Shown piece after piece: positions 1-64,000 of a stretch of 64,000 nt of DNA; the stretch's first letter is position 1; every line of letters begins with the position of its first letter. The DNA comes from Geobacter sp. AOG1 (lineage in GTDB: Bacteria > Desulfobacterota > Desulfuromonadia > Geobacterales > Geobacteraceae): the NCBI RefSeq assembly GCF_019972315.1, contig NZ_BLIZ01000001.1, positions 124,001 through 188,000 on the forward strand, given 5' to 3'. A program made the translations under genes and the position numbers. The notes under the pieces were generated by a model that was given only the letters and a program-made list of their open reading frames with translations, was not told where the DNA came from and searched no databases.

Positions 1-3000
1 CTATCTCTTCGCTCCTGCACTTGTCGCAGTCGCTTCCAGGCTGGAGGCATTTCACTCCCCTGTCGTTGATCCTTGCATGTGCCACAATCGGTGCCATGGC
101 AGGTCTTTTATGGCTTCGACGCTCCAGGTACGGTGTTGGGTCGGGGGTCCTGCACGATCATGCCCGCTGGATCGTGTCCGGGGAGTCCGTCCTGATCCTC
201 CAGGCACCGGTCGAATCTTTACAGCGGCCGGTGGCTCTGCTGCGGGAAAGCGGCGATATCCCTCCGGCGCTGTTCGTCATGCATCCAAAGCGTGAACGAC
301 GGCTCGAGGCTCGGAATTCCGCGGCAAAGCTCTCCCCAACGCAGGTTCAGGAGCATGCCCAGCGCCATGCCCGGGAGCAGCAGGTGGACCTCAGCCCGCA
401 GCACTCTACCGAACTGCTCAAACGACTCAAGCAATCCCGTCAATGGGTCCGCGAGGTATGCGCGGATCTCTCCGCAGCGAGCCGTCTGGAACAGAAAGCC
501 ACGCCGGCCGCCGATTGGATACTCGATAACGAGTACATCCTGGAAGGGAGCGCCCGTGATGTCCTGCTGAACCTTCCCCGACGCTTTTACCAGCAACTCC
601 CCGCCCTGTCCGCCGATCCCTACCAGGGACTGCCATGCATCTATGGTCTTGCCAAGAATCTCGTTTCCCATAATGAACTGCACCTGGACCGGGAAAACAT
701 CCTGGCGTTTATCGAGGCGCACCAATCCGTACGCACGCTGACGATCGGCGAACTCTGGGCGATTCCCCAGATGCTGCGCATTGCACTTATCGAAAGCATC
801 CGGAATCTTGCAGTCACAGCCCTGGAGGACCTGCGCGAACGGCAGCTGGCCGACTTCTGGGCAAACCGGCTGATCGCCGCCAACCGCCGCGATTCGAACC
901 AACTCTTCGCGATCCTCGCCGAGCTTGCTGCCACGGAGCCGTGCCCCACGACCTATTTCGGTGCGCAGCTGGTCAGTCTGCTCTATGACGAGGCAGCCGC
1001 ATTGGCGCCGGTGCAGAGCTGGCTCGAACGCACGCTCAAAAACCCCATGCACGACTTCAGCCTGAGGGAGCAGAACCGACAGACCAGCGAGCAGTTGTCA
1101 TGCGGCAACGCCTTCACCAGTCTGCGCCAGCTTGCCCTGCTGGACTGGCGGGAGATATTCGAAAAGCTCAGCCGGATAGAACTGCTGCTGCGTCGCGATC
1201 CATCCGGAGTCTATCCCTCCATGGATTTCGCCACCCGTGACCGCTGCCGACGAGCGATTGAAGACCTTGCCCGCGGCTCTGCCCAGACCGAGGAACAGGT
1301 CGCCGAGCGCGTTGTCAAGCTGGCGACACAGGCTGGTCGTGATTCAACTCCTGATGAACGGCGCAGCCACGTCGGAACATGGCTGGTCGGGGAAGGCCGG
1401 GCTGAACTGGTGCAGCTGCTTGCATGCCGTGAAGCGCCCCGTTATCAGGCCCTGGGATGGGTCTATCGCCATCACGCCGCAGTCTACGCCCTTGGAATTT
1501 TCGGCTTCGTAACCCTGTTCATCGCCGTAGCCGCAGGCCTCGGGCTGAGTGGGCTGTCGCCCGCGATCCGGCTCGGACTTCTGCTGTTCCTGCTGATTCC
1601 GGTCAGCCAATTAGCGATCGAGGTGGTCAACTACATGGTCACCCGTTTCCTCCCCCCCCGCCCCTTGCCCAGAATGGATTTCGAGGATACGGGTATTCCC
1701 GATGCGTTCCGCACGCTGGTGGTCGTGCCGATGATGCTGGTGAATGCAGAGACAGTACAAGCCGAGGTGGAGAAGCTGGAAATCCGCTACCTGGCCAACA
1801 AGGAAGCAAATCTGCTCTTCAGCCTGTTCACGGACTACACCGATTCCATCACGCTTTCGCGTGAAAATGACAGCCGGCTCCTCCAGACCGCGAGTGAATG
1901 CCTGGAAGCTCTCAACCGGCACCATGGAGGTGAGCGCTTTTTCCTGTTCCACCGGGAGCGCAGCTGGAGCGAATCCGAGCAGAAATTCATCGGCTGGGAG
2001 CGCAAACGGGGCAAGCTGGAGGAACTGAATCGCCTGATCGACGGCACGCGGCCCGAAACCGCCCCACCCATGGTCTACGTGGGGGACCCCGATCATCTTA
2101 CGGACGTCCGCTTCGTCATCACTCTGGACAGCGATACCCAACTGCCGCACGCAACAGCCCGCAAAATGGTCGAGACCCTGGCTCATCCCCTCAACCAGCC
2201 CCGCTTTGATGGTTCGGGTAACATCATGGCCGGCTCCTACACCATCATCCAGCCACGGGTAAGTCCGACCCTGCCGAGCACGAGCGTCTCGACCTTCAGC
2301 CGGCTCTTCGCCGATGCGGTCGGCATCGATCCTTACTCCCAGGCAGTCTCCGATGTCTATCAGGACTTGAGCGGTGAAGGCTCGTACCATGGCAAAGGCA
2401 TCTACGATGTGCGCGCCTTCAGTCGCGTGCTGTCAGAACGGTTCCCCGAAGAGTGGGTGCTGAGTCACGACCTGATCGAAGGTGCTCACGTCCGGGTGGG
2501 ACTTGCCAGCGACATCGAGCTCTTTGACGAATTCCCGCAAGGGTACCAGAGTTACGCCAGCCGGGCCCACCGCTGGATTCGCGGCGACTGGCAGATCGCA
2601 GGGTGGATCTTCCCGCGTGTTCCGCAGGCTTCCGGCGGCCGGGGGCCGAACCCGCTCTCCCTGCTGAACCGCTGGAAAATCCTCGACAACCTGCGCCGCA
2701 GCCTGGTGCCCGCCACCAGCCTGGGCCTGCTGATTGCGTCCTGGCTCAGTTCCCCGAGAATCGGCATCATCGCCACGCTGGTGATTGGCATGCAGCTCCT
2801 CTTCCACCCTCTGGCGCAGCCTTTCACCATGGCCACCACCCGCAAGGGGCTGAAGTACTTCGACCTGTCGAAGGTCATGCACGACCTGTTGCGGGCGGCA
2901 GCCGATGCCGCGCTGCTCCCCCACCAGGCGGCAGTGACCCTGGATGCCATCGCCCGGGTCTTCTACCGTCGCATGATATCCGGGCACAATCTTCTGGAGT

Positions 3001-6000
3001 GGACGGCCCAGGCTACCCATTGGAGCTCTTCCCGGCGGCAATCGCTCTTTGTTGCAAGCCTGGCGCTGGGAAGCCTCTTCAGCTGCATCGTTGGGTGGGC
3101 GATCTGGCGCGTCATGCCGGCCAGCCTGCCGCTGGCAGCCCCCTGGCTCGTGTTGTGGTTCCTCTCCCCGCTGCTCGGCTGGCTCCTGAACCTGCGACCC
3201 GTTGAGCAGCAGACGCAACCGCTGCCGGAAACGGACCGCCGTTTCCTCGGGCAGGTCGCCCGGCGGACCTGGCGCTATTTCTCTGAATTTGTCAGCGATG
3301 ACACATCATGGTTGCCACCCGACAATTACCAGGTCTCCCATCAGAACCGCCTGGCCATGCGCACCAGTCCCACCAACATCGGTCTCTGGATGGCCAGCGC
3401 CCTGGGAGCCCACGATTGCGGCTACCTTACCATCAACCAGGTCGTGGAAAGACTGACCCGCACCATGGAAACCATCGACCGCCTGGAACGTCATGAAGGG
3501 CATCTCCTTAACTGGTACGATGTCCAGACCTTGGCTCCGCTCGAACCCCGCTACGTCTCCACTGTCGACAGCGGAAACCTGCTGGGTGCCCTGGTTGCAA
3601 TGGAACAGGGGCTTGACGAGCTGATGCACGGAGCGATTCTCGATGGCAAAGCCTTTGCCGGCTTTCGCGACACCGGCGGAATCCTGAAACAGATGGTCGG
3701 GCAAGAACGTCGTGCCGGCTTCGATCTCCACATCCTGGACGAGTTGATGGACGAATGGGAGTCACCACCAGCCCGTATTGTTGATGAACTGCGCCTGCTG
3801 CGGAAAATGGAGGGAACCTTCAGGGTCCCGCTTGTTCCGGGGGGTGCGGCCTCATGGGCCGGGGAGATGGAGGGACAGGTGGCCGCCTGGATAGCGATCT
3901 CGGATCGCTATTTCACCTGGATCGAAATCCTTGCCGAAAAGACGGAAACGGAACTTGCCCAACTGGGGCCGGCGGCCCTGCTCGCCATCCGCCAGGACCT
4001 GTCCCGGGCGCCGACCCTCTTCGATCTTGCCCATGGCCGAATCGACACGATCCGGATTCTCAACGCAATCCGGGAGGATGCTCCCCCTGCCTGCTCATCG
4101 CTCCTCCCATGGCTCGACCGCGTCATTGCGGCCTTTGCGACTGCGCAGTGGCTGGCAGGCGAGACCCTGGGGATGGTTGAGCGGTTGATCGTCAAGGTCC
4201 GCGAGTTGTCGGCGGGGATGGAGATGCGATTTCTCTATGACCCCAAGCGGAAGTTGTTCGCCATCGGCTACAACGTCTCTACGAACCGTCTGGACGGTTC
4301 CAGCTACGATCTGCTGGCAAGTGAAGCGCGGCTAGGAAGTTTCGTCGCCATTGCCCGGGGCGATGTCCCGTTGGAGCATTGGTTTTCCATGAGCCGCCCC
4401 TACGGAGCAATCGGCCGGCAGCGCGTGTTGCTCAGCTGGACCGGGACCATGTTCGAATACCTGATGCCGCTCCTGTTCCAGCGCTCCTATGGCAACTCGC
4501 TCCTGGACAAGGCGGCCAGGGAAGCGGTGGCGGTCCAGATTGCCTACGGGCGGACACACCGCGTCCCATGGGGCATTTCCGAGTCCGCCTTTGCCGATCT
4601 GGATAGCAACAAGACCTATCAGTACAAGGCTTTCGGCGTTCCGGCGCTCGGCTTGAAGCGTGGTCTTGAGGAAAAGCTGGTCGTCGCTCCCTATGCCACC
4701 CTGCTGGCACTGAACGTGGCGCCGGGTGAGACCGTGCAGAATCTGCAACGACTTGCTGGGCTGGGGTTGCTCGGGGATTACGGCTATTATGAGGCGATGG
4801 ATTTCAGCCGGCAACCGCAGCGTGACGCGGAGGGTCAGCCTCTCAAGCGCGGGGTGATCATCGAGGCGTATATGGCCCATCACCAGGGGATGGCCTTCCT
4901 GGCGCTGACCAACTTTCTCCAAGGGAACCCGTTCCCGCGACGATTCCATAGCGATCCGCGGGTGCGTGCCTTTGAGGCCCTGCTTCAGGAGCGCATCCCG
5001 ACCCTTCCGCCACTGCACCTTATTTCGACCCGGCAGAGTGAACCGCAGCTTTTGGCTGCAGACCTGGTAGCTATGGCAGGAAGCACCTTTACCACACCCC
5101 ATACCGTCACCCCCAAGAGTATTCTTCTCTGCAACGGCCGCTATGGCGTGATGGTTACCAACAGCGGTGGCGGCTACAGTCAGTGGGAGGGACAGGAACT
5201 CACCCGCTGGCGGTCGGATCAGACCTGTGACGGGCAGGGGACCTTCTGCTACATCCATGAGGTCGAGCCGAATCGTGTCTGGTCCACCACCTATCACCCA
5301 GTCGGCGGGAAGATTGAAGGGTATTCCGCTGAATTTGCCCTTGATCGGGCCGTATTCCGCCGCGCCGATAACGGAATCCAGACGGAAACAGAGGTCGTCG
5401 TCTCACCGGAAGACGATGTGGAGGTGCGTCGGATTACCCTGGTAAACCGCACCAATCGCGCCCGCCATCTCGACCTGACCAGCTACGTCGAACTCTCCAT
5501 GGCGCCCCACAATGCAGACCGCCAGCACCCGGCCTTCAACAAGCTGTTCATCCAGACCGAGGCACTCCCCGAGCAACAGGCTCTCCTCGCCTACCGGAGG
5601 CCGCGGGGTGAAAACGATCCGCCTCTGTATGTGGCCCACCGCTTGACGTTTGAGCACACAGGGGATGATAGCCCGCACGGAAAGGGGTGGCAGTTTGAAA
5701 CCGACCGTGGGCGCTTCATCGGCCGCGGTCGGACCCTTGCCAATCCCATGGGCGCCGTGCAAGAGCTCGGCAACAGTCAAGGGTTTGTCCTGGACCCCAG
5801 CTTAAGCCTGCGGCAGAGTCTTACGCTTGAGCCGGGCCAGCGCGCCCGGGTTTCCCTGGTGCTCGCTGCCGGGACAACCCGCGAACAATTGCTGCTGCTG
5901 ATGGATAAGTACAGCGACCCCCATGCGATCGAACGGGCCATGGATTTCGCCTGGGGCTCGGCCCAGCAGGAGTTGCAGATGCTGCACATCCAGCCTGACG

Positions 6001-8966
6001 AAGCGCGCCGTTTCCAGCAACTGGCAAGTCACCTGCTGTTCCCCAATCCCCTCTTGCGCGCATCCGCCGAACGCCTTGAAGACAACCGCAAGGGGCAGGC
6101 AGGATTGTGGCCTTACGGCATCTCGGGCGACTTGCCCATGGCCCTGATCACCATTGGCGAGGCGCGGGATATCACCCTGGTCCGCCAGATGCTCCAGGCC
6201 CACACCTATTGGCGCCTACACGGATTTCCCACGGACCTGGTGATCCTCAACGAGGAAGCCGGGGGCTATGAACGGCCGCTCCAGGAAAGGCTGGAACGCC
6301 TGATTCACAGCCATTCCCTGACTGCCGGGGCTGATCGGCCGGGCAGGGTCTTCCTGCGCAGTGCAGCGCACATCCCCGAGGAGGACCTTATGCTCCTCAA
6401 GGCCGCGTCCAGTGTCATGCTGGTGGCGGCTCGCGGCACACTACCCCAGCAATTGGGAGTTCCGGTGGAGGCCGCCGAACTTCTGGAAACATTGGTCCGG
6501 AAACGTTCTCCCCGGGAGCCCTCGGCCCCGCTCCCGTTCATGGAGCTGAACTATTTCAACAGCCTCGGTGGTTTTACGCCGGACGGACATGAATACGTGA
6601 TCTATCTCGGTCCCGACACCAACACCCCCGCACCATGGGTGAACGTCATCGCCAACCCCAGCTTCGGCACCCTGGTCAGCGAAACGGGGTCCGGCTTCAC
6701 CTGGTATGGCAACAGCCAGCGCAATCGTCTGACCGGCTGGTCGAACGACCCGGTGCTGGACCCGGCGTCGGAGGCGCTGTATATCCGCGACGAAGAGAGC
6801 GGCACATTCTGGTCGCCGACCGCCGCACCGATCCGTGAGGAAACCGCCTATCGGGCACGGCACGGGGCCGGCTTCACGGTCTTCGAACATAACAGTAACG
6901 GGATCGAGCAGGAGCTGACCGTCTTCGTCCCCGTGGATGAAAGCGGGGGCGAGCCGATCAAGTTGCAGCGGCTTAGGCTCACCAACGCCTCCTCCCGAAG
7001 GCGCAGGCTCTCGGTGACCTATTATGTGGAATTGACCCTTGGCGAGAACCGCGAAACCTCCCAGATGCACGTCATGACCACGTGGGATACCGAAACCCGG
7101 GCACTGCTGGCACGGAACCGCTACCACCCCGAGTACGGAAAGCGGGTCGCCTTCGTGGCCATCACTCCCGAGGCCGACTCATACGGCGGTGACCGCACCT
7201 CCTTCATCGGCCGCAACCGCTCTCTGGCCAACCCGGCGGCCATGGAGCTGACCCGGCTGTCACAACGGACCGGAGCGGGTCTTGACCCGTGCGCGGCACT
7301 CCGGGTGACCCTGGAAATGGCACCTGGCGAACAACGTGATATTACCTGCATGCTGGGCCAGTCCGGGTCCGTGGCGGAAGCCCGGCAACTGGTGCAGAGC
7401 TACCGTGAGGAACTGGCGCTGGAGGACGCATTCGATCGGACCAGAACGTGGTGGGATGCGCTGCTCGGCACGGTTGAAGTACAGACCCCCGAACTGGCCG
7501 CCGATCTCCTGATCAACCGCTGGCTGCAGTACCAGTCCTTAAGCTGTCGCATCTGGGGGCGCTCCGCTTTTTACCAGTCTGGCGGCGCATTCGGCTTTCG
7601 CGATCAGTTGCAGGACGTCATGGCGTTCCTCTACGCCAGGCCCGAACTGGCGCGCGACCAGATTCTGCTGGCCGCCAGCCGCCAGTTCAAGGAGGGGGAT
7701 GTTCAGCATTGGTGGCATGAACCTGCCGGCGCCGGGATCCGCTCGCGTATTTCCGACGACCTCCTATGGCTCCCCTATGTGGTCGCTCACTACGTCCGGA
7801 CGACCGGCGATGCCGACATCCTGTTGGCAGAGGTCCCCTTCCTCAACGCCCCCCCGCTGGCTGACGATCAACGCGAGGTATTCTCCACGCCGGAGGTCAC
7901 CTTTGAACGCGCCACGCTCTTTGAACACTGCCGGCGCGCAGTCAGCCGCGGCCTGACGATCGGCCCCCATGGCTTGCCCTTGATGGGGACGGGGGATTGG
8001 AACGACGGGATGAACCTGGTGGGTGCCGGAGGAAAAGGTGAGAGCGTATGGCTCGCCTGGTTCCTCTGCGAGTCCCTGCAGGGGATGGTCGAACTGTCGA
8101 GCCTCATGCACCAGCCGGAATTGGGCAGGACCTACCAAGAGGAGCGGTCTGCCTTGATTCAACGGGTCGAGCAGGCCGGCTGGGACGGGGAGTGGTATCT
8201 GCGGGGAACCTTCGACGATGGTAGCCTGCTTGGCTCCGCTGCAAACAGGGAGGCGAGGATCGATTCCCTCCCCCAATCGTGGGCCTGGCTTTCCGGTGCA
8301 GCCGACCCTGAGCGCGCGGATCAAGCACTGGAGTCGGCCTGGCGCCATCTTGTCCGCGAGGATGAAGGGCTGGTGCTGCTCTTCGAGCCACCCTTCGACA
8401 CATCGGAACCCTCGCCAGGATACATCAAGGGGTATCCCCCCGGGGTGAGGGAGAACGGCGGCCAGTACACCCATGCCGCTCTCTGGATGGCAATGGCCAT
8501 GGCCCGCAAAGGGGACGGGGGGCGGGCGGTACATCTCTTGCGTATGCTCAATCCCATCGAACACGCCCGCGATGCGGACGCGGTCTGGCACTACGGGATT
8601 GAACCCTACGTGGTCGCGGCCGACGTCTACCGGTTGCCTGGTCGGGTGGGACAGGGTGGCTGGTCCTGGTATACCGGTTCGGCGGCGTGGATGTACCGGG
8701 CCTGGATCGAAGAGGTCCTCGGCTTGCAGGTGCGTGGGAGCCAGATGCGGATACATCCGGTCATCCCGGCGGCGTGGAAGGGCTTCAGCCTCCGCTATCG
8801 ACACGGTGAAACGATCTACGCGATCCAGGTGGAGAATCCGCACGGCTGCCAGCGTGGTGTCGCCTGGGTGGAGATGGATGGGCAGCGAGTACCCGGTGGC
8901 GTGATCACGTTGGAACAAGGACTGGTGAAGCATCGGGTAGTCGTCCGGATGGGGAAGCCGGAGTAG
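1..8966 (+). CDS. ndvB: Cyclic beta-1,2-glucan synthase (NdvB/Cgs family), probably 5'-partial
   Basis: Giant membrane enzyme that makes cyclic or linear beta-1,2-glucan from UDP-glucose. The first possible start seen is a TTG at 21, but the frame is open to the window edge, so the gene probably begins upstream; about 2,980 residues are visible. Counting from 21, two membrane segments lie near residues 490-545, a GT84 glycosyltransferase near 570-880 with the acidic motif LDSDTQLP at about 702, further membrane segments near 890-1060, a glycoamylase-like domain near 1400-1640, and a GH94 phosphorylase-type C-terminal half with FRDQLQDVMAF (about 2527) and GTGDWNDGMN (about 2657). The order matches NdvB/ChvB, whose polymerase, protein-primer and ring-closing activities sit in one chain; these functions are inferred from the family. 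No ChvA/NdvA-type exporter is seen in the window. Confidence 0.95.
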   Translation, partial: ISSLLHLSQSLPGWRHFTPLSLILACATIGAMAGLLWLRRSRYGVGSGVLHDHARWIVSGESVLILQAPVESLQRPVALLRESGDIPPALFVMHPKRERRLEARNSAAKLSPTQVQEHAQRHAREQQVDLSPQHSTELLKRLKQSRQWVREVCADLSAASRLEQKATPAADWILDNEYILEGSARDVLLNLPRRFYQQLPALSADPYQGLPCIYGLAKNLVSHNELHLDRENILAFIEAHQSVRTLTIGELWAIPQMLRIALIESIRNLAVTALEDLRERQLADFWANRLIAANRRDSNQLFAILAELAATEPCPTTYFGAQLVSLLYDEAAALAPVQSWLERTLKNPMHDFSLREQNRQTSEQLSCGNAFTSLRQLALLDWREIFEKLSRIELLLRRDPSGVYPSMDFATRDRCRRAIEDLARGSAQTEEQVAERVVKLATQAGRDSTPDERRSHVGTWLVGEGRAELVQLLACREAPRYQALGWVYRHHAAVYALGIFGFVTLFIAVAAGLGLSGLSPAIRLGLLLFLLIPVSQLAIEVVNYMVTRFLPPRPLPRMDFEDTGIPDAFRTLVVVPMMLVNAETVQAEVEKLEIRYLANKEANLLFSLFTDYTDSITLSRENDSRLLQTASECLEALNRHHGGERFFLFHRERSWSESEQKFIGWERKRGKLEELNRLIDGTRPETAPPMVYVGDPDHLTDVRFVITLDSDTQLPHATARKMVETLAHPLNQPRFDGSGNIMAGSYTIIQPRVSPTLPSTSVSTFSRLFADAVGIDPYSQAVSDVYQDLSGEGSYHGKGIYDVRAFSRVLSERFPEEWVLSHDLIEGAHVRVGLASDIELFDEFPQGYQSYASRAHRWIRGDWQIAGWIFPRVPQASGGRGPNPLSLLNRWKILDNLRRSLVPATSLGLLIASWLSSPRIGIIATLVIGMQLLFHPLAQPFTMATTRKGLKYFDLSKVMHDLLRAAADAALLPHQAAVTLDAIARVFYRRMISGHNLLEWTAQATHWSSSRRQSLFVASLALGSLFSCIVGWAIWRVMPASLPLAAPWLVLWFLSPLLGWLLNLRPVEQQTQPLPETDRRFLGQVARRTWRYFSEFVSDDTSWLPPDNYQVSHQNRLAMRTSPTNIGLWMASALGAHDCGYLTINQVVERLTRTMETIDRLERHEGHLLNWYDVQTLAPLEPRYVSTVDSGNLLGALVAMEQGLDELMHGAILDGKAFAGFRDTGGILKQMVGQERRAGFDLHILDELMDEWESPPARIVDELRLLRKMEGTFRVPLVPGGAASWAGEMEGQVAAWIAISDRYFTWIEILAEKTETELAQLGPAALLAIRQDLSRAPTLFDLAHGRIDTIRILNAIREDAPPACSSLLPWLDRVIAAFATAQWLAGETLGMVERLIVKVRELSAGMEMRFLYDPKRKLFAIGYNVSTNRLDGSSYDLLASEARLGSFVAIARGDVPLEHWFSMSRPYGAIGRQRVLLSWTGTMFEYLMPLLFQRSYGNSLLDKAAREAVAVQIAYGRTHRVPWGISESAFADLDSNKTYQYKAFGVPALGLKRGLEEKLVVAPYATLLALNVAPGETVQNLQRLAGLGLLGDYGYYEAMDFSRQPQRDAEGQPLKRGVIIEAYMAHHQGMAFLALTNFLQGNPFPRRFHSDPRVRAFEALLQERIPTLPPLHLISTRQSEPQLLAADLVAMAGSTFTTPHTVTPKSILLCNGRYGVMVTNSGGGYSQWEGQELTRWRSDQTCDGQGTFCYIHEVEPNRVWSTTYHPVGGKIEGYSAEFALDRAVFRRADNGIQTETEVVVSPEDDVEVRRITLVNRTNRARHLDLTSYVELSMAPHNADRQHPAFNKLFIQTEALPEQQALLAYRRPRGENDPPLYVAHRLTFEHTGDDSPHGKGWQFETDRGRFIGRGRTLANPMGAVQELGNSQGFVLDPSLSLRQSLTLEPGQRARVSLVLAAGTTREQLLLLMDKYSDPHAIERAMDFAWGSAQQELQMLHIQPDEARRFQQLASHLLFPNPLLRASAERLEDNRKGQAGLWPYGISGDLPMALITIGEARDITLVRQMLQAHTYWRLHGFPTDLVILNEEAGGYERPLQERLERLIHSHSLTAGADRPGRVFLRSAAHIPEEDLMLLKAASSVMLVAARGTLPQQLGVPVEAAELLETLVRKRSPREPSAPLPFMELNYFNSLGGFTPDGHEYVIYLGPDTNTPAPWVNVIANPSFGTLVSETGSGFTWYGNSQRNRLTGWSNDPVLDPASEALYIRDEESGTFWSPTAAPIREETAYRARHGAGFTVFEHNSNGIEQELTVFVPVDESGGEPIKLQRLRLTNASSRRRRLSVTYYVELTLGENRETSQMHVMTTWDTETRALLARNRYHPEYGKRVAFVAITPEADSYGGDRTSFIGRNRSLANPAAMELTRLSQRTGAGLDPCAALRVTLEMAPGEQRDITCMLGQSGSVAEARQLVQSYREELALEDAFDRTRTWWDALLGTVEVQTPELAADLLINRWLQYQSLSCRIWGRSAFYQSGGAFGFRDQLQDVMAFLYARPELARDQILLAASRQFKEGDVQHWWHEPAGAGIRSRISDDLLWLPYVVAHYVRTTGDADILLAEVPFLNAPPLADDQREVFSTPEVTFERATLFEHCRRAVSRGLTIGPHGLPLMGTGDWNDGMNLVGAGGKGESVWLAWFLCESLQGMVELSSLMHQPELGRTYQEERSALIQRVEQAGWDGEWYLRGTFDDGSLLGSAANREARIDSLPQSWAWLSGAADPERADQALESAWRHLVREDEGLVLLFEPPFDTSEPSPGYIKGYPPGVRENGGQYTHAALWMAMAMARKGDGGRAVHLLRMLNPIEHARDADAVWHYGIEPYVVAADVYRLPGRVGQGGWSWYTGSAAWMYRAWIEEVLGLQVRGSQMRIHPVIPAAWKGFSLRYRHGETIYAIQVENPHGCQRGVAWVEMDGQRVPGGVITLEQGLVKHRVVVRMGKPE

Positions 8967-9005
8967 ACGGAGATACAGGCCGCATGAGTCAATTAGCGTC
9001 CTCTA

Positions 9006-9034
9006 TTGACGACCGACCTCAAAACGCATAGACT
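9006..9034 (+). promoter_or_regulatory. Sigma70-type promoter for the RND efflux operon
   Basis: TTGACG at 9006-9011 and TAGACT at 9029-9034 are separated by 17 bases, and the TTG start of the adaptor gene follows at 9078. It sits just after the ndvB stop, so the efflux pair probably has its own transcript. No operator palindrome was evident. Confidence 0.5.
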
Positions 9035-9077
9035 ACGGCTTTGTCGCCATTTTTCGTGTATCAGGAAAGAAGGCCTC

Positions 9078-10193
9078 TTGAAGCTAACACCCCTAACGCT
9101 GATTATCACCGCTCTTTTCCTTTGCTGTTCCTCCTGTACGGCCAAGAAAGAAAAGCCTAAAGCCAAACCGCCAGTACCGGTAAAGGTGGCACAGGCGGTG
9201 CAAAAAAATGTGCCGGTGCAGATCAAGGCCATTGGCAACATCGAGGCATACACCACTGTTGCCATAAAGTCGCAGGTAAGCGGCCAGATCGCACGGGTCC
9301 ATTTCACGGAAGGGAGCGATGTGGAGAAGGGAACCTTGCTTATCAGTATCGACCCGGAACCGTTCCGGGCAACGCTGAGCCAATGCGAGGCTACCCTGGC
9401 AAAGGATCAGGCCCAGGCTAAATTTGCGCGGGAACAGGCGAACCGTTACGAAGGATTGCTGAAGGATGGCATCGTAACCCGGGACCAGTATGAATCGCTC
9501 CATTCAAACGCCGAATCATTGGCGGCCACCCTGGCTGCCGATCGGGCCGCCATCAAGAACGCCAGAATCCAGCTCGGCTATTGTTCCATCCGGTCGCCGA
9601 TCTCCGGCCGCACCGGCACCGTTGCCCTGCAACCGGGCAACCTGGTGAAGGCGAACGATCTGCCCATAGTGACCATCAATCAGCTTAGCCCGATCTATGT
9701 CACCTTTTCCCTCCCCGAAAAACGGCTTGCTGAAATAAAACGGGCCATGGCCGCCGGCCAACTGAAGATCGAGGCCGTTATCCCCAATGAACCGGGAAGC
9801 ACCGAGACCGGTACGATCAGTTTTCTGGACAATGCCGTAAATCCGGCCACGGGCACCATCAAGCTCAAGGGGGTTTTCGCCAATAAGGCACGCAAACTCT
9901 GGCCGGGCCAGTTTACCGATGTGGTCATGACGCTCGCCTCCCGTCAAAATGCCGTGGTCATTCCGACCCATGCCATCCAGACCAGCCAGGAGGGAGAGTT
10001 CGTCTACGTGGTGAAACCGGATGCTACGGTGGAGATGCGGCAGGTAACATCTGCCATAGCGGCGGGAGAAGAAACGGTCATCGAGAAGGGGCTGGCAGCG
10101 GGTGAGACCGTGGTGGTGGATGGCCAGCTGCGCCTGACCCCCGGGGCGGTCGTTGAGACGAAAGAGAAACAACCTGCCGGGAGCAAGAAGTAA
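9078..10193 (+). CDS. RND efflux membrane-fusion (periplasmic adaptor) lipoprotein
   Basis: Periplasmic adaptor linking an inner-membrane RND pump to an outer-membrane channel. The frame is open from 9006, but a TTG at 9078 is preferred: it follows AGGAAAGAAGG and gives a short lipoprotein signal ending in the lipobox-like CSSC, while the longer reading has a non-signal-like N-terminus. The 371-residue product shows the HlyD/AcrA layout: barrel-sandwich strand with KSQVSGQIARVHFTEG, a coiled-coil hairpin, the returning lipoyl half with IRSPISGRTG, then beta-barrel and membrane-proximal domains. The stop TAA overlaps the ATG of the pump gene by one base, so the two are translationally coupled. 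Substrate unknown; no TolC-like gene is nearby. Confidence 0.93.
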   Translation: MKLTPLTLIITALFLCCSSCTAKKEKPKAKPPVPVKVAQAVQKNVPVQIKAIGNIEAYTTVAIKSQVSGQIARVHFTEGSDVEKGTLLISIDPEPFRATLSQCEATLAKDQAQAKFAREQANRYEGLLKDGIVTRDQYESLHSNAESLAATLAADRAAIKNARIQLGYCSIRSPISGRTGTVALQPGNLVKANDLPIVTINQLSPIYVTFSLPEKRLAEIKRAMAAGQLKIEAVIPNEPGSTETGTISFLDNAVNPATGTIKLKGVFANKARKLWPGQFTDVVMTLASRQNAVVIPTHAIQTSQEGEFVYVVKPDATVEMRQVTSAIAAGEETVIEKGLAAGETVVVDGQLRLTPGAVVETKEKQPAGSKK

Positions 10194-13100
10194 TGAATAT
10201 CGCGGATATCTTCATCCGCCGTCCCATCATGACCTCCCTGGTCATGATCGCCATCCTGATCTTCGGGGCGGTCTCCTATCGCGGGCTGCCGGTGAACGAC
10301 CTCCCCAACGTGGATTTCCCCACCATCCAGGTAAATGCCAGTCTCCCCGGCGCCAATCCGGACACCATGGCATCGGCAGTGGCGACCCCGCTGGAAAACC
10401 AGTTATCGACCATCGCCGGCGTCGATTCCATGACCTCGACCAACGGTATCGGCACCACCAGGATCACCCTCCAGTTCAACCTCGACCGGGATATCGATGC
10501 GGCGGCCCAGGATGTCCAGGCGGCCATCTCACTGGCCATCCGTTTTTTGCCGAAAAACATGCCGACGCCGCCATCGTTTCGCAAGGTGAACCCGGCTGAC
10601 CAGCCGGTGCTCTACCTGGCGCTCAGCTCCCCTTCCCTGCCGCTCTCTTCGGTGGACGAGTATGCCCAGACCCTGATCGCGCGCCGCATCTCCACCATCA
10701 GCGGCGTGGCCCAGGTCAATGTGTTCGGGTCGCAGAAATACGCCGTCCGGGCCCAGCTCGATCCGAAGGCGCTGGCCTCCCGCCGGATCGGTATCGATGA
10801 AGTGGCGACCGCCATTGACGAAACCAATGTCAATCTGCCGACCGGGACTTTGGACGGGGCAAAACAGGCATATACCATCGAAGCAAGCGGCCAGCTCTTC
10901 AAGGCGGCCGCCTACCGAAAGCTGGTGGTGGCGTACCGGGACGGCTCACCGGTGAGGCTGGAAGAGCTCGGGACTGTTCTCGACAGCGTGGAGAACACCA
11001 AGACCGCCAGCTGGTACAACGGCACGCGAGCCATCGTGCTGGCCGTCTATCGCCAGCCGGGAACCAACACGATCGAGGTCGTGGACAGCGTCAGGGATCT
11101 GCTTCCCGGGTTCCGCAGCCAGATACCGGCCTCGGTCGATCTGAACGTCCTGTACGACCGTTCGACCATGATCCGTGAATCGATGCACGACGTAAAGTTC
11201 ACCCTGGTGCTGACCATCGGCCTGGTCATCATGGTGATCTTCCTCTTTCTGCGCAACCTTTCCGCCACGATCATCCCGTCGCTGGCGCTCCCCATGTCCA
11301 TCGTCGGCACCTTCACCGTCATGCATCTCCTCGGCTTTTCCATCAACAACATCTCCATGATGGCCCTGACCCTGGCGGTCGGCTACGTGGTGGATGACGC
11401 CATCGTCATGCTGGAAAATATCGTCCGGCACATGGAAAAGGGTGAGAGTGCCATGGAGGCCGCTTTCAAGGGCTCCAAAGAGATCGGCTTCACCATCATC
11501 TCCATGACCATATCACTGGTGGCGGTCTTCATCCCGGTCCTGTTCATGGGAGGAATCCTGGGGCGCCTTCTGCATGAATTCGCCATAACGATCAGTGCGG
11601 CGATCCTGGTTTCCTGCTTCGTCTCCCTGACCCTGACCCCCATGCTCTGCAGCCGCTTTCTGAAACCGCCGGCAACTGCGCATCATGGCCGGCTGTTCCT
11701 GGTCATGGAGCGTTTTTTCGACGGCATGCTTCATCTGTACGAACGTTCCCTGCAACGGGTACTGCACTACCGGCGGACCGTCATGGCGGTGACAATCGTT
11801 CTCACCCTGTTTACCGGCTGGCTCTTCACCCAGGTTCCCAAAGGCTTCCTGCCGACCGAAGACACCGGCCGGCTCAACGCCGACACCGAGACGGCCCAGG
11901 GGACATCCTACGCGGATATGAAACTGCACCAGGAGGCGGTGGCGGCCATCATCGCCAAGGACCCCAATATCGAGGGGTTCATGTCATCCATCGGCAGCGG
12001 CGGTGGCAGCAATACCGGCCGGTTTTTCATGCGGCTAAAACCACGCGAGGAGCGTAAACTCTCTGCCGACGAGATTATCCAGGAGTTGCGCCCCAAACTT
12101 GCCAAAGTTGCGGGTATCCGCGTCTTCCTGAAAAACGTCCCCTCGATCCAGATCGGCGGCACCAGTTCCAAAAGCCAGTACCAGTTCACCCTGCAGGGCC
12201 AGGATACGGATGAGCTGTACCGTTCTGCAACCGATTTCGAGGCGAAGCTGCGGGAACTGCCGGAGTTGATGGACGTGACCAGCGACCTGCAGATCAGCAA
12301 TCCTCAGGTGCATGTGGAGATCAACCGGGACAAGGTGGCGGCCCTGGGGCTCTCCGTACTCCAGGTGGAGGATGCGCTGTCGTATGCATATGGGTCGCGC
12401 CAGGTCTCATCCATTTTTGCCCCGACCAACCAGTACCAGGTGATCATGGAACTCGACCCGCGCTACCAGGGTGATCCGGCAGCGCTGGGGATGCTCTACA
12501 TTCGTGGCAAAACAGATCAGCTGGTGCCGCTGGAAACCATCGCAACCATTTCAAAAACCATCGGCCCGCTGGCGGTCAACCATCTGGGGCAGCTGCCGGC
12601 GGTGACCATCTCGTTCAATCTCCGCCCCGGAGTTGCCCTGGGTGATGCCATGATTCTGGTCGATAAACTGGCCGGCACCACCCTCCCCCCGTCGGTCAGC
12701 ACCAGCTTCCAGGGTACGGCCCAGGCCTTCAAGTCCTCGTTCAGCGGCTTATGGCTGCTCCTGGCAATGGCGATCTTCGTTATTTACGTGGTACTCGGCG
12801 TGCTCTATGAAAGCTACATCCACCCGATTACCATCCTTTCCGGACTGCCGGCAGCCGGTTTCGGCGCACTGATTACCCTGATGATCTTCAAATGCGATCT
12901 GGACATCTATGCATTTGTCGGCATCATCATGCTGATTGGCATCGTCAAGAAGAACGCCATCATGATGATCGACTTCGCCCTGGAAGCCGAACGGGAGAAT
13001 GGCAAGCAGCCGCTGGACGCCATTTTCGAGGGGGCGATGGTACGTTTCCGGCCGATCATGATGACTACCATGGCAGCCCTGATGGGAACCCTCCCCATTG

Positions 13101-13288
13101 CCGTAGGGCTGGGAGCTGGTGGAGAGTCGCGGCAACCGCTGGGGCTCGCGGTTGTGGGCGGGCTGCTGACGTCGCAGCTTCTGACCCTCTACATCACTCC
13201 CGTAGTCTACTACTATATGGATCGGCTGCTGCACAAGGTGCGGCCGCGAAAAGCGGTATCTTTAAAAAACAGTGCCCTGGAGTCGTAA
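10193..13288 (+). CDS. RND multidrug efflux transporter permease (HAE1/AcrB-MdtB type)
   Basis: Proton-driven inner-membrane pump of 1,031 residues, the usual length of the hydrophobe/amphiphile efflux family. It opens with NIADIFIRRPIMTSLVMIAI (first membrane helix), has the large periplasmic loop, and the TM4 proton-relay pair in VGYVVDDAIVMLENI. A second pseudo-symmetric half starts near residue 530 and carries GIVKKNAIMMIDFALE and the late helices. It overlaps the adaptor stop by one base. The family extrudes drugs, solvents or siderophores; the sequence does not identify the substrate. About 230 bases of non-coding DNA follow, with no clear terminator. Confidence 0.95.
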   Translation: MNIADIFIRRPIMTSLVMIAILIFGAVSYRGLPVNDLPNVDFPTIQVNASLPGANPDTMASAVATPLENQLSTIAGVDSMTSTNGIGTTRITLQFNLDRDIDAAAQDVQAAISLAIRFLPKNMPTPPSFRKVNPADQPVLYLALSSPSLPLSSVDEYAQTLIARRISTISGVAQVNVFGSQKYAVRAQLDPKALASRRIGIDEVATAIDETNVNLPTGTLDGAKQAYTIEASGQLFKAAAYRKLVVAYRDGSPVRLEELGTVLDSVENTKTASWYNGTRAIVLAVYRQPGTNTIEVVDSVRDLLPGFRSQIPASVDLNVLYDRSTMIRESMHDVKFTLVLTIGLVIMVIFLFLRNLSATIIPSLALPMSIVGTFTVMHLLGFSINNISMMALTLAVGYVVDDAIVMLENIVRHMEKGESAMEAAFKGSKEIGFTIISMTISLVAVFIPVLFMGGILGRLLHEFAITISAAILVSCFVSLTLTPMLCSRFLKPPATAHHGRLFLVMERFFDGMLHLYERSLQRVLHYRRTVMAVTIVLTLFTGWLFTQVPKGFLPTEDTGRLNADTETAQGTSYADMKLHQEAVAAIIAKDPNIEGFMSSIGSGGGSNTGRFFMRLKPREERKLSADEIIQELRPKLAKVAGIRVFLKNVPSIQIGGTSSKSQYQFTLQGQDTDELYRSATDFEAKLRELPELMDVTSDLQISNPQVHVEINRDKVAALGLSVLQVEDALSYAYGSRQVSSIFAPTNQYQVIMELDPRYQGDPAALGMLYIRGKTDQLVPLETIATISKTIGPLAVNHLGQLPAVTISFNLRPGVALGDAMILVDKLAGTTLPPSVSTSFQGTAQAFKSSFSGLWLLLAMAIFVIYVVLGVLYESYIHPITILSGLPAAGFGALITLMIFKCDLDIYAFVGIIMLIGIVKKNAIMMIDFALEAERENGKQPLDAIFEGAMVRFRPIMMTTMAALMGTLPIAVGLGAGGESRQPLGLAVVGGLLTSQLLTLYITPVVYYYMDRLLHKVRPRKAVSLKNSALES

Positions 13289-13519
13289 TACCTGGCTATA
13301 AACCTGATAACGGCGTACAGTTACCCAACTGACCTACCACCAGAAATCATTTCTCTTCGTCATTTCGACGCCCCCCCGTTTTCCGGTCACATCAATTGGC
13401 ATGAGGCCCTATTCCCTCAACAGGGGAATTACGTTGCGAGCCTCACGCTTTAGACCCGTTGGGCCCTTGGCACGACCACATGCCGTTTAAGCATGTAAAT
13501 GCAGGAAAAGGAAAAATCT

Positions 13520-14023
13520 ATGGATAGAGTAAGAATCGGCTGTAATTACGAACGACAACTCTTATGGAAAGTAATCCTCGGTGTCCCCCTCATCTACCTG
13601 CCGATAATCACGACCGTACCATTCGTGGCTATCGGTGTTATTCTGATTAAAACGCATCTGAAGTATGTCGGCGGCATGGATATCAAATCGTATTCTGATT
13701 TTGTCCCCGCCTGGATTTCCCATCGGTATGAAAACAATGAGCAGCCGGCAATCAATATTTCTCGGTTTCATCCGGCGCACTACCGGTTTTTCTGGATCTT
13801 CAACTGCAAGCTCTACTGTCCCTTGAGTGTCGCGCTTTTCAGGTATGTTGTGTATTTGGTGAAAATAGTGGAAAATTGGTGGTGCCCGTTTGCCCATGAC
13901 CAAAAACGGGAATACGAGGAGGGCTCTATCGACAAGTCCTTTTGGCATGTGGATCCAGAGGAGCTCGTAAAGCTGCATCCCGACGACAAACTAAACCCTA
14001 TCTGGAATGACAAGGGAGAATAA
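13520..14023 (+). CDS. Hypothetical membrane protein paired with RelA/SpoT-domain gene
   Basis: A 167-residue protein I do not recognise. The ATG at 13520 is chosen over the one at 13499 because an AAGGA ribosome site lies about 8 bases upstream. One strongly hydrophobic segment near residues 19-45 contains VILGVPLIYLPIITTVPFVA; a less hydrophobic tract with LFRYVVYLVKIVENWWCPF lies near 107-128; the rest is polar, with a charged tail rich in D, E and K. It ends 11 bases before the synthetase gene, so the two form a likely operon. A sampled line of this gene counts about 45 percent GC, lower than the synthetase gene. It could be a membrane anchor, sensor or neutraliser for the alarmone enzyme; that is only inference. 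Confidence 0.7.
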   Translation: MDRVRIGCNYERQLLWKVILGVPLIYLPIITTVPFVAIGVILIKTHLKYVGGMDIKSYSDFVPAWISHRYENNEQPAINISRFHPAHYRFFWIFNCKLYCPLSVALFRYVVYLVKIVENWWCPFAHDQKREYEEGSIDKSFWHVDPEELVKLHPDDKLNPIWNDKGE

Positions 14024-14034
14024 AGGGAATCACC

Positions 14035-15117
14035 ATGGCATCTCTGGACTTTGAGCAGGAAAAAAGAGTCTTCAGTAAGTACTACGAGAGCAACCGGAAG
14101 CAATTCGCCGAGGCCAGGAACGCCTATATCCGCGTCATCGGTTCACTGCTCAAGCGGTCTGAAGTGGGCGAGATAACGAAAATCGAAGGCCGGGTCAAAG
14201 AGAAAGAGGAGTGCATCAAGAAATTCCATCGTAAGTACCAAGGCAAACTCGAAACCGATGAACAGCCCTACGAGATCAAGGATTTCATTTCCGACCTGAT
14301 CGGCATCCGCATCGTTTGCCTCTACGAAGACCAGATCCCCGTGGTGTCGGAGGTGTTGCAACGGCACTTCAAGACCCTCGATGTGACCGACAAGATATTG
14401 GCCGTGGAGAGCACCGAGGATTCCTTCGGCTACAAGGGGCTGCACCTGGACCTGGCCCTGAACGACGAGATGGCGTCCCAGCCGAAGTACCTGCCCTGTG
14501 CGGACCAACCCTTCGAAGTGCAGATCAGGTCCTTGATCCAGGATGCCTGGAGTGTGCTGGACCACAAGATCAAATACAAAAAGTCGATCCCCATCGACCT
14601 CAAGCGCAGGATCAACATTCTCTCTGCCCTGTTTGAACTGGCCGACCGGGAATTCAAGGAAATCCGCAACGCCACTACGGAACTGATGCAACAGGCAACG
14701 GTGGCGCCGATCAGCGATCCCCTCGATGACGCCCGAGAGGCGGCGGGGCAGGCAGCAGCGGCAGCCAGCGCAAAAACGGTAAACGTCTTTAATTTCCTGC
14801 GTGTCGCTGGCCATTTCTTCAGGGATTTCGAATTCGAGGACCACAAAGTTGACGACTTCGTCCAGGATATTCTGAAGCTGGACAGTGGCTTTCAAAAGTC
14901 GGATCTGCATACCTGCCTGATCGAGAATTTAAAAACCGCCAGGGATTATCGCGACCATTTAATGGCAGAAAACCCCGACAGAACTTTCAGCCCCTACACC
15001 TTGATCAGACACTGCCTGTACCTCTACGACCAGGAAGTCTTCGGACGGATTTTAGCCAAGAGGGCGAGAGAACGCTTTGCAGGCTGGCTGAAAGCAGCCC
15101 GGGGGACCTCTGCCTGA
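14035..15117 (+). CDS. RelA/SpoT-domain (p)ppGpp synthetase-like protein
   Basis: A 360-residue protein with the RelA/SpoT nucleotidyltransferase (SYNTH) domain, which transfers pyrophosphate from ATP to a nucleotide. Family motifs are intact: DLIGIRIVC near residue 88, GYKGLHLDL near 132 and EVQIRSLIQDAWSVLDHK near 161-178. There is no N-terminal HD hydrolase and no TGS or ACT domain, so this is a small-alarmone-synthetase type with an extra helical C-terminal region of roughly 150 residues. It lies 11 bases after a membrane-protein gene. Small synthetases either modulate stress or act as toxins (toxSAS, including fused antitoxin forms); the C-terminal region or the membrane partner could be the regulator. 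The acceptor (GDP/GTP, ATP or tRNA) cannot be told from sequence alone. Confidence 0.85.
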   Translation: MASLDFEQEKRVFSKYYESNRKQFAEARNAYIRVIGSLLKRSEVGEITKIEGRVKEKEECIKKFHRKYQGKLETDEQPYEIKDFISDLIGIRIVCLYEDQIPVVSEVLQRHFKTLDVTDKILAVESTEDSFGYKGLHLDLALNDEMASQPKYLPCADQPFEVQIRSLIQDAWSVLDHKIKYKKSIPIDLKRRINILSALFELADREFKEIRNATTELMQQATVAPISDPLDDAREAAGQAAAAASAKTVNVFNFLRVAGHFFRDFEFEDHKVDDFVQDILKLDSGFQKSDLHTCLIENLKTARDYRDHLMAENPDRTFSPYTLIRHCLYLYDQEVFGRILAKRARERFAGWLKAARGTSA

Positions 15118-15160
15118 TGCTCCGGAGCGTTCTTTCCCTTTCAGTCATTGACGGCAGCAC

Positions 15161-15847
15161 GTGGAGATGGTCGTGATTCCCTGGAAGTTCCTCGACAGCA
15201 CCCTGGTGCCCGGCGACAGCGCCGAACTTTGCCTCTATGCCCGGGGCACGGAGTTTTCGATCCGGGTAAACGGTTGTGAACTCATGAACAGTCGCGTTCA
15301 TGGTTCGGAAGATGCTTTGGCCGAGTTCGCGTGTGCACGTATCGGCAACAGGCAATCTCCCCGCATACTTATCGGAGGGTTGGGCATGGGGTTTACCACC
15401 GCCGCGGCACTGCGGCTACTCGATGCAGAAAGCCGGGTGGTAGTGGCCGAACTGGTGCCGGCGGTAGTGGAATGGAACCGAAAATTCCTTGGAGAGTTGA
15501 CCGGCCATCCTCTTCAGGATCCACGTGTCACTGTCCGGGAGGCCGACGTCGCCCTTGTCCTGAAGACGGAGCATCAGGCCTACAGCGCCATCCTGCTCGA
15601 CGTGGATAACGGACCCGAAGGGTTAACCCGCAAAGGCAACGACTGGCTCTATACCGAAGCGGGAATCAAGGCGGCCTTTGCCGCGCTGCAGCCCGGCGGC
15701 GTGTTGGCGGTATGGTCGGCCGGTCCCGACATGACCTTCACCAAACGCTTGTGCCGGGCCGGTTTTGAGGTGGAAGAGGTCAGTGTGCGGGCGCGAGGCA
15801 CCGCCGGGGGAAACCGGCACACGATCTGGATCGCCACCCGCAGTTGA
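15161..15847 (+). CDS. Spermidine-synthase-like SAM-binding protein
   Basis: About 228 residues with a Rossmann fold like that of polyamine aminopropyltransferases: glycine-rich IGGLGMGFTTAAAL near residues 73-86, an acidic residue after the second strand in VVVAELVPAVVEW, and ILLDVDNGP further on. GTG 15161, ATG 15167 and GTG 15173 are all possible starts; a GGAG at 15163-15166 would suit the last. The family includes true spermidine synthases and many uncharacterised short homologues. This one lacks the full-length N-terminal beta domain of SpeE (usual length about 280-300), so a polyamine role is uncertain. It stands alone between the synthetase gene and a convergent GGDEF gene. Confidence 0.75.
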   Translation: MEMVVIPWKFLDSTLVPGDSAELCLYARGTEFSIRVNGCELMNSRVHGSEDALAEFACARIGNRQSPRILIGGLGMGFTTAAALRLLDAESRVVVAELVPAVVEWNRKFLGELTGHPLQDPRVTVREADVALVLKTEHQAYSAILLDVDNGPEGLTRKGNDWLYTEAGIKAAFAALQPGGVLAVWSAGPDMTFTKRLCRAGFEVEEVSVRARGTAGGNRHTIWIATRS

Positions 15848-15911
15848 TAGAGCATCTCCTCTTCCGGCAACAGCGACGGTTCGCCCTCATTCGCTAACCT
15901 TTTACACTCCT

Positions 15912-17240
15912 TTATTCCTTTTGGTCGGATTTATCCTGATACATTCTCTCGTCACTCAGCTTTAAAGCTTCCGTGAGTTGATCTTTGTTTTCTGCGGATG
16001 CAATTCCGAAAGCGATACTCACCAGACCATTGCTGATTTCAGGACACCGCATAATCCTCTTGACAGCTTGCTCCGCAACGATTCTGTCCGTTCCCGGGAG
16101 AAGAACGGCAAACTCGTCTCCCCCGATACGGGCAACTATGTCCTCGGCCCGGAATGCTCCCAAAATAAGCCGGGCCGCCAACCGGATCAGATTATCCCCC
16201 GCTTCATGCCCCAGGGTATCATTGACAGTTTTCAGACCGTTGACATCTGCCATCACGATGCTTGCAGGAAACATTCTGCCATGGGCAAGCCGTTCCAACT
16301 CTCCATCGAAAAACGCCCGGTTATAGAGACCGGTCAACATATCGTGAGTACTATCGTGTCTGAGCTTTACTTCAACTTCCTTGCGGCTGGTAACGTCATG
16401 GGCGATGCCGATGATACCGATGACCACTCCTGAGTCATTGAAGATGGGCGTTTCGATCTTCTCCACGTACTGAATCTTCCCCTCCCGATCAACAATAGAC
16501 TCTTCGCAATACGTACGCGTCCTGGTCGCCATGACATTCTTGAAGTCTTTCCCGTATTTATCCGCACGTTCAGGCGGATAGAGATCATAATCGCTCTTCC
16601 CGACCAGATCCTCAGGTGCCAAGCCAAACGCCTTGCTGAAGGGATCGTTTACCGCGACATACCGACCCTTTCTGTCCTTAAGCCAGGCCATATTGGGGAT
16701 ATTGTCAAGAATGGCCTGTTGCTGACGAATAACTTCGCTGATTCGCTCCTCCGCCACCTTGCGCTCGGTAATGTCTTCCATCGCCAGGAGGATAATGTGT
16801 GAACCGATATCTTCCCGAAAAATCTGTCGGGCGTTGAGCAGAATGGTCTTGCGGCCGATGTCGAGAAAATCATGCTCGACTTCATAGCCATTGAACACGG
16901 TATCGTGGGGAAGAATTTCCTCAAAGAGAACCCGCAGCTTGGGGATGTCCCATTGCCGGTTACCGAGGTCGTAGATGAAATAGCCGATAGTTTCTTCGGG
17001 CGTTACCTTGAAGGTATCGTAGAAGCTGTGGTTGGCGGTGAGAATCTTCAGGTCGAAATTGAGCACCACAAGTGGTTCGCGTACGGTTTCAACGATGTTC
17101 TCGGCATATTCCCGGGCATCCTGGATTACCGTTTCCAGCTGCTTGCATTCAATCGCTGTTTTTTCAAGTGTGGCATATCGCTTGCGAAGTTCGGTGATCT
17201 CATGAACCAGCTGCGCTTTCGTTTTATCGTAATCGTTCAT
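15912..17240 (-). CDS. PAS-PAS diguanylate cyclase (GGDEF)
   Basis: A 442-residue soluble signalling protein: an N-terminal coiled coil (residues 1-45), a PAS domain near 48-165 ending in a PAC-like MEDITERK, a second PAS near 175-295 ending in IAHDVTSRKEVE, and a C-terminal GGDEF domain from about 305. The active site RIGGDEFAVLLP is intact, so c-di-GMP synthesis is expected. The guanine-contact position in GHEAGD is the usual aspartate rather than the serine of Hypr enzymes, so this protein is predicted to make c-di-GMP and not cGAMP. No RxxD inhibitory site is apparent before the motif. It has no transmembrane segment. Confidence 0.92.
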   Translation of the reverse strand: MNDYDKTKAQLVHEITELRKRYATLEKTAIECKQLETVIQDAREYAENIVETVREPLVVLNFDLKILTANHSFYDTFKVTPEETIGYFIYDLGNRQWDIPKLRVLFEEILPHDTVFNGYEVEHDFLDIGRKTILLNARQIFREDIGSHIILLAMEDITERKVAEERISEVIRQQQAILDNIPNMAWLKDRKGRYVAVNDPFSKAFGLAPEDLVGKSDYDLYPPERADKYGKDFKNVMATRTRTYCEESIVDREGKIQYVEKIETPIFNDSGVVIGIIGIAHDVTSRKEVEVKLRHDSTHDMLTGLYNRAFFDGELERLAHGRMFPASIVMADVNGLKTVNDTLGHEAGDNLIRLAARLILGAFRAEDIVARIGGDEFAVLLPGTDRIVAEQAVKRIMRCPEISNGLVSIAFGIASAENKDQLTEALKLSDERMYQDKSDQKE

Positions 17241-17297
17241 ATCTGTACCTGTTGTGCAAATTTCATGTACGTCAAGCCGCAGTGAGCGCAGGGGGGG

Positions 17298-18923
17298 TCA
17301 GCGGCGGCCACGGTCACGGCGCATAGTGTTGACAGTAAGGATGATCGCCCAGGCAATCCCGGCGACGATCATTGCCTGACCGACATTATGGTGCCATCCG
17401 GCATCCTTTGGCGCAACAATCATCAGCCCTCCGGCGACCATGAGCGCAGCAGAAATGATGGCGCCGGTGAGCCGTTCCAGGTTGCGGCTGATGCGCCCTC
17501 CCAGGGCTTCCACCGCCGGAGCCTGAAATCGTCCCAGATCCCCTTCGGCGATTCGCCTGAGGACGCGGCGCGTGTCGCCGGGCGCATCATTCATCAGGCG
17601 CTCCATTTCGCGCGCCAGCTTGCCCGTTTTGTCCTTTATCCGCGCCAGAGAAAAGTGTTGCGCGGTCAGTCGTGAGATTTCAGCGCGAAACGATCCCATA
17701 TAGTCATGATCCGGATCGAGTTCCCGGATCATCGATTCCAGGATGACGAACGTGCGCGTCAGCAGGAAAAATTCGCCAGGGTTGTGGACTCCGTGACGGC
17801 TCCCGGCACGCAGCAGTGAATCGAATGCATCTCCGATGGAAACATCCGCCATGTCACTCCGATGGATATCATGAAGCACTGATTTTATGTCCACCAGCAG
17901 CGCCGCCCGGTTGACTTTTTCGCTCCCCTGCGGCGCCATTTCGAGATACGCCTCGGTGGCCCCCCGGGCATCGCCTTTGACCACCGCTTCGAGCAGGAGT
18001 GTCAGCGAGTCGCGCATCGGTTCGTCAAGCTCGCCCGTCATCCCGAAATCTAGCAGGGAAAGTCGTCCGTCGGGAAGGATCAATACATTGCCGGGATGCG
18101 GGTCGGCGTGAAACAACCCTTCTTCGAAGATCGTCTGCAGCATCAACCGAACCAGGGTATTGATCGAGCGCGGCATCGCTTCCGGATGCAGCTTCGCGTA
18201 TATATCCACCCGTTCGCCGTCCGAAAATTCCATCGTGAGCACGTTTCCGGTAGAATATTCTGCGACGACATCCGGAATCCAGAGGTCGTGGATATCCGCC
18301 AAGGCGGTGCGAAAGACCACAATGGAATGCGCTTCGCGACTGAAATCGGTTTCCCGGTTCAGGCTGTTGGCAAATTCACGCACCAGAACCGGGAGGTCGA
18401 GCGCAATCAGACGCGGAAAGAGCTTTTCCATAAGCGAGACCAGGTAGGCTAGCGCCGCGACATCCGTGGCAATCATCGCTTCAAGGTCGGGCCGCTGCAC
18501 CTTCACGGCCACGCGACGCCCGTCATGCAGCGTCGCCTCATGCACCTGTGCTATGGTGGCGGAACCCAGCGGCGTTTCGCCAAACGATGCGAAGAGTTTC
18601 GTCAACGGGGCGCCCAGTTCGTCTTCGACTTTGGCGCGCACCGCGTCAATGCCCAGCGCCGGCAACTGGTCTTGCAGCAGCTCCAGCTCATCGATGTAGG
18701 CGTCCGGCAGCAGGTCGCGTCTCATCGCGAGCACTTGCCCGAATTTGAGAAACGTCAGCCCCAGTTCCTCGAAAGTTTCCCGGACCTCTTTCGGCGATGG
18801 CCAATGACTCTTGCCGCGCAGAGCGCCGAGGAACTTGTGTCGGACGAGCACGCGCAGGATTTGCATTAGCCTCGGCGCCGCTCGCAACAGGCTGCTTTTC
18901 TCCGGGTCGACCATCACCGCCAT
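17298..18923 (-). CDS. UbiB/ABC1-family atypical kinase (AarF-like)
   Basis: A 541-residue member of the ABC1/ADCK/UbiB family, membrane-associated ATPase-kinases tied to quinone biosynthesis or lipid metabolism. Hallmarks visible: the KxGQ motif in FLKFGQVLAMRRDLLPD, the nucleotide-binding lysine in RVAVKVQRPDLE, the catalytic-loop FHADPHPGNVLILPDG and the metal-binding DFGMTGEL. Two hydrophobic segments at the C-terminus (AIISAALMVAGGLMIVA and AMIVAGIAWAIILTV) match the usual UbiB anchor. The start at 18923 has GGGAGGAG just upstream. It is monocistronic; no ubiquinone or menaquinone gene is adjacent, so the pathway is unassigned. Confidence 0.92.
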   Translation of the reverse strand: MAVMVDPEKSSLLRAAPRLMQILRVLVRHKFLGALRGKSHWPSPKEVRETFEELGLTFLKFGQVLAMRRDLLPDAYIDELELLQDQLPALGIDAVRAKVEDELGAPLTKLFASFGETPLGSATIAQVHEATLHDGRRVAVKVQRPDLEAMIATDVAALAYLVSLMEKLFPRLIALDLPVLVREFANSLNRETDFSREAHSIVVFRTALADIHDLWIPDVVAEYSTGNVLTMEFSDGERVDIYAKLHPEAMPRSINTLVRLMLQTIFEEGLFHADPHPGNVLILPDGRLSLLDFGMTGELDEPMRDSLTLLLEAVVKGDARGATEAYLEMAPQGSEKVNRAALLVDIKSVLHDIHRSDMADVSIGDAFDSLLRAGSRHGVHNPGEFFLLTRTFVILESMIRELDPDHDYMGSFRAEISRLTAQHFSLARIKDKTGKLAREMERLMNDAPGDTRRVLRRIAEGDLGRFQAPAVEALGGRISRNLERLTGAIISAALMVAGGLMIVAPKDAGWHHNVGQAMIVAGIAWAIILTVNTMRRDRGRR

Positions 18924-19038
18924 GCGCTCCTCCCAACAGTCGTGCAGAATAATTGTAACATGTTTATTTGCAGTTATACTTCCTGAGAAGACGCTTCTAT
19001 GGTAATTCCCTCCGATGAGCTAATGCAAGGGATAGACG

Positions 19039-22000
19039 ATGAAGCGATGGAAGAAAGCGGCGCTCATTACCAGCGGCATCGTGCTTCTCCTGGCGGGTTT
19101 CGTCGCGTTTGAGCTCCCAGGCATCGTCAAAAACCAGGCGGTGCAGAAGGTGGAGACTGCGACCGGCAGAAAGCTCGCCATCGGCGGGATTTCCATCAAC
19201 CCCTTTGCCTGGACGATTGAGGTTCGTGACTTCCGTTTCTCCGAGGAGGGAGGATGGGAGACCTTCGCCGCCTTCAGCAGCGCCCGGATCGCCGTGAGCC
19301 CTTTATCCCTCTACCGGAGGGCGCCGATCATCGCTGCGGCCCGTATAAACTCTCCCCACCTCCGCATCGTCAGGGTCGGGGCAAACTGCTACAACTTCTC
19401 GGACCTCCTGAAGTGGCTGCCTCTGCATCCCCGTTTATCCGTCAACAACCTCACGATAACAAACGGCTCCATCGACTTCATCGACCAAGGGCTTCCCGTC
19501 GAGAAGCGGCATGAACTGCGCAAGGTCGAGCTTGCCGTCCCCTTTATCACTACCATTCCGTATCTTGCCGACCGGTACATCAACCCCCGCCTGAACGCAG
19601 TAGTGAACGGCTCTCCGCTTCATGTGGAGGGAAAACTCAGGCCGTTCCCCAAGGCAGTTGAGGCCTCGATAGCCTTAGAACTGAAGGAGGTCTCCCTCCC
19701 CTATTACCTTGCCTACGTCCCCGGAGCGCTCCCGGTCCGGGTCGAATCAGGGCGGGTATCGGCGAAGGTAGAGGTGAACTACCGGGCGGCGCAGATGGAA
19801 AACCCGGAGTTGGCGCTCAACGGCAGCGTGACCCTGGCTGACATGAAGATAGTCGACCGGACCGGGGCTCCCTTCCTGGCTTTGACGCGGCTCGACACAG
19901 GGATCACCCGCGCCCGGCTCCTGGCAGAGGAGTTCGAGCTCTCCTCCCTATCCGCCGACGGGCTGGAGGTCTTCCTGTCGCGCGACAAAAAAGGGGTCTG
20001 GAGCCACAGCCGGCTTGCTGGTGAGGTTTCCCCTAGCGCCGCCCCTCGCAGGAAAGCGCTCGTCAGCGTAACAGAGACGCGGCTCAGAAACGGGCGGTTC
20101 CACTTCATTGACAGCCTCCCTCCCGGCGGGTTTACGGCCGACCTGGAAGGGATCTCCCTAGATATGCGAGGCTACTCAACCTCCCCGGGAAAACGGGCGA
20201 GCTATGCCCTCTCCTTTACAACGTTGCGCGGGGAGAAGGGGAGCCTGAAAGGTGAGTTCTCTCCCCTGCCGCTGGTGACCTCTTCGTCGATTGAGCTTAC
20301 CGGGGTTATGTTGGAAGCGTACTACCCCTACCTCGCTTCGGTCCTGGGCGCCAAGTTGAAGGGGAGTCTCGATGTCGCAGCCAATCTGGACTTCGGCGGG
20401 CCGGATGGGATGAGGATCGAGAAGGTCGTCATCCAGGTCCGGCAGCTTTCCGCACCGTTCGAAAAGGGTGAGGAAATAACCCTGGAGTCGCTCTCCCTCG
20501 CCGGGGGGAGGTTCAGCCAGAAGGAATACCTGCTGGAAGCGGCCGATGTCACCCTCAGGGATGGCGATCTCCGGTTCTCCCGCATACGGAAGGGGACACT
20601 CCTGCCTCTGGCCCTTCTGTCCGAGTGGGAAAAGAGGGCTGCGAAAGGTAATAAGGCGGCGACACCACCACTCCGCTACCGGATCGGCCGCATCGCCGGG
20701 TCAGGGATGAACGTTTCCTTTTCGGATGAGATGCTGGCAAAGCGGCCGAACTTCACCCTTGAAAAGATCGCCTTCACCCTGGAGAAGCTCGCCGGCCCCC
20801 CCTTTGGCTTGATCCCCTTCAGCGTAGCGGCGACATACGGGAAAGGGGGCTCGCTCAGGGTCTCCGGCAGCGCCACCCCCGCCCCCTGGAAGCTTAAAGG
20901 GAATGTGACCATGCAACGGATTCCGCTCACCGATTTCGCCCCCTACTTCCCTGAAAACCTCAACATGGTCGTAGCGGACGGCAAGGTCGATGCCCGTCTC
21001 GCCGTCTCTCTAGCTGCCGAGGGGGACCGCCTGACCGGCACGTTCGGCGGGTCGGCCGGCATCCGTTCCTTATACTGTCTCGACGCCGAGGGGGAGGACC
21101 TTCTGAAATGGGAAAGCCTCCAGTTGGACAAGATGAACGGGAGCCTTGCCCCCTTTGCTCTCGATATCGGCGATGTGGCCCTCACCCGGTTCTATTCACG
21201 GATCATCGTTGAAAAGGACGGAAGCCTCAACCTCCAGCACCTCTACACTCGGGAACCGGAGGGGGAAGAGAAGGAAACCGCGGCCGGGAGGAAGAGGAGA
21301 ATGGTCCGGATCGGCACGGTCACCATGCAGGACGGTACCCTTGCCTTCACCGACCACCATGTGATGGGGGGATACACCACGGCCCTTTTCAATCTGGGGG
21401 GACGGGTAAGTGGCCTCTCCTCCGAGGAGAACCGGTTTGCCGACGTGGACCTGCGCGGCAACCTGCAAAACCAATCCCCTCTCAGGATTACCGGGCGAAT
21501 CAACCCCCTGCGCGCCGACCTCTTCGCCGACCTCAAGGTGAGCTTCACCGATATTGAACTCTCCCCCATGACCCCCTATTCGGGGACCTACCTCGGCTAT
21601 GCTGTAGACAAGGGGAAACTGTTTCTCGACTCCAACTACCGGATCGAGAGCAGGAAGCTCGATTCGGAGAACAGGGTCTTCATCGATCAGCTTGACTTCG
21701 GCAAGCGCATCGAAAGCGACAAGGCGACCAACCTTCCGGTCCGCCTTGCCGTCGCTCTCCTCAAGGACCGGAAGGGGGAGATCCGCCTCGTCCTACCGGT
21801 CACGGGACGGACCGACGACCCGCAGTTCAGTGTCTGGCGCGTGGTGCGTGATATCCTGAAGAATCTCGTCGTTACTGCGGCGAACTCCCCCTTCACCTTG
21901 CTCCAGTCCATGTTCGGCGTGAAGGAGGACTTGAGAAGCGTCGGCTTCGCTTATGGCTCCGCCGAGCTTTCCCTCGGCGAACGGGAAAAACTTCTGAAGC

Positions 22001-22503
22001 TGGCTACGGTGCTCAGCGACAGGCCGGCGCTTAAGATCGAGGTTGTCGGTTTTGTGGACAGGGAACGTGACGATGAGGGGTTACGGAACGAGCTCCTCCT
22101 GGAAAAGATGCGCGCCGAGAAGTTCCTCTCCATGGTGAAGGAGAAGAAGAACCAGCCGGGCGATTCTCCTGAGACCGTGCAGATCTCCCGCGAGGAGTAC
22201 GTCAGATACCTGAAGGCGGTCTACGCCAAGGAAGAATTCCCCAAGCCGCGGAACATCCTCGGGCTGATCAAGGCGATCCCCGATGCGGAGATGAAGAAGC
22301 TGATTCTGGCTAACACCGTCGTGGGCGAGCAGCAACTGCGGAGCCTGGCCAAAGCCAGGGCTGCCGGGGTCAAGGCGTTTCTCGTTAATCAGGGGAAAAT
22401 GGATTCAGCGCGGGTCTTCCAGAAGAGCGGGGACATGTACAGGGTGCCGGCGAGGGGAGGGGAACCCGTGAGCCGGGTCGAGTTCGAGGTTGGGGTGGAA
22501 TAA
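19039..22503 (+). CDS. DUF748 / AsmA-like envelope protein with OmpA-like C-terminus
   Basis: A 1,154-residue protein with one N-terminal membrane anchor (residues 8-28), the AsmA/DUF748 opening that continues into GRKLAIGGISINPFAW, and long beta-rich repeats. The C-terminal part (from about residue 970) resembles an OmpA-type peptidoglycan-binding fold: VGFAYGSAELSLGEREKL followed by LKIEVVGFVDRERDDEGLR. AsmA-like proteins of this size form groove-shaped bridges across the periplasm that move phospholipids to the outer membrane in Gram-negative bacteria; that role is inferred from the superfamily. An mlaA gene lies convergently 100 bases downstream, a lipid-transport theme. A GGGATAG ribosome site precedes the ATG. 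Confidence 0.85.
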   Translation: MKRWKKAALITSGIVLLLAGFVAFELPGIVKNQAVQKVETATGRKLAIGGISINPFAWTIEVRDFRFSEEGGWETFAAFSSARIAVSPLSLYRRAPIIAAARINSPHLRIVRVGANCYNFSDLLKWLPLHPRLSVNNLTITNGSIDFIDQGLPVEKRHELRKVELAVPFITTIPYLADRYINPRLNAVVNGSPLHVEGKLRPFPKAVEASIALELKEVSLPYYLAYVPGALPVRVESGRVSAKVEVNYRAAQMENPELALNGSVTLADMKIVDRTGAPFLALTRLDTGITRARLLAEEFELSSLSADGLEVFLSRDKKGVWSHSRLAGEVSPSAAPRRKALVSVTETRLRNGRFHFIDSLPPGGFTADLEGISLDMRGYSTSPGKRASYALSFTTLRGEKGSLKGEFSPLPLVTSSSIELTGVMLEAYYPYLASVLGAKLKGSLDVAANLDFGGPDGMRIEKVVIQVRQLSAPFEKGEEITLESLSLAGGRFSQKEYLLEAADVTLRDGDLRFSRIRKGTLLPLALLSEWEKRAAKGNKAATPPLRYRIGRIAGSGMNVSFSDEMLAKRPNFTLEKIAFTLEKLAGPPFGLIPFSVAATYGKGGSLRVSGSATPAPWKLKGNVTMQRIPLTDFAPYFPENLNMVVADGKVDARLAVSLAAEGDRLTGTFGGSAGIRSLYCLDAEGEDLLKWESLQLDKMNGSLAPFALDIGDVALTRFYSRIIVEKDGSLNLQHLYTREPEGEEKETAAGRKRRMVRIGTVTMQDGTLAFTDHHVMGGYTTALFNLGGRVSGLSSEENRFADVDLRGNLQNQSPLRITGRINPLRADLFADLKVSFTDIELSPMTPYSGTYLGYAVDKGKLFLDSNYRIESRKLDSENRVFIDQLDFGKRIESDKATNLPVRLAVALLKDRKGEIRLVLPVTGRTDDPQFSVWRVVRDILKNLVVTAANSPFTLLQSMFGVKEDLRSVGFAYGSAELSLGEREKLLKLATVLSDRPALKIEVVGFVDRERDDEGLRNELLLEKMRAEKFLSMVKEKKNQPGDSPETVQISREEYVRYLKAVYAKEEFPKPRNILGLIKAIPDAEMKKLILANTVVGEQQLRSLAKARAAGVKAFLVNQGKMDSARVFQKSGDMYRVPARGGEPVSRVEFEVGVE

Positions 22504-22611
22504 CCTCATGGATTTAATAAGCCTGATTGGAAGAGAGGCTTCGTGAGATAAACTGGTCGGAATAACGAATAAAAAAACATCCAGCAGATTCATGCCAACT
22601 CCTACATCCTG

Positions 22612-23412
22612 TCACTCTGCGGGGAGAGGCTTGCCTGACTCGATTTCGCGCTTCTCGTGGTAAAAGAAGCGGACCATGTAGTACTCGAAGGGATAGCCGC
22701 TCTCATAGTAGCGGAAACTCTGCTGGTGCCGCGTATCGATTGCCTCAAGGGTCGTTATCCCCGAGGTGATGGCGAAAGCGTCGTCGGAGTTTCCAAACGG
22801 ATCGATCGCGGTGTAAATCCCGTATCTGATGCCACTATCCACGGCGAGACCTCCCGCGTCGCGCAGGGACGAGGGGCCCAATATCGGCAGCACCAGGTAC
22901 GGCCCGGAGTCTGCCCCCCAGTAGCCAAGGGTCTTGCCGAAATCCTCATCATGCCGCTCCAGGCCAAAACTGGTGGCCGGATCGAACAAGCCGCCAAGCC
23001 CAAAGGTACTGTTCGTCACGAAACGGCCAAGCGTCGTCACCGACTCCGTCCCCTTCAGCTGGAACAGGCTGTTGGTGAGATTTCTGACTTCCCCGAGGTT
23101 ATTGAAGAAACCGGAGATACGTTCCTGGAGGAAGGTGGGAGTGACGAACTCGTAACCATTCACCACGGGGAGGAAGAGGTATTTGTCGAAGTAGAAGTTG
23201 AACCGGTACATGCTTCGGTTGAACCCCTCCCAGGGGTCCGCTACCTCGGCGAAGCGCTGATCCCGGAACTCGCTTATGGAGTGCATCGGCGACACCTCTG
23301 CCGGGGTATTCGCCCTGGTTCCGGCGCACCCGGCAAGGGACAGCAACAACACCAACGCGAGGATTATCCTGTGGACCAGGACCCGGCAGGCTCGGTAGCG
23401 GGAAACCGTCAT
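22612..23412 (-). CDS. mlaA: MlaA (VacJ) outer-membrane lipoprotein, phospholipid trafficking
   Basis: A 266-residue MlaA homologue that in the Mla pathway removes phospholipids from the outer leaflet of the outer membrane. The ATG at 23412 is used because AAGGAGGG lies upstream and the product begins with a lipoprotein signal ending LLSLAGC; the frame extends 37 codons further but without signal character. Family features: DPWEGFNRSMYRFN, then GLGGLFDPATSFGLERHDEDFGKTLG in two blocks, and PYLVLPILGPSSLRDAGG. It lies 16 bases after the stop of an alpha/beta hydrolase gene on the same strand, forming an operon. No MlaFEDB transporter genes are in the window. Confidence 0.95.
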   Translation of the reverse strand: MTVSRYRACRVLVHRIILALVLLLSLAGCAGTRANTPAEVSPMHSISEFRDQRFAEVADPWEGFNRSMYRFNFYFDKYLFLPVVNGYEFVTPTFLQERISGFFNNLGEVRNLTNSLFQLKGTESVTTLGRFVTNSTFGLGGLFDPATSFGLERHDEDFGKTLGYWGADSGPYLVLPILGPSSLRDAGGLAVDSGIRYGIYTAIDPFGNSDDAFAITSGITTLEAIDTRHQQSFRYYESGYPFEYYMVRFFYHEKREIESGKPLPAE

Positions 23413-23428
23413 CGTGGTGCCCTCCTTG

Positions 23429-24700
23429 TCATTTGAAGAAAGCGACCATGTAATCCAGGTTTTCCTGGTACTCAAGGTTGCCCAGATGGCCGCCGCGCGG
23501 GTAGATTTTGGTTCGCTCGCCAAAGACCTGCCGCAGATAATCGAGTTCCGCTTTGGTCAGGATGAAGTCGTTCTCGTTGGTCATCACGCCGAACTTGGCA
23601 GACGATTTCAGGTACCCTTCGATGCTCCTGAGGGACTCTGACTCAATGAGAGCCTCCTTGGTGAGTCCCGGCCGCCGCTTTTGGAAGTAGGGATAAAAGT
23701 ACTCGTTTAAATAGTCGAAGAAGCTCAAGTGGGTGGAGACCAGGAAATAGTCGAAAAGGGAATCGGTGGCACTCAGCAGACGGTTCTTCGGCACAACGTA
23801 GCCGCCGTTGGTCATCACGTCGGAGGAAAAGATCATGCCTGCCAGATTGATGCGGAAGGTGAGCCCGATTAATCCGGCGGTTTCCTCGCGGGAGAAAAGA
23901 CGCTCCGTGTATATCGAGTAAAGAAAATCATCGTTGATGGCGACGAAATTCCCATAGCGATAATACTGACTAAACTTGGCCAGCATCTTGTTGAAAAATA
24001 TTCCTTGCTTCTTGGATCCCCCGGGAATCTGTTTCACCAGTTCCTCAATCCTTGTCGCCGAATTGTAGAGGCTTACAGGAGGATTGATCATGAGCACTTT
24101 GTGGAAGTTGAAGACCCGGCGCTCCTCGTCCAGCTTCGCCACGAAGGCGGCTTGGCTGGCTCCCAGGCTATAGCCGCACAGATGGAAGGAGGATACCTCG
24201 ATGTCACTTTCCACCTGCTTCCAGGCGGTCTCCATCACCCGGTACAAGTCAGCAGCGTCCTCGGTCAGGTCGCCGGGGACGCTGCTTTGGGAGGCGGAGA
24301 TAATAAAATTGGCAAGGGAGGGCGACGGCAGGGTAATGACATGAAAGCCGGCCTGGTAGAAGGCTTTCATCATGGTCAAAAGCTTGGGAGCCCGGTCACT
24401 GGAGCCGGCGCCGGCGATCAGGAATACCAGCGGTGCCTTTTGCTCCTGGTAGGCGAAGGTGCAACGCAGCCCCGTGTCGTAAAAGAAGACCGGAGGTATC
24501 TGCCGGTCCGGGATGACATCAAGCACGAGTTGCCGGGTGCGCATCTTTGCGGGGAACTTGGGGATGAGGCTTGCCGGGGTCCCGAGAATGGTGGCTTCAT
24601 ACGATCCCGGAATCGGGTAGCCGTAGCCGTCGTCCGCCGCCATACTTGACACGGGCAACAGGAGGAGGCAGGTGATGAACAGCATTCTCAGGTGCATCAT
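23429..24700 (-). CDS. Secreted alpha/beta hydrolase co-transcribed with mlaA
   Basis: A 423-residue protein with a cleavable signal peptide (residues 1-21, ending SSMA). The alpha/beta hydrolase signature is present: nucleophile elbow HLCGYSLGASQ, an oxyanion-type FLIAGAGSSDR strand, and plausible acid and histidine in TNENDFIL and RGGHLGNLEY near the C-terminus. It is therefore likely a periplasmic or outer-membrane serine esterase/lipase. It is the first gene of a two-gene unit with mlaA (16 bases apart), which suggests that it acts on lipids or lipoproteins handled by MlaA; that is inference. The start has GGAGG about 7 bases upstream, with a second in-frame ATG directly after. Confidence 0.82.
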   Translation of the reverse strand: MMHLRMLFITCLLLLPVSSMAADDGYGYPIPGSYEATILGTPASLIPKFPAKMRTRQLVLDVIPDRQIPPVFFYDTGLRCTFAYQEQKAPLVFLIAGAGSSDRAPKLLTMMKAFYQAGFHVITLPSPSLANFIISASQSSVPGDLTEDAADLYRVMETAWKQVESDIEVSSFHLCGYSLGASQAAFVAKLDEERRVFNFHKVLMINPPVSLYNSATRIEELVKQIPGGSKKQGIFFNKMLAKFSQYYRYGNFVAINDDFLYSIYTERLFSREETAGLIGLTFRINLAGMIFSSDVMTNGGYVVPKNRLLSATDSLFDYFLVSTHLSFFDYLNEYFYPYFQKRRPGLTKEALIESESLRSIEGYLKSSAKFGVMTNENDFILTKAELDYLRQVFGERTKIYPRGGHLGNLEYQENLDYMVAFFK

Positions 24701-24829
24701 GCGGATGCCTCCATTGCTTTAACGTGCATTTCGTTTCTACGGATCGGCATGGGGCCACGTCCGTACCATTGTTAGCTTGTTCCCTTCTGTTGGAGAATTG
24801 CAGTCTTTCGGACTGGCAAAGACAGGATG

Positions 24830-24979
24830 CTACAGGACCTTCCGCCCTTGAATGATGCGTACCAGCACCACTATAATGGCAATTACGAGCAGAATGTGGA
24901 TCAGCCCCCCCATGGTATATGAAGTAACAATGCCTAACAGCCACAGTACTATCATGACCACGCAGATTGTCCAGAGCAT
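24830..24979 (-). CDS. Small hydrophobic protein, lmo0937-like
   Basis: A 49-residue protein that is almost entirely two membrane helices: LWTICVVMIVLWLLGIVT, then a short TMGGLIHILL turn and IAIIVVLVRIIQGRK. This matches the widespread lmo0937 family of tiny membrane proteins of unknown role. A longer frame reaches 25093, but a GGGGGGAGGG ribosome site directly before the ATG at 24979 decides the start. It lies downstream of the BON lipoprotein gene on the same strand; such proteins are often seen beside stress or envelope genes, which fits here. Confidence 0.8.
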   Translation of the reverse strand: MLWTICVVMIVLWLLGIVTSYTMGGLIHILLVIAIIVVLVRIIQGRKVL

Positions 24980-25107
24980 AACGCCCTCCCCCCTGTAGCA
25001 ACGGCTGTCAGTAGCGTCAACCGCTGCCTTTTCAGCACCCTGATAACGTCTAACAGAATCGAAAAAACCCGCCGGAGCGGGTTGTGAATGCACCTGAATC
25101 TATGCTG

Positions 25108-25422
25108 CTATTTTACAACCAGGTCGTTATTCACCGAAACGACACCATTTACGCTGCCGGCAACCTCTCCTGCCTTTTTAACGCTCTGCGCCGAATCGAC
25201 AAAACCGCTTAACTGAACTACCCCTTTGAATGTCTTGACGTTGATCTGCAAGGTTTTAAGCGTTGCTTCGTTAAAGATTGCGGCTTTCACCTTGGTTGTG
25301 ATGACGGAGTCATCGACATACTGGCCGGTGCTCTCCTGCTTTTGCGTGGCTGCGCACCCCAGGAAGGTGGTAATCAGCCCGATGCAGACCAGGAATTTCA
25401 ACATGCGATACAGTTTTAGCAT
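25108..25422 (-). CDS. BON-domain lipoprotein (OsmY-like)
   Basis: A 104-residue lipoprotein with one BON domain. The signal runs to a lipobox FLGC near residue 23; the mature part has the typical DDSVITTKVKAAIFNEATLK start, then INVKTFKGVVQLSGFVDSA and VSVNNDLVVK at the end. BON domains bind membranes or phospholipids, and OsmY-type proteins respond to osmotic stress in the periplasm. AAGGAG lies 8 bases before the ATG at 25422; a second ATG six codons on would also give a lipoprotein. It is followed on the same strand by the lmo0937-like gene. Confidence 0.9.
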   Translation of the reverse strand: MLKLYRMLKFLVCIGLITTFLGCAATQKQESTGQYVDDSVITTKVKAAIFNEATLKTLQINVKTFKGVVQLSGFVDSAQSVKKAGEVAGSVNGVVSVNNDLVVK

Positions 25423-25578
25423 GATGTTTTCTCCTTTCCATAGGTACTACATTTTACCTTACGCAGAACTAAGTTTATCCAACACTGCCTGCCTGTCAAC
25501 GCACCTGGTCCCATTGACAAGCAACCTCCCTGTGGTACCCATAAGAATGAAATCAACGGGAAAAGGGGGGAAGCTGCC

Positions 25579-26556
25579 ATGCGCCGTGCAACTCTTTCGC
25601 TCATATTAGTTCTTCTGGCCTGGCCGGCTTTTGCCGGGGAAATCAGCTTTCTCGGCGGTAACGGGTGGACCAATAACCCTGTCGAGAAAACCTTCGCCTG
25701 GCAAGTTCAGTACATGGAGGGGCTTGGCGAGCATTTCGCCTACTCCCTCTCGTACGTGAACCAGGGGCACTTTATCTCGCACCACCGTGACGCCAATGCC
25801 GCCAATCTTTGGGTCCGCACCAATCTGTTCGATCGGCAGCTTTCGCTGGGCGCAGGCTTCGGAGGCTTGTTCTATTACGACACCATCCACCCTGCCAACG
25901 GAGGCGCCGCCCAGGATTTTCACGGCTGGGGGACCATGGTCAACGTGGCGGCGACCTGGTATACGGAGAGCCGCTTGTTCTACCAACTGCAAGGCTATTG
26001 GGTCAGGGGGGGGCAAAGCTTCAATACCCTGTCGGCGCTCGCCGGCATCGGCTACCAGCTCGATGCACCGCCTTCACCGGGACCTGACGTGAAAGGAACC
26101 CGCCTCACCAAGACAACCACCGACAACGAACTGACGGTGCTTGGCGGCGAAACGGTCGTGAATATCCCCGGCCAGGGACGTTCGCGCGCCATCGCTCTCG
26201 AATACCGGCGCGGACTCTGGCGCTTTCTGGAGCTGACGGCAGGGGCCCGTTACGAGGGAAGAAACGACCTGATCGACCGGTACGGCCTGACCACCCAGCT
26301 CTGGCTGGCAAAGCCCTTCCTGGATGACCGTATTGCCCTCAGTGCCGGCTTCGGCGGGTATTACGCCGTGGATCAACGCCGCGGCGGCCATGAAGAGGGA
26401 CGGAACAGCAACGCCTTCGTAGCCGAAATCGCCTCGATGTCGGGCAGTTTCCGGCTCAGCGAGCACTGGCACATACGCGCCACCTGGGACCGGATCATCA
26501 CGAGCTACAACCGGGACTCCGACGTCTTTCTGGGGGGGATCGGCTACCGGTTTTGA
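25579..26556 (+). CDS. Outer-membrane beta-barrel protein
   Basis: A 325-residue protein with a signal peptide (LSLILVLLAWPAFAG, residues 6-20), alternating polar/aromatic strands throughout and a C-terminal phenylalanine in GGIGYRF, the usual signature for Bam-dependent barrel insertion. A polar cluster NQGHFISHHRD near residue 59 could be a conserved functional site; related barrels include lipid-modifying enzymes such as PagL, but the PagL catalytic pattern is not clearly seen, so no enzyme call is made. A GGGGGGAA ribosome site precedes the ATG. A lipoprotein gene follows 41 bases downstream. Confidence 0.7.
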   Translation: MRRATLSLILVLLAWPAFAGEISFLGGNGWTNNPVEKTFAWQVQYMEGLGEHFAYSLSYVNQGHFISHHRDANAANLWVRTNLFDRQLSLGAGFGGLFYYDTIHPANGGAAQDFHGWGTMVNVAATWYTESRLFYQLQGYWVRGGQSFNTLSALAGIGYQLDAPPSPGPDVKGTRLTKTTTDNELTVLGGETVVNIPGQGRSRAIALEYRRGLWRFLELTAGARYEGRNDLIDRYGLTTQLWLAKPFLDDRIALSAGFGGYYAVDQRRGGHEEGRNSNAFVAEIASMSGSFRLSEHWHIRATWDRIITSYNRDSDVFLGGIGYRF

Positions 26557-26597
26557 GGCATCCGGAGACAAAAGCACCCTCAACAAAGGAGCAAAAA

Positions 26598-26918
26598 ATG
26601 AAAAGTTTACTCAGCATGTTTTTTGTCGCGCTATTTGCAGCGTTCATGCTCACGGCATGCGTGGTGACGCCGGGCCCGGGAGGCTACGGCGTGGAAGTGG
26701 CCCCGGCTCTTCCAGCGGTTATCGAGTTGGATGTAGCACAACCGTACTACTATCAGAGCGGCTACTACTATTTCTATCAGGGCGATCGCTGGAACTACTC
26801 GAGATCAAGGAGCGGACCCTGGGCGGAGCTGCCGAGATCCCACTGGCCAAAAGAGATCAGGCAAAGGGGGAGAGAAGAACGGGGTGGAGAATTCAGGCGC
26901 GAGCGTGAAGAGAGATAA
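26598..26918 (+). CDS. Small tyrosine-rich lipoprotein with YYYxQGDxW motif
   Basis: A 106-residue predicted lipoprotein: signal residues 1-20 with lipobox LTAC, a glycine/proline linker, a tyrosine cluster PYYYQSGYYYFYQGDRW and SGPWAELP, then a charged Arg/Glu tail (QRGREERGGEFRRERE). AAAGGAG five bases before the ATG at 26598 fixes the start; the frame opens further upstream without a ribosome site. The same YYY...QGD.W...S....GPW pattern occurs in the larger secreted protein at 32857-33810, so the two share a small domain of unknown function. It may form a unit with the upstream barrel gene. A strong terminator follows. Confidence 0.75.
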   Translation: MKSLLSMFFVALFAAFMLTACVVTPGPGGYGVEVAPALPAVIELDVAQPYYYQSGYYYFYQGDRWNYSRSRSGPWAELPRSHWPKEIRQRGREERGGEFRREREER

Positions 26919-26953
26919 GTATTAAGGAACGGCCGCATTGTTTTGCGCTGTTG

Positions 26954-26995
26954 ACACTCCCGCAGGGCGCATGCGCCCAGCGGGAGTGTTCATTT
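26954..26995 (+). terminator. Rho-independent terminator after the lipoprotein gene
   Basis: ACACTCCCGC at 26954-26963 pairs with GCGGGAGTGT at 26980-26989 around an inner GGCGCATGCGCC palindrome, then TCATTTAATTTT. It ends the 25579-26918 transcript. Confidence 0.85.
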
Positions 26996-27183
26996 AATTT
27001 TCATGATAACGCCGTGTAAGAGAGTCCTTACTTCCGCACCATGGCAACTCTCTGATATCAAGGCCCGCCCACAGTCGCCCATCTTTTACAAATCGTTTAC
27101 ATTGCCGGCGATGACAGTCGCAGAAATAGCTATACACTCTAAAGAATCACTTTCCCGCATAAATGCATCGCAGGAGCATTCAC

Positions 27184-28719
27184 ATGAAGATTCTCCTCGT
27201 GTATCCCCACTATCCCGACACCTTCTGGAGCTTCCGGTACGCCCTGAAATTCATCGACAGGAAGGCAAGCTTTCCCCCGTTGGGGCTTCTGACGGTGGCT
27301 GCCATGCTCCCCGGCCAGTGGGAAAAGAGGCTCGTCGACATGAACGTCCAGGCTCTCTCCGACGAGGAGCTGGCATGGGCGGATTACGTCTTCATCAGCG
27401 CCATGACCATCCAGCGGAAGTCGGCGAAGGAGGTGATCGCCCGCTGCCGGCAACTGGGGGTGAGGACCGTGGCCGGTGGCCCCCTCTTTACCGCCTGCCA
27501 CGACGATTTTCCCGACGTGGACCACCTGGTACTGGGGGAAGCGGAACTCACTCTTCCACCCTTCCTGGCTGATCTGTGCAAAGGCGGGGCACGGCATCTC
27601 TATGCCGACGAGCGATGGGCTGACCTGAGGACCACCCCTATCCCGCTCTGGGACCTGATAGATGTCAGGAACTATGCCGCCATGAATATCCAGTATTGCC
27701 GGGGATGCCCCTTTGACTGTGAGTTCTGCGACATCACCACGCTGTTCGGGAGAAGGCCGAGGAGCAAGACGCGGGAGCAGTTGATCGCAGAGTTGGAGAG
27801 CCTCTACGCCCGGGGATGGCGCGGGGCAATCTTTTTCGTCGACGACAACTTCATCGGCGACAAGGGGAAACTGAAGCGGGAGGTCCTGCCAGCCATTATC
27901 GACTGGATGGATCAGAAAGAGCACCCCTTCTATTTTTATACCGAGGCGTCCATCGACCTGGCCGACGACCCCCGTCTCATGGAACTCATGGTCAGGGCCG
28001 GGTTCGAGGAGGTCTTTATCGGCATCGAGACCCCTTACGAGGAGAGCCACGCCGAGAGCGGCAAGGTGCAGAACAGGAACCGTGACCTGCTGGCCTCGGT
28101 CAAGTGCATCCAGCGGGCCGGACTGCAGGTGCATGGGGGGTTCATCGTCGGCTTCGACAGCGACCCCCCCTCGATCTTCGAAAAACAGATTCTCTTCATT
28201 CAGGAGAGCGGCATCGTCACCGCCATGGTGGGTCTGCTTTCCGCCATTCGCGGGACCAGGCTCCACCGGCGTCTACGTAGAGAGGGGCGGCTGCTGGGGG
28301 ACGACTCCGGCAACAATATGGACAACGACCTCAACTTTGTTCCCCGGATGGAGGTCAAGGCGCTCATCGGGGGCTACCGGACCATCCTCGACACCATCTA
28401 CTCCCCCAGGAACTATTACCAGCGGGTGATCAGGCTCCTCAGGGAGTACCGGCCACTGCATCTGGGGAAGTTTCACCTCCAGCCGGGGTATGTGGGGGCG
28501 CTCTTCAAATCGATCCTGTTCCTGGGGGTTATCGGCAGGGAGAGGCTCCACTTCTGGAAACTCTTCTTCTGGTCTCTCCTCAGAAAGCCACGACTCTTCC
28601 CGCTGGCCATAACCTATGCCGTCTACGGGTTTCACTTCAGGAAGGTAGCGGAAAAAATCAGAAGAGACGGGATGTTCGATGGTAATGGTGCCTGGCATGA
28701 ACACGATCACTATATTTGA
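27184..28719 (+). CDS. B12-binding-domain radical SAM protein (DUF4070 type)
   Basis: A 511-residue enzyme. Residues 1-140 form a cobalamin-binding-like Rossmann domain (KILLVYPHYPDTFW, then FISAMTIQRKSAKEVI and TVAGGPLFTA). The radical SAM core follows with the CxxxCxxC cluster in CPFDCEFC near residue 178, FFVDDNFIGDKGKLKREV and a C-terminal DUF4070-like region. The ATG at 27184 has GGAG upstream; an earlier ATG at 27163 lacks one. The family resembles cobalamin-dependent methylases such as the hopanoid methylase HpnP, from memory; no hopanoid gene is adjacent, so the substrate is open. The gene ends just ahead of the pbp1A start region, so the two may be co-transcribed. Confidence 0.9.
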   Translation: MKILLVYPHYPDTFWSFRYALKFIDRKASFPPLGLLTVAAMLPGQWEKRLVDMNVQALSDEELAWADYVFISAMTIQRKSAKEVIARCRQLGVRTVAGGPLFTACHDDFPDVDHLVLGEAELTLPPFLADLCKGGARHLYADERWADLRTTPIPLWDLIDVRNYAAMNIQYCRGCPFDCEFCDITTLFGRRPRSKTREQLIAELESLYARGWRGAIFFVDDNFIGDKGKLKREVLPAIIDWMDQKEHPFYFYTEASIDLADDPRLMELMVRAGFEEVFIGIETPYEESHAESGKVQNRNRDLLASVKCIQRAGLQVHGGFIVGFDSDPPSIFEKQILFIQESGIVTAMVGLLSAIRGTRLHRRLRREGRLLGDDSGNNMDNDLNFVPRMEVKALIGGYRTILDTIYSPRNYYQRVIRLLREYRPLHLGKFHLQPGYVGALFKSILFLGVIGRERLHFWKLFFWSLLRKPRLFPLAITYAVYGFHFRKVAEKIRRDGMFDGNGAWHEHDHYI

Positions 28720-28808
28720 CTTGCCGCCATGTACCAGGTGTGACAGAATCTTTCAGCGGGCAAACGGCCAATCCGTCCCCCATTCTCCCTGAAGGAGTAA
28801 ACAACACC

Positions 28809-30827
28809 TTGCTTTTCCATTCATCCTCTCCCCTTGCAAAGGCGCTCCATTCCATGATTTTGGGCCTTTTCCTGGCACTGACACTGACCCCATCGGCCCG
28901 GGCCCAGGAAAACTTCGCCACCTACCCCCCCCTCCCCGCCGGCTACTCCACCATCAAGGTCTTCGACCGCCAGGGGCGGTTCGTCGGCCGGATCCTTCCC
29001 GAGAAAAGGTACTGGGTCCCCATCGACCGCATCCCCCCGTTCCTGCAGAAGGCAGTGGTGGCCGTTGAAGACGCCCGCTTTTATGAACATGGCGGCATCG
29101 ATGTTCGGGGGATCGCGCGAGCCCTGGTGAAGGACGTGGTCAAGGGGAAACTGGCCGAGGGTGGTTCGACCATCACCCAGCAGCTGATCAAGAACAAACA
29201 TCTGTCCGGGGAGAAATCGATCGAACGAAAAATCGACGAAGCCCGCCTGGCCATGGAGTATGAGCGGAAATACAGCAAGAAGCAGATCCTGGAGATGTAT
29301 TTCAACGAAATCTATTACGGGAACGGGGCCTGGGGGATTGCCCAGGCAGCCCGGCTCTATTTCGACAAAAACCCGGAGGAGATGACCGACGCCGAATGTG
29401 CCCTGCTGGCCGGTGTGCCCAAAAACCCTGGCGCCTACAACCCGTTGGGGAAACCGGCCAAGGTCGCGCTGCGAAGGGACGTGGTCCTCAAGCGGATGGT
29501 CGAGGTCAAGGCGATCTCCCCCCGGGAGAGGGGGGCCGTGAGAGCCCAGCGCGCAACGGTCACCCCCCCCGGACAGGCACCCTATTACATGGCCCATATC
29601 CGGAACAAACTGATCGAACAGTATGGAGCTGGCATCATCGAGCAGGGGGGGTTGGAAGTCACCGCCGCCATGGACCTGAACCTGCAGAAGCTGGCGGAAA
29701 AGGCCCTGCGCGAAGGGGTTCACAAGGTTTCCTCCGAGTTGCAGGGGGCGCTGATCTGCCTGGATCCCACAACGGGTGACCTGCTGGCAACGGTGGGGGG
29801 GACCGATTTCGCCCGGAATCCCTACAACCGCGCTTTCGTCGCAAAGCGCCAGCCCGGCTCGGCTATCAAGCCGCTCATCTATGCCGCCGCCCTTGAAAAG
29901 GGAATCACTGCCGGCAGCATCTGGGACGATACGCCGGTGGGCTACAACCGGGGGAATAACGAGACCTGGAAGCCGCAGAACTACGGGAGAGAGCAGTATG
30001 GTCAGCTTAGCCTGAGGCAGGCGCTGGCATACTCCAACAACGTCATCACGGTAAAGGTGCTGGATACCATCGGCGTCCCCTCGTTCGTCGACTTTGCGGG
30101 GAAGATGGGTCTGCCCCTGCGCTCGCCCAACGATCTCTCCCTCGCCCTCGGTACCAACGAAGTCACCCTGCACGACCTGGTGCAGGCGTACACCCCCCTG
30201 GCCAACGGTGGGGTCAGGGCCGAATCACGGACCATACTCCGTATCTATGATCGCAATCGCAACGGTTGGAGCGAGAATCCGACCGCCGTCACCCCGGTCC
30301 TTTCCCCCGCTGCCGCCTTCGTCACGACCCGGATGCTGAAGGACGTTCTGGTGTACGGCACTGCCAAGTCCCTCAGGAAATTCAGCCAAGAACATCCCTC
30401 CGCCGGCAAGACCGGTACCACCGACGACTACCGGGACGCCTGGTTTATCGGTTATACTCCCCAGGTGATAACCGGCATCTGGGTAGGCTACGACAAGCCG
30501 AAACCGGGAGGAAAAGGCTTTACCGGAGGAGGTATCGCCGCCCCCATCTGGGAACGGTTCATGCGCCCGGCCCTGGCCTCCAGACCGGCCATCGATTTCC
30601 CCAAACCGGATACGGTCGTTTCCGTTGCCATCGACCCGAGCACCGGCTACCTGGCAAATGCGGAGTGCCCGGAACAACGTGATGAACTCTACATAGCGGG
30701 GACCGAGCCGACCGAATACTGCCCAAAACATGGCGGAGCTCCCGTCAACCCGCCACCTCAGCCCCTGCCGACGCCGTCGGACGGCGACACGGGTGCTGAC
30801 GGAGCACTGCAGGACGGAAACGAATAG
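28809..30827 (+). CDS. Penicillin-binding protein 1A (bifunctional glycosyltransferase/transpeptidase)
   Basis: A class A penicillin-binding protein of about 672 residues that polymerises and cross-links peptidoglycan. The TTG at 28809 is preferred: GAAGGAG at 28791-28797 precedes it and the product then begins with a hydrophobic signal/anchor (LILGLFLALTLTPSARA-like); the frame opens at 28716 without such a site. The GT51 domain has AVVAVEDARFYEHGG and GGSTITQQLIKN. The transpeptidase has SxxK in PGSAIKP (about residue 351), SNN near 407 and KTGTTDDYRDAWF near 532. The C-terminus is proline-rich. It is smaller than E. coli PBP1A and lacks an obvious OB insert. It follows the radical SAM gene. 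Confidence 0.93.
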   Translation: MLFHSSSPLAKALHSMILGLFLALTLTPSARAQENFATYPPLPAGYSTIKVFDRQGRFVGRILPEKRYWVPIDRIPPFLQKAVVAVEDARFYEHGGIDVRGIARALVKDVVKGKLAEGGSTITQQLIKNKHLSGEKSIERKIDEARLAMEYERKYSKKQILEMYFNEIYYGNGAWGIAQAARLYFDKNPEEMTDAECALLAGVPKNPGAYNPLGKPAKVALRRDVVLKRMVEVKAISPRERGAVRAQRATVTPPGQAPYYMAHIRNKLIEQYGAGIIEQGGLEVTAAMDLNLQKLAEKALREGVHKVSSELQGALICLDPTTGDLLATVGGTDFARNPYNRAFVAKRQPGSAIKPLIYAAALEKGITAGSIWDDTPVGYNRGNNETWKPQNYGREQYGQLSLRQALAYSNNVITVKVLDTIGVPSFVDFAGKMGLPLRSPNDLSLALGTNEVTLHDLVQAYTPLANGGVRAESRTILRIYDRNRNGWSENPTAVTPVLSPAAAFVTTRMLKDVLVYGTAKSLRKFSQEHPSAGKTGTTDDYRDAWFIGYTPQVITGIWVGYDKPKPGGKGFTGGGIAAPIWERFMRPALASRPAIDFPKPDTVVSVAIDPSTGYLANAECPEQRDELYIAGTEPTEYCPKHGGAPVNPPPQPLPTPSDGDTGADGALQDGNE

Positions 30828-30851
30828 GGAAGAATAGGAGAAACCCACATC

Positions 30852-31037
30852 ATGCACGACCTGTTACCCGATGGAGAAGATTTGCGACGCGCCGTGAAAT
30901 GGGTGTCCGGAAACCTGCAGGAAAATCCCGCCCAGCCGGTCCAGCCCCTCGTCCAGGAAGCGATCTTCAAGTTCGATCTCTCACCCCTGGACGCGGAGTT
31001 CCTGATCCGGTTCTTCAGTGAAAGAACCGAGGCATGA
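30852..31037 (+). CDS. Small acidic hypothetical protein
   Basis: A 61-residue protein (MHDLLPDGEDLRRAVKWVS... to ...FFSERTEA) with no recognised domain and no membrane segment; predicted mostly helical. AGGAG lies about 9 bases before the ATG, and the gene starts 24 bases after the pbp1A stop, so it is probably co-transcribed. Two helices around a PVQPLVQ segment suggest a compact fold or partner-binding role; function unknown. Confidence 0.65.
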   Translation: MHDLLPDGEDLRRAVKWVSGNLQENPAQPVQPLVQEAIFKFDLSPLDAEFLIRFFSERTEA

Positions 31038-31092
31038 AGCAGGAATGCTAAAAATTCCCGCGCCTTGCGTATCTGTTCTTCTGGCTCCACGC

Positions 31093-31123
31093 AAAAAAAA
31101 CCGAACTCCTTGCGGACTCCGGT
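31093..31123 (-). terminator. Rho-independent terminator of the 27-residue gene
   Basis: On the minus strand ACCGGAGTCC, loop GCAA and GGAGTTCGGT form a stem followed by eight Ts. It lies about 30 bases after the stop of the small gene at 31152-31235 and supports that gene being a real short transcript. Confidence 0.8.
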
Positions 31124-31151
31124 GTAAAGAGCAGTTTAAATTACCTGGCTG

Positions 31152-31235
31152 CTATTTCGCAGACTTGTAATTTCTTATCTGGTATACCAATGTAACCACA
31201 CTCAGGATGATGAACGTTACCAAGATATAACTCAT
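31152..31235 (-). CDS. 27-residue single-span membrane micro-protein
   Basis: A short frame with a strong AAAGGAG ribosome site (31245-31251) 9 bases before its ATG. The product starts MSYILVTFIILSVVTLVY and ends in the basic tail RNYKSAK, giving one membrane helix with positive-inside charge. It stops at TAG 31152 and is followed by a clean terminator; TATACT about 60 bases upstream could be a -10 box. The longer overlapping frame at 31141-31371 has no ribosome site and is rejected. Role unknown; such peptides often bind a larger membrane protein or transporter. Confidence 0.65.
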   Translation of the reverse strand: MSYILVTFIILSVVTLVYQIRNYKSAK

Positions 31236-31444
31236 ACGTCGTTGCTCCTTTCCTGGTTATTACCCCATTCACTCTGCTCCTCTGCCTATAGTATAGAACA
31301 TCTGGACGTTTTTTGCATTTGATTTTCATTTTCTTTAACATGGTGAGGTACGGAGCCGAATGAAGTTTCATGCCGCGTCCATCAGCCTTAGCGCAAAATG
31401 CGGGGTATAATTGGGACAGTAATATTTTTCACACGGAGTATCCC

Positions 31445-32722
31445 ATGCCTTCTCCAACTTACGACATCATCATCGTCGGCACCGGCCCGGCAGGTCTCGG
31501 TGCGGCGTTCCATCTCGTCGAGCATTCCCCTTCCCTCTCCATCCTCATGGTCGACCGGGAGAAGATCTGCTCCGGCGGCCTGCTGAACGACTGCAAACAG
31601 AACTACACCTACCCCATCGGCTTTGCCTCCGAGAACTGGACCAAAGAAGAGGCCGAGCGGCTCCTCCCCCAGGTGGAAAAGTGGCTGCAGCCGGCCATCA
31701 AGGAGAAGCAGAACCTTGAGGTCTACCGGCGGCGGGCGGAACGGCTCGGCGTCACCCTGCTGGACGTCCGCCAGGCCCATGTCGGCACCGACCGGAGCAG
31801 GGTCCTGATCCAGCGTCTCCTGGGCGAGCTCACGCGTCGCGGGGTGCAGTTCATGCTGCAAAAGGAAGTAACCGACGTCTTCGACGATGCCGACGGACCG
31901 GGTGTCGTCATAGCCGGCACGGAAAGGGTGCATGCACGGAAGGTGATCGTCGCCCCTGGTCGGAAGGGGTTCAGCTTTCTCCAGCAGGTGATGGAGCGCA
32001 TGGGAATCGCCTACATCGACAACGTGGTGGATGTGGGGATCCGCGTCGAGACACGGGTGGCCAACTACCCCATCGTCAACGACTACTACGACCCCAAGTT
32101 CCTCTTCCCCGACGCAGTGCGCACCTTCTGCACCAACTCGGGCCATGCGCGGGTGGTACTCGAGCGCTACCAGGGGTTCAGCCTGGTCAACGGCCACGCC
32201 CTCTCCGAGGAGCAGGAGGGAAACAACCTGGCAAATTTCGCCCTGCTCAAGACCATCGGTTTGAAGAACCCGGTCCGGAGCGGCCAGCAGATGGCAGTAT
32301 TTCTCGCCCGCCTGGCCAACGAGATCGGCGGCGGCAAGCCGCTCATGCAGCGGGTGGGGGATTTCCGCATGGGAAAACGCTCCACCGCCGAGGCATTCAA
32401 CGAGGACCTCTACGCCTTCCCCCCCAGCTGTCCGGTCACGGCCGGCGACCTTGGGCTGGCCGTGCCGGCCAAGATCATGCGCCATATCTGGGCAGCCATG
32501 AAGAAGCTCGACACCATAGTCCCCGGAGTCCTCCACCCGAGCACCATCATGTACTACCCGGAGATCAAGATGTATGCGAACAAACCCGCCTTCCTCGACC
32601 CCCATTTCCGGGTAAGCGCCAACGTCTACATGGTGGGGGACGGCGCCGGCACATCCCGCGGCATAACCGGCGCCTGGGCCAGTGGGATCAGGGCCGCGGA
32701 GGGGATACTGCAGGGGCATTAA
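31445..32722 (+). CDS. FAD-dependent oxidoreductase (COG2509-like)
   Basis: A 425-residue flavoprotein. The N-terminal dinucleotide fold is IIIVGTGPAGLG, the acidic ribose contact lies in ILMVDREKICSGG, and a second nucleotide-related segment VYMVGDGAGTSRGITGAWASG near the C-terminus (in two parts) closes the FAD site. The block CSGGLLNDCKQNYTYP with two cysteines is typical of uncharacterised FAD-dependent dehydrogenases of the COG2509 kind. The ATG at 31445 has GGAG 6 bases upstream; TATAAT at 31406-31411 is a likely -10 box, without a good -35. It is monocistronic and ends at a bidirectional terminator. Substrate unknown. Confidence 0.87.
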   Translation: MPSPTYDIIIVGTGPAGLGAAFHLVEHSPSLSILMVDREKICSGGLLNDCKQNYTYPIGFASENWTKEEAERLLPQVEKWLQPAIKEKQNLEVYRRRAERLGVTLLDVRQAHVGTDRSRVLIQRLLGELTRRGVQFMLQKEVTDVFDDADGPGVVIAGTERVHARKVIVAPGRKGFSFLQQVMERMGIAYIDNVVDVGIRVETRVANYPIVNDYYDPKFLFPDAVRTFCTNSGHARVVLERYQGFSLVNGHALSEEQEGNNLANFALLKTIGLKNPVRSGQQMAVFLARLANEIGGGKPLMQRVGDFRMGKRSTAEAFNEDLYAFPPSCPVTAGDLGLAVPAKIMRHIWAAMKKLDTIVPGVLHPSTIMYYPEIKMYANKPAFLDPHFRVSANVYMVGDGAGTSRGITGAWASGIRAAEGILQGH

Positions 32723-32757
32723 GTATGGTGTCTCAAAAACGCGATCCCCAAGACGCG

Positions 32758-32787
32758 AAAACGGGCGCACCGTGGTGCGCCCGTTTC
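32758..32787. terminator. Bidirectional terminator between convergent genes
   Basis: ACGGGCGCACC (32761-32771) pairs perfectly with GGTGCGCCCGT (32774-32784) across a two-base gap, flanked by AAA and TTT. It can stop the FAD oxidoreductase transcript on the plus strand and the secreted-protein transcript on the minus strand. Confidence 0.85.
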
Positions 32788-32856
32788 ATTGAACCGAAGC
32801 CGACGCGGGCTAGATCCGCCCTGAACGTCGCATATCAACCGATTACTACACGTGCA

Positions 32857-33810
32857 TTACCGGCCCCGTTCCTCATCTCTCCGCTGTCCTTGCCCTTGGC
32901 CCCTGGGCTCCTGCGACTCCCCTCTCCCCTGCGGCCGCTGTTCCGGGCCCCGCATCCTTGGTTCCTGCTGTTCACGCTGTATAGCCCCAGGCTGCCGTCT
33001 CTGATCCTGTACTGCCGGGGCTCGCTGCTGCCTCTGGTCCTGTGGTGCAGGACCTCGTTGCTGAGAAGGGCCCTCGTACTGCGGCTGCGGTCGTCCGGCC
33101 TGACCGCCCTGCTGAGGCGGCATTGCACGCTGGGTATCCTGCGGTCTTGGACTTCTCGCCCGAGGCTCTTCTTGTCTTCCCCGCGGGGAAGGCGCGGGCG
33201 CTCGGAGTTCTCCCTGTTGCTGATAGTGCTTGCGAACTACCGTGTCGCGCGGCTGGTAACGGTACTGCTGGTTGCGTATCTTCTGCTGCTGCTCAACCTG
33301 GCGGGGATACCGGTCTCCCGTATACTGCCGCTGGTAGACGGGCAGCGGGGCGGGCGCCGGAGCAGAGCCGCGCCTCCATCTGTCCCAGCCGCTTCGGCGC
33401 TGCTCCCACCCACGGCCCCAGTGCTCACCCCAGCGGGGTGGTGCATTCGACCGCCAGCCGCGGAAGTACACCGGCGGCTGTCGGTAGTAGCGCACGGGGA
33501 CACGCAGGATGTACAGCGGCACGGCATACGGGTCCACAAGCCACCAGGGGCCGTTGTACCAGGAACTCGCGTACCAGTTATCGCCCTGGAAAACCCAGTA
33601 CATCCCATCGTAAAAGAAATAGTTGTAATCCACCCCTGGAGCGTAGTAGACCGGATATTCCGGCACCCGGACAAGTTCCGGGAACAGCGGCAGGTTGATA
33701 CCGATGCTCACGTTGGGTAACCCGATACCGATGCTTACCTGGGCCGCGGCAGGCGTCACCGAGCACGACAGCATCCACAGCACAATGATTCCGTAACGTA
33801 TTTTCTGCAT
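32857..33810 (-). CDS. Secreted Gln/Arg/Pro-rich low-complexity protein
   Basis: A 317-residue secreted protein. The ATG at 33810 follows GGAGG by 5 bases and begins a signal peptide ending PAAAQ (about residue 24). The folded part (25-130) has VSIGIGLPNVSIGINLPLF, then a tyrosine/tryptophan block with YWVFQGDNWYAS and YNGPWWLV that matches the motif of the lipoprotein at 26598-26918. From about residue 130 the chain is low-complexity, rich in Q, R, P, G and E with many QQ and RRQ/RGQ runs, and probably disordered. Function unknown; a cationic tail in the periplasm could bind cell wall or polyanions. The same pattern of YXWGD-like domain plus basic tail is common in secreted proteins of this group, from memory. 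Confidence 0.75.
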   Translation of the reverse strand: MQKIRYGIIVLWMLSCSVTPAAAQVSIGIGLPNVSIGINLPLFPELVRVPEYPVYYAPGVDYNYFFYDGMYWVFQGDNWYASSWYNGPWWLVDPYAVPLYILRVPVRYYRQPPVYFRGWRSNAPPRWGEHWGRGWEQRRSGWDRWRRGSAPAPAPLPVYQRQYTGDRYPRQVEQQQKIRNQQYRYQPRDTVVRKHYQQQGELRAPAPSPRGRQEEPRARSPRPQDTQRAMPPQQGGQAGRPQPQYEGPSQQRGPAPQDQRQQRAPAVQDQRRQPGAIQREQQEPRMRGPEQRPQGRGESQEPRGQGQGQRRDEERGR

Positions 33811-34040
33811 GGTGTCCTCCATTTCGATAAGTAGTGGCCGCAATGGCCGGGGCTACTCATTTGCAGAGTCTACCACTTTTTATGTCGATTTCCAAGGTAA
33901 CACCGGATGCGCCTTCGATTACTGAGAAGTGGCTAGCCGAGGCCAGTGGCCTGCCGGGAGATGGGGCGCGTACGGCTCTCAGCTTTGCGGCGGCGGTCGA
34001 TGCTGACTGGCAGCGGGCCAGGAGACTCGAGATCAGCAGG

Positions 34041-35423
34041 TCAGAAAAAATAGTAGGCACAAAGGCGGACGGTGTTGTCGACGCCGCTCGCCCTGGCGCC
34101 GCTGACGCCGTTGACGTTGCCATACGTGGTCTCGATGTTCTGATATTCCGTGGCCAGCCGTATCGCGGCATTGAGGTCATAGGTAACGTTGGCATAGATC
34201 TGTCGCGACTGCCGCTGGTAATTGGCAATGCCGGCATAGTCGCCATTATTGAAGGCGTAGCGACTACCGTAGCCGGCGGTAACCCCCAGGTCCTGGATCG
34301 GGAAGAATTTCAACTGGCCGATGAAGGCCCAGTTCCTGGCCGGTTTCTGGTTGCCGGCGGCATCGAGCGTGTTGGAAGTACTCCCTTGCGTCCCCCCCGT
34401 CGGCGTCGTGCCGACAACAGACAGCGATGTGGCGCTGTTGTATGCGAGGTTCCCCGCCGTATACGCCTGCCCCTCGAATGCCAGGGTCATGGCCCGGTTT
34501 ACCCCGTCCTTCGACCTGAGGAGGGGCGCAAAGGTATAGAGCCCATAGCCCCAGGAGGAGAGGCTTTTGTTGGCATTGCTCGGCGCCTTTTCGGTCCCGT
34601 AGAGGCCAAAAACCCCTACGGTCAGCGGATTCATCGTAAGGCTCATATAGCCGGGGGCAACCCCGAGCCCTTTGTTGATATAGAATATCTGGCCGGCATA
34701 GTTCACGCCCGGGCCGTACTGGCCGGTTACGGCACCCTGGTTATCGCCGGTCTGGTTCGGGTCCTGTACGGCAAAGACCAGCTTCAACTGTTGGTCGGCG
34801 GTGAAGTCCATCTTCTGGGTGAGCCTGATCTGCGGGACGCGCGAGTACGCCGCCCCCTGGGGGGAGGCAAGCCGGAAGTCCTCGGTGGAGGCGAGCATGG
34901 GGGCGAACATGTCCCAGTACTGGCCGAACAGCACCTGGGTCCGGGGCCAATCTATCGTGCCGTAGGCGTGGCGCAGCCGCGGCATCGGACTCTCGGCAGA
35001 GGCCGAGTTGTCGCCGTAGAAGTCGACCTCGAAAAAGGCACCGGTTCTGGAGCCGGCATACGATGGGCCATCCACCTTGAACCAGATGCGCGACTGTTTC
35101 AAGGAAAAGACCGACTGGTCCTGGTTGGCAAAGGTCGCCGAGTTGGTGCCCGTACCGCTGATGGCCTTCGAGGGGATCGCCCCGGAGACAGGAGTGATGA
35201 CACCGTTGTTCCCGAGGTTGGTGGAGTTGTAGGCATAGTCAAGCTTGACATAGCCGCCGATGGAAAGGTTGAACTTGCTGAGCACCTGGTTGAACATCTT
35301 CCCGTAGACGCCGGGAGCCACCTCCGGGGACGGCTGGGCGTCGGTGTTGTAGACCGGCTCTGCGGCGAGGGCGGGGGCCGCTATGAAGAGGATCGCGATG
35401 GTCAATCCGAGAGACTTTTTCAT
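34041..35423 (-). CDS. Outer-membrane porin-like protein
   Basis: A 460-residue outer-membrane barrel with a signal peptide (LTIAILFIAAPALAA, residues 7-21), a short coiled lead (YGKMFNQVLSKFN), and porin-type strands such as LSIGGYVKLDYAY, FSLKQSRIWFKVDGP and QVLFGQYWDMFAPML; it ends in aromatic YYFF. The features resemble DcaP-like or general trimeric porins. A perfect AAGGAGGT lies 6 bases before the ATG, the strongest ribosome site in this region, implying high expression. It is 83 bases downstream of the molybdenum hydroxylase genes on the same strand, so it could take up the substrate of that enzyme; that is inference. Confidence 0.85.
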   Translation of the reverse strand: MKKSLGLTIAILFIAAPALAAEPVYNTDAQPSPEVAPGVYGKMFNQVLSKFNLSIGGYVKLDYAYNSTNLGNNGVITPVSGAIPSKAISGTGTNSATFANQDQSVFSLKQSRIWFKVDGPSYAGSRTGAFFEVDFYGDNSASAESPMPRLRHAYGTIDWPRTQVLFGQYWDMFAPMLASTEDFRLASPQGAAYSRVPQIRLTQKMDFTADQQLKLVFAVQDPNQTGDNQGAVTGQYGPGVNYAGQIFYINKGLGVAPGYMSLTMNPLTVGVFGLYGTEKAPSNANKSLSSWGYGLYTFAPLLRSKDGVNRAMTLAFEGQAYTAGNLAYNSATSLSVVGTTPTGGTQGSTSNTLDAAGNQKPARNWAFIGQLKFFPIQDLGVTAGYGSRYAFNNGDYAGIANYQRQSRQIYANVTYDLNAAIRLATEYQNIETTYGNVNGVSGARASGVDNTVRLCAYYFF

Positions 35424-35506
35424 TCTCTACCTCCTTGGTTGGCGTTCTGAACGGCCGCCGCCGGAATGCTCTCCGCGATCTTTCATCCCGGGGCGTCGCA
35501 TCTGCG

Positions 35507-37747
35507 TCACGTGAGTTTGGTCTTATTGATCGGCAACTGGCGAATGCGCTTGCCGGTTATGGCAAACAGAGCGTTGCAAAGCGCCGGCGCGATAGGGGGA
35601 ACCCCCGGCTCGCCCACGCCGGTCGGCAGGCCGTCGCTCGGCACGATGTGCACATGCGTCTCCTTGGGAGCCTCGCCGATCCGTGCCACCGGGTAGTCGT
35701 CGAAATTGGACTGCTGGATCCGGCCCTGGGCCGCCGTGATTTCGCCCATCAAAGCCAGGCTGGCGCCGAACACCGCCGCCCCTTCGAACTGCGCCCGCAC
35801 CCGTTCCGGATGCACCACCCGCCCCGCATCCACCGCCACGTCCACACGCGGGATGCTGATTCGCCCCTGCTCGTCCATCTGGACATCCACAACCACCGCC
35901 AGGTAACTGAAGAAACTCCTGTGCGCGGCAAACCCCAGCGCGCGCCCCTTTTCCGGCTTCCTCTTCGCCCAGCCGGACTTCTCCGCCACCACTTCGATCA
36001 CCCGCCGCAGACGCCCCGTTTCCCAAGGGTACTGGTCGAGCGGTTTCCCATAGTTCGCGTATTTCGTCCCCTCGGCCTTGAAATCGATGGTGCGTGGCCG
36101 GCCCAGCACATCGAGGAAATACTCGATCCGGTCACGGCCCGCCGCCGCGGCAAGCTCGTCGATGAACGACTGGACCGCGAAGGCATGGTAGATGTTGGCC
36201 ACCGACCGGAGCCAGCCGACGCGCACGTGGCTCTGCGCAGGCCCGTTCTCAGCGCGCAGGTTGGGGATGTCGAACGGCACGTCCACCCACCCCTGGGCCA
36301 GCTCGCCGTCCCCGCCATAGCGCACCGAGTCGTCGAAAGTCGACGGGATTGGCGGGAAGGCGCACCGCTGCAACCAGGCCGTTGGCCGTCCCTGGGCGTC
36401 CGTCGCCGCCTTCAGGTACATCGCGGACACCGTATGGTAATAGTCGTGGCGGATATCGTCCTCGCGGCTCCAGGTGACGTGCACCGGCTTCCCGACCTTC
36501 TTCGACAGGAGCGCCGCCTCAACCACGTAATCGGGCTTGGACTTCCGGCCGAAGCCGCCGCCGAGGAGCGTCACGTGGCAGATTACGTCCTGCTTGGCGA
36601 TCCCCACCGCCTTGGCCACCGCATCCTGCACGGCCTGCGGGTTCTGGGTCGCTGCCCAGGCCGTTACCTTGCCGTTTTTATATTCGGCCACCGCCGCCGG
36701 CGGTTCCATCGTGGCATGGGCGAGGTGAGGGACGTAGTACTCCGCCTCGCGGATCGTACCCCCCCTGGCAAATACGGCATCCACATCGCCGATTGAGCGC
36801 ACCACCTTCTGCGGCCGGCGCACGGTCTCCAGGAGCGTCGTCCTGAAGGATTCCGATTCGTAGCCGGCATTGGCACCCGGCTCCCAGGCGACTTTCAGCT
36901 TCTGCCGCCCCCGCAGCGCCGCCCAGCTGCTGGTGGCAATCACCGCAATCCCGCCAAGCGCCTGGAACCCGTAGGGGGGCTGGGCCGCCTCGATCGTCAC
37001 CGTCCGCAACACTCCCTTGACCTTGCGCGCCTCCTTGTCGTCGTACGATGTCAGTCTGCCGCCGAGGACCGGCGACCGCTCGATCGATGCGTACACCATT
37101 CCCGGCATCCGGGCGTCGATGCCGTAGATGCCCTTCCCCGTGCAGATATCGTCGAAGTCGACGATCGGCACCCCTTTGCCGATATAGCGGAAATCGGCCG
37201 GCGTTTTGAAGCGCAACTCATCCTTACCGGGGATCGGCTGCTTTGCGGCCCGGACTACCAGTTCGCCAAAACCGACGGTTCGACCGCCGGCATGTACGAC
37301 CTGATGGTTGCGCGCCCGGCATTCAGCGGCCGGCACTCCCCACGTGGCCGCGGCCGCGCGTTCCAGCATGAGCCGTGCCGTCGCACCCGCCTGGCGCAGG
37401 GGGGCATAGAAATCGCGGATCGATTTCGAGCCGTCGGTGTTCTGGTCGCCATACTTCGGATCGCCGATTGCCTGCACGACCCGGACCCGCGCCCAGTCCG
37501 CGTCGAGTTCGTCGGCCGCCACCATCGGCAGGGCGGTGCGGATCCCGGTCCCCATCTCCGAACGATGGGCGACGATGATCACCGTGCCGTCCGGCTCGAT
37601 CCCCAGGTAGACGCCGGGGTACCACTCCTCCGCTGCCAGCGCATCGAGCGCCTTGCCCGGGAATACCCGGGCGCAAAGGATCAGCGCCCCGGCCGAAAAC
37701 GCCGTCTTGAGAAAACCGCGGCGACTGATACGGAGCACGTAGCTCAT
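35507..37747 (-). CDS. Molybdenum hydroxylase large subunit (isoquinoline 1-oxidoreductase beta type)
   Basis: A 746-residue molybdopterin-binding subunit of the xanthine-oxidase family. It opens with a Tat signal [14 protein letters not shown], so the complex is exported folded to the periplasm. Molybdenum cofactor contacts include [13 protein letters not shown] near residue 405 and the family catalytic glutamate in GVGEPGVPP near the C-terminus. The split arrangement with a small 2Fe-2S partner and no FAD subunit is the IorAB layout. Its ATG overlaps the stop of the small-subunit gene by four bases (ATGA). No maturation (XdhC/MocA) gene is adjacent. Substrate may be an aldehyde or N-heterocycle; not determinable here. 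Confidence 0.92.
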
Positions 37748-38205
37748 GATTTCACCCCCGCAGCCTGCTTTATCCCCTCGCGGATACGCTCATAGGTTCC
37801 GCACCGGCAGATATTTCCCTGCATGGCATCGTCGATCTCCTGGTCCGTCGGCTTCGGCTTTTCCTTGAGCAGCGCCGCCCCCTGCATGAGCTGGCCGCTC
37901 TGGCAGTAGCCGCACTGCGGCACGCTTAACTCCTTCCAGGCCTTCTGCAGAGGATGATCCCCCTTGGCGCTCAACCCTTCGATGGTGACAATTTTCTTCC
38001 CCGCCACGCTCTTCATGGACGTGATGCAGCTGCGCACGGCCTCTCCGTCGAGGTGCACCGTGCAGGCTCCGCAGAGCCCCTTGCCGCAGCCGAACTTCGT
38101 GCCGGTCAGGTGCAGTTCGTCGCGGAGATACCATAACAGCGGCATGTCGGGATTGCCGGAGTAGGAACGCGCAACACCATTGACCTTGAATGCGATCTTT
38201 TTCAT
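37744..38205 (-). CDS. Molybdenum hydroxylase 2Fe-2S small subunit (isoquinoline 1-oxidoreductase alpha type)
   Basis: A 153-residue iron-sulfur subunit that passes electrons from the molybdenum site. The N-terminal plant-ferredoxin-like cluster motif is [17 protein letters not shown] with a fourth cysteine in RSCITSM; the C-terminal cluster uses [12 protein letters not shown] and [10 protein letters not shown]. The ATG at 38205 ([10 protein letters not shown]) is preferred to the longer frame from 38268, which adds a non-conserved lead. It lacks its own export signal, so it would be carried by the Tat signal on the large subunit. First gene of the minus-strand operon. Confidence 0.92.
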
Positions 38206-38358
38206 AGAGCCCGCCTTTCCAGAATAAGAAGTATTTAATCGTGCAGCCTTCCAAAGTTTAATTCGCAAACAAGAAGTGTCAAATCACGTTGCGGGGGAGA
38301 ACTAGTACCTATCCACTGCGATTCCGTCGATTCACACTATATCCTTCACACTTCATCC

Positions 38359-38495
38359 TTGACGCTGCCGTCTCTGTGGGTGTATGTACATGAGCAATCT
38401 TTTATGGAGTGCCCGGGAGGGGTTATGGGAGGCCGGTATGCAGGGCATAGAGCCGCTTGATCAGCGTGAAAGCCGTTGAAGCGGCTTTCACGCTG
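38359..38495 (+). ncRNA. Candidate structured RNA / leader element, copy A
   Basis: A promoter (TTGACG 38359-38364, 18-base spacer, TATGTA 38383-38388) is followed 18 bases on by the 17-base core GGAGTGCCCGGGAGGGG (38406-38422). AGCCGCT (38451-38457) can pair with AGCGGCT (38480-38486) across a 22-base loop, then TTT. In this copy the second arm can instead join a 14-base-pair stem, CAGCGTGAAAGCCG (38462-38475) with CGGCTTTCACGCTG (38482-38495), so two exclusive folds exist. A frame MGGRYAGHRAA starts at 38425 right after the purine-rich core. Copy B lies at 45782. It ends 85 bases before the zinc-ribbon gene. It matches no RNA family I recall. Confidence 0.55.
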
Positions 38496-38579
38496 GGATG
38501 GAGCTGATTGGCATCCCGGAAGGCTGGTTTGGGTGTGATTTATGTGGTGTTAATACGGTGAATAGAGGAGGCAGAAGGC

Positions 38580-39590
38580 ATGGATTTCACCTGTCCGAAT
38601 TGTAAGCTGGCAGGACACATCGATGACGCAAAGTTACCGGAGCAGGGTCTCTACGCTGCCTGCCCCAAATGCAAGGAACGGTTTCTCGTAAAAAGGGAAC
38701 CGGCACCGGAGCAGCCCCGGGAGCAGCCGAAACCGGTCTCTCCAGCCGCCAGCTCCACAGCGGATGTCCGAACGGCTTTACGCCAGGCAGCGGCGGAGAG
38801 GACCGTCCGGCAGCCGCGCACGGAGAGACCATCGGCCGGACGAAGTGCCAGGGCGGCAGCTTCGGCTGCCACCGACGATGATATGAGAACCTTCGTCGGC
38901 AAGAATGCCGACAAATATCTGCGAAAGTTCGAGAACTTCACCTCGGGCGGGGATGACGGTTTTGCCGTGACCTGGCACTGGCCGGCCTTCTTCGTTCCCT
39001 TCTGGTGGCTGGTGTACAGAAAACAGTACATGTGGGCTCTCCTTGCCTTTTTCATCTCGTTCATTCCCTATGTCGGCCTGCTCTCCATGGTCGCCTTCGG
39101 TCTGACGGGGAACTACATTTACTACATCTACACAAAGAAAAAACTGAATGAGATAAACTCGATGCCTTCGGAGATGGGCAGGGCTGTCGAGATAGCCCGT
39201 GCCGGGGGGGTGAACAATGTTGCCCTCGTACTGGTGCCACTGATCGGAATAGCCCTTCTGGGGATAATAGCCGCCATTGCGATACCGCAATTTGCCGCGT
39301 ACAGGACGAAGAGTTTCAATGCAGCCGCGCTTTCCGAGCTGAAAAACGCCAGGACGTGCGTCGACACCTATTATGCCGAGCACAAAGTGTATCCCGACAG
39401 TCTGGAACAGGCGAACTTCAGGAAAACGCAGGATATAGACGTGCATTTCAATGACGTCGCAACGGATAAATACACTCTCGTTGCGATGCACCCGAAAGGC
39501 GACAAGGAATTTGCCGCCAAGTCGGATGTGCCGGATTTGTTGTGCAGGTCGAACAAGAATAAGGATAGTGAATTTGTGCCGCTAAAGTGA
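38580..39590 (+). CDS. Zinc-ribbon / DUF2628-like / pilin-like chimeric membrane protein
   Basis: A 336-residue protein with an unusual domain order. Residues 1-40 are an MJ0042-type zinc ribbon (CPNCKLAG and CPKCKERF). A disordered Pro/Ala/Arg linker follows to about 105. Residues 130-200 hold membrane segments with WPAFFVPFWWLVYRKQ, as in DUF2628 proteins. Residues 220-265 hold GIIAAIAIPQFAAYRTKSFN and a helix LSELKNARTCVDTYYAEHK, which closely follows the type IV pilin N-terminal helix of Geobacter PilA but lacks the prepilin GFTLIE cleavage site and its glutamate. The C-terminal 70 residues resemble a minor-pilin head. It follows RNA-like element copy A. Function unknown. Confidence 0.75.
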   Translation: MDFTCPNCKLAGHIDDAKLPEQGLYAACPKCKERFLVKREPAPEQPREQPKPVSPAASSTADVRTALRQAAAERTVRQPRTERPSAGRSARAAASAATDDDMRTFVGKNADKYLRKFENFTSGGDDGFAVTWHWPAFFVPFWWLVYRKQYMWALLAFFISFIPYVGLLSMVAFGLTGNYIYYIYTKKKLNEINSMPSEMGRAVEIARAGGVNNVALVLVPLIGIALLGIIAAIAIPQFAAYRTKSFNAAALSELKNARTCVDTYYAEHKVYPDSLEQANFRKTQDIDVHFNDVATDKYTLVAMHPKGDKEFAAKSDVPDLLCRSNKNKDSEFVPLK

Positions 39591-39695
39591 TGGGGCGGAA
39601 AGATAACTAAAGAACTGTCATTGGCGGCATGAGGCAAGGGCGCAATTGGCTACTTGGAAACCTCAACAAATAACTATCCTCGTACGAGGGCGATC

Positions 39696-40514
39696 ATGGA
39701 ATTTTATCTACCGGAAATAGGCTCATGGGGTGAAGAAAAATACCGCCTCGTTCGTAACTACGCCCAGATGTTTGCGACGTCCATGAAGGATAAGTGGCAG
39801 TGTCGGGTTTACATCGATTTGTTTTCGGGGGCGGGACGCGCGAAAATCAAGGATACCGGTAAAATTGTCGATGGCTCACCGCTTATTGCACTAAGTATCG
39901 AAGACCCTTTTGACAGATATATCTTCTGTGAGAAGGATGCGACGAACCTCGATGCGTTATCCAAAAGGGTCAAGGTCCACTATCCTTCGTTGGATAGCCA
40001 TTTCGTCCATGGCGACGCCAACGATTCCGTTGACGAAATACTCTCCCTGATCCCCCAACATTCCACCTCATACAAGGTGCTCGGTTTCTGCTTCGTGGAT
40101 CCTTACAAGAGCGACAATCTCAAATTCAATACGCTGCAGCGACTTTCGGCTAAATACATGGATTTTCTGGTGCTCATCCCGACCGGAATGGATGTGCGAC
40201 GTAATGTGTCGTATTACATGAAGTATAATAGCAAACAAATCGAAGAGTTTACCGGCCGACCGAAATGGCGGGATGAATGGCCAGCGGCGGAAATGAATGG
40301 AGAAAATTTCGGCCTCTTTTTTATCAAGCAGTTCTGTACTTCCATGGCAGATATCGGCTATAAATACACAACTGCAGAAGCCTCGGTTGAAATCCGGTCG
40401 ACCGAAAAGAATTTACCTCTGTATCGACTGGCATTTTTCAGCAAACATTCTCTGGGACACAAGTTCTGGGGCGAGGTGAAGAAATATAGCACGCCGCAGC
40501 TAGACCTGTTTTGA
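39696..40514 (+). CDS. tcmP: Three-Cys-motif partner protein TcmP
   Basis: A 272-residue TcmP family protein. The ATG at 39696 is preferred over TTG 39654 because GAGGG lies 6 bases upstream and the product then opens as in the family, with [18 protein letters not shown]. The motif [13 protein letters not shown] resembles the SAM-binding DLFSG loop of DNA methyltransferases, and [10 protein letters not shown] sits where a catalytic DPPY-like motif would be, so a methyltransferase-like activity is plausible. TcmP is known to sit beside a protein with a three-cysteine motif; here that is the DUF5131 gene 11 bases downstream. Sampled lines count 38-48 percent GC, below the neighbours, suggesting transfer. 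Confidence 0.88.
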
Positions 40515-40525
40515 AGGGAAATAAT

Positions 40526-41260
40526 ATGTCGAAGTCAGCAATAGAGTGGACTGGATCAACGTGGAATCCGGTTACTGGCTGCATCAAGATAAGCCCCGGC
40601 TGCAAACATTGCTACGCAGAACGGATGGCGAAGCGCCTGCAGGCGATGGGACAGAAGAATTACCTCACAGGCTTCGAGTTGGCTTTGCACCCTCATGCAC
40701 TTGAACTTCCCCTTACATGGAAGAAACCACAGACCATCTTTGTGAACTCCATGAGCGACCTTTTTCTGGATGACGTGCCGGCAGAATTCATACAGAAGGT
40801 CTTTGATGTGATGCGACGGGCGCATTGGCACACCTTCCAGATTCTGACAAAGCGATCGGAAAGGCTGGCCGGACTTAGTTCGGAACTGCCATGGGCAAAG
40901 AATATCTGGATGGGAGTCAGTGTAGAGAACAATGACTACACGTACCGTGTCGATCACCTGCGGTCGACTGGGGCTCCTGTAAAGTTCCTCTCCATGGAGC
41001 CGCTGCTTGGGCCAACTCCTGACCTCAATCTCCAAGACATTGACTGGGTTATCGTGGGGGGCGAGTCCGGTCCCGGAGCTCGTACAATGAAAGAGGAGTG
41101 GGTTGTCGGGATAAGGGGGAAATGCCTGAGAGCGAACGTCCCATTCTTTTTCAAACAGTGGGGCGGAGTTCGTAAAAAGAAAGCCGGCAGGGAGCTGCAG
41201 GGCAAGACATGGGATCAGATGCCGAGAGTTCTACAAAATCTGAGGACGGTTCAGTTGTAA
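40526..41260 (+). CDS. DUF5131 / phage Gp37-Gp68 family three-Cys-motif protein
   Basis: A 244-residue protein beginning [18 protein letters not shown]. The three cysteines at about 19, 26 and 29 ([20 protein letters not shown]) give a Cx6CxxC pattern that could bind an iron-sulfur cluster or metal and is reminiscent of radical SAM enzymes. Later motifs include [35 protein letters not shown] and [13 protein letters not shown], all typical of this family. GAAGGGA before the ATG at 40526 decides the start. It is found in phages and islands with TcmP; the activity of the pair is not known to me. Nothing resembling an integrase is adjacent. Confidence 0.88.
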
Positions 41261-41394
41261 GAACTTTTCTATAGGGGCATGTATTAACATAATTTCCATC
41301 TACTACTTTTTCTTGAACAACTCCCCAAATACAACCTCTCCGACCACGCCAGCCCTTCCTCCGTCACTTAATAGAACTCCCCCTCACCCCGTAA

Positions 41395-42168
41395 TCAACC
41401 GCTTCCGCGCCCGTGTCGCAGAGTCCGGGCAAGAATTTCCGCTGCGAGGTCGAGGTTTGTCCCCATGTTCTGCACAGGGCCGAGTGTACGTACCTGTCCA
41501 GCACGGTTGAGCAGGCGATCGTCATACATGGCACCGGGGCTGAGCCGGCGCAGCTCGCTGATCAGATAGGCAAAGTTCAGCTCCCGTGACAACTTCATGG
41601 CTGAACCGAATCCGTCGTAAGTCAGATTGTCCTGACCGAAGAGTATGGGCGGCCGGTTGTCCGCATAGAGGTAGAGGACCTTCCTTGTCTCTTCGCTGGT
41701 CACTTCTTCCTGGCGCTCTACTTTAGTCTTCATCGGAATCCCGCCGGAGAGAACGGTTTTCCCGATACTGAACTTGCGTTCGACAACGGTAGTTGTCTCG
41801 GTATGGCTGGTGACGCTCGTGCACGGCAGGAGCAGCTCCATGTCTTCATAGGGAATTTCGGCGGCGATCCCGTCGCTCTTTTCGATGTGCAGTGCATACG
41901 TTCCCGGCACAAACCGGCGCACAATGAAAAAACCGGTCCTGCTACGCACTGCCGTGGCATCAAGGACCAGCGCCGCGATTCCCCCCTGACGCAGTTTGTC
42001 TGCCAGTGCCATGGCATGCTGCGGGTCGGCGAAACTTGCCACCACCGACGGCCCGCCTCCAATCATCCGCTGCCGTGCTTCGAAAACCATGACGCCGAGC
42101 GCAGCGGCAAGCATTTGGACAAGTTCAGGCGTTTCTTCCTTCCAGCCATGGATAACGACGACATGCAT
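41395..42168 (-). CDS. Hypothetical protein with N-terminal SPOR/flavin-like alpha-beta segment
   Basis: A 257-residue protein I do not recognise. The ATG at 42168 follows AGGAGG by about 6 bases. Residues 1-75 look like a small alpha/beta fold (VVVIHGWKEETPELVQMLA, then VVASFADPQHAMALADKL), as in domains that measure residues between two copies; this part could resemble a SPOR or ACT-like fold. Residues 110-170 are polar, with CTSVTSHTETTTVVERKF. The C-terminal part has LYADNRPPILFGQDNLTY and ALLSREL-type helices. No membrane segment or signal is seen. It lies between the TcmP pair and a MITE-like element. Confidence 0.55.
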   Translation of the reverse strand: MHVVVIHGWKEETPELVQMLAAALGVMVFEARQRMIGGGPSVVASFADPQHAMALADKLRQGGIAALVLDATAVRSRTGFFIVRRFVPGTYALHIEKSDGIAAEIPYEDMELLLPCTSVTSHTETTTVVERKFSIGKTVLSGGIPMKTKVERQEEVTSEETRKVLYLYADNRPPILFGQDNLTYDGFGSAMKLSRELNFAYLISELRRLSPGAMYDDRLLNRAGQVRTLGPVQNMGTNLDLAAEILARTLRHGRGSG

Positions 42169-42215
42169 AAAAACCTCCTGTGGCATTCCCGTACAATTTC
42201 CGGCAGGGCCAACTT

Positions 42216-42399
42216 AGAACTTGTCCGTACATAACTTTATCAGGGATTGCGTCCGGATTTATGGCAGATTTGACCGGCTTGATTGAGCAAAACCACGGGC
42301 GTAGCCGGGTCTACGTCGAGGATTTTGCGATTGAAAGCCGGGCAAAGATGCCGTGAAGACGGAATGCAAGGATGGAAAGCTTATGTGCGGATAAGTTCT
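42216..42399. mobile_element. MITE-like element with 19-base terminal inverted repeats
   Basis: AGAACTTGTCCGTACATAA at 42216-42234 is the inverse of TTATGTGCGGATAAGTTCT at 42381-42399 with two mismatches. The 146-base interior has no coding frame of note but contains the palindrome-like CGTAGCCGGGTCTACG. Length and arrangement fit a non-autonomous transposon end pair (MITE) or the remnant of a deleted insertion sequence. No clear target-site duplication is visible. It lies between the hypothetical gene and the methyltransferase gene, in a 411-base gap that is otherwise featureless apart from a possible ribosome site at its right edge. Confidence 0.65.
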
Positions 42400-42579
42400 T
42401 ACTCTACTCTACCCGTCTGCGCGACAAAATCCAGGACAAAGTAGAGCTGCTTGCCGGCGTTTGTCGTTGCGGGAATGGGCCTTTTCGTTTTAGGATGTGT
42501 TATTGCCGTTGGACTAGTACGAGTGCAGACAGTGTTCAACTGCCGAATATAGGGTAATAGTCCCGGGAGAACACAACAG

Positions 42580-43380
42580 GTGTACGATTTCAGCCGTTGC
42601 AAATTGTGTGCAACAAACGCCGCCAGGCCGACGTACAAACTGAAGAAAACGACGGTGTATGCGTGCGCCGCGTGCGGCTTTCACTTCATCGACCACCTGG
42701 ACAGCATGCCGTCCGAGACCCCGGGCGACACCAGGTCGGCACTCGACCAGAAGGCGTGGGACTATATCGAAGGAATGCTCCCGGCCAACGGAAAACAGCT
42801 CCGGAAAAACCTGCACCTCGTCAAACGCCATCTTTCGCTGTCGGGGTCGCATTGCCTCGACATCGGCGCAGGCGCCGGACTGTTTGCCCATCTCCTTGCC
42901 GAAGCGGGGGCTTCAGTCCATGGCATCGAACCGCAAGGGATCTTCCGGGAGTTCGCCCAGCGGAAATTCGGCATCGAGCTGAACGGTGAGACCATCGATG
43001 ACCGGCACTGGCAGGAGGGTTACGCCGGTTTTTTCGATGTGGTCACCATCTGGGACGTTCTCGAGCATGTCAACTTTCCCGCCGAGACCCTGCGCAGCGC
43101 CTATAACGTCATCAAGCCGGGAGGCTGGCTGTTTCTCGACACCCCCCGCCGGGACGCGCTTTTTTACCGGGTCGGCGAATGGTCCTATCGCGCCAGTGGC
43201 GGCGCTAACCCCCTCTTTCTCGAATCCCTCTATTCCCCCCTCCCCTTTCGCCACAAGCAGATGTTCACCCTCCGGCAGCTGCTGCAGCTCGTGGAATCCA
43301 TCGGCTTCTCCGTCGTCCGCGTCCATTCCTCCCTGCTCCCGCCGCACAACAAGATCGTGCTCGTCTGCCGGAAACCATAG
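42580..43380 (+). CDS. Class I SAM-dependent methyltransferase with N-terminal zinc ribbon
   Basis: A 266-residue methyltransferase starting at GTG 42580. Residues 7-33 carry paired cysteines (CKLC and CAAC), a small zinc ribbon. The Rossmann methyltransferase follows: motif I LDIGAGAGLFAHLL near residue 89, the acidic ribose contact in VHGIEPQG, and motif IV-like VVTIWDVLEHVNFP, then IKPGGWLFLDTPRR. This combination (methyltransferase domain Methyltransf_23 with a zinc-finger lead) is often found in sugar or surface-polymer modification loci, but no such genes are adjacent here. The stop is two bases from the convergent tex stop. Substrate unknown. Confidence 0.85.
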   Translation: MYDFSRCKLCATNAARPTYKLKKTTVYACAACGFHFIDHLDSMPSETPGDTRSALDQKAWDYIEGMLPANGKQLRKNLHLVKRHLSLSGSHCLDIGAGAGLFAHLLAEAGASVHGIEPQGIFREFAQRKFGIELNGETIDDRHWQEGYAGFFDVVTIWDVLEHVNFPAETLRSAYNVIKPGGWLFLDTPRRDALFYRVGEWSYRASGGANPLFLESLYSPLPFRHKQMFTLRQLLQLVESIGFSVVRVHSSLLPPHNKIVLVCRKP

Positions 43381-43382
43381 GG

Positions 43383-45683
<2,301 letters not shown>

Positions 45684-45781
45684 TGTCGCTCCTGTGGGTG
45701 TGTCGTCCCGGTCTGTACCGGGGGGAGCATACTACAGCAGGTAGATAATGGGAAGGGGGTTCGCTCTCCGCGCTAAACTCC

Positions 45782-45917
45782 TTGACGCTACAGCCTCTAC
45801 GGGTGTATGTACGTTGGTAATAATTTACGGAGTGCCCGGGAGGGGCGATGGGATACCGAATTGCAGGTTCATAGAGCCGCTTGGTCAGTGTAGGTGCTGA
45901 TGGAGCGGCTTTTATCG
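45782..45917 (+). ncRNA. Candidate structured RNA / leader element, copy B
   Basis: The same layout as the element at 38359: TTGACG (45782-45787), 18-base spacer, TATGTA (45806-45811), then after 17 bases the identical 17-base core GGAGTGCCCGGGAGGGG (45829-45845). The terminator-type pair AGCCGCT (45875-45881) and AGCGGCT (45904-45910) again encloses 22 bases and is followed by TTTT. Only one base of length difference separates the two copies from promoter to terminator. A short frame MGYRIAGS starts at ATG 45848. The element ends about 105 bases before the protease gene. It may be a small RNA, an attenuator or a leader peptide; no RNA family was recognised. Confidence 0.55.
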
Positions 45918-46020
45918 TATCTGGTCCACGAGAACGGCTCAAACGTGGGCCAAGCCCTCCATTCGAGAAAATAATCTACGGTTGGCTTGCAGTGGCCCGC
46001 CGACATCAGAGGAGGTTTCA

Positions 46021-48030
46021 GTGAACAGAACTACATGGCGGTCAGCCCTGGCCTTTGTCCTCACGGCCGCAGCCCTCGCCACCTTTCCGGCCATGGGGAT
46101 GGCCGAGCAGGTGCTGGACGGAAAGATCGTAGCACTCGTCAACAAGGCAACGTTCGAAGTGGTCGTCCCCAAACCGGCCAAGGATTCCCTGAGCTACGAG
46201 AAACCCCTTCCCCTGGACCTCCTTCCCTATGCCGAGAGGAAAGACAAGTACTACTCCATTGGCACAGCCTTTGCCATCGCTCCCGACCGGTTCGTGTCGG
46301 CGGACCATGTGATGAGCCTCGGCCAAAAAAGCCTGTTCAAGGAGTATTTCCTGCGGGACAAGGAAGGAAACGTCTACGCCGTTGACAAGATATACAAGTA
46401 CTCGGACAGAAAGGACTTCGTCCTCTTCTCACTCAAAGAGGGAAAGGCTTCCTCCTTTCTGAAGGTGAACACCCATCCGAAGCTGAACGAAACGGTGTAT
46501 GCCGTCGGGAATGCCCTCGGAGAGGGGATCGTGATTCGCGACGGTCTCTATACCTCCGACACGCCGGAAGATGAGGATGGAGAGTGGAAATGGATGCGCT
46601 TTTCCGCCGCGGCCTCCCCGGGCAACAGCGGCGGCCCCCTTCTGGACAAGGAGGGGCAAGTCGTCGGTGTCGTCCTGCGGAAGTCTGCAAATGAAAACCT
46701 CAACATCGCTCTCCCCATCGCCGAGGTTGTCAACGCAAAGGAAAACCTGGCCACCGTCCATAAGAAGCTGAAGTATTTCATCGACAACATGGATATGACC
46801 AAGATGGACACCCTCAAGGCGGAATTAACCCTCCCCAAGAGCTACCAGGAGCTGAACCGGCAGCTGATCGACACGGTGAACCCCTTTTCTGCCAAACTCC
46901 TACAGTCCCTCCTCGCCGAAAACCGGGACACCATATTCCCCAACGGCAAGGGGTCGGCCATCCTGTTCCAGAAGAACCTCACCGCCCACTTTCCCAACCT
47001 GATCGTCCAAGGGGATGACGGCAATTGGGGCCTTTATTCACCAAAGGAGACCTCCCGCTCCGAACTTGGCACAAACGGGTATCTCGTCTACGGCACGCTG
47101 GGGAACTCCTTCTACATGAGCCTCAAAAAACCGGATGACCTCCCCCTGGAGTCCCTCTATAAGGACTCAAAGGCCTTCATGGACCTCGTCCTCAAGGGGG
47201 TCAGTGTAACGAGACAGATCGGCCCGGAGAAGGTCAAGGTAACCTCCCTCGGGAAGGCTGATACGGAATACACCCATCGCGACTCCTATGGGAGGAAGTG
47301 GCTGGTGAGAAGCTGGCCGCTGGAATACAGCGACGAGAGGATTGTCGCCTTTTCCCTTCCCGTCCCCGGTGGCTGCATCAGCATGATGCGGCGCGGACAG
47401 TCCGGACTTGTGGAAGATGGACACACCCTCGATCTGAAGGTACTCGCCGATTTCGTCTACGTCTCCTATTACGGGAACCTCAAACAGTGGCGTGAGTTCC
47501 TGGCTGCCAAGGAGTATCTTCCCGAACTTTTTTCCACCATCGACATCGACTTCGCCTATGATAAATTCTTTCGCTACACGTCCAAGAGGGTCTCTCTTTC
47601 TTACACGCCGGATGTCATGCATATCACGGAGAGGAGCGATCTGAAGCTGAACCTGGGGTTCTTTCCCGAGAAGGGGAAAACCGTCTGGGATGTCATCAGT
47701 GTCTGCCCGGGCGACGACAAGAGTACCAATACCTGCTTTCTCGTCAACAGGAACAGACGGCCTCCCGAAGAGCTGAGCGATGCCTACAGAGGCGACTGGG
47801 AAAATCTGGTGAATGCCAGGATGCCGTACAACAAGGTCTCGTTCTTTCAAGACAAAATGACGACCATAGCCATGCCTTACACCAGGGGGATCGACCTGAA
47901 AAAGCTGGATTCCGCCAATGTGCTGTACGACGTGGTGCATCTGAAAGACGGCAATGTCGAGCAAAAAGACATGGAGAAAGAGATCGACAGATTTGCGGAA
48001 GGGGTGAAGGTTTACGAGGAGATACGCTAG
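46021..48030 (+). CDS. Exported trypsin-like serine protease with long C-terminal region
   Basis: A 669-residue secreted protein starting at GTG 46021, which GAGGAGG precedes; the signal peptide ends near GMAEQ (residue 28). Residues 60-260 form a trypsin-like (S1C/HtrA-type) protease: catalytic His in VSADHVMSLG (about 95), Asp in KDFVLFSLKEG (about 131) and Ser in SPGNSGGPLLDKEG (about 203). No PDZ domain is seen; the remaining 400 residues are of unknown fold with repeated tyrosine/serine-rich strands. It is preceded by RNA-like element copy B and is not in an operon. A protein-quality or surface-processing role is possible, by inference. Confidence 0.85.
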   Translation: MNRTTWRSALAFVLTAAALATFPAMGMAEQVLDGKIVALVNKATFEVVVPKPAKDSLSYEKPLPLDLLPYAERKDKYYSIGTAFAIAPDRFVSADHVMSLGQKSLFKEYFLRDKEGNVYAVDKIYKYSDRKDFVLFSLKEGKASSFLKVNTHPKLNETVYAVGNALGEGIVIRDGLYTSDTPEDEDGEWKWMRFSAAASPGNSGGPLLDKEGQVVGVVLRKSANENLNIALPIAEVVNAKENLATVHKKLKYFIDNMDMTKMDTLKAELTLPKSYQELNRQLIDTVNPFSAKLLQSLLAENRDTIFPNGKGSAILFQKNLTAHFPNLIVQGDDGNWGLYSPKETSRSELGTNGYLVYGTLGNSFYMSLKKPDDLPLESLYKDSKAFMDLVLKGVSVTRQIGPEKVKVTSLGKADTEYTHRDSYGRKWLVRSWPLEYSDERIVAFSLPVPGGCISMMRRGQSGLVEDGHTLDLKVLADFVYVSYYGNLKQWREFLAAKEYLPELFSTIDIDFAYDKFFRYTSKRVSLSYTPDVMHITERSDLKLNLGFFPEKGKTVWDVISVCPGDDKSTNTCFLVNRNRRPPEELSDAYRGDWENLVNARMPYNKVSFFQDKMTTIAMPYTRGIDLKKLDSANVLYDVVHLKDGNVEQKDMEKEIDRFAEGVKVYEEIR

Positions 48031-48044
48031 CCGGCGCACAATCG

Positions 48045-48104
48045 AAAGGGGTCAGGTCCACGTTCTTCTGGTCTGAACATGTGGGCCTGCCCCCTTGAGT
48101 TCCC
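48045..48104 (+). repeat. REP-like palindromic repeat, copy 1
   Basis: GGGGTCAGGTCCACGTTC is followed after a 9-base loop by the imperfect inverse GAACATGTGGGCCTGCCCCC, then TTGAGTTCC. A diverged copy in the same orientation lies at 54461-54522. It sits 15 bases after the protease stop and may also act as a 3'-end hairpin. Confidence 0.5.
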
Positions 48105-48197
48105 GTCATGTGACAAAATAAGTCGTGCGAAATTCCCGCTTCACACGACTCACCATCAACAGCTTCTGCAATTGTTCACTGAGTTGATGGTCCCCTC

Positions 48198-48854
48198 CTA
48201 CGCAGCCCGTTTGGCACCTTCGCCATGCCCGCCGAGAAACTCCTTCACGAACCGGACTTCGATGCCGTACGGCGAGTGCGCCTTGAGTATATCCATGCAC
48301 CCTTCGTAGGTCGCGCTCCGTCCCCAATCCTGCTGGAGTTCGAAGAGAAACTGCAGCGATGTGATCGGCACCGCTCCTGCCTGAACAAGCCGCGCTACTG
48401 CCCTTTCGTGGGCTTCCACGCTGATGTCGCCGCAGGCGTCGGTGGGGACGTAGACCTCATAGCCTGCCGCGAGAAGGTCGAGCGTCGGGAAGAGCACGCA
48501 GGCTTCGGTCCAGAGCCCCGCCACGACGATTTTCTTCTTACCGGTCTTTTCGATCGCCCCCCTGAAATTCCGGTCGAGCCAGGCATTAATGGAAGTCCGG
48601 TCGATGGGAGCCCTGCCGGGGAAGATGCCGGTGACCTCGGATATCATCGCGCCGCTGAAGCTATCGGCGGCAACGGTCGAGAGGATTGCCGGCACCTTGA
48701 AGAGTCGGGCCGCCTTGGCGATTATCTGGACGTTCTGCACTATTGTGGTCCTATCGTGAGAGTTGACGCCCGAGAACATCGCCGGCTGGTAGTCTATCAG
48801 AGCCAGGGCACTATTGTCCGGGGTCAACATGCCGTGAAGATTTTTGCTTGTCAT
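48198..48854 (-). CDS. Cysteine hydrolase, isochorismatase-like (YcaC type)
   Basis: A 218-residue member of the isochorismatase-like hydrolase superfamily, which cleaves C-N or C-O bonds in small amides or vinyl ethers. Catalytic residues visible: Asp21 in ALALIDYQPAMF, Cys119 in VAGLWTEACVLFP. The segment RTSINAWLD matches the RxGxINAW position in YcaC. It lacks an export signal. AAGGAGG lies 8 bases before the ATG at 48854. No neighbouring biosynthetic genes point to a substrate; YcaC itself has no assigned one. It stands alone between the convergent protease and the histidine kinase genes. Confidence 0.88.
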   Translation of the reverse strand: MTSKNLHGMLTPDNSALALIDYQPAMFSGVNSHDRTTIVQNVQIIAKAARLFKVPAILSTVAADSFSGAMISEVTGIFPGRAPIDRTSINAWLDRNFRGAIEKTGKKKIVVAGLWTEACVLFPTLDLLAAGYEVYVPTDACGDISVEAHERAVARLVQAGAVPITSLQFLFELQQDWGRSATYEGCMDILKAHSPYGIEVRFVKEFLGGHGEGAKRAA

Positions 48855-48972
48855 GACTAGTTCCTCCTTTCCACAGGGAACTCGCTTCCCTTCCCTGTAT
48901 ACCTGGTTACATTATACTGCGACCGCCCCCACATAACAATGTAATTACAAATGAGTATCAACATCAAAATCA

Positions 48973-50280
48973 CTATACCTGCAAGGTGAAGTAGAAAGTC
49001 GCTCCCCGACCCGGCTCTCCCTCTCCCCACGTCTCCCCGCCGTGGCGCTGGATAATGCGCTGCACCGTGGCGAGGCCAATGCCGGTCCCGGGAAACTCCT
49101 TGGCATTCTGGAGCCGTTGAAAGGGCTTGAACAGCTGGTCAGCGTCCTTCATCTCAAAACCCATCCCGTTGTCGCGGATAAAGAACGCTTTCTTGCCATT
49201 ATGCTCGACCACCCCGAACTCTACCCGAGTATCGGGAACCTTGCGGGTGTATTTCAACGCATTGCCGAGCAGGTTCTCGATGGCGATCTTCAACAAATGC
49301 GAGTCACATTCGGCAACCAGTTCGGGCGCAATGACGAAATCCACAACCCTCTCAGGTTCGGTCAGCAGCAGGTCAGCTGCGATGCTACGAACCATCTCGC
49401 TGAGGTCTACCATCTCCCGCCGGATTTCACGCTGGATTAACCGTGACAGAACCAGCATGTCGTTGACCAGTTCCTCCATATCCTGATTCGCTTCATCGAT
49501 TATTTTGACAAGATAACGGCCACTTTCATCCAGCGTTGCATGATAACTTTCCCGGAGGATCTGGGCAGCCGAGGAGCTGCGTGTAAGGTAGTTGCGCATG
49601 TCATGGGTAAGCGAATAACTGAAAGACTCCAGTTCCCGGTTGGTGACCGACAGCTCCCGCGCCTTGCGCTCCAGCTCTTCCTCAAAATCCTTATGGTTGG
49701 TGATGTCCCTGACGATACAGACTATACCTTTGCCGTCCATTTTCGAGAGCGAGATTTCCTGGGGGAATACGCTTCCGTGCCGTTTCCTGCCAACTGCCTC
49801 ACCGCGCCATTCGCCCTTCTTGAAAATCACGGGGAAAATTTCTTCTTCGAATCTCCGTATTTCATCGTCACCATAAAAAAAACTCCACGATTTGCCCATG
49901 AGTTCCGTGTGAGAAGCATACCCGTGAAGCTTGGCGTGAGAACTGTTCACGTAGACGCATTCACGGTTAGTGTTGAGAATGGCAATACCGTCAATGGAGG
50001 CATCCATGCCGGCCTGATACTTCTCGAGCGCCTCTTCCAGGCGTCTACGCTTGAGCAAAAGATTCAATACGTACGCGACAAAGAGGAACAGTACGCTCAA
50101 GAAGGCCAAACGTACGGCGATTTCTCGGGAACCGGGTAAAAATATCTGCCGGTATACGGTCTCTCCATTCACTGACGCATCGATGATACCGTCGAGAAGA
50201 TAGGATAGGGCCACAAAGCCGAGACCAATGAAGACTATGCGCCGTTGATCGCTTTTCGGAAGGGTGTCTCTTCTCGCCAT
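48973..50280 (-). CDS. Membrane PAS histidine kinase
   Basis: A 435-residue sensor kinase: two membrane segments near residues 15-30 and 55-77 with a short periplasmic loop, a PAS domain near 85-195 ending in IVRDITNHKDFEEE, a HisKA helix with the phosphorylated His226 in SYSLTHDMRNYL, and an HATPase domain with N box ENLLGNALKYT and G boxes DNGMGFEM and GTGIGLATVQRI. The phytochrome-kinase-like HisKA spelling (SYSVSHDLR type) is common in Geobacter. It has no adjacent response-regulator gene on the same strand; it lies 42 bases after the small gene at 50323-50553 and probably shares its riboswitch-controlled transcript. Confidence 0.92.
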   Translation of the reverse strand: MARRDTLPKSDQRRIVFIGLGFVALSYLLDGIIDASVNGETVYRQIFLPGSREIAVRLAFLSVLFLFVAYVLNLLLKRRRLEEALEKYQAGMDASIDGIAILNTNRECVYVNSSHAKLHGYASHTELMGKSWSFFYGDDEIRRFEEEIFPVIFKKGEWRGEAVGRKRHGSVFPQEISLSKMDGKGIVCIVRDITNHKDFEEELERKARELSVTNRELESFSYSLTHDMRNYLTRSSSAAQILRESYHATLDESGRYLVKIIDEANQDMEELVNDMLVLSRLIQREIRREMVDLSEMVRSIAADLLLTEPERVVDFVIAPELVAECDSHLLKIAIENLLGNALKYTRKVPDTRVEFGVVEHNGKKAFFIRDNGMGFEMKDADQLFKPFQRLQNAKEFPGTGIGLATVQRIIQRHGGETWGEGEPGRGATFYFTLQV

Positions 50281-50322
50281 AAAACGGTCCTGAACCCGGT
50301 AAATTTATGATCTTCGCTATAC

Positions 50323-50553
50323 TCAGAGAATATCGTCTACCGTAAAGCCATCGACGTCACCGTCAATAATCTTTTTCCCTAAATTGATACAATGGAAGAC
50401 GGCTTCACCCTTGGTGCCAAAGGAATAGGTTGTTTCAAAAGATTTTACCCGTGCCCCGTGCCTGATCGATAGATTGACCGTCCAGACATCATCCGCTAGA
50501 GATAATGCAGGCACTGGACAAATAGTAAATCCCCTGTATTCATAAAAGTGCAT
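50323..50553 (-). CDS. Hypothetical 76-residue protein downstream of GEMM riboswitch
   Basis: A small soluble protein beginning MHFYEYRGFTICPVPAL and ending DGDVDGFTVDDIL, with VWTVNLSIRHGARVKSF between. I do not recognise a domain; it looks like a compact alpha/beta fold. The frame opens at 50604, but a GGGGG tract lies just before ATG 50559 and ATG 50553; the latter has the better spacing. It is the first gene after the GEMM-I riboswitch and its terminator, and is followed by the histidine kinase, so cGAMP or c-di-GMP probably controls both. No signal peptide or membrane segment. Confidence 0.7.
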   Translation of the reverse strand: MHFYEYRGFTICPVPALSLADDVWTVNLSIRHGARVKSFETTYSFGTKGEAVFHCINLGKKIIDGDVDGFTVDDIL

Positions 50554-50652
50554 TGCCATTCCCCCGCTATGGGCAAAGAAACTCGCACTAAGACCACCCC
50601 CCATCGGTTAAGCACCGTTACGGGGTCATCGCTCCCCTTCACCTTTCCCCAA

Positions 50653-50702
50653 TAAAAAAAGCCGGGTTGCCGAATATCGTATGATATTTCGGCAACCCGG
50701 CT
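50653..50702 (-). terminator. Riboswitch-controlled intrinsic terminator
   Basis: On the minus strand AGCCGGGTTGCCG plus AAATATC pairs with GATATTCGGCAACCCGGCT, loop ATAC, followed by a run of Ts. The upstream arm is also part of the aptamer, so ligand binding and terminator formation compete. This predicts a transcriptional ON switch, as described for related Geobacter cGAMP riboswitches. Confidence 0.9.
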
Positions 50703-50767
50703 GTCTCCTGGAGACCCTTTAGGCTTTCCGTCCTATCCTCGCGGATAGTTTAGTATTTTCGTCTATC
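50683..50767 (-). promoter_or_regulatory. GEMM-I (cGAMP-type) riboswitch aptamer
   Basis: The minus strand shows GATAGAC, then AATACTAAACTATCC, loop GCGA, GGATAGGACGGAAAGCCTA, GGGTCTCCAGGAGAC and AGCCGGGTTGCCGAAATATC. These are the GEMM-I elements: hairpin with GNRA loop, the GACGGAAAGCC receptor joint, a second hairpin, and the closing strand. From memory the sequence is very close to Gm0970 of Geobacter metallireducens, a GEMM-Ib riboswitch that prefers 3',3'-cGAMP. Ligand preference must be inferred; a c-di-GMP response is possible. The closing strand overlaps a terminator, and the small gene plus histidine kinase follow. Confidence 0.92.
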
Positions 50768-50786
50768 GGCTGCTGTGATTTTTCCA

Positions 50787-50816
50787 ATAATAAGAATACA
50801 ATGATTCTCTTATCAA
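50787..50816 (-). promoter_or_regulatory. Promoter for the riboswitch operon
   Basis: On the minus strand TTGATA (50816-50811) and TATTAT (50792-50787) are separated by 18 bases, placing a start about 10-20 bases before the aptamer. It fits a sigma70-type promoter. Confidence 0.6.
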
Positions 50817-50885
50817 AGAATTGAGATGTCGTCAATCAAAATTAAAGGGAAGACCCGTTACCCGATCCCTGGGTATGGCGTTGTC

Positions 50886-50913
50886 TTGACAGCCGGCTTT
50901 TCCCCTTTAAGAT
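50886..50913 (+). promoter_or_regulatory. Promoter of the periplasmic repeat-protein gene
   Basis: TTGACA (50886-50891), a 16-base spacer and TAAGAT (50908-50913) lie 38 bases before the ATG at 50952. The hexamer match is good. Confidence 0.55.
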
Positions 50914-50951
50914 TGGAAAGTACCTATATTCTTGGAAAAGGGGGTTGCATC

Positions 50952-51458
50952 ATGAAGACTTTGCGATTGCATGTTGCGGCAGCATCGATAGCAGCGGTTC
51001 TGGCAGCAGGGGTCTGCACTGCCGCCGAGCACCCGGGAACGGAGGTGGACAAACCGAACGCGGAACATCCGGGGAAAGCGGTTGAAAAGACCACGGGGGA
51101 ACATCCGAGCAAGCCGGTCACCGCCAAATTTATCAAGAAATCGATCAAGGAGCACGTAAAAGCCCAGTCCAAGGCGACCGGCGGCATCTTCATGATCCAT
51201 GACGATAAGCTCAACAAAGAGTGGAAATTGAAGCTCGACAAGATTCACGATCCGGTCCGGATGTTCGAGAAGGACGGGAAAATGACCTACTTCACCTGCA
51301 GCGATTTCAAATCCACCGAAGGGAAAGATGTTCTCGACATAGACTTCTGGATGGTTCTCAAGGGAGACAAGCTGGAGGTGACCGACACCAAGATCCACAA
51401 GGTGAACGGCGAACCCCGCTACACCTATGAAGGGACCGAACTAAAGGAAATCAAGTAA
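50952..51458 (+). CDS. Periplasmic protein with EHPG-type repeats
   Basis: A 168-residue exported protein. The ATG at 50952 is supported by GGGGG about 7 bases upstream and gives a signal peptide LHVAAASIAAVLAAGVCTAA. The mature N-terminus has three tandem units of the form EHPGxxVxKxxx (EHPGTEVDKPN, EHPGKAVEKTTG, EHPSKPVTAK). The remaining 110 residues form a single domain (GGIFMIHDDKLNKEWKLKL, YFTCSDFKSTEGKDVLDID, then LEVTDTKIHKVNG) with one lone cysteine. The longer frame from 50826 is not supported. Function unknown; histidine/glutamate/proline repeats could bind metal. It has its own promoter and terminator. Confidence 0.75.
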   Translation: MKTLRLHVAAASIAAVLAAGVCTAAEHPGTEVDKPNAEHPGKAVEKTTGEHPSKPVTAKFIKKSIKEHVKAQSKATGGIFMIHDDKLNKEWKLKLDKIHDPVRMFEKDGKMTYFTCSDFKSTEGKDVLDIDFWMVLKGDKLEVTDTKIHKVNGEPRYTYEGTELKEIK

Positions 51459-51487
51459 CCGGAGCAGAGATGGCTCCCGGCTCACAA

Positions 51488-51514
51488 AGCCCCCGCAACC
51501 GGGGGCTTTTTTTC
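51488..51514 (+). terminator. Rho-independent terminator
   Basis: AGCCCCCG (51488-51495), loop CAAC, CGGGGGCT (51500-51507) and seven Ts. It separates the repeat-protein gene from the transglutaminase-like gene. Confidence 0.92.
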
Positions 51515-51530
51515 ACTGACAGGAGTGGGT

Positions 51531-52508
51531 ATGCGCGGGCACCGATATGTCTTTTTGCTGATCATTTCGCTGACGGTCTTGAACGCCCTGGCGCACGGGG
51601 CAGCGGCGGCAGAACCGACGAAGCGGCATTTTTTCTTCTCGTACAAGGTCAGGCTGGGCGATGTTCCGGCCGGCGCGTTGAGGCTATGGATTCCCGTCGC
51701 CCCGAACAATGGGGAGCAGACGGTGCGGCTCGCCAAGGTAAGCTCGCCTGTTCCGCTGACCCCGGAGAAGGAGGACGAATACGGCAATTCCCTGCTGTTC
51801 GGGAGCGTCAAGGCCCCTGCAAAAGAAGTGGAAATCGAACTGTTGTATGACGTGACCCGTCGCGAGACCCAAGGGGACCTGACCGGGAGCGGCACGACTG
51901 GTTCTGTGCCAAGGGAAGAGCTGGCCCGTTTCCTGATGCCGGACCGCCTGGTCCCCCTGAACGAGAGAATCCGAAAACTGGCGGCAGAGGTGACCGCGGG
52001 GAGAGCCACTCCCCTGGCAAAAGCCCGGGCCATCTACGACTATACCGTGGACAACCTTTCCTATGACAAGAGCGGAACCGGCTGGGGAAGGGGTGATATC
52101 GATTACGTCTGTGACTTGAAACGGGGCAACTGCACCGACTTTCATTCCCTGTTCATAGGTCTTTGCCGGGCAAGCGGCATCCCCGCCCGGTTCATCATCG
52201 GCTTCCCCCTCCCCGAAGGGACAAGAGAGGGGCGTATCGGGGGGTACCACTGCTGGGCCGAGTTTTACCTGGAAGGGAAAGGCTGGGTCCCTGCGGATGC
52301 CTCGGAGGCGAGCAAGGACAAGACAAGGAAGGAGTATTACTTCGGCAACCTCTGCGAAAATCGGGTCGAGTTCACCCGGGGACGCGATATCCTGCTCAAA
52401 CCACCCCAGCAGGAAGACAGACTCAACTACTTCATCTACCCCTATGCCGAGCTGGACGGGAAACCGTACGACAAGATGGAGTGGAGCTTTTCGTTCCGGG
52501 AGATATGA
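51531..52508 (+). CDS. Exported transglutaminase-like protein
   Basis: A 325-residue secreted protein with a signal peptide ending HGAAAAE (about residue 27), an N-terminal beta domain, and a transglutaminase-like cysteine-peptidase core. The catalytic triad is visible: Cys in KRGNCTDFHSLFIGLCRASG, His in GGYHCWAEFYLEG, and Asp in VPADASEA. Such domains hydrolyse or transfer amide bonds, usually in peptides or peptidoglycan-like chains. AGGAG lies 6 bases before the ATG at 51531; the GTG at 51525 is too close to it. The patatin-like lipoprotein gene follows after 82 bases, possibly as an operon. Confidence 0.88.
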   Translation: MRGHRYVFLLIISLTVLNALAHGAAAAEPTKRHFFFSYKVRLGDVPAGALRLWIPVAPNNGEQTVRLAKVSSPVPLTPEKEDEYGNSLLFGSVKAPAKEVEIELLYDVTRRETQGDLTGSGTTGSVPREELARFLMPDRLVPLNERIRKLAAEVTAGRATPLAKARAIYDYTVDNLSYDKSGTGWGRGDIDYVCDLKRGNCTDFHSLFIGLCRASGIPARFIIGFPLPEGTREGRIGGYHCWAEFYLEGKGWVPADASEASKDKTRKEYYFGNLCENRVEFTRGRDILLKPPQQEDRLNYFIYPYAELDGKPYDKMEWSFSFREI

Positions 52509-52590
52509 CGGGAAGCATCGGAACAACACCCCGGAAATATCCGGGTAGCAGGGATTGGATATCGGGAACATCTGAGTAAAAGGAGCGGAG

Positions 52591-54462
52591 ATGAGGATAA
52601 TCAGCCAAGCGGCGGCCATGGCGATACTGTTTTGCCTGGCAAGCGGCTGCGCAACGGTACACCACGAGAGAGAAGGGAATATATCCGGAATCTTCGGGAA
52701 CTGCTCTTCTGCCTGTAGATCCAGCAAAGAAGCGCGTAGTGATCTGTATCGGAAAAACCAGGAAATTCTCGGGAGGAAATATAAGGAAGAGCGCAGTTAT
52801 CTTGCCAGAAAATACCCCCATGACGTCGGGACAAAAGGCGCAGAACCGAGGATAGGGTTGGCCCTTTCCGGTGGCGGGCCACGGTCGGCCTCCTTTACCA
52901 TGGGTGTCCTGAAGGCCCTTGATGAAAAGGGAGTCATGGACAGGCTCGATGTAATTTCCTCCGTGTCGGGCGGCTCCTACGCAATGTACTGGTATTTTTC
53001 GCAAAACTGCTACCTGAACACCGCCAACAACGAGGATTATTGCCCTCTGAACGACGAAATAACGTCAGATGAAATGGCCCGATTACTAGCCCAAAGAAAA
53101 ACCTTTGACCGAAAGGGCCTGTTCGCGTCCAAGGAACATAATCTCAACGATCCTAAGATTCTGGATGAATACCGGTTCCAGATAAGCCTGGAAGAGAGAT
53201 CCGACATTCTTACCAGTCTCAAGGAACAGGGGACATGGGGAAAACTCCTTGGATACGGCGAGGTGGCGTACAAGGGGAGCGTCTACTCCCTCTCGCTGCC
53301 GTTTCATTGGATATTCAACGGTCTGTTCGACATGAACATGAACCTGAATCCTTCCCGCTGGTACTATCAGAACGGAATCGAACGGACCTACGGGTATGTT
53401 CCGCTCAGCTACGACCTTGAGAAGTTCGCCAACAACGAAAAGGTGCTGTTTCAGCGCAAGGCGGTTGCCCGGCAGGTAAAGTTCTCCCAGTTGCGCGACT
53501 ACGTGTCGAACCCGAACAAGAAATATCCGATGCCATACTTCATCATCAACTCCACGGGTGGGTACGACAGGGGGTATGATGTCTTCGGCGACGGCAAATA
53601 CAGGCAGATGCACAAAGCAATCTTCGAATTCACCCCCTGGCTCTGCGGATCAGACCTTTTTGGTTACCGGGAGGCCGAGGAGTGCGAAAAGGAGGTCAGT
53701 TTCTCCCGCGCCATCTCGATATCAGGCGCTGCGGTGGACGGCCAGCAGGAAGCGATCGACCTTGCCGGTGTCGGAATCGGCGAGTCAAAGGCTACCTCGA
53801 CGGCGATGAACATATTCAATCTGGATCTTGGGTACAGGATTTCAAATCCCAATACAAACCCGGTTGTCAGGTTCCTGCATTGGCTTACGCCGTTTCCGCT
53901 TTACTTCGTCGCTGATTTGATCCAGGGAGATAGGACAAGCGGCATACGTCTGAGCGACGGCGGCCATTCGGATAACCTTGGGGTCTTCTCGCTGGTGCGG
54001 CGCGGGACAAAGAAGATCATCGCCGTCGATGCGGAACAGGACCAGAAAAGTGTGTTCGAGGCTGCTCACCGGCTCGGGGTGCAGCTCGAAAAAGAACTCG
54101 GCCTCAAGCTCAGCTTTGACAAACCGGATAAGGTTATCGACGTGTACAACACGCCGTTGTCCCAAGCGGTCATCAGGGGGAAGATATCCGGCATGGTTGA
54201 CGAAAACGGCGACGATGCCCCTATAGAACTGATCTACATCAAGCTCTCCCTGGACCGTCAACTCGTGAAGGTGGGCGATCAGGGGTACCCGTTCAGCATC
54301 ATAAAGTACCAGGAGAAGGATCCTCTATTCCCCCACGATCCGACCTTCGACCTCTTCTATAGCCCGGAGCAGTACAAGGCCTACCGCGACCTGGGGTACA
54401 TGCTCGGAAACAGTTACGAAAAGTATGGGGAGTTCATGCAGGAAAAACCGGAGAGCAGATAA
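52591..54462 (+). CDS. Patatin-like phospholipase lipoprotein
   Basis: A 623-residue lipoprotein (lipobox LASGC at residues 16-20). The patatin-like core starts near residue 85: oxyanion loop GLALSGGGPRSASFTMGV, nucleophile elbow VISSVSGGSYAMYWYF (Ser in VSGGS), and the dyad aspartate in LSDGGHSDNLGVF near residue 455. The catalytic dyad is therefore intact. Hydrophobic stretches in the middle (FHWIFNGLF, LHWLTPFPLYFVADLI) may contact membrane. A protein of this size and lipidation is likely an outer-membrane or periplasmic phospholipase. AAAGGAG precedes the ATG. It lies downstream of the transglutaminase-like gene. Confidence 0.87.
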   Translation: MRIISQAAAMAILFCLASGCATVHHEREGNISGIFGNCSSACRSSKEARSDLYRKNQEILGRKYKEERSYLARKYPHDVGTKGAEPRIGLALSGGGPRSASFTMGVLKALDEKGVMDRLDVISSVSGGSYAMYWYFSQNCYLNTANNEDYCPLNDEITSDEMARLLAQRKTFDRKGLFASKEHNLNDPKILDEYRFQISLEERSDILTSLKEQGTWGKLLGYGEVAYKGSVYSLSLPFHWIFNGLFDMNMNLNPSRWYYQNGIERTYGYVPLSYDLEKFANNEKVLFQRKAVARQVKFSQLRDYVSNPNKKYPMPYFIINSTGGYDRGYDVFGDGKYRQMHKAIFEFTPWLCGSDLFGYREAEECEKEVSFSRAISISGAAVDGQQEAIDLAGVGIGESKATSTAMNIFNLDLGYRISNPNTNPVVRFLHWLTPFPLYFVADLIQGDRTSGIRLSDGGHSDNLGVFSLVRRGTKKIIAVDAEQDQKSVFEAAHRLGVQLEKELGLKLSFDKPDKVIDVYNTPLSQAVIRGKISGMVDENGDDAPIELIYIKLSLDRQLVKVGDQGYPFSIIKYQEKDPLFPHDPTFDLFYSPEQYKAYRDLGYMLGNSYEKYGEFMQEKPESR

Positions 54463-54522
54463 AGGTGGGCAGGTCTACATTCTTCAAATTATAACTGTTG
54501 GGGGCATGACCCCCTAAGTTCC
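54461..54522 (+). repeat. REP-like palindromic repeat, copy 2
   Basis: A diverged relative of the repeat at 48045: CAGGTCTACATTCTTC here against CAGGTCCACGTTCTTC there, and GGGGGCATGACCCCCTAAGTTCC against GGGCCTGCCCCCTTGAGTTCC. It overlaps the last two bases of the patatin gene stop and the final codons of the response-regulator gene on the other strand. Confidence 0.5.
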
Positions 54523-55047
54523 TTCGGAGGGCAGAGAGGTGAAGGTCGCCATGCCGCCGGACATCTGTGCAAAGATATTCCCGATCACCTGCAAGCTCTT
54601 CTCGAAGTCAATCGGCTTGGAGATATGGCAATCCATGCCGGCGGCAAGACACCTCTCCTCGTCCTCCTTGCGGGCGTGGGCGGTCATGGCGACAATGGGG
54701 GTGTGGCCGCCGCGCTCCCCCTCCTTCTTCCGGATGGCGCGGGTCGCCGCAAAGCCGTCGAGCCGCGGCATCTGGACATCCATCAGCACGAGATCATACC
54801 CCCCCTTCTCCCACAATTCGACCGCCTTCAGGCCATCCTCGGCAAAATCGAGATCGTAGTTCATCCACGTCAGCATCAGCCCGAGAACATCGCGGATCGC
54901 CGGATCGTCCTCGGCAAGAAGGATACGCGGGACCCGCCCCTTCATCCCGATGTCGGGAAAGGGGCGGGCCTCATTCAACGGGGTGTTTTCGTGGGGGACC
55001 CGGGATGGTTCCTTGTCGCAGAGAGCAGGAGCTGGTTGCTTTTTCAT
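54514..55047 (-). CDS. Single-domain response regulator (CheY-like receiver)
   Basis: A receiver-only protein of about 177 residues; starts at 55083 (GTG), 55053, 55047 or 54945 (MKGRVPRILLAEDD) are possible and none has a strong ribosome site. The receiver has the acidic pair in ILLAEDDPAIRD, the phospho-acceptor Asp in LVLMDVQMPRLDGF, the conserved Thr/Ala in VAMTAHAR and Lys in CHISKPIDFEKSL. The receiver follows a 30-50-residue variable lead. The spelling, with AGMDCHISKPI, is typical of receivers of hybrid kinases. No output domain is present. The C-terminal tail (SLPSEGT) is encoded within the REP-like repeat. No kinase is adjacent. Confidence 0.85.
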   Translation of the reverse strand: MKKQPAPALCDKEPSRVPHENTPLNEARPFPDIGMKGRVPRILLAEDDPAIRDVLGLMLTWMNYDLDFAEDGLKAVELWEKGGYDLVLMDVQMPRLDGFAATRAIRKKEGERGGHTPIVAMTAHARKEDEERCLAAGMDCHISKPIDFEKSLQVIGNIFAQMSGGMATFTSLPSEGT

Positions 55048-55103
55048 GGATGCCATCTTAGCAGCAGTGACGGAAATCACCAAAAACTTTGCGCACTGAT
55101 TCT

Positions 55104-55433
55104 TTATGTGCCCGCAGGCTTGTGGTGACAGCGCGTACAGTTATCTTTGATCATGAAGGCTTTCTTCCCATCATGGCATCTCCCGCAATACTTGCCGGCA
55201 TACAGGTCGTTCATGGTTATTTTTACGGTCCCCTGTTTCATCTTGGGGAAAACTTCCGGATTGTGGCAGTCGGAACAGGTCAATCCGGCGTTCTTGTGCG
55301 CTGTCCCGTCGAACAGTACCGTACCCATCGGGCTTCCCTTGAACTCCAGCGTCTTGCCTGGCCCGACTGCGAGGGCATAACCGCTCGCCATAACCGTCAG
55401 AATCAAGCTTATTGCCGTTATCTGTTTTTTCAT
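55104..55433 (-). CDS. Triheme c7-type cytochrome
   Basis: A 109-residue periplasmic cytochrome with a signal peptide (residues 1-22) and three haem sites CSDCH, CGRCH and CTRCH. Distal histidines are seen in GTAHKN and CTRCHHKP. The pattern FDGTAHKNAGLTC, then FPKMKQGTVKITM and GKYCGRCHDGKKAF matches the c(7)-type triheme domain, found alone or repeated in long nanowire-type cytochromes of Geobacterales. The ATG overlaps the DUF72 stop by four bases, so it is translationally coupled to that gene. Being linked to DNA-repair genes is unusual. It probably shuttles electrons in the periplasm. Confidence 0.93.
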   Translation of the reverse strand: MKKQITAISLILTVMASGYALAVGPGKTLEFKGSPMGTVLFDGTAHKNAGLTCSDCHNPEVFPKMKQGTVKITMNDLYAGKYCGRCHDGKKAFMIKDNCTRCHHKPAGT

Positions 55434-56212
55434 GATGAGACCTCCTTCTTGTGGTGAGTTTTGGGCGCCCCTTTTTCATTCAAGTATCCTTCATTTCTCG
55501 GGTTCCCTATCCTTGAAGCGGCGAGCGCCCGGAAACGTGCCGCAATTTCGGGCCCCTTGGCCTCGTCTTCGTGCTTGAAAAATACGAAAGCCCTCTCCCA
55601 TTGTTGGGCAAGTATTCGTTCCAGCCAGTGGGACAGGTCGGCATCCGTATAATCGGAACGGCGCAAGCGCAGGTACCCCCAGGGCGCCGTGCTGATGATC
55701 TCCGTTGCCGGTTTTTCGTCGGTATCCGCGGTGCACAGGTTGCAGCCCCGTTCCCGGAGTAGGTCAAGGATGTCGTCTTTGAACCAGGTCTTGCTCCGGA
55801 ACTCGAACGCGCAGGACATGTTGCCGGGGATCAGGGTGAGAAATTCCTCCAGCGCAGGGCGGTTCGCGCGAAAACTCCCGGGAAACTGGAACAGGGCCGG
55901 TCCCAGCTTCTTCTCCAGGACCGACAGCGTCTTGAAGAAGTATTTGGTCTCCTCGCCGACATTTTTCAACAGCTTCAGATGAGTTATGACCTGGGGGGCC
56001 TTGAGTGCGAAGGAAAAATCTTCAGGGACCTGTTCCGCCCAGGACGCGAGCCCCGCCACCGTGGGCATGTGATAAAACGTATAATTGATCTCCACCGCAT
56101 CGAAGCGCTCCCCGTAGAAGTGCAGCATTTCCTTGGGCGAGATTTTTTCAGGATAGAACCGCCCTTTCCATTCCTTGTACCCATACCCACTCGTCCCCAC
56201 ATGGATGTTCAT
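55430..56212 (-). CDS. DUF72 family protein (YecE-like TIM barrel)
   Basis: A 260-residue DUF72 protein beginning MNIHVGTSGYGYKEWKGRFYP, with the typical HFYGERFDAVEINYTFYHMP, FSFALKAPQVITHL and FAFEFRSKTWF-like blocks (CAFEFRSKTWF here), and WAFVFFKHEDE-type ending. The family forms a TIM-barrel-like fold; its activity is unknown to me. It overlaps the ligD ligase stop by four bases upstream and the cytochrome start by four bases downstream, so it sits in the middle of a tight operon. DUF72 genes next to LigD have been seen in other bacteria, from memory, without an assigned role. Confidence 0.93.
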   Translation of the reverse strand: MNIHVGTSGYGYKEWKGRFYPEKISPKEMLHFYGERFDAVEINYTFYHMPTVAGLASWAEQVPEDFSFALKAPQVITHLKLLKNVGEETKYFFKTLSVLEKKLGPALFQFPGSFRANRPALEEFLTLIPGNMSCAFEFRSKTWFKDDILDLLRERGCNLCTADTDEKPATEIISTAPWGYLRLRRSDYTDADLSHWLERILAQQWERAFVFFKHEDEAKGPEIAARFRALAASRIGNPRNEGYLNEKGAPKTHHKKEVSS

Positions 56213-57813
56213 GCCTGTGCTCCTTCACTGCCGCTTTCGCGCGCCACTTCACGGGCGGATTTATCCTCCCGCAGCCGCAGGAAGACCGGATGCCTCATGA
56301 CGGCGTCTTCGGTCCAGCCGGACAGGGCGACCTCGCAGACGAGTTCCGGCTTTACCCAGGTAACCGGTGCATTGGTCTCCGGCTGCACGCGGAATGGGCA
56401 TTCCTGTTGGGTCAGGAGATCCAGCCTTGCGCGGATGTCCTGCAACTCCTTCCCCCCGAATCCGCCCCCCGCATGACCGATGTAGATCAACTCGTCCCCT
56501 TCGAACACCCCCAGGACAAGGGTGCCGAAATATTTTCTCCCCCCTCTCGGTTCCGTGAACCCTGCAATCACCCCCTCCTGGGTGAGCTTTGTCTTCACCT
56601 TCAGCCACTGCCGGCTCCTTCTCCCCATCTGGTACACGCTTTGGGAATGCTTGGCAATTATCCCCTCGAGCCCCTTCTCTCTTACGACATGGAAAAACAG
56701 GACCCCCTCTTTCCCGTGGTGATCGCTGAATCGTATATTCGGTGAAGACGGGAGAATCTTTTTCAGGAGTTCCTTTCTTCCGATCAGGGGGAGGTTCGTC
56801 AGGTCATGCCCCTGAAAATACAGGAGATCGAAGACGTAGTAGAGCAGGTGACCGTTCCCGGATTTCTGGTAATTTTGCAACAGCTGGAAATCAGGATATC
56901 CCCGATCGTCCACGACAACGATTTCGCCGTCCAGAACGGCCTCGAATCTGAACTTGCGCAGCGACTCCACGATGGGGGAAAACTTCTGGTTCAACGAGAT
57001 CAGGTTTCGGGAAAAAAGAGCGGCATCTCCGTCCCGGATCTCGGCAACGGCCCGATAGCCATCCCATTTCATTTCAAAGATCCAGTCCGGATGGTCGAAC
57101 GGTTCTCTGGCCAGGGTCGCCAGCATCGGTTTTATGCGGTGCGGCATGGGTGTTACCGGCGCATCCCGCAGGACTTCACTTTCCAGTGCTTCGTGGTGCC
57201 GGATCTGGTTTATTTTTTGTTGCCGGAACGACTTCTGCACGCCGGCTTCGAGCATCTCCTCCAACGTTTTATGGGACTCGATCGAACGGTTCTCCTTGAG
57301 AATATCCCCTGTGCGTGCATACCGATCTTTTTTCTTCAACAGCAGCCACGACTTCCCGTCCTTCCCCGTTTTGACCAGGGCGAATTCACCCTGGAGCTTT
57401 TCCCCTTCGAGAACGAACTTCAAGTCCCCTTTTCTTAATCCCTCCAGAAGAAGTTTTTCGCTTTCGCTTTCATCTGCAGTTGAGGGATGACGATAAAAGC
57501 CCCGGTCCCAGATGATAACGCTTCCCGCGCCGTAATTCCCCGCCGGGATGACGCCTTCGAAGTTCTTGTAATCAAGCGGGTGGTCTTCAACCATGATTGC
57601 CAGCCTTTTCTGGGAAGGGTCCAGTGCAGGACCTTTCGGGACGGCCCAGCTCTTGAGAACCCCTTCCAGTTCCAGCCTGAGATCGTAATGAAGAGCCCGG
57701 GCCGCATGTTTATGCACGACGAACACGAGACGGTGCCCCCCCTGAAGAACGGCCGGTTTCGGTTCGGGGGTTTTCTCGAATTTTCGTTTTGATGCGTAGT
57801 CCTTCAATCCCAT
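56209..57813 (-). CDS. ligD: LigD-type DNA ligase: 3'-phosphoesterase plus ATP-dependent ligase domains
   Basis: A 534-residue non-homologous end-joining ligase. Residues 10-165 are the phosphoesterase (PE) domain with HKHAARALHYDLRLE and WAVPKGPALDP; residues 200-530 are the ATP-dependent ligase with catalytic Lys about 248 in FEMKWDGYRAVAE, then DGEIVVVD, YYVFDLLYFQG, EGIIAKHSQSVY and WLKVKTK. The polymerase domain is missing and is encoded by the next gene upstream. The ATG at 57813 (MGLKDYASKRKF) is preferred; the frame extends to 57888 without a family-like start. The stop overlaps the DUF72 ATG by four bases. It seals ends held by Ku. Confidence 0.95.
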   Translation of the reverse strand: MGLKDYASKRKFEKTPEPKPAVLQGGHRLVFVVHKHAARALHYDLRLELEGVLKSWAVPKGPALDPSQKRLAIMVEDHPLDYKNFEGVIPAGNYGAGSVIIWDRGFYRHPSTADESESEKLLLEGLRKGDLKFVLEGEKLQGEFALVKTGKDGKSWLLLKKKDRYARTGDILKENRSIESHKTLEEMLEAGVQKSFRQQKINQIRHHEALESEVLRDAPVTPMPHRIKPMLATLAREPFDHPDWIFEMKWDGYRAVAEIRDGDAALFSRNLISLNQKFSPIVESLRKFRFEAVLDGEIVVVDDRGYPDFQLLQNYQKSGNGHLLYYVFDLLYFQGHDLTNLPLIGRKELLKKILPSSPNIRFSDHHGKEGVLFFHVVREKGLEGIIAKHSQSVYQMGRRSRQWLKVKTKLTQEGVIAGFTEPRGGRKYFGTLVLGVFEGDELIYIGHAGGGFGGKELQDIRARLDLLTQQECPFRVQPETNAPVTWVKPELVCEVALSGWTEDAVMRHPVFLRLREDKSAREVARESGSEGAQA

Positions 57814-57899
57814 CGTGGAAATCCATCCCTTGTAACCACAGGAACTTCTAGCCACCTCTGTGTCCTGGCGAAAACCTAAAGACATCACTCATGCGACGG

Positions 57900-57957
57900 C
57901 GCAACGACGCGACGTAAAACATATTAAAGTCTTTCGTTGCGTCGTCGCGTCGTTGCG
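57900..57957. repeat. Inverted repeat of CGCAACGACGCGACG type
   Basis: CGCAACGACGCGACG (57900-57914) is inverted exactly at CGTCGCGTCGTTGCG (57943-57957) around a 28-base AT-rich loop. It sits between the LigD polymerase stop and the ligase start, and could act as an attenuator or be a small repeat family. Confidence 0.6.
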
Positions 57958-58009
57958 TGAACAAGATCTGTCCAAGTTCCGGTTTGTCTGGCATAAGATT
58001 GCGAAGTTG

Positions 58010-58912
58010 TTATAGATGCGGAAGCCTCTGCTTTTTCACCAGCACCTCGCGAAACAGGTCCCCCATTTTTTCTACCCTGCTCACCGCTTCCCCATGGGTG
58101 ACCTGCAGCCTTTCCGGATCACCCTCCCCGGCCAGACGCTCCAGGTCCTTCCATTCGAGGGGAAACGAAACCATCGGTTTCTCCCGGGCCCGCAGGGAAT
58201 ACACGCAGGCCATCGTCTTTGACGAGTCGTTCTGGGACCAGTTGATAAACACCCTTGCTTTCCGGTGCTCCTTCGCCATTTTTTCGGTCACCAGGTCCGG
58301 ATAATTCTTCTGCATGACAACTGCCATGGCTCTTGAAAAGGTCTTGGTATCCGCGAAGGTCGTTTTCGCGCAGTTCAAGGGGACATAAACATGGAGCCCC
58401 TTCTGGCCCGAGGTTTTTACGTAGCTTGCAAGCCGCAGTCGGGAGAGCAGGTCCCGAAGGATAAATGCCACCCGGGCACAATCCAGGATGTCGGCCTGCT
58501 CGCCTGGGTCCAGGTCGAAGACCATGGAATCGGGCGTTTCGGGGGAATCTGCCCGTGCCAGAGGGACATGGAGTTCAAGGGACGCAAGGTTCTCCACCCA
58601 CATCAGGGTCTCTAGATTGTTGACCAGACAGGCAGTCATCCGCTCCCCATCATCCCGGTTGATTTCGGCCGTTTCCACCCAGGCCGGATGGGGAGGGCAG
58701 CGCTTCTCGAAAAAGAAATCCTTTTCCACCCCTTCGGGATAGCGCTTCAGGGTCAATGCCCGGTCTTTCAGGTGGGGTAGGATACACGGCGCAATCCGGT
58801 GGTAGTATTCCAGGACGTGCGCCTTCGTGAAACCATGGGAGGGATAGAGGTCCTTTTCCAGGTTAGACAGGGAAAGCCTTCTCCCGGCGATCTCAACGAT
58901 TTTTTGGCTCAC
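58010..58912 (-). CDS. LigD-type polymerase/primase (POL domain) as separate gene
   Basis: A 300-residue stand-alone copy of the LigD polymerase (archaeo-eukaryotic primase) domain, which fills gaps with NTPs at broken ends. Features: RRLSLSNLEKDLYP and FTKAHVLEYYHRIAP at the start, FFEKRCPPHPAWV, the metal-binding DxD in MVFDLDPGEQ, SGQKGLHVYVPL and SLRAREKPMVSFPLEW. The stop lies about 200 bases before the ligase start. Its ATG overlaps the Ku stop by four bases. Most bacteria fuse this domain to the ligase; here it is split from PE-LIG. Confidence 0.95.
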   Translation of the reverse strand: MSQKIVEIAGRRLSLSNLEKDLYPSHGFTKAHVLEYYHRIAPCILPHLKDRALTLKRYPEGVEKDFFFEKRCPPHPAWVETAEINRDDGERMTACLVNNLETLMWVENLASLELHVPLARADSPETPDSMVFDLDPGEQADILDCARVAFILRDLLSRLRLASYVKTSGQKGLHVYVPLNCAKTTFADTKTFSRAMAVVMQKNYPDLVTEKMAKEHRKARVFINWSQNDSSKTMACVYSLRAREKPMVSFPLEWKDLERLAGEGDPERLQVTHGEAVSRVEKMGDLFREVLVKKQRLPHL

Positions 58913-59694
58913 CGGTTCTTCTTCACATCGCGCATGATATCCTCCAGCGCGGCGATCAGATCGGGAGGACCTTCTCCCTCTACGTTCTCTCCTGCCGGAG
59001 CTTCCACGGCCCCCTTTTCCTTGGCCTTTCTCTTCAGGATAGCCATGACCTTTTCCCGGCGCTCGTCCGCATATTTTCCCGGATTGAAGTCCGCCATCAT
59101 GGTCTTGATGCTTTTTTTCATACGGCCCATTTCCAGGGCTTCGACCTTGCCTTCTTTCGGAGAAATATCTTCATCGGAGAGTATTTCATCATGGTAATGG
59201 AGGGTGGTCAGGGCGAGAGCTCCCTCTCTGCTCTTGACCGCCACGAGATACTCGCGCTCGGCCAGCACGAATTTTGCGAGCCCGGCCCTGTTGGTTCTGC
59301 GCATGATCTCGACCAGCAGCCGGTAGGGTTTTTCGCCCCCTTTCAAGGGAACGAGATAATACGGGTGATCGTAATAGACCGGGTCCACTTCATTCATATC
59401 GATGAACTCGACGATCTCGATGGTGCGGCTCCGTTCGGGTGACACGGATTCCAGTTCCTCGTCGGTTATGGGGAGGTATCTGTCGGGTGCGATTTCGTAT
59501 CCCCTGACGATCTCCTCCGGGGGGACCATCTTTTCCTGTTTCGGGCAGAACATCCTTCGCGCGAGGGGAGAGTAGTCCTTGTCATGGAGCAGGCGAAACG
59601 AGACCCGGCCGGGGTTGACCGCTTTCACCAGCTGAACCGGTATCGCCACCAGGCTGAAACTGATCGTCCCGCTCCATATCCCCTGTACCGCCAT
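58909..59694 (-). CDS. ku: Ku protein 1 (DNA end-binding)
   Basis: A 261-residue bacterial Ku, a ring-forming homodimer or heterodimer that binds broken DNA ends and recruits LigD. It begins MAVQGIWSGTISFSLVAIPV, as in the family, and has FRLLHDKDYSPLARRMFCP, PVYYDHPYYLVPLKGGEK and AKFVLAEREYLVAVKSREG. The C-terminal 60 residues are charged and Lys/Glu-rich. ATG 59694 is used; GGAGGA lies just upstream, while the frame to 59724 adds an atypical lead. The stop overlaps the polymerase ATG. A second Ku gene lies 90 bases upstream. Confidence 0.95.
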   Translation of the reverse strand: MAVQGIWSGTISFSLVAIPVQLVKAVNPGRVSFRLLHDKDYSPLARRMFCPKQEKMVPPEEIVRGYEIAPDRYLPITDEELESVSPERSRTIEIVEFIDMNEVDPVYYDHPYYLVPLKGGEKPYRLLVEIMRRTNRAGLAKFVLAEREYLVAVKSREGALALTTLHYHDEILSDEDISPKEGKVEALEMGRMKKSIKTMMADFNPGKYADERREKVMAILKRKAKEKGAVEAPAGENVEGEGPPDLIAALEDIMRDVKKNR

Positions 59695-59784
59695 TTCATT
59701 CCTCCCAGAGCAGGCGCTGGGCACTGGGCTCCAGGCAATGGTTCAAGTTCCCAGAGCCTGATACCTAGCGCCTCGCGCCTGTTT

Positions 59785-60552
59785 TTAAGCGACTCTCTTC
59801 AGGCTCGCCTCAAGGGCCTGGAGCAGCTCGTCCGCCGTGGTCGGTTTCAAGCGCCTGGGACGCAGGACTGCAATTTTTTCTCCCCGGGCTTTTTTATCGA
59901 TCAACGCCTGCAGCTTTTTCTGATGTTCGTTTTCGAATTTCTGCGGCTGAAAAGGACCGGTCAACTGGGCAATCAAATCGCTCCCTATTTTCAGTTCCTT
60001 TTCAGACAGGGGGATTTCCTCCAGCCCGAGAGATTTCACCGGAATCACTTCGTCGGCATAGCGCAGAGTAGTCAGGCGGAGAATCCTGCCCCTCGCCTGC
60101 AACGCCCCGAGATAGGAACGTTTTCGCATGGTCCAGGTGCAGATGCCTTCCACGTCCATCTCCGTTAGCACCTCGACAAGCTCGTTATATCCTGCTGAGT
60201 AGATATCCGGCTCCAGGTAATAGACGCGCTCGTGGAAGAGGGGATCAATCTGGTCGGTCTTGACGAATTCGTGGACATCTATCATCCGACTGCTTTCCGG
60301 AGTGGTTTGATCGAGTTCCGTCGCATCGACGATGATGTATTTCCCCTCCTCCACTTCAACCCCCTTGATCTGTGCCTCCGTTGGCACGGGTATTTTTTCA
60401 TACGCACAGATCATCTGCTGGTGCAGTTTCACCTGATCACGCCGATGAAGCAGGTGAAACTGGATCCGCTCCTCCTTGACCGCGGCATGCAGCTTCACGG
60501 GCACGTCCGTATCCCCGAAGTTGATGGATCCTTTCCAGATCGTTCCTCCCAT
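59785..60552 (-). CDS. ku: Ku protein 2 (DNA end-binding)
   Basis: A 255-residue second Ku with the family start GGTIWKGSINFGDTDVPVKL and the blocks FHLLHRRDQVKLHQQMI, LFHERVYYLEPD and MRKRSYLGALQARG. It shares the Ku core with the gene 90 bases downstream but differs widely in sequence, so it is an old duplicate. Paired Ku genes can form heterodimers, as reported in Sinorhizobium. The C-terminal tail is basic (LRPRRLKPTTADELLQAL), like the DNA-binding extension of many bacterial Ku proteins. GGGGAGGAG lies before the ATG at 60552. Probably the first gene of the NHEJ run. Confidence 0.95.
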   Translation of the reverse strand: MGGTIWKGSINFGDTDVPVKLHAAVKEERIQFHLLHRRDQVKLHQQMICAYEKIPVPTEAQIKGVEVEEGKYIIVDATELDQTTPESSRMIDVHEFVKTDQIDPLFHERVYYLEPDIYSAGYNELVEVLTEMDVEGICTWTMRKRSYLGALQARGRILRLTTLRYADEVIPVKSLGLEEIPLSEKELKIGSDLIAQLTGPFQPQKFENEHQKKLQALIDKKARGEKIAVLRPRRLKPTTADELLQALEASLKRVA

Positions 60553-60596
60553 TGAGCTCCTCCCCAGTTTATCGCCTGGCTTTACCTTCCCGGTTC

Positions 60597-61499
60597 TTAC
60601 TTGATGAAGGTCCCCTTCTCGTACTCCTCAAAGGCAACCCGCAACTCTTCCTGGGTGTTCATGACGATGGGGCCGTACCAGGCGACGGGCTCACCCAGCG
60701 GCTTGCCGGCAACCAGGATGAAGCGTACCGGCTTGTCGGTAGTGGTGACCTGCACGGCGTCCCCCTCGTGTTCGAACAGCGCCACCGTTTCCGGCCCGCA
60801 AATGCAGCGGCGCTCCGTATCCAGCCAGCCATGCCCCACCACCTCGTAGGCATAGGCATCGCGGCGGTCGTCGAAATACCCCTCCCCCGCCAGGATGTAG
60901 GCAAAGGCGGTGTGCCCCGCCGGCAGCGGATGCCGGAATACGGTCCCGGCCGGGACACTGATGTCCAGCATCTCCGGCTCGATCACGATGTCCTTCACCG
61001 GACCCTGCACACCCCCGACCGTTCCGGCAATGACCTTCACCGCTACGCCGCCGTCCAGCGCGACTGCGGGGATATCGGCCGCCTTCACGTCCCGGTAGCG
61101 GGGAGGCATCATCTTCTGGGCAGCCGGCAGATTGGCCCAGAACTGGAATCCCCACATGGTACCGGTGGGGCTCTCCTTGGGCATCTCCTGATGGATGATG
61201 CCGCTGCCGGCGGTCATCCACTGCACGTCGCCGGCACCGATCGCCCCCTTGTTCCCCATGCTGTCCCCATGCTCCACGAGCCCCTCCAGCACGTAGGTGA
61301 TCGTCTCGATCCCCCGGTGGGGGTGCCAGGGGAAGCCGGCCAGATAATCGGCGGGGTTATCGGAATGGAAATCGTCCAGCATCAGGAACGGGTCGAACTG
61401 GGGGACCTGGGAATAGCCGAAGGCCCGCTTGAGATGGACACCGGCCCCCTCGATGGTGGGGCGGCTCTTGAACAGTTTTTTGATACGGCGTGGGGGCAT
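60597..61499 (-). CDS. Pirin family protein (bicupin)
   Basis: A 300-residue pirin. The N-terminal cupin has the metal-site histidines in FPWHPHRGIETITYVLEG and HGDSMGNKG, and GSGIIHQEMP with another His and Glu. The second cupin starts near residue 165. Pirins are iron-binding bicupins; some bacterial members oxidise quercetin, others modulate pyruvate metabolism or redox sensing. The substrate is not evident here. AAAGGAG lies before the ATG at 61499. It may form a run with the dioxygenase and OsmC genes that follow on the same strand (41-bp and shorter gaps). Confidence 0.94.
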   Translation of the reverse strand: MPPRRIKKLFKSRPTIEGAGVHLKRAFGYSQVPQFDPFLMLDDFHSDNPADYLAGFPWHPHRGIETITYVLEGLVEHGDSMGNKGAIGAGDVQWMTAGSGIIHQEMPKESPTGTMWGFQFWANLPAAQKMMPPRYRDVKAADIPAVALDGGVAVKVIAGTVGGVQGPVKDIVIEPEMLDISVPAGTVFRHPLPAGHTAFAYILAGEGYFDDRRDAYAYEVVGHGWLDTERRCICGPETVALFEHEGDAVQVTTTDKPVRFILVAGKPLGEPVAWYGPIVMNTQEELRVAFEEYEKGTFIK

Positions 61500-61539
61500 G
61501 GGGGAAACTCCTTTCTACACAGCGTTATCGTGCAGTTGG

Positions 61540-62319
61540 TCAGCCTATCCGGACGGCAAGCATGGAGACCGAGCCCCCATCCACCCCCTCCACCGGAAAA
61601 CTGATCGGGTCATCTTTCCTGCGAAGCCCAAGGACATAGAGCAACGGGAGATAGTGGTCAGGGGTCGGAACCGAGAGCATGGCATCACGGCCGAGCCCTT
61701 CGTATGCCACAAGCGGAGCGTCGTCCCCGGCGAGGAGCAGCTCCCGAGCCCGCTGCTCGAAACGCACGGCCCAGTCGTAGGCATGAACCCCATCCCTTCC
61801 CCAGGCGTAGGAGTGCAGATTATGTACGAGATTGCCGCTGCCGACGACCAGAACCCCCTCCTCCCGCAGCGGCGCGAGCCGCTTCCCCAGTTCATAGTGG
61901 AACAAGGGAGGCTGCCTCTCGTCGATGGCAAGTTGCACGACGGGGATATCGGCATGGGGGAAAACGTGGGTCAGCACCGACCAGGTACCGTGATCGATCC
62001 CCCAGCTTTCGTCAAGGGGCACCTCAAGTGGAGAAAGGAGATCCTTCACCCGTCGGGCAAGCTCTGGACTGCCGGGAGCGGGATAGCGAATCTCGTACAG
62101 CTCTTGCGGGAAGCCGCCAAAATCGTGGATGGTGGGGGGGGCAGCATTAGCCGTCACCCCGCAGCCCGGAATGTACCAGTGGGCGGAGACGGCAAGGATG
62201 GCGCGAGGACGGGGAATGGATTTGCCGATGGCCGCCCAGCCGTCGGTATAGGCGTTTTTCGACACGGCATTCATCGGGTTGCCGTGGCCGATGAAGATGG
62301 TTGGCATCAGATCGGTCAT
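61540..62319 (-). CDS. Class III extradiol dioxygenase, 4,5-DOPA dioxygenase type (YgiD-like)
   Basis: A 259-residue member of the DODA/LigB-type extradiol dioxygenase family, which opens catechol rings next to the hydroxyls using Zn or Fe. Metal and catalytic histidines are visible in FIGHGNPMNAV, AVSAHWYIPG, WGIDHGTWSVL and VGSGNLVHNLHSY. The C-terminal LSVPTPDHYLPLLYVLG is a family hallmark. It lies 41 bases upstream of pirin and 10 bases downstream of the OsmC gene on the minus strand, so these redox and stress proteins may be co-expressed. The physiological substrate is unknown. Confidence 0.92.
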   Translation of the reverse strand: MTDLMPTIFIGHGNPMNAVSKNAYTDGWAAIGKSIPRPRAILAVSAHWYIPGCGVTANAAPPTIHDFGGFPQELYEIRYPAPGSPELARRVKDLLSPLEVPLDESWGIDHGTWSVLTHVFPHADIPVVQLAIDERQPPLFHYELGKRLAPLREEGVLVVGSGNLVHNLHSYAWGRDGVHAYDWAVRFEQRARELLLAGDDAPLVAYEGLGRDAMLSVPTPDHYLPLLYVLGLRRKDDPISFPVEGVDGGSVSMLAVRIG

Positions 62320-62328
62320 TGAGAACCT

Positions 62329-62754
62329 CTATGTCGTCAGTTTCGCGTCCATAGTGATGGTTGTGTTCAAGAGCCGTGAAATGGGGCACCCCGCCTTGGC
62401 GTCCTGGGCCAGTTTGGCAAATGTCTCCGGGGTGGCCCCCGGTATGGTGGCGTTGACCTCCAGATGGCTTTCGGTGACAGTCCATCCCTGGTCCCGGTTC
62501 TCGAAGGTCACCGTGGCAGTCGTGGCGATCTTTTCCGGGACCAGTCCTGCGCTGCCAAGCTGGGCCGAGAGTGCCATGGAAAAACAGGCGGCGTGGGCAG
62601 CGGCGACCAGTTCTTCCGGATTGGTGCCGATCCCGCTCTCGAAGCGGGTGCCAAACGAATACTGGGTCTGAGAGAGGACGCCGCTTTCCGTCGAGATGTT
62701 ACCTTTCCCGTCCTTGAGGCTTCCCTGCCATTCGGCCGAAGCTTTCCGTTTCAT
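62329..62754 (-). CDS. OsmC family peroxidase
   Basis: A 141-residue OsmC/Ohr-type thiol peroxidase that reduces organic hydroperoxides. It opens KRKASAEWQGSLKDGKGN and ends in the two redox cysteines: AAHAACFSMALSAQLG and DAKAGCPISRLLN. That spacing fits OsmC rather than Ohr. GAGGAGG lies close upstream of the ATG at 62754. It is the first gene of the three-gene minus-strand run OsmC-dioxygenase-pirin, with 9 bases to the next gene. Confidence 0.95.
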   Translation of the reverse strand: MKRKASAEWQGSLKDGKGNISTESGVLSQTQYSFGTRFESGIGTNPEELVAAAHAACFSMALSAQLGSAGLVPEKIATTATVTFENRDQGWTVTESHLEVNATIPGATPETFAKLAQDAKAGCPISRLLNTTITMDAKLTT

Positions 62755-62839
62755 CTAAACCTCCTCGTTGTGCATGATATATGAGCCTGGGCTTGGTCAA
62801 AACGCGAAACAGCCGCATCACCTATATGAGCAGACACCA

Positions 62840-63763
62840 TCAAACTCTCCCCGGATGAAACAACAGGTTTGGTCCCCGGCGCACCTTCCCCTCCTGGTCC
62901 ATCAGCATGTCCAGTGGAAGGGTGGCCAGGTCGTCGGCCAGAGCTTCCATCTCACGGTCCTTTTCCAGGTACAGCAGCTTCAGGTAGCTGTTGCAGTCAT
63001 CGCAACTCTCCGCCTTGACTGCGCCGTTCGATCCTTCCAGGGAGTAGTGGTTGATCCCGTGGGTGGACTCGCAACTGCTGCACTTTATCCGTACCATGTG
63101 CCATTGTGAGGCACAGAGAGAGCAGCAAAGGTAGCGTAATCCCTGCTCTTTCCCCCCCGTGCGTACAATGCCGGCAACCGGGTGTGATCCGCAGACCGGG
63201 CACAAACCGCCCTGTTCCAGTCGGCCACAGACACCATCTCCCAGGGCGGAAACCATCTGAGCCCAGTAGACCTGCAAGGCTGCGGCAACAAACGGGAGTT
63301 GCCGGGGAGAAATACCGTCCATATCCCCCGCCAGAATCCTGTCCGCCATCTCCTCGACCTCGGTTTCATCCGCATGCATCAGACTGGCGACCGTCTCCTG
63401 GGCGGCCACAGGGAGATTAGCCTCTCCCATCCGCTGTAGTATCGTTGTCAGACCCTCCCGCCATGCCGGGTTTCGGCGCAAGGAACGGCACCCCAGCAGC
63501 GGCATGCCATGCTCGCGGCAGAGCGCCTCTTCTTCGGGATCGGGCAAGGAGATTGTGGGGAATCGGTTCAAGGCTTCCTGTTGCGCATCGGCAAGAAGGG
63601 CCAGAAAGAACAGATAGTCTCCCAGAGAATGGCCGTTGGCAAGAAACCGGAAGCGCGCGGCGCGGCGGGCAAACAGATCGCGCCCGGGGAGAAAGAGAAA
63701 GCGGAACTGCCCGGCCGGAGCTTCGATCTGACCCGGTTCAATCATGCGGACGTCGGTGGTCAT
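62840..63763 (-). CDS. fdhE: FdhE, formate dehydrogenase accessory protein
   Basis: A 307-residue FdhE, a cytoplasmic factor needed to mature formate dehydrogenases. The C-terminal half has four CxxC pairs (CPVC, CCSLC, CSSC, CDDC), which bind iron as a rubredoxin-like site, with SQWHMVRIKC between. The N-terminal half is helical. Its ATG overlaps the stop of the formate dehydrogenase cytochrome b gene by four bases (ATGA), so the two are translationally coupled and the catalytic subunits should lie beyond the window's right edge. Confidence 0.95.
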   Translation of the reverse strand: MTTDVRMIEPGQIEAPAGQFRFLFLPGRDLFARRAARFRFLANGHSLGDYLFFLALLADAQQEALNRFPTISLPDPEEEALCREHGMPLLGCRSLRRNPAWREGLTTILQRMGEANLPVAAQETVASLMHADETEVEEMADRILAGDMDGISPRQLPFVAAALQVYWAQMVSALGDGVCGRLEQGGLCPVCGSHPVAGIVRTGGKEQGLRYLCCSLCASQWHMVRIKCSSCESTHGINHYSLEGSNGAVKAESCDDCNSYLKLLYLEKDREMEALADDLATLPLDMLMDQEGKVRRGPNLLFHPGRV

Positions 63764-64000
63764 TTGTCCCCCCCCGTCATCTCCCTAAACCAGGCCGGGT
63801 GATGCTGCTTGGCCCAGGCCCGCCTGACCCGGCCGTACAGCATGGCGCCAATACTCTCCTTGGTCCAGATTGCTATGTAGATATGTCCCATGATCAGGGC
63901 AATCATCACAACTCCTGCTGCCGCGTGCACAACGGCGGCGAAGCGAACCACGACAATCGGGAACAAAAATGAGAAATAGGCGCGCCAGACAACGATCCCG
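63760..64000 (-). CDS. Formate dehydrogenase gamma subunit, cytochrome b556 (3' part only)
   Basis: The last 79 residues of a membrane cytochrome b that passes electrons from formate dehydrogenase to quinone. The visible part reads GIVVWRAYFSFLFP, then VVVRFAAVVHAAAGVVMIAL, GHIYIAIWTKESIG and WAKQHHPAWFREM, closely following the FdoI/FdnI C-terminus, with the haem-ligand His in AAVVHAAAG and the HHPxW end motif. The 5' part lies beyond the window. The stop overlaps fdhE by four bases. Confidence 0.93.
   Translation of the reverse strand, partial: GIVVWRAYFSFLFPIVVVRFAAVVHAAAGVVMIALIMGHIYIAIWTKESIGAMLYGRVRRAWAKQHHPAWFREMTGGDK

Follow-up and report, generated by a model that had tools for sequence, protein, structure and literature searches.

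Ribosome-dependent attenuators share a layout of promoter, translatable short frame, intrinsic terminator and gene (PMC9226507, PMC12218461, PMC8632094). In Bacillus subtilis, vmlR is controlled by an antibiotic-responsive attenuator with an upstream open reading frame (uORF), in which a promoter, a very short uORF of a few residues and an intrinsic terminator precede the gene; here a lone leader serves one resistance gene, and antiterminator structures have been proposed for it (PMC9226507). Amino-acid leader-peptide attenuators, including those of trp and his and the cysS uORFC-8-2 motif, likewise carry a short frame just before the terminator in a co-oriented leader (PMC8632094). For the uORF attenuator of a Sinorhizobium meliloti DUF1127 gene, the RNA and the position of the ribosome matter rather than the peptide, and the translation state is sensed; termination there is thought to be Rho-dependent, and the leader has no intrinsic terminator (PMC12218461). 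Closer in taxonomy, multicopy intergenic nucleotide sequences of Geobacter metallireducens, a member of the same bacterial family, were guessed to give short RNAs; in the available part of that source none is described as a promoter-uORF-terminator unit, a comparison made by description, and copies of the element reported here may already have been aligned within those sets (PMC2700814).

Here we followed up two intergenic elements, copies A and B, in a window of Geobacter sp. AOG1, that is, the whole stretch of 64,000 nucleotides analyzed. Both are members of a previously uncatalogued Geobacterales family of ~135-base gene leaders. Judging from their sequence, we favor, at a probability of about 0.57, the reading that they are 5′ leaders of the following genes within a family of portable ribosome-dependent transcription attenuators, in which ribosomes on a tiny frame probably decide the transcription of the downstream gene. 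In contrast to vmlR, the Geobacterales leader type recurs in front of many unrelated genes, and RNAalifold showed no antiterminator conserved across its copies; unlike the amino-acid attenuators, it has no run of regulatory codons, its peptide is not conserved, and its downstream genes have no common pathway; and, unlike the S. meliloti leader, it possesses a strong, covarying intrinsic terminator.

Two copies in the window and their family

An earlier note on this DNA had described a duplicated element with a shared promoter, core, hairpin arms and loop, and direct reading of the sequence confirmed all of these parts as well as the separation of ~7.4 kb (7,423 bases from copy A to copy B). 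In each copy, a promoter-like segment on the + strand (38359..38388 in copy A, with boxes at 38359-38364 and 38383-38388; 45782..45811 in copy B, with boxes at 45782-45787 and 45806-45811) contains the same −35 and −10 hexamers, TTGACG and TATGTA, with a spacer of 18 bases. After 17 bases downstream of the −10 box begins an identical 17-mer core, GGAGTGCCCGGGAGGGG (38406..38422 and 45829..45845, +), which includes the Shine-Dalgarno sequence GGGAGGGG, 2 bases 5′ of an ATG, and does not stand by itself as a core. The short uORF starting there encodes MGGRYAGHRAA* in copy A (38425..38460, +), with its stop inside the rising terminator arm, and MGYRIAGS* in copy B (45848..45874, +), whose TAG stop abuts the hairpin. 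The hairpin arms, AGCCGCT and AGCGGCT, enclose a 22-base loop in both; copy A has a terminator-type hairpin with a short T-run (38451..38489, +; arms 38451-38457 and 38480-38486), and copy B an intrinsic terminator hairpin plus T-run (45873..45913, +; arms 45875-45881 and 45904-45910). Downstream lie, respectively, the gene of a zinc-ribbon (PF13717) membrane protein (38580..39590, +) and that of a trypsin-like protease (PF13365; 46021..48030, +). Farther downstream of copy A, the interval 39696-41260 (+) encodes a Three-Cys-motif-like protein (PADLOC PDC-M41A) and then a second protein, which we take to be DUF5131-like; the two are a candidate defence pair.

Copies A and B are the only places in the 3.68-Mb genome with the exact 17-mer, and a 148-base copy B query retrieved copy A from the same genome with 78% identity (E 2.7e-23). 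Given this match and the many copies found elsewhere, the resemblance is not a chance one. When used against 58 relatives, the copy B DNA query yielded many strong matches spanning all 136 bases, and 27 clear full copies from this first pass were aligned to build a covariance model. The model revealed members in 10 of the 14 genera sampled in the family, the weakest matches being partial. Across the order, 20 of 141 genomes contained a member at E 1e-6, and among the carriers are Geomobilimonas luticola as well as several Geobacter metagenome-assembled genomes. Altogether at least 38 recognisable copies, from ~20 Geobacterales genomes, were obtained, and since they are partly related by descent, such counts overstate their independence. 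The genome of the window itself holds at least three further, diverged members, one before a DnaQ-type exonuclease gene (at 1211670), one before a response regulator-histidine kinase gene (at 2364537), where two sister species also carry the element, and one at 1118962.

Across the family, CCTTGAC marks a sharp rise in conservation, from ~0.3 bits to 1.27 bits, which is lost again past the T-run, and GGTGTATG is near invariant. The fixed geometry of promoter, core and terminator that the earlier note had proposed was borne out, in a real multi-copy element. Its author knew of no matching family, and Rfam gave no match to copy B even at E 5; in the window, Rfam returned nothing besides an unrelated c-di-GMP-I riboswitch (RF01051, 49.6 bits; 50688-50764, −), located upstream of a 93-aa frame. 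The note had also tied its case to further copies in related genomes and to covariation, and both, as far as sequence can test, were found.

The terminator hairpin and the short frame

The terminator hairpin is backed by covariation, with 95.2% of cells paired and double changes at 8 of the 16 pairs, which none of 500 shuffles equalled; these are the compensatory changes that the note had suggested looking for. Shifting the pairing partner abolished the signal, and in the copy at 1211670 the whole stem sequence is different with pairing kept. Searched as a pattern, the hairpin gave hits in 16 of the 141 Geobacterales genomes, against none for the reversed control, and only four Geobacterales matched in a 395-genome sample of the phylum. 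A recurrent GGGAATTAAGTATGRTGTCCCC-like motif was seen just 3′ of the T-run of several hairpins (loci L048, L053, L055 and L060).

Copy A had been noted for two exclusive folds, like a switch. The second fold does exist there, as a 14-bp perfect inverted repeat (38462..38495, +; 38462-38475 with 38482-38495) that competes with the terminator hairpin; its energy is −24.5 kcal/mol, whereas the terminator span folds at best to −19.2 kcal/mol. This palindrome is in no other family copy, and a conserved two-state switch was therefore rejected; it looks like the product of local quasi-palindrome correction rather than a family switch. Most of the T-run has been lost from copy A, which has also acquired a palindrome of its own that out-competes the terminator, so this copy may represent the leader in weakened or altered form. 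An RNAalifold consensus pairing the promoter spacer with the core was set aside as evidence, since that region lies upstream of the likely start.

In almost all copies, GGAGG or a variant precedes an ATG by 2-8 bases. The frame that follows ends before the hairpin (copy B), inside it (copy A) or past it, and in about one third of the copies it runs through the hairpin without stopping ahead. Across 24 copies, differences per site at codon positions 1, 2 and 3 were 0.386, 0.433 and 0.390, respectively, so the third-position bias proposed as the mark of a peptide is missing, and frameshifts occur between copies. On these grounds a conserved leader peptide, and with it conserved regulatory codons, was rejected. 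What is conserved is the ability to begin translation, by a Shine-Dalgarno plus ATG, just before the terminator, together with placement 5′ of a co-oriented gene. The leader-peptide alternative in the note comes nearer to this than an RNA switch does, the sequence of the peptide itself apparently being irrelevant.

The ATG context is itself a usable start, because in three species a 225-aa DUF2238-type gene begins directly at the homologous ATG, behind the homologous promoter and Shine-Dalgarno. At 1118962 in the genome of the window these parts directly start a gene that we presume to be DUF2238-type; away from the two copies, a segment homologous to the copy A core serves a real gene of this genome as its Shine-Dalgarno.

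Hairpin-only matches in other genera showed the same layout with promoters and short frames unrelated in sequence: a TTGAC promoter, a Shine-Dalgarno, an ATG, 7-11 codons, a stop 0-9 bases before the hairpin, the hairpin (GCCGCT..TCAG..CTGAT..AGCGGC), a T-run, and then the gene after about 40-60 bases. Their frames encode MVACLLAFDR*, MTVCLAFE*, MYSWSNAI*, MVSIWGHTG*, MTACFQHHKE* and MFSVYSDL*. Among 31 non-redundant leaders, a Shine-Dalgarno frame reaching the hairpin was present in 20 (7.7 ± 2.2 with shuffled upstream sequence; 0 of 500 shuffles as high), and 11 had no clear frame by the criterion used; a sigma70-like pair, promoter-like by sequence, was found in 20 of the 31 as well (null, 5.5 ± 2.1).

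Downstream genes, placement and rival readings

The genes following the leaders are unrelated, and no pathway common to them was found; many are accessory genes. They encode a trypsin-like protease, a zinc-ribbon protein, a nucleotidyltransferase, an N6/N4 methylase, NfeD, Kup, an IS91 transposase, a response regulator-histidine kinase, a LexA-like protein, Gp49/HigB (of a HigBA toxin-antitoxin pair), DUF2726, ORF6N, MazG plus a Schlafen-type helicase, HNH, Cas9, an exonuclease, CheW, a hydrolase and NhaP, and several match PADLOC models. In Geomobilimonas luticola, the Cas9 gene immediately follows an element copy (L073, 3128-5998). A small-protein family that starts near KPGQKGTxxLVEKYG was repeatedly observed after leaders, in four genomes of two families (L055, L153, L156 and L211). 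In two loci (L060 and L061), the HigBA cargo has a promoter-like sequence of its own 3′ of the terminator, so readthrough is not required in every case, which speaks against a simple always-on reading.

Placement was scored on gene calls from a home-made ORF caller trained on these loci, with approximate gene starts. All 41 full copies followed by a gene are oriented toward it, at a distance of no more than about 120 bases in half of the cases, and the upstream gene has the same orientation in 29 cases and the opposite one in 14. Large gaps in the loci include 73 tandem, 41 divergent and 12 convergent ones; divergent gaps are uninformative on orientation, and in tandem gaps 29 copies are co-oriented and none is reversed. 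Since random placement should have produced reversed copies there, the placement is non-random. This orientation toward the next gene bears on the idea of a stand-alone small RNA gene family, in which promoter and terminator would bound a ~95-base trans-acting RNA beside an incidental neighbour gene. The conserved block has the −35 box and the terminator T-run as its exact limits and so matches a complete transcription unit, several copies fold strongly (z about −3.6 to −5.5), and the interior is kept as nucleotides rather than as peptide, all of which would suit such an RNA; however, independence of position was not found, the Shine-Dalgarno plus ATG is conserved, and the hairpin recurs with unrelated leaders and unrelated frames, making this reading rather unlikely. 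A riboswitch or protein-binding leader, for example, with CsrA at a GGA-loop hairpin (CCC-GGGAG-GGG), is far less probable still. Most of the folded copies are predicted to form that small hairpin, which lies over the Shine-Dalgarno and withstands some base changes, but its covariation was not above shuffles (42 to 316 of 500 as high), and it was rejected as a conserved RNA structure; a CsrA-binding leader was rejected because the genome has no CsrA gene (PF02599 absent, control families detected), and neither the Rfam search at E 5 nor the downstream genes, which share no pathway, point to a riboswitch.

The history of individual loci speaks to a mobile or recombinogenic repeat, MITE-like or a cassette anchor, that carries or exchanges accessory genes with promoter and terminator as passengers. 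Copies cluster between toxin-antitoxin, BRO and S23 genes, some are split by inserted genes, near-identical copies (92-96%) occupy two sites in genome G003, and the same chromosomal site holds different defence cargo in G002 and G003. Nevertheless, this reading is unlikely, as terminal inverted repeats are lacking, the conserved ends are CCTTGAC with its −35 box and the T-run rather than transposon ends, most copies are old and diverged, and the element was not found in the plasmids, phages and viral contigs searched, so that an origin from these was rejected. At the copy B locus, element and protease gene are present in G000 and G001 and both gone in G003, which retains the gene's terminator alone; this state is hence a deletion and not an empty site, a cassette insertion there was rejected, and the sequences indicate that element and gene act as a single unit at this locus. 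At another locus, three species share flank and element and differ in defence cargo; two of them have a MazG-helicase there, and the third has an ATPase that matches PADLOC PDC-M68B. From the joint loss and the shared flank with different cargo it follows that leaders are reused and cargo exchanged. Also rejected was a REP- or RAYT-type palindrome, as this genome has no Y1 transposase, and inspection by eye showed no GTTRRRY/RYYYAAC boxes of integron attC sites.

Further features were observed around the copies. Those split after the core (L061 5212-4627 and 3669-3318, L054 and L075) contain either an S23 four-helix-type gene, flanked by GGGGC at each of its junctions, or a DUF2238-type gene, and sit in arrays with BRO, HigBA and GxxExxY-type genes. 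Spacers of L054 (G001) hold interspersed palindromic repeats, CTCACGCAACGCCGCGACG ... CGTCGCGTCGTTGCGTCGTCGCGTGA, plus CCCAGTCCCGAGTCCC tracts, near many copies.

A ribosome-dependent attenuator as the favored reading

Attenuation by ribosomes draws these features together: a sigma70-like promoter, a short frame that is opened by a Shine-Dalgarno and start codon and reaches the terminator, a covarying intrinsic terminator, and a co-oriented gene with its own start directly downstream. Transcription would begin at the promoter, and the hairpin would by default terminate most transcripts at a length of roughly 95 bases. A ribosome that halts where the short frame ends, or one that translates into the hairpin, would cover the rising arm and prevent the hairpin (in copy B, a ribosome at the stop codon would cover ~12 bases beyond it, which is the rising arm), and the polymerase would then continue into the downstream gene. 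Given the lack of peptide conservation, a single amino acid is a less likely signal than ribosome occupancy, slow translation or slow release.

The family is new, and its probable mechanistic kind, the uORF transcription attenuator, is a known one; unusual are its independence of the peptide and its sharing by unrelated accessory genes, as uORF attenuators are normally known singly, per gene or pathway. We tentatively put forward, as a rather improbable extension, that in Geobacterales a single generic sensor of translation, independent of the peptide, serves exchangeable accessory and defence genes as their common portable leader, such that a fall or stall in translation, e.g., under phage attack or antibiotic stress, switches on many unrelated cargo genes via the same terminator. 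If true, this would constitute a general translation-state switch for accessory genes, in which hairpin and ribosome-start geometry are kept and the peptide is free to change, and it would predict regulation of several defence systems, including Cas9, the Schlafen-type helicase, HigBA and candidate PADLOC systems.
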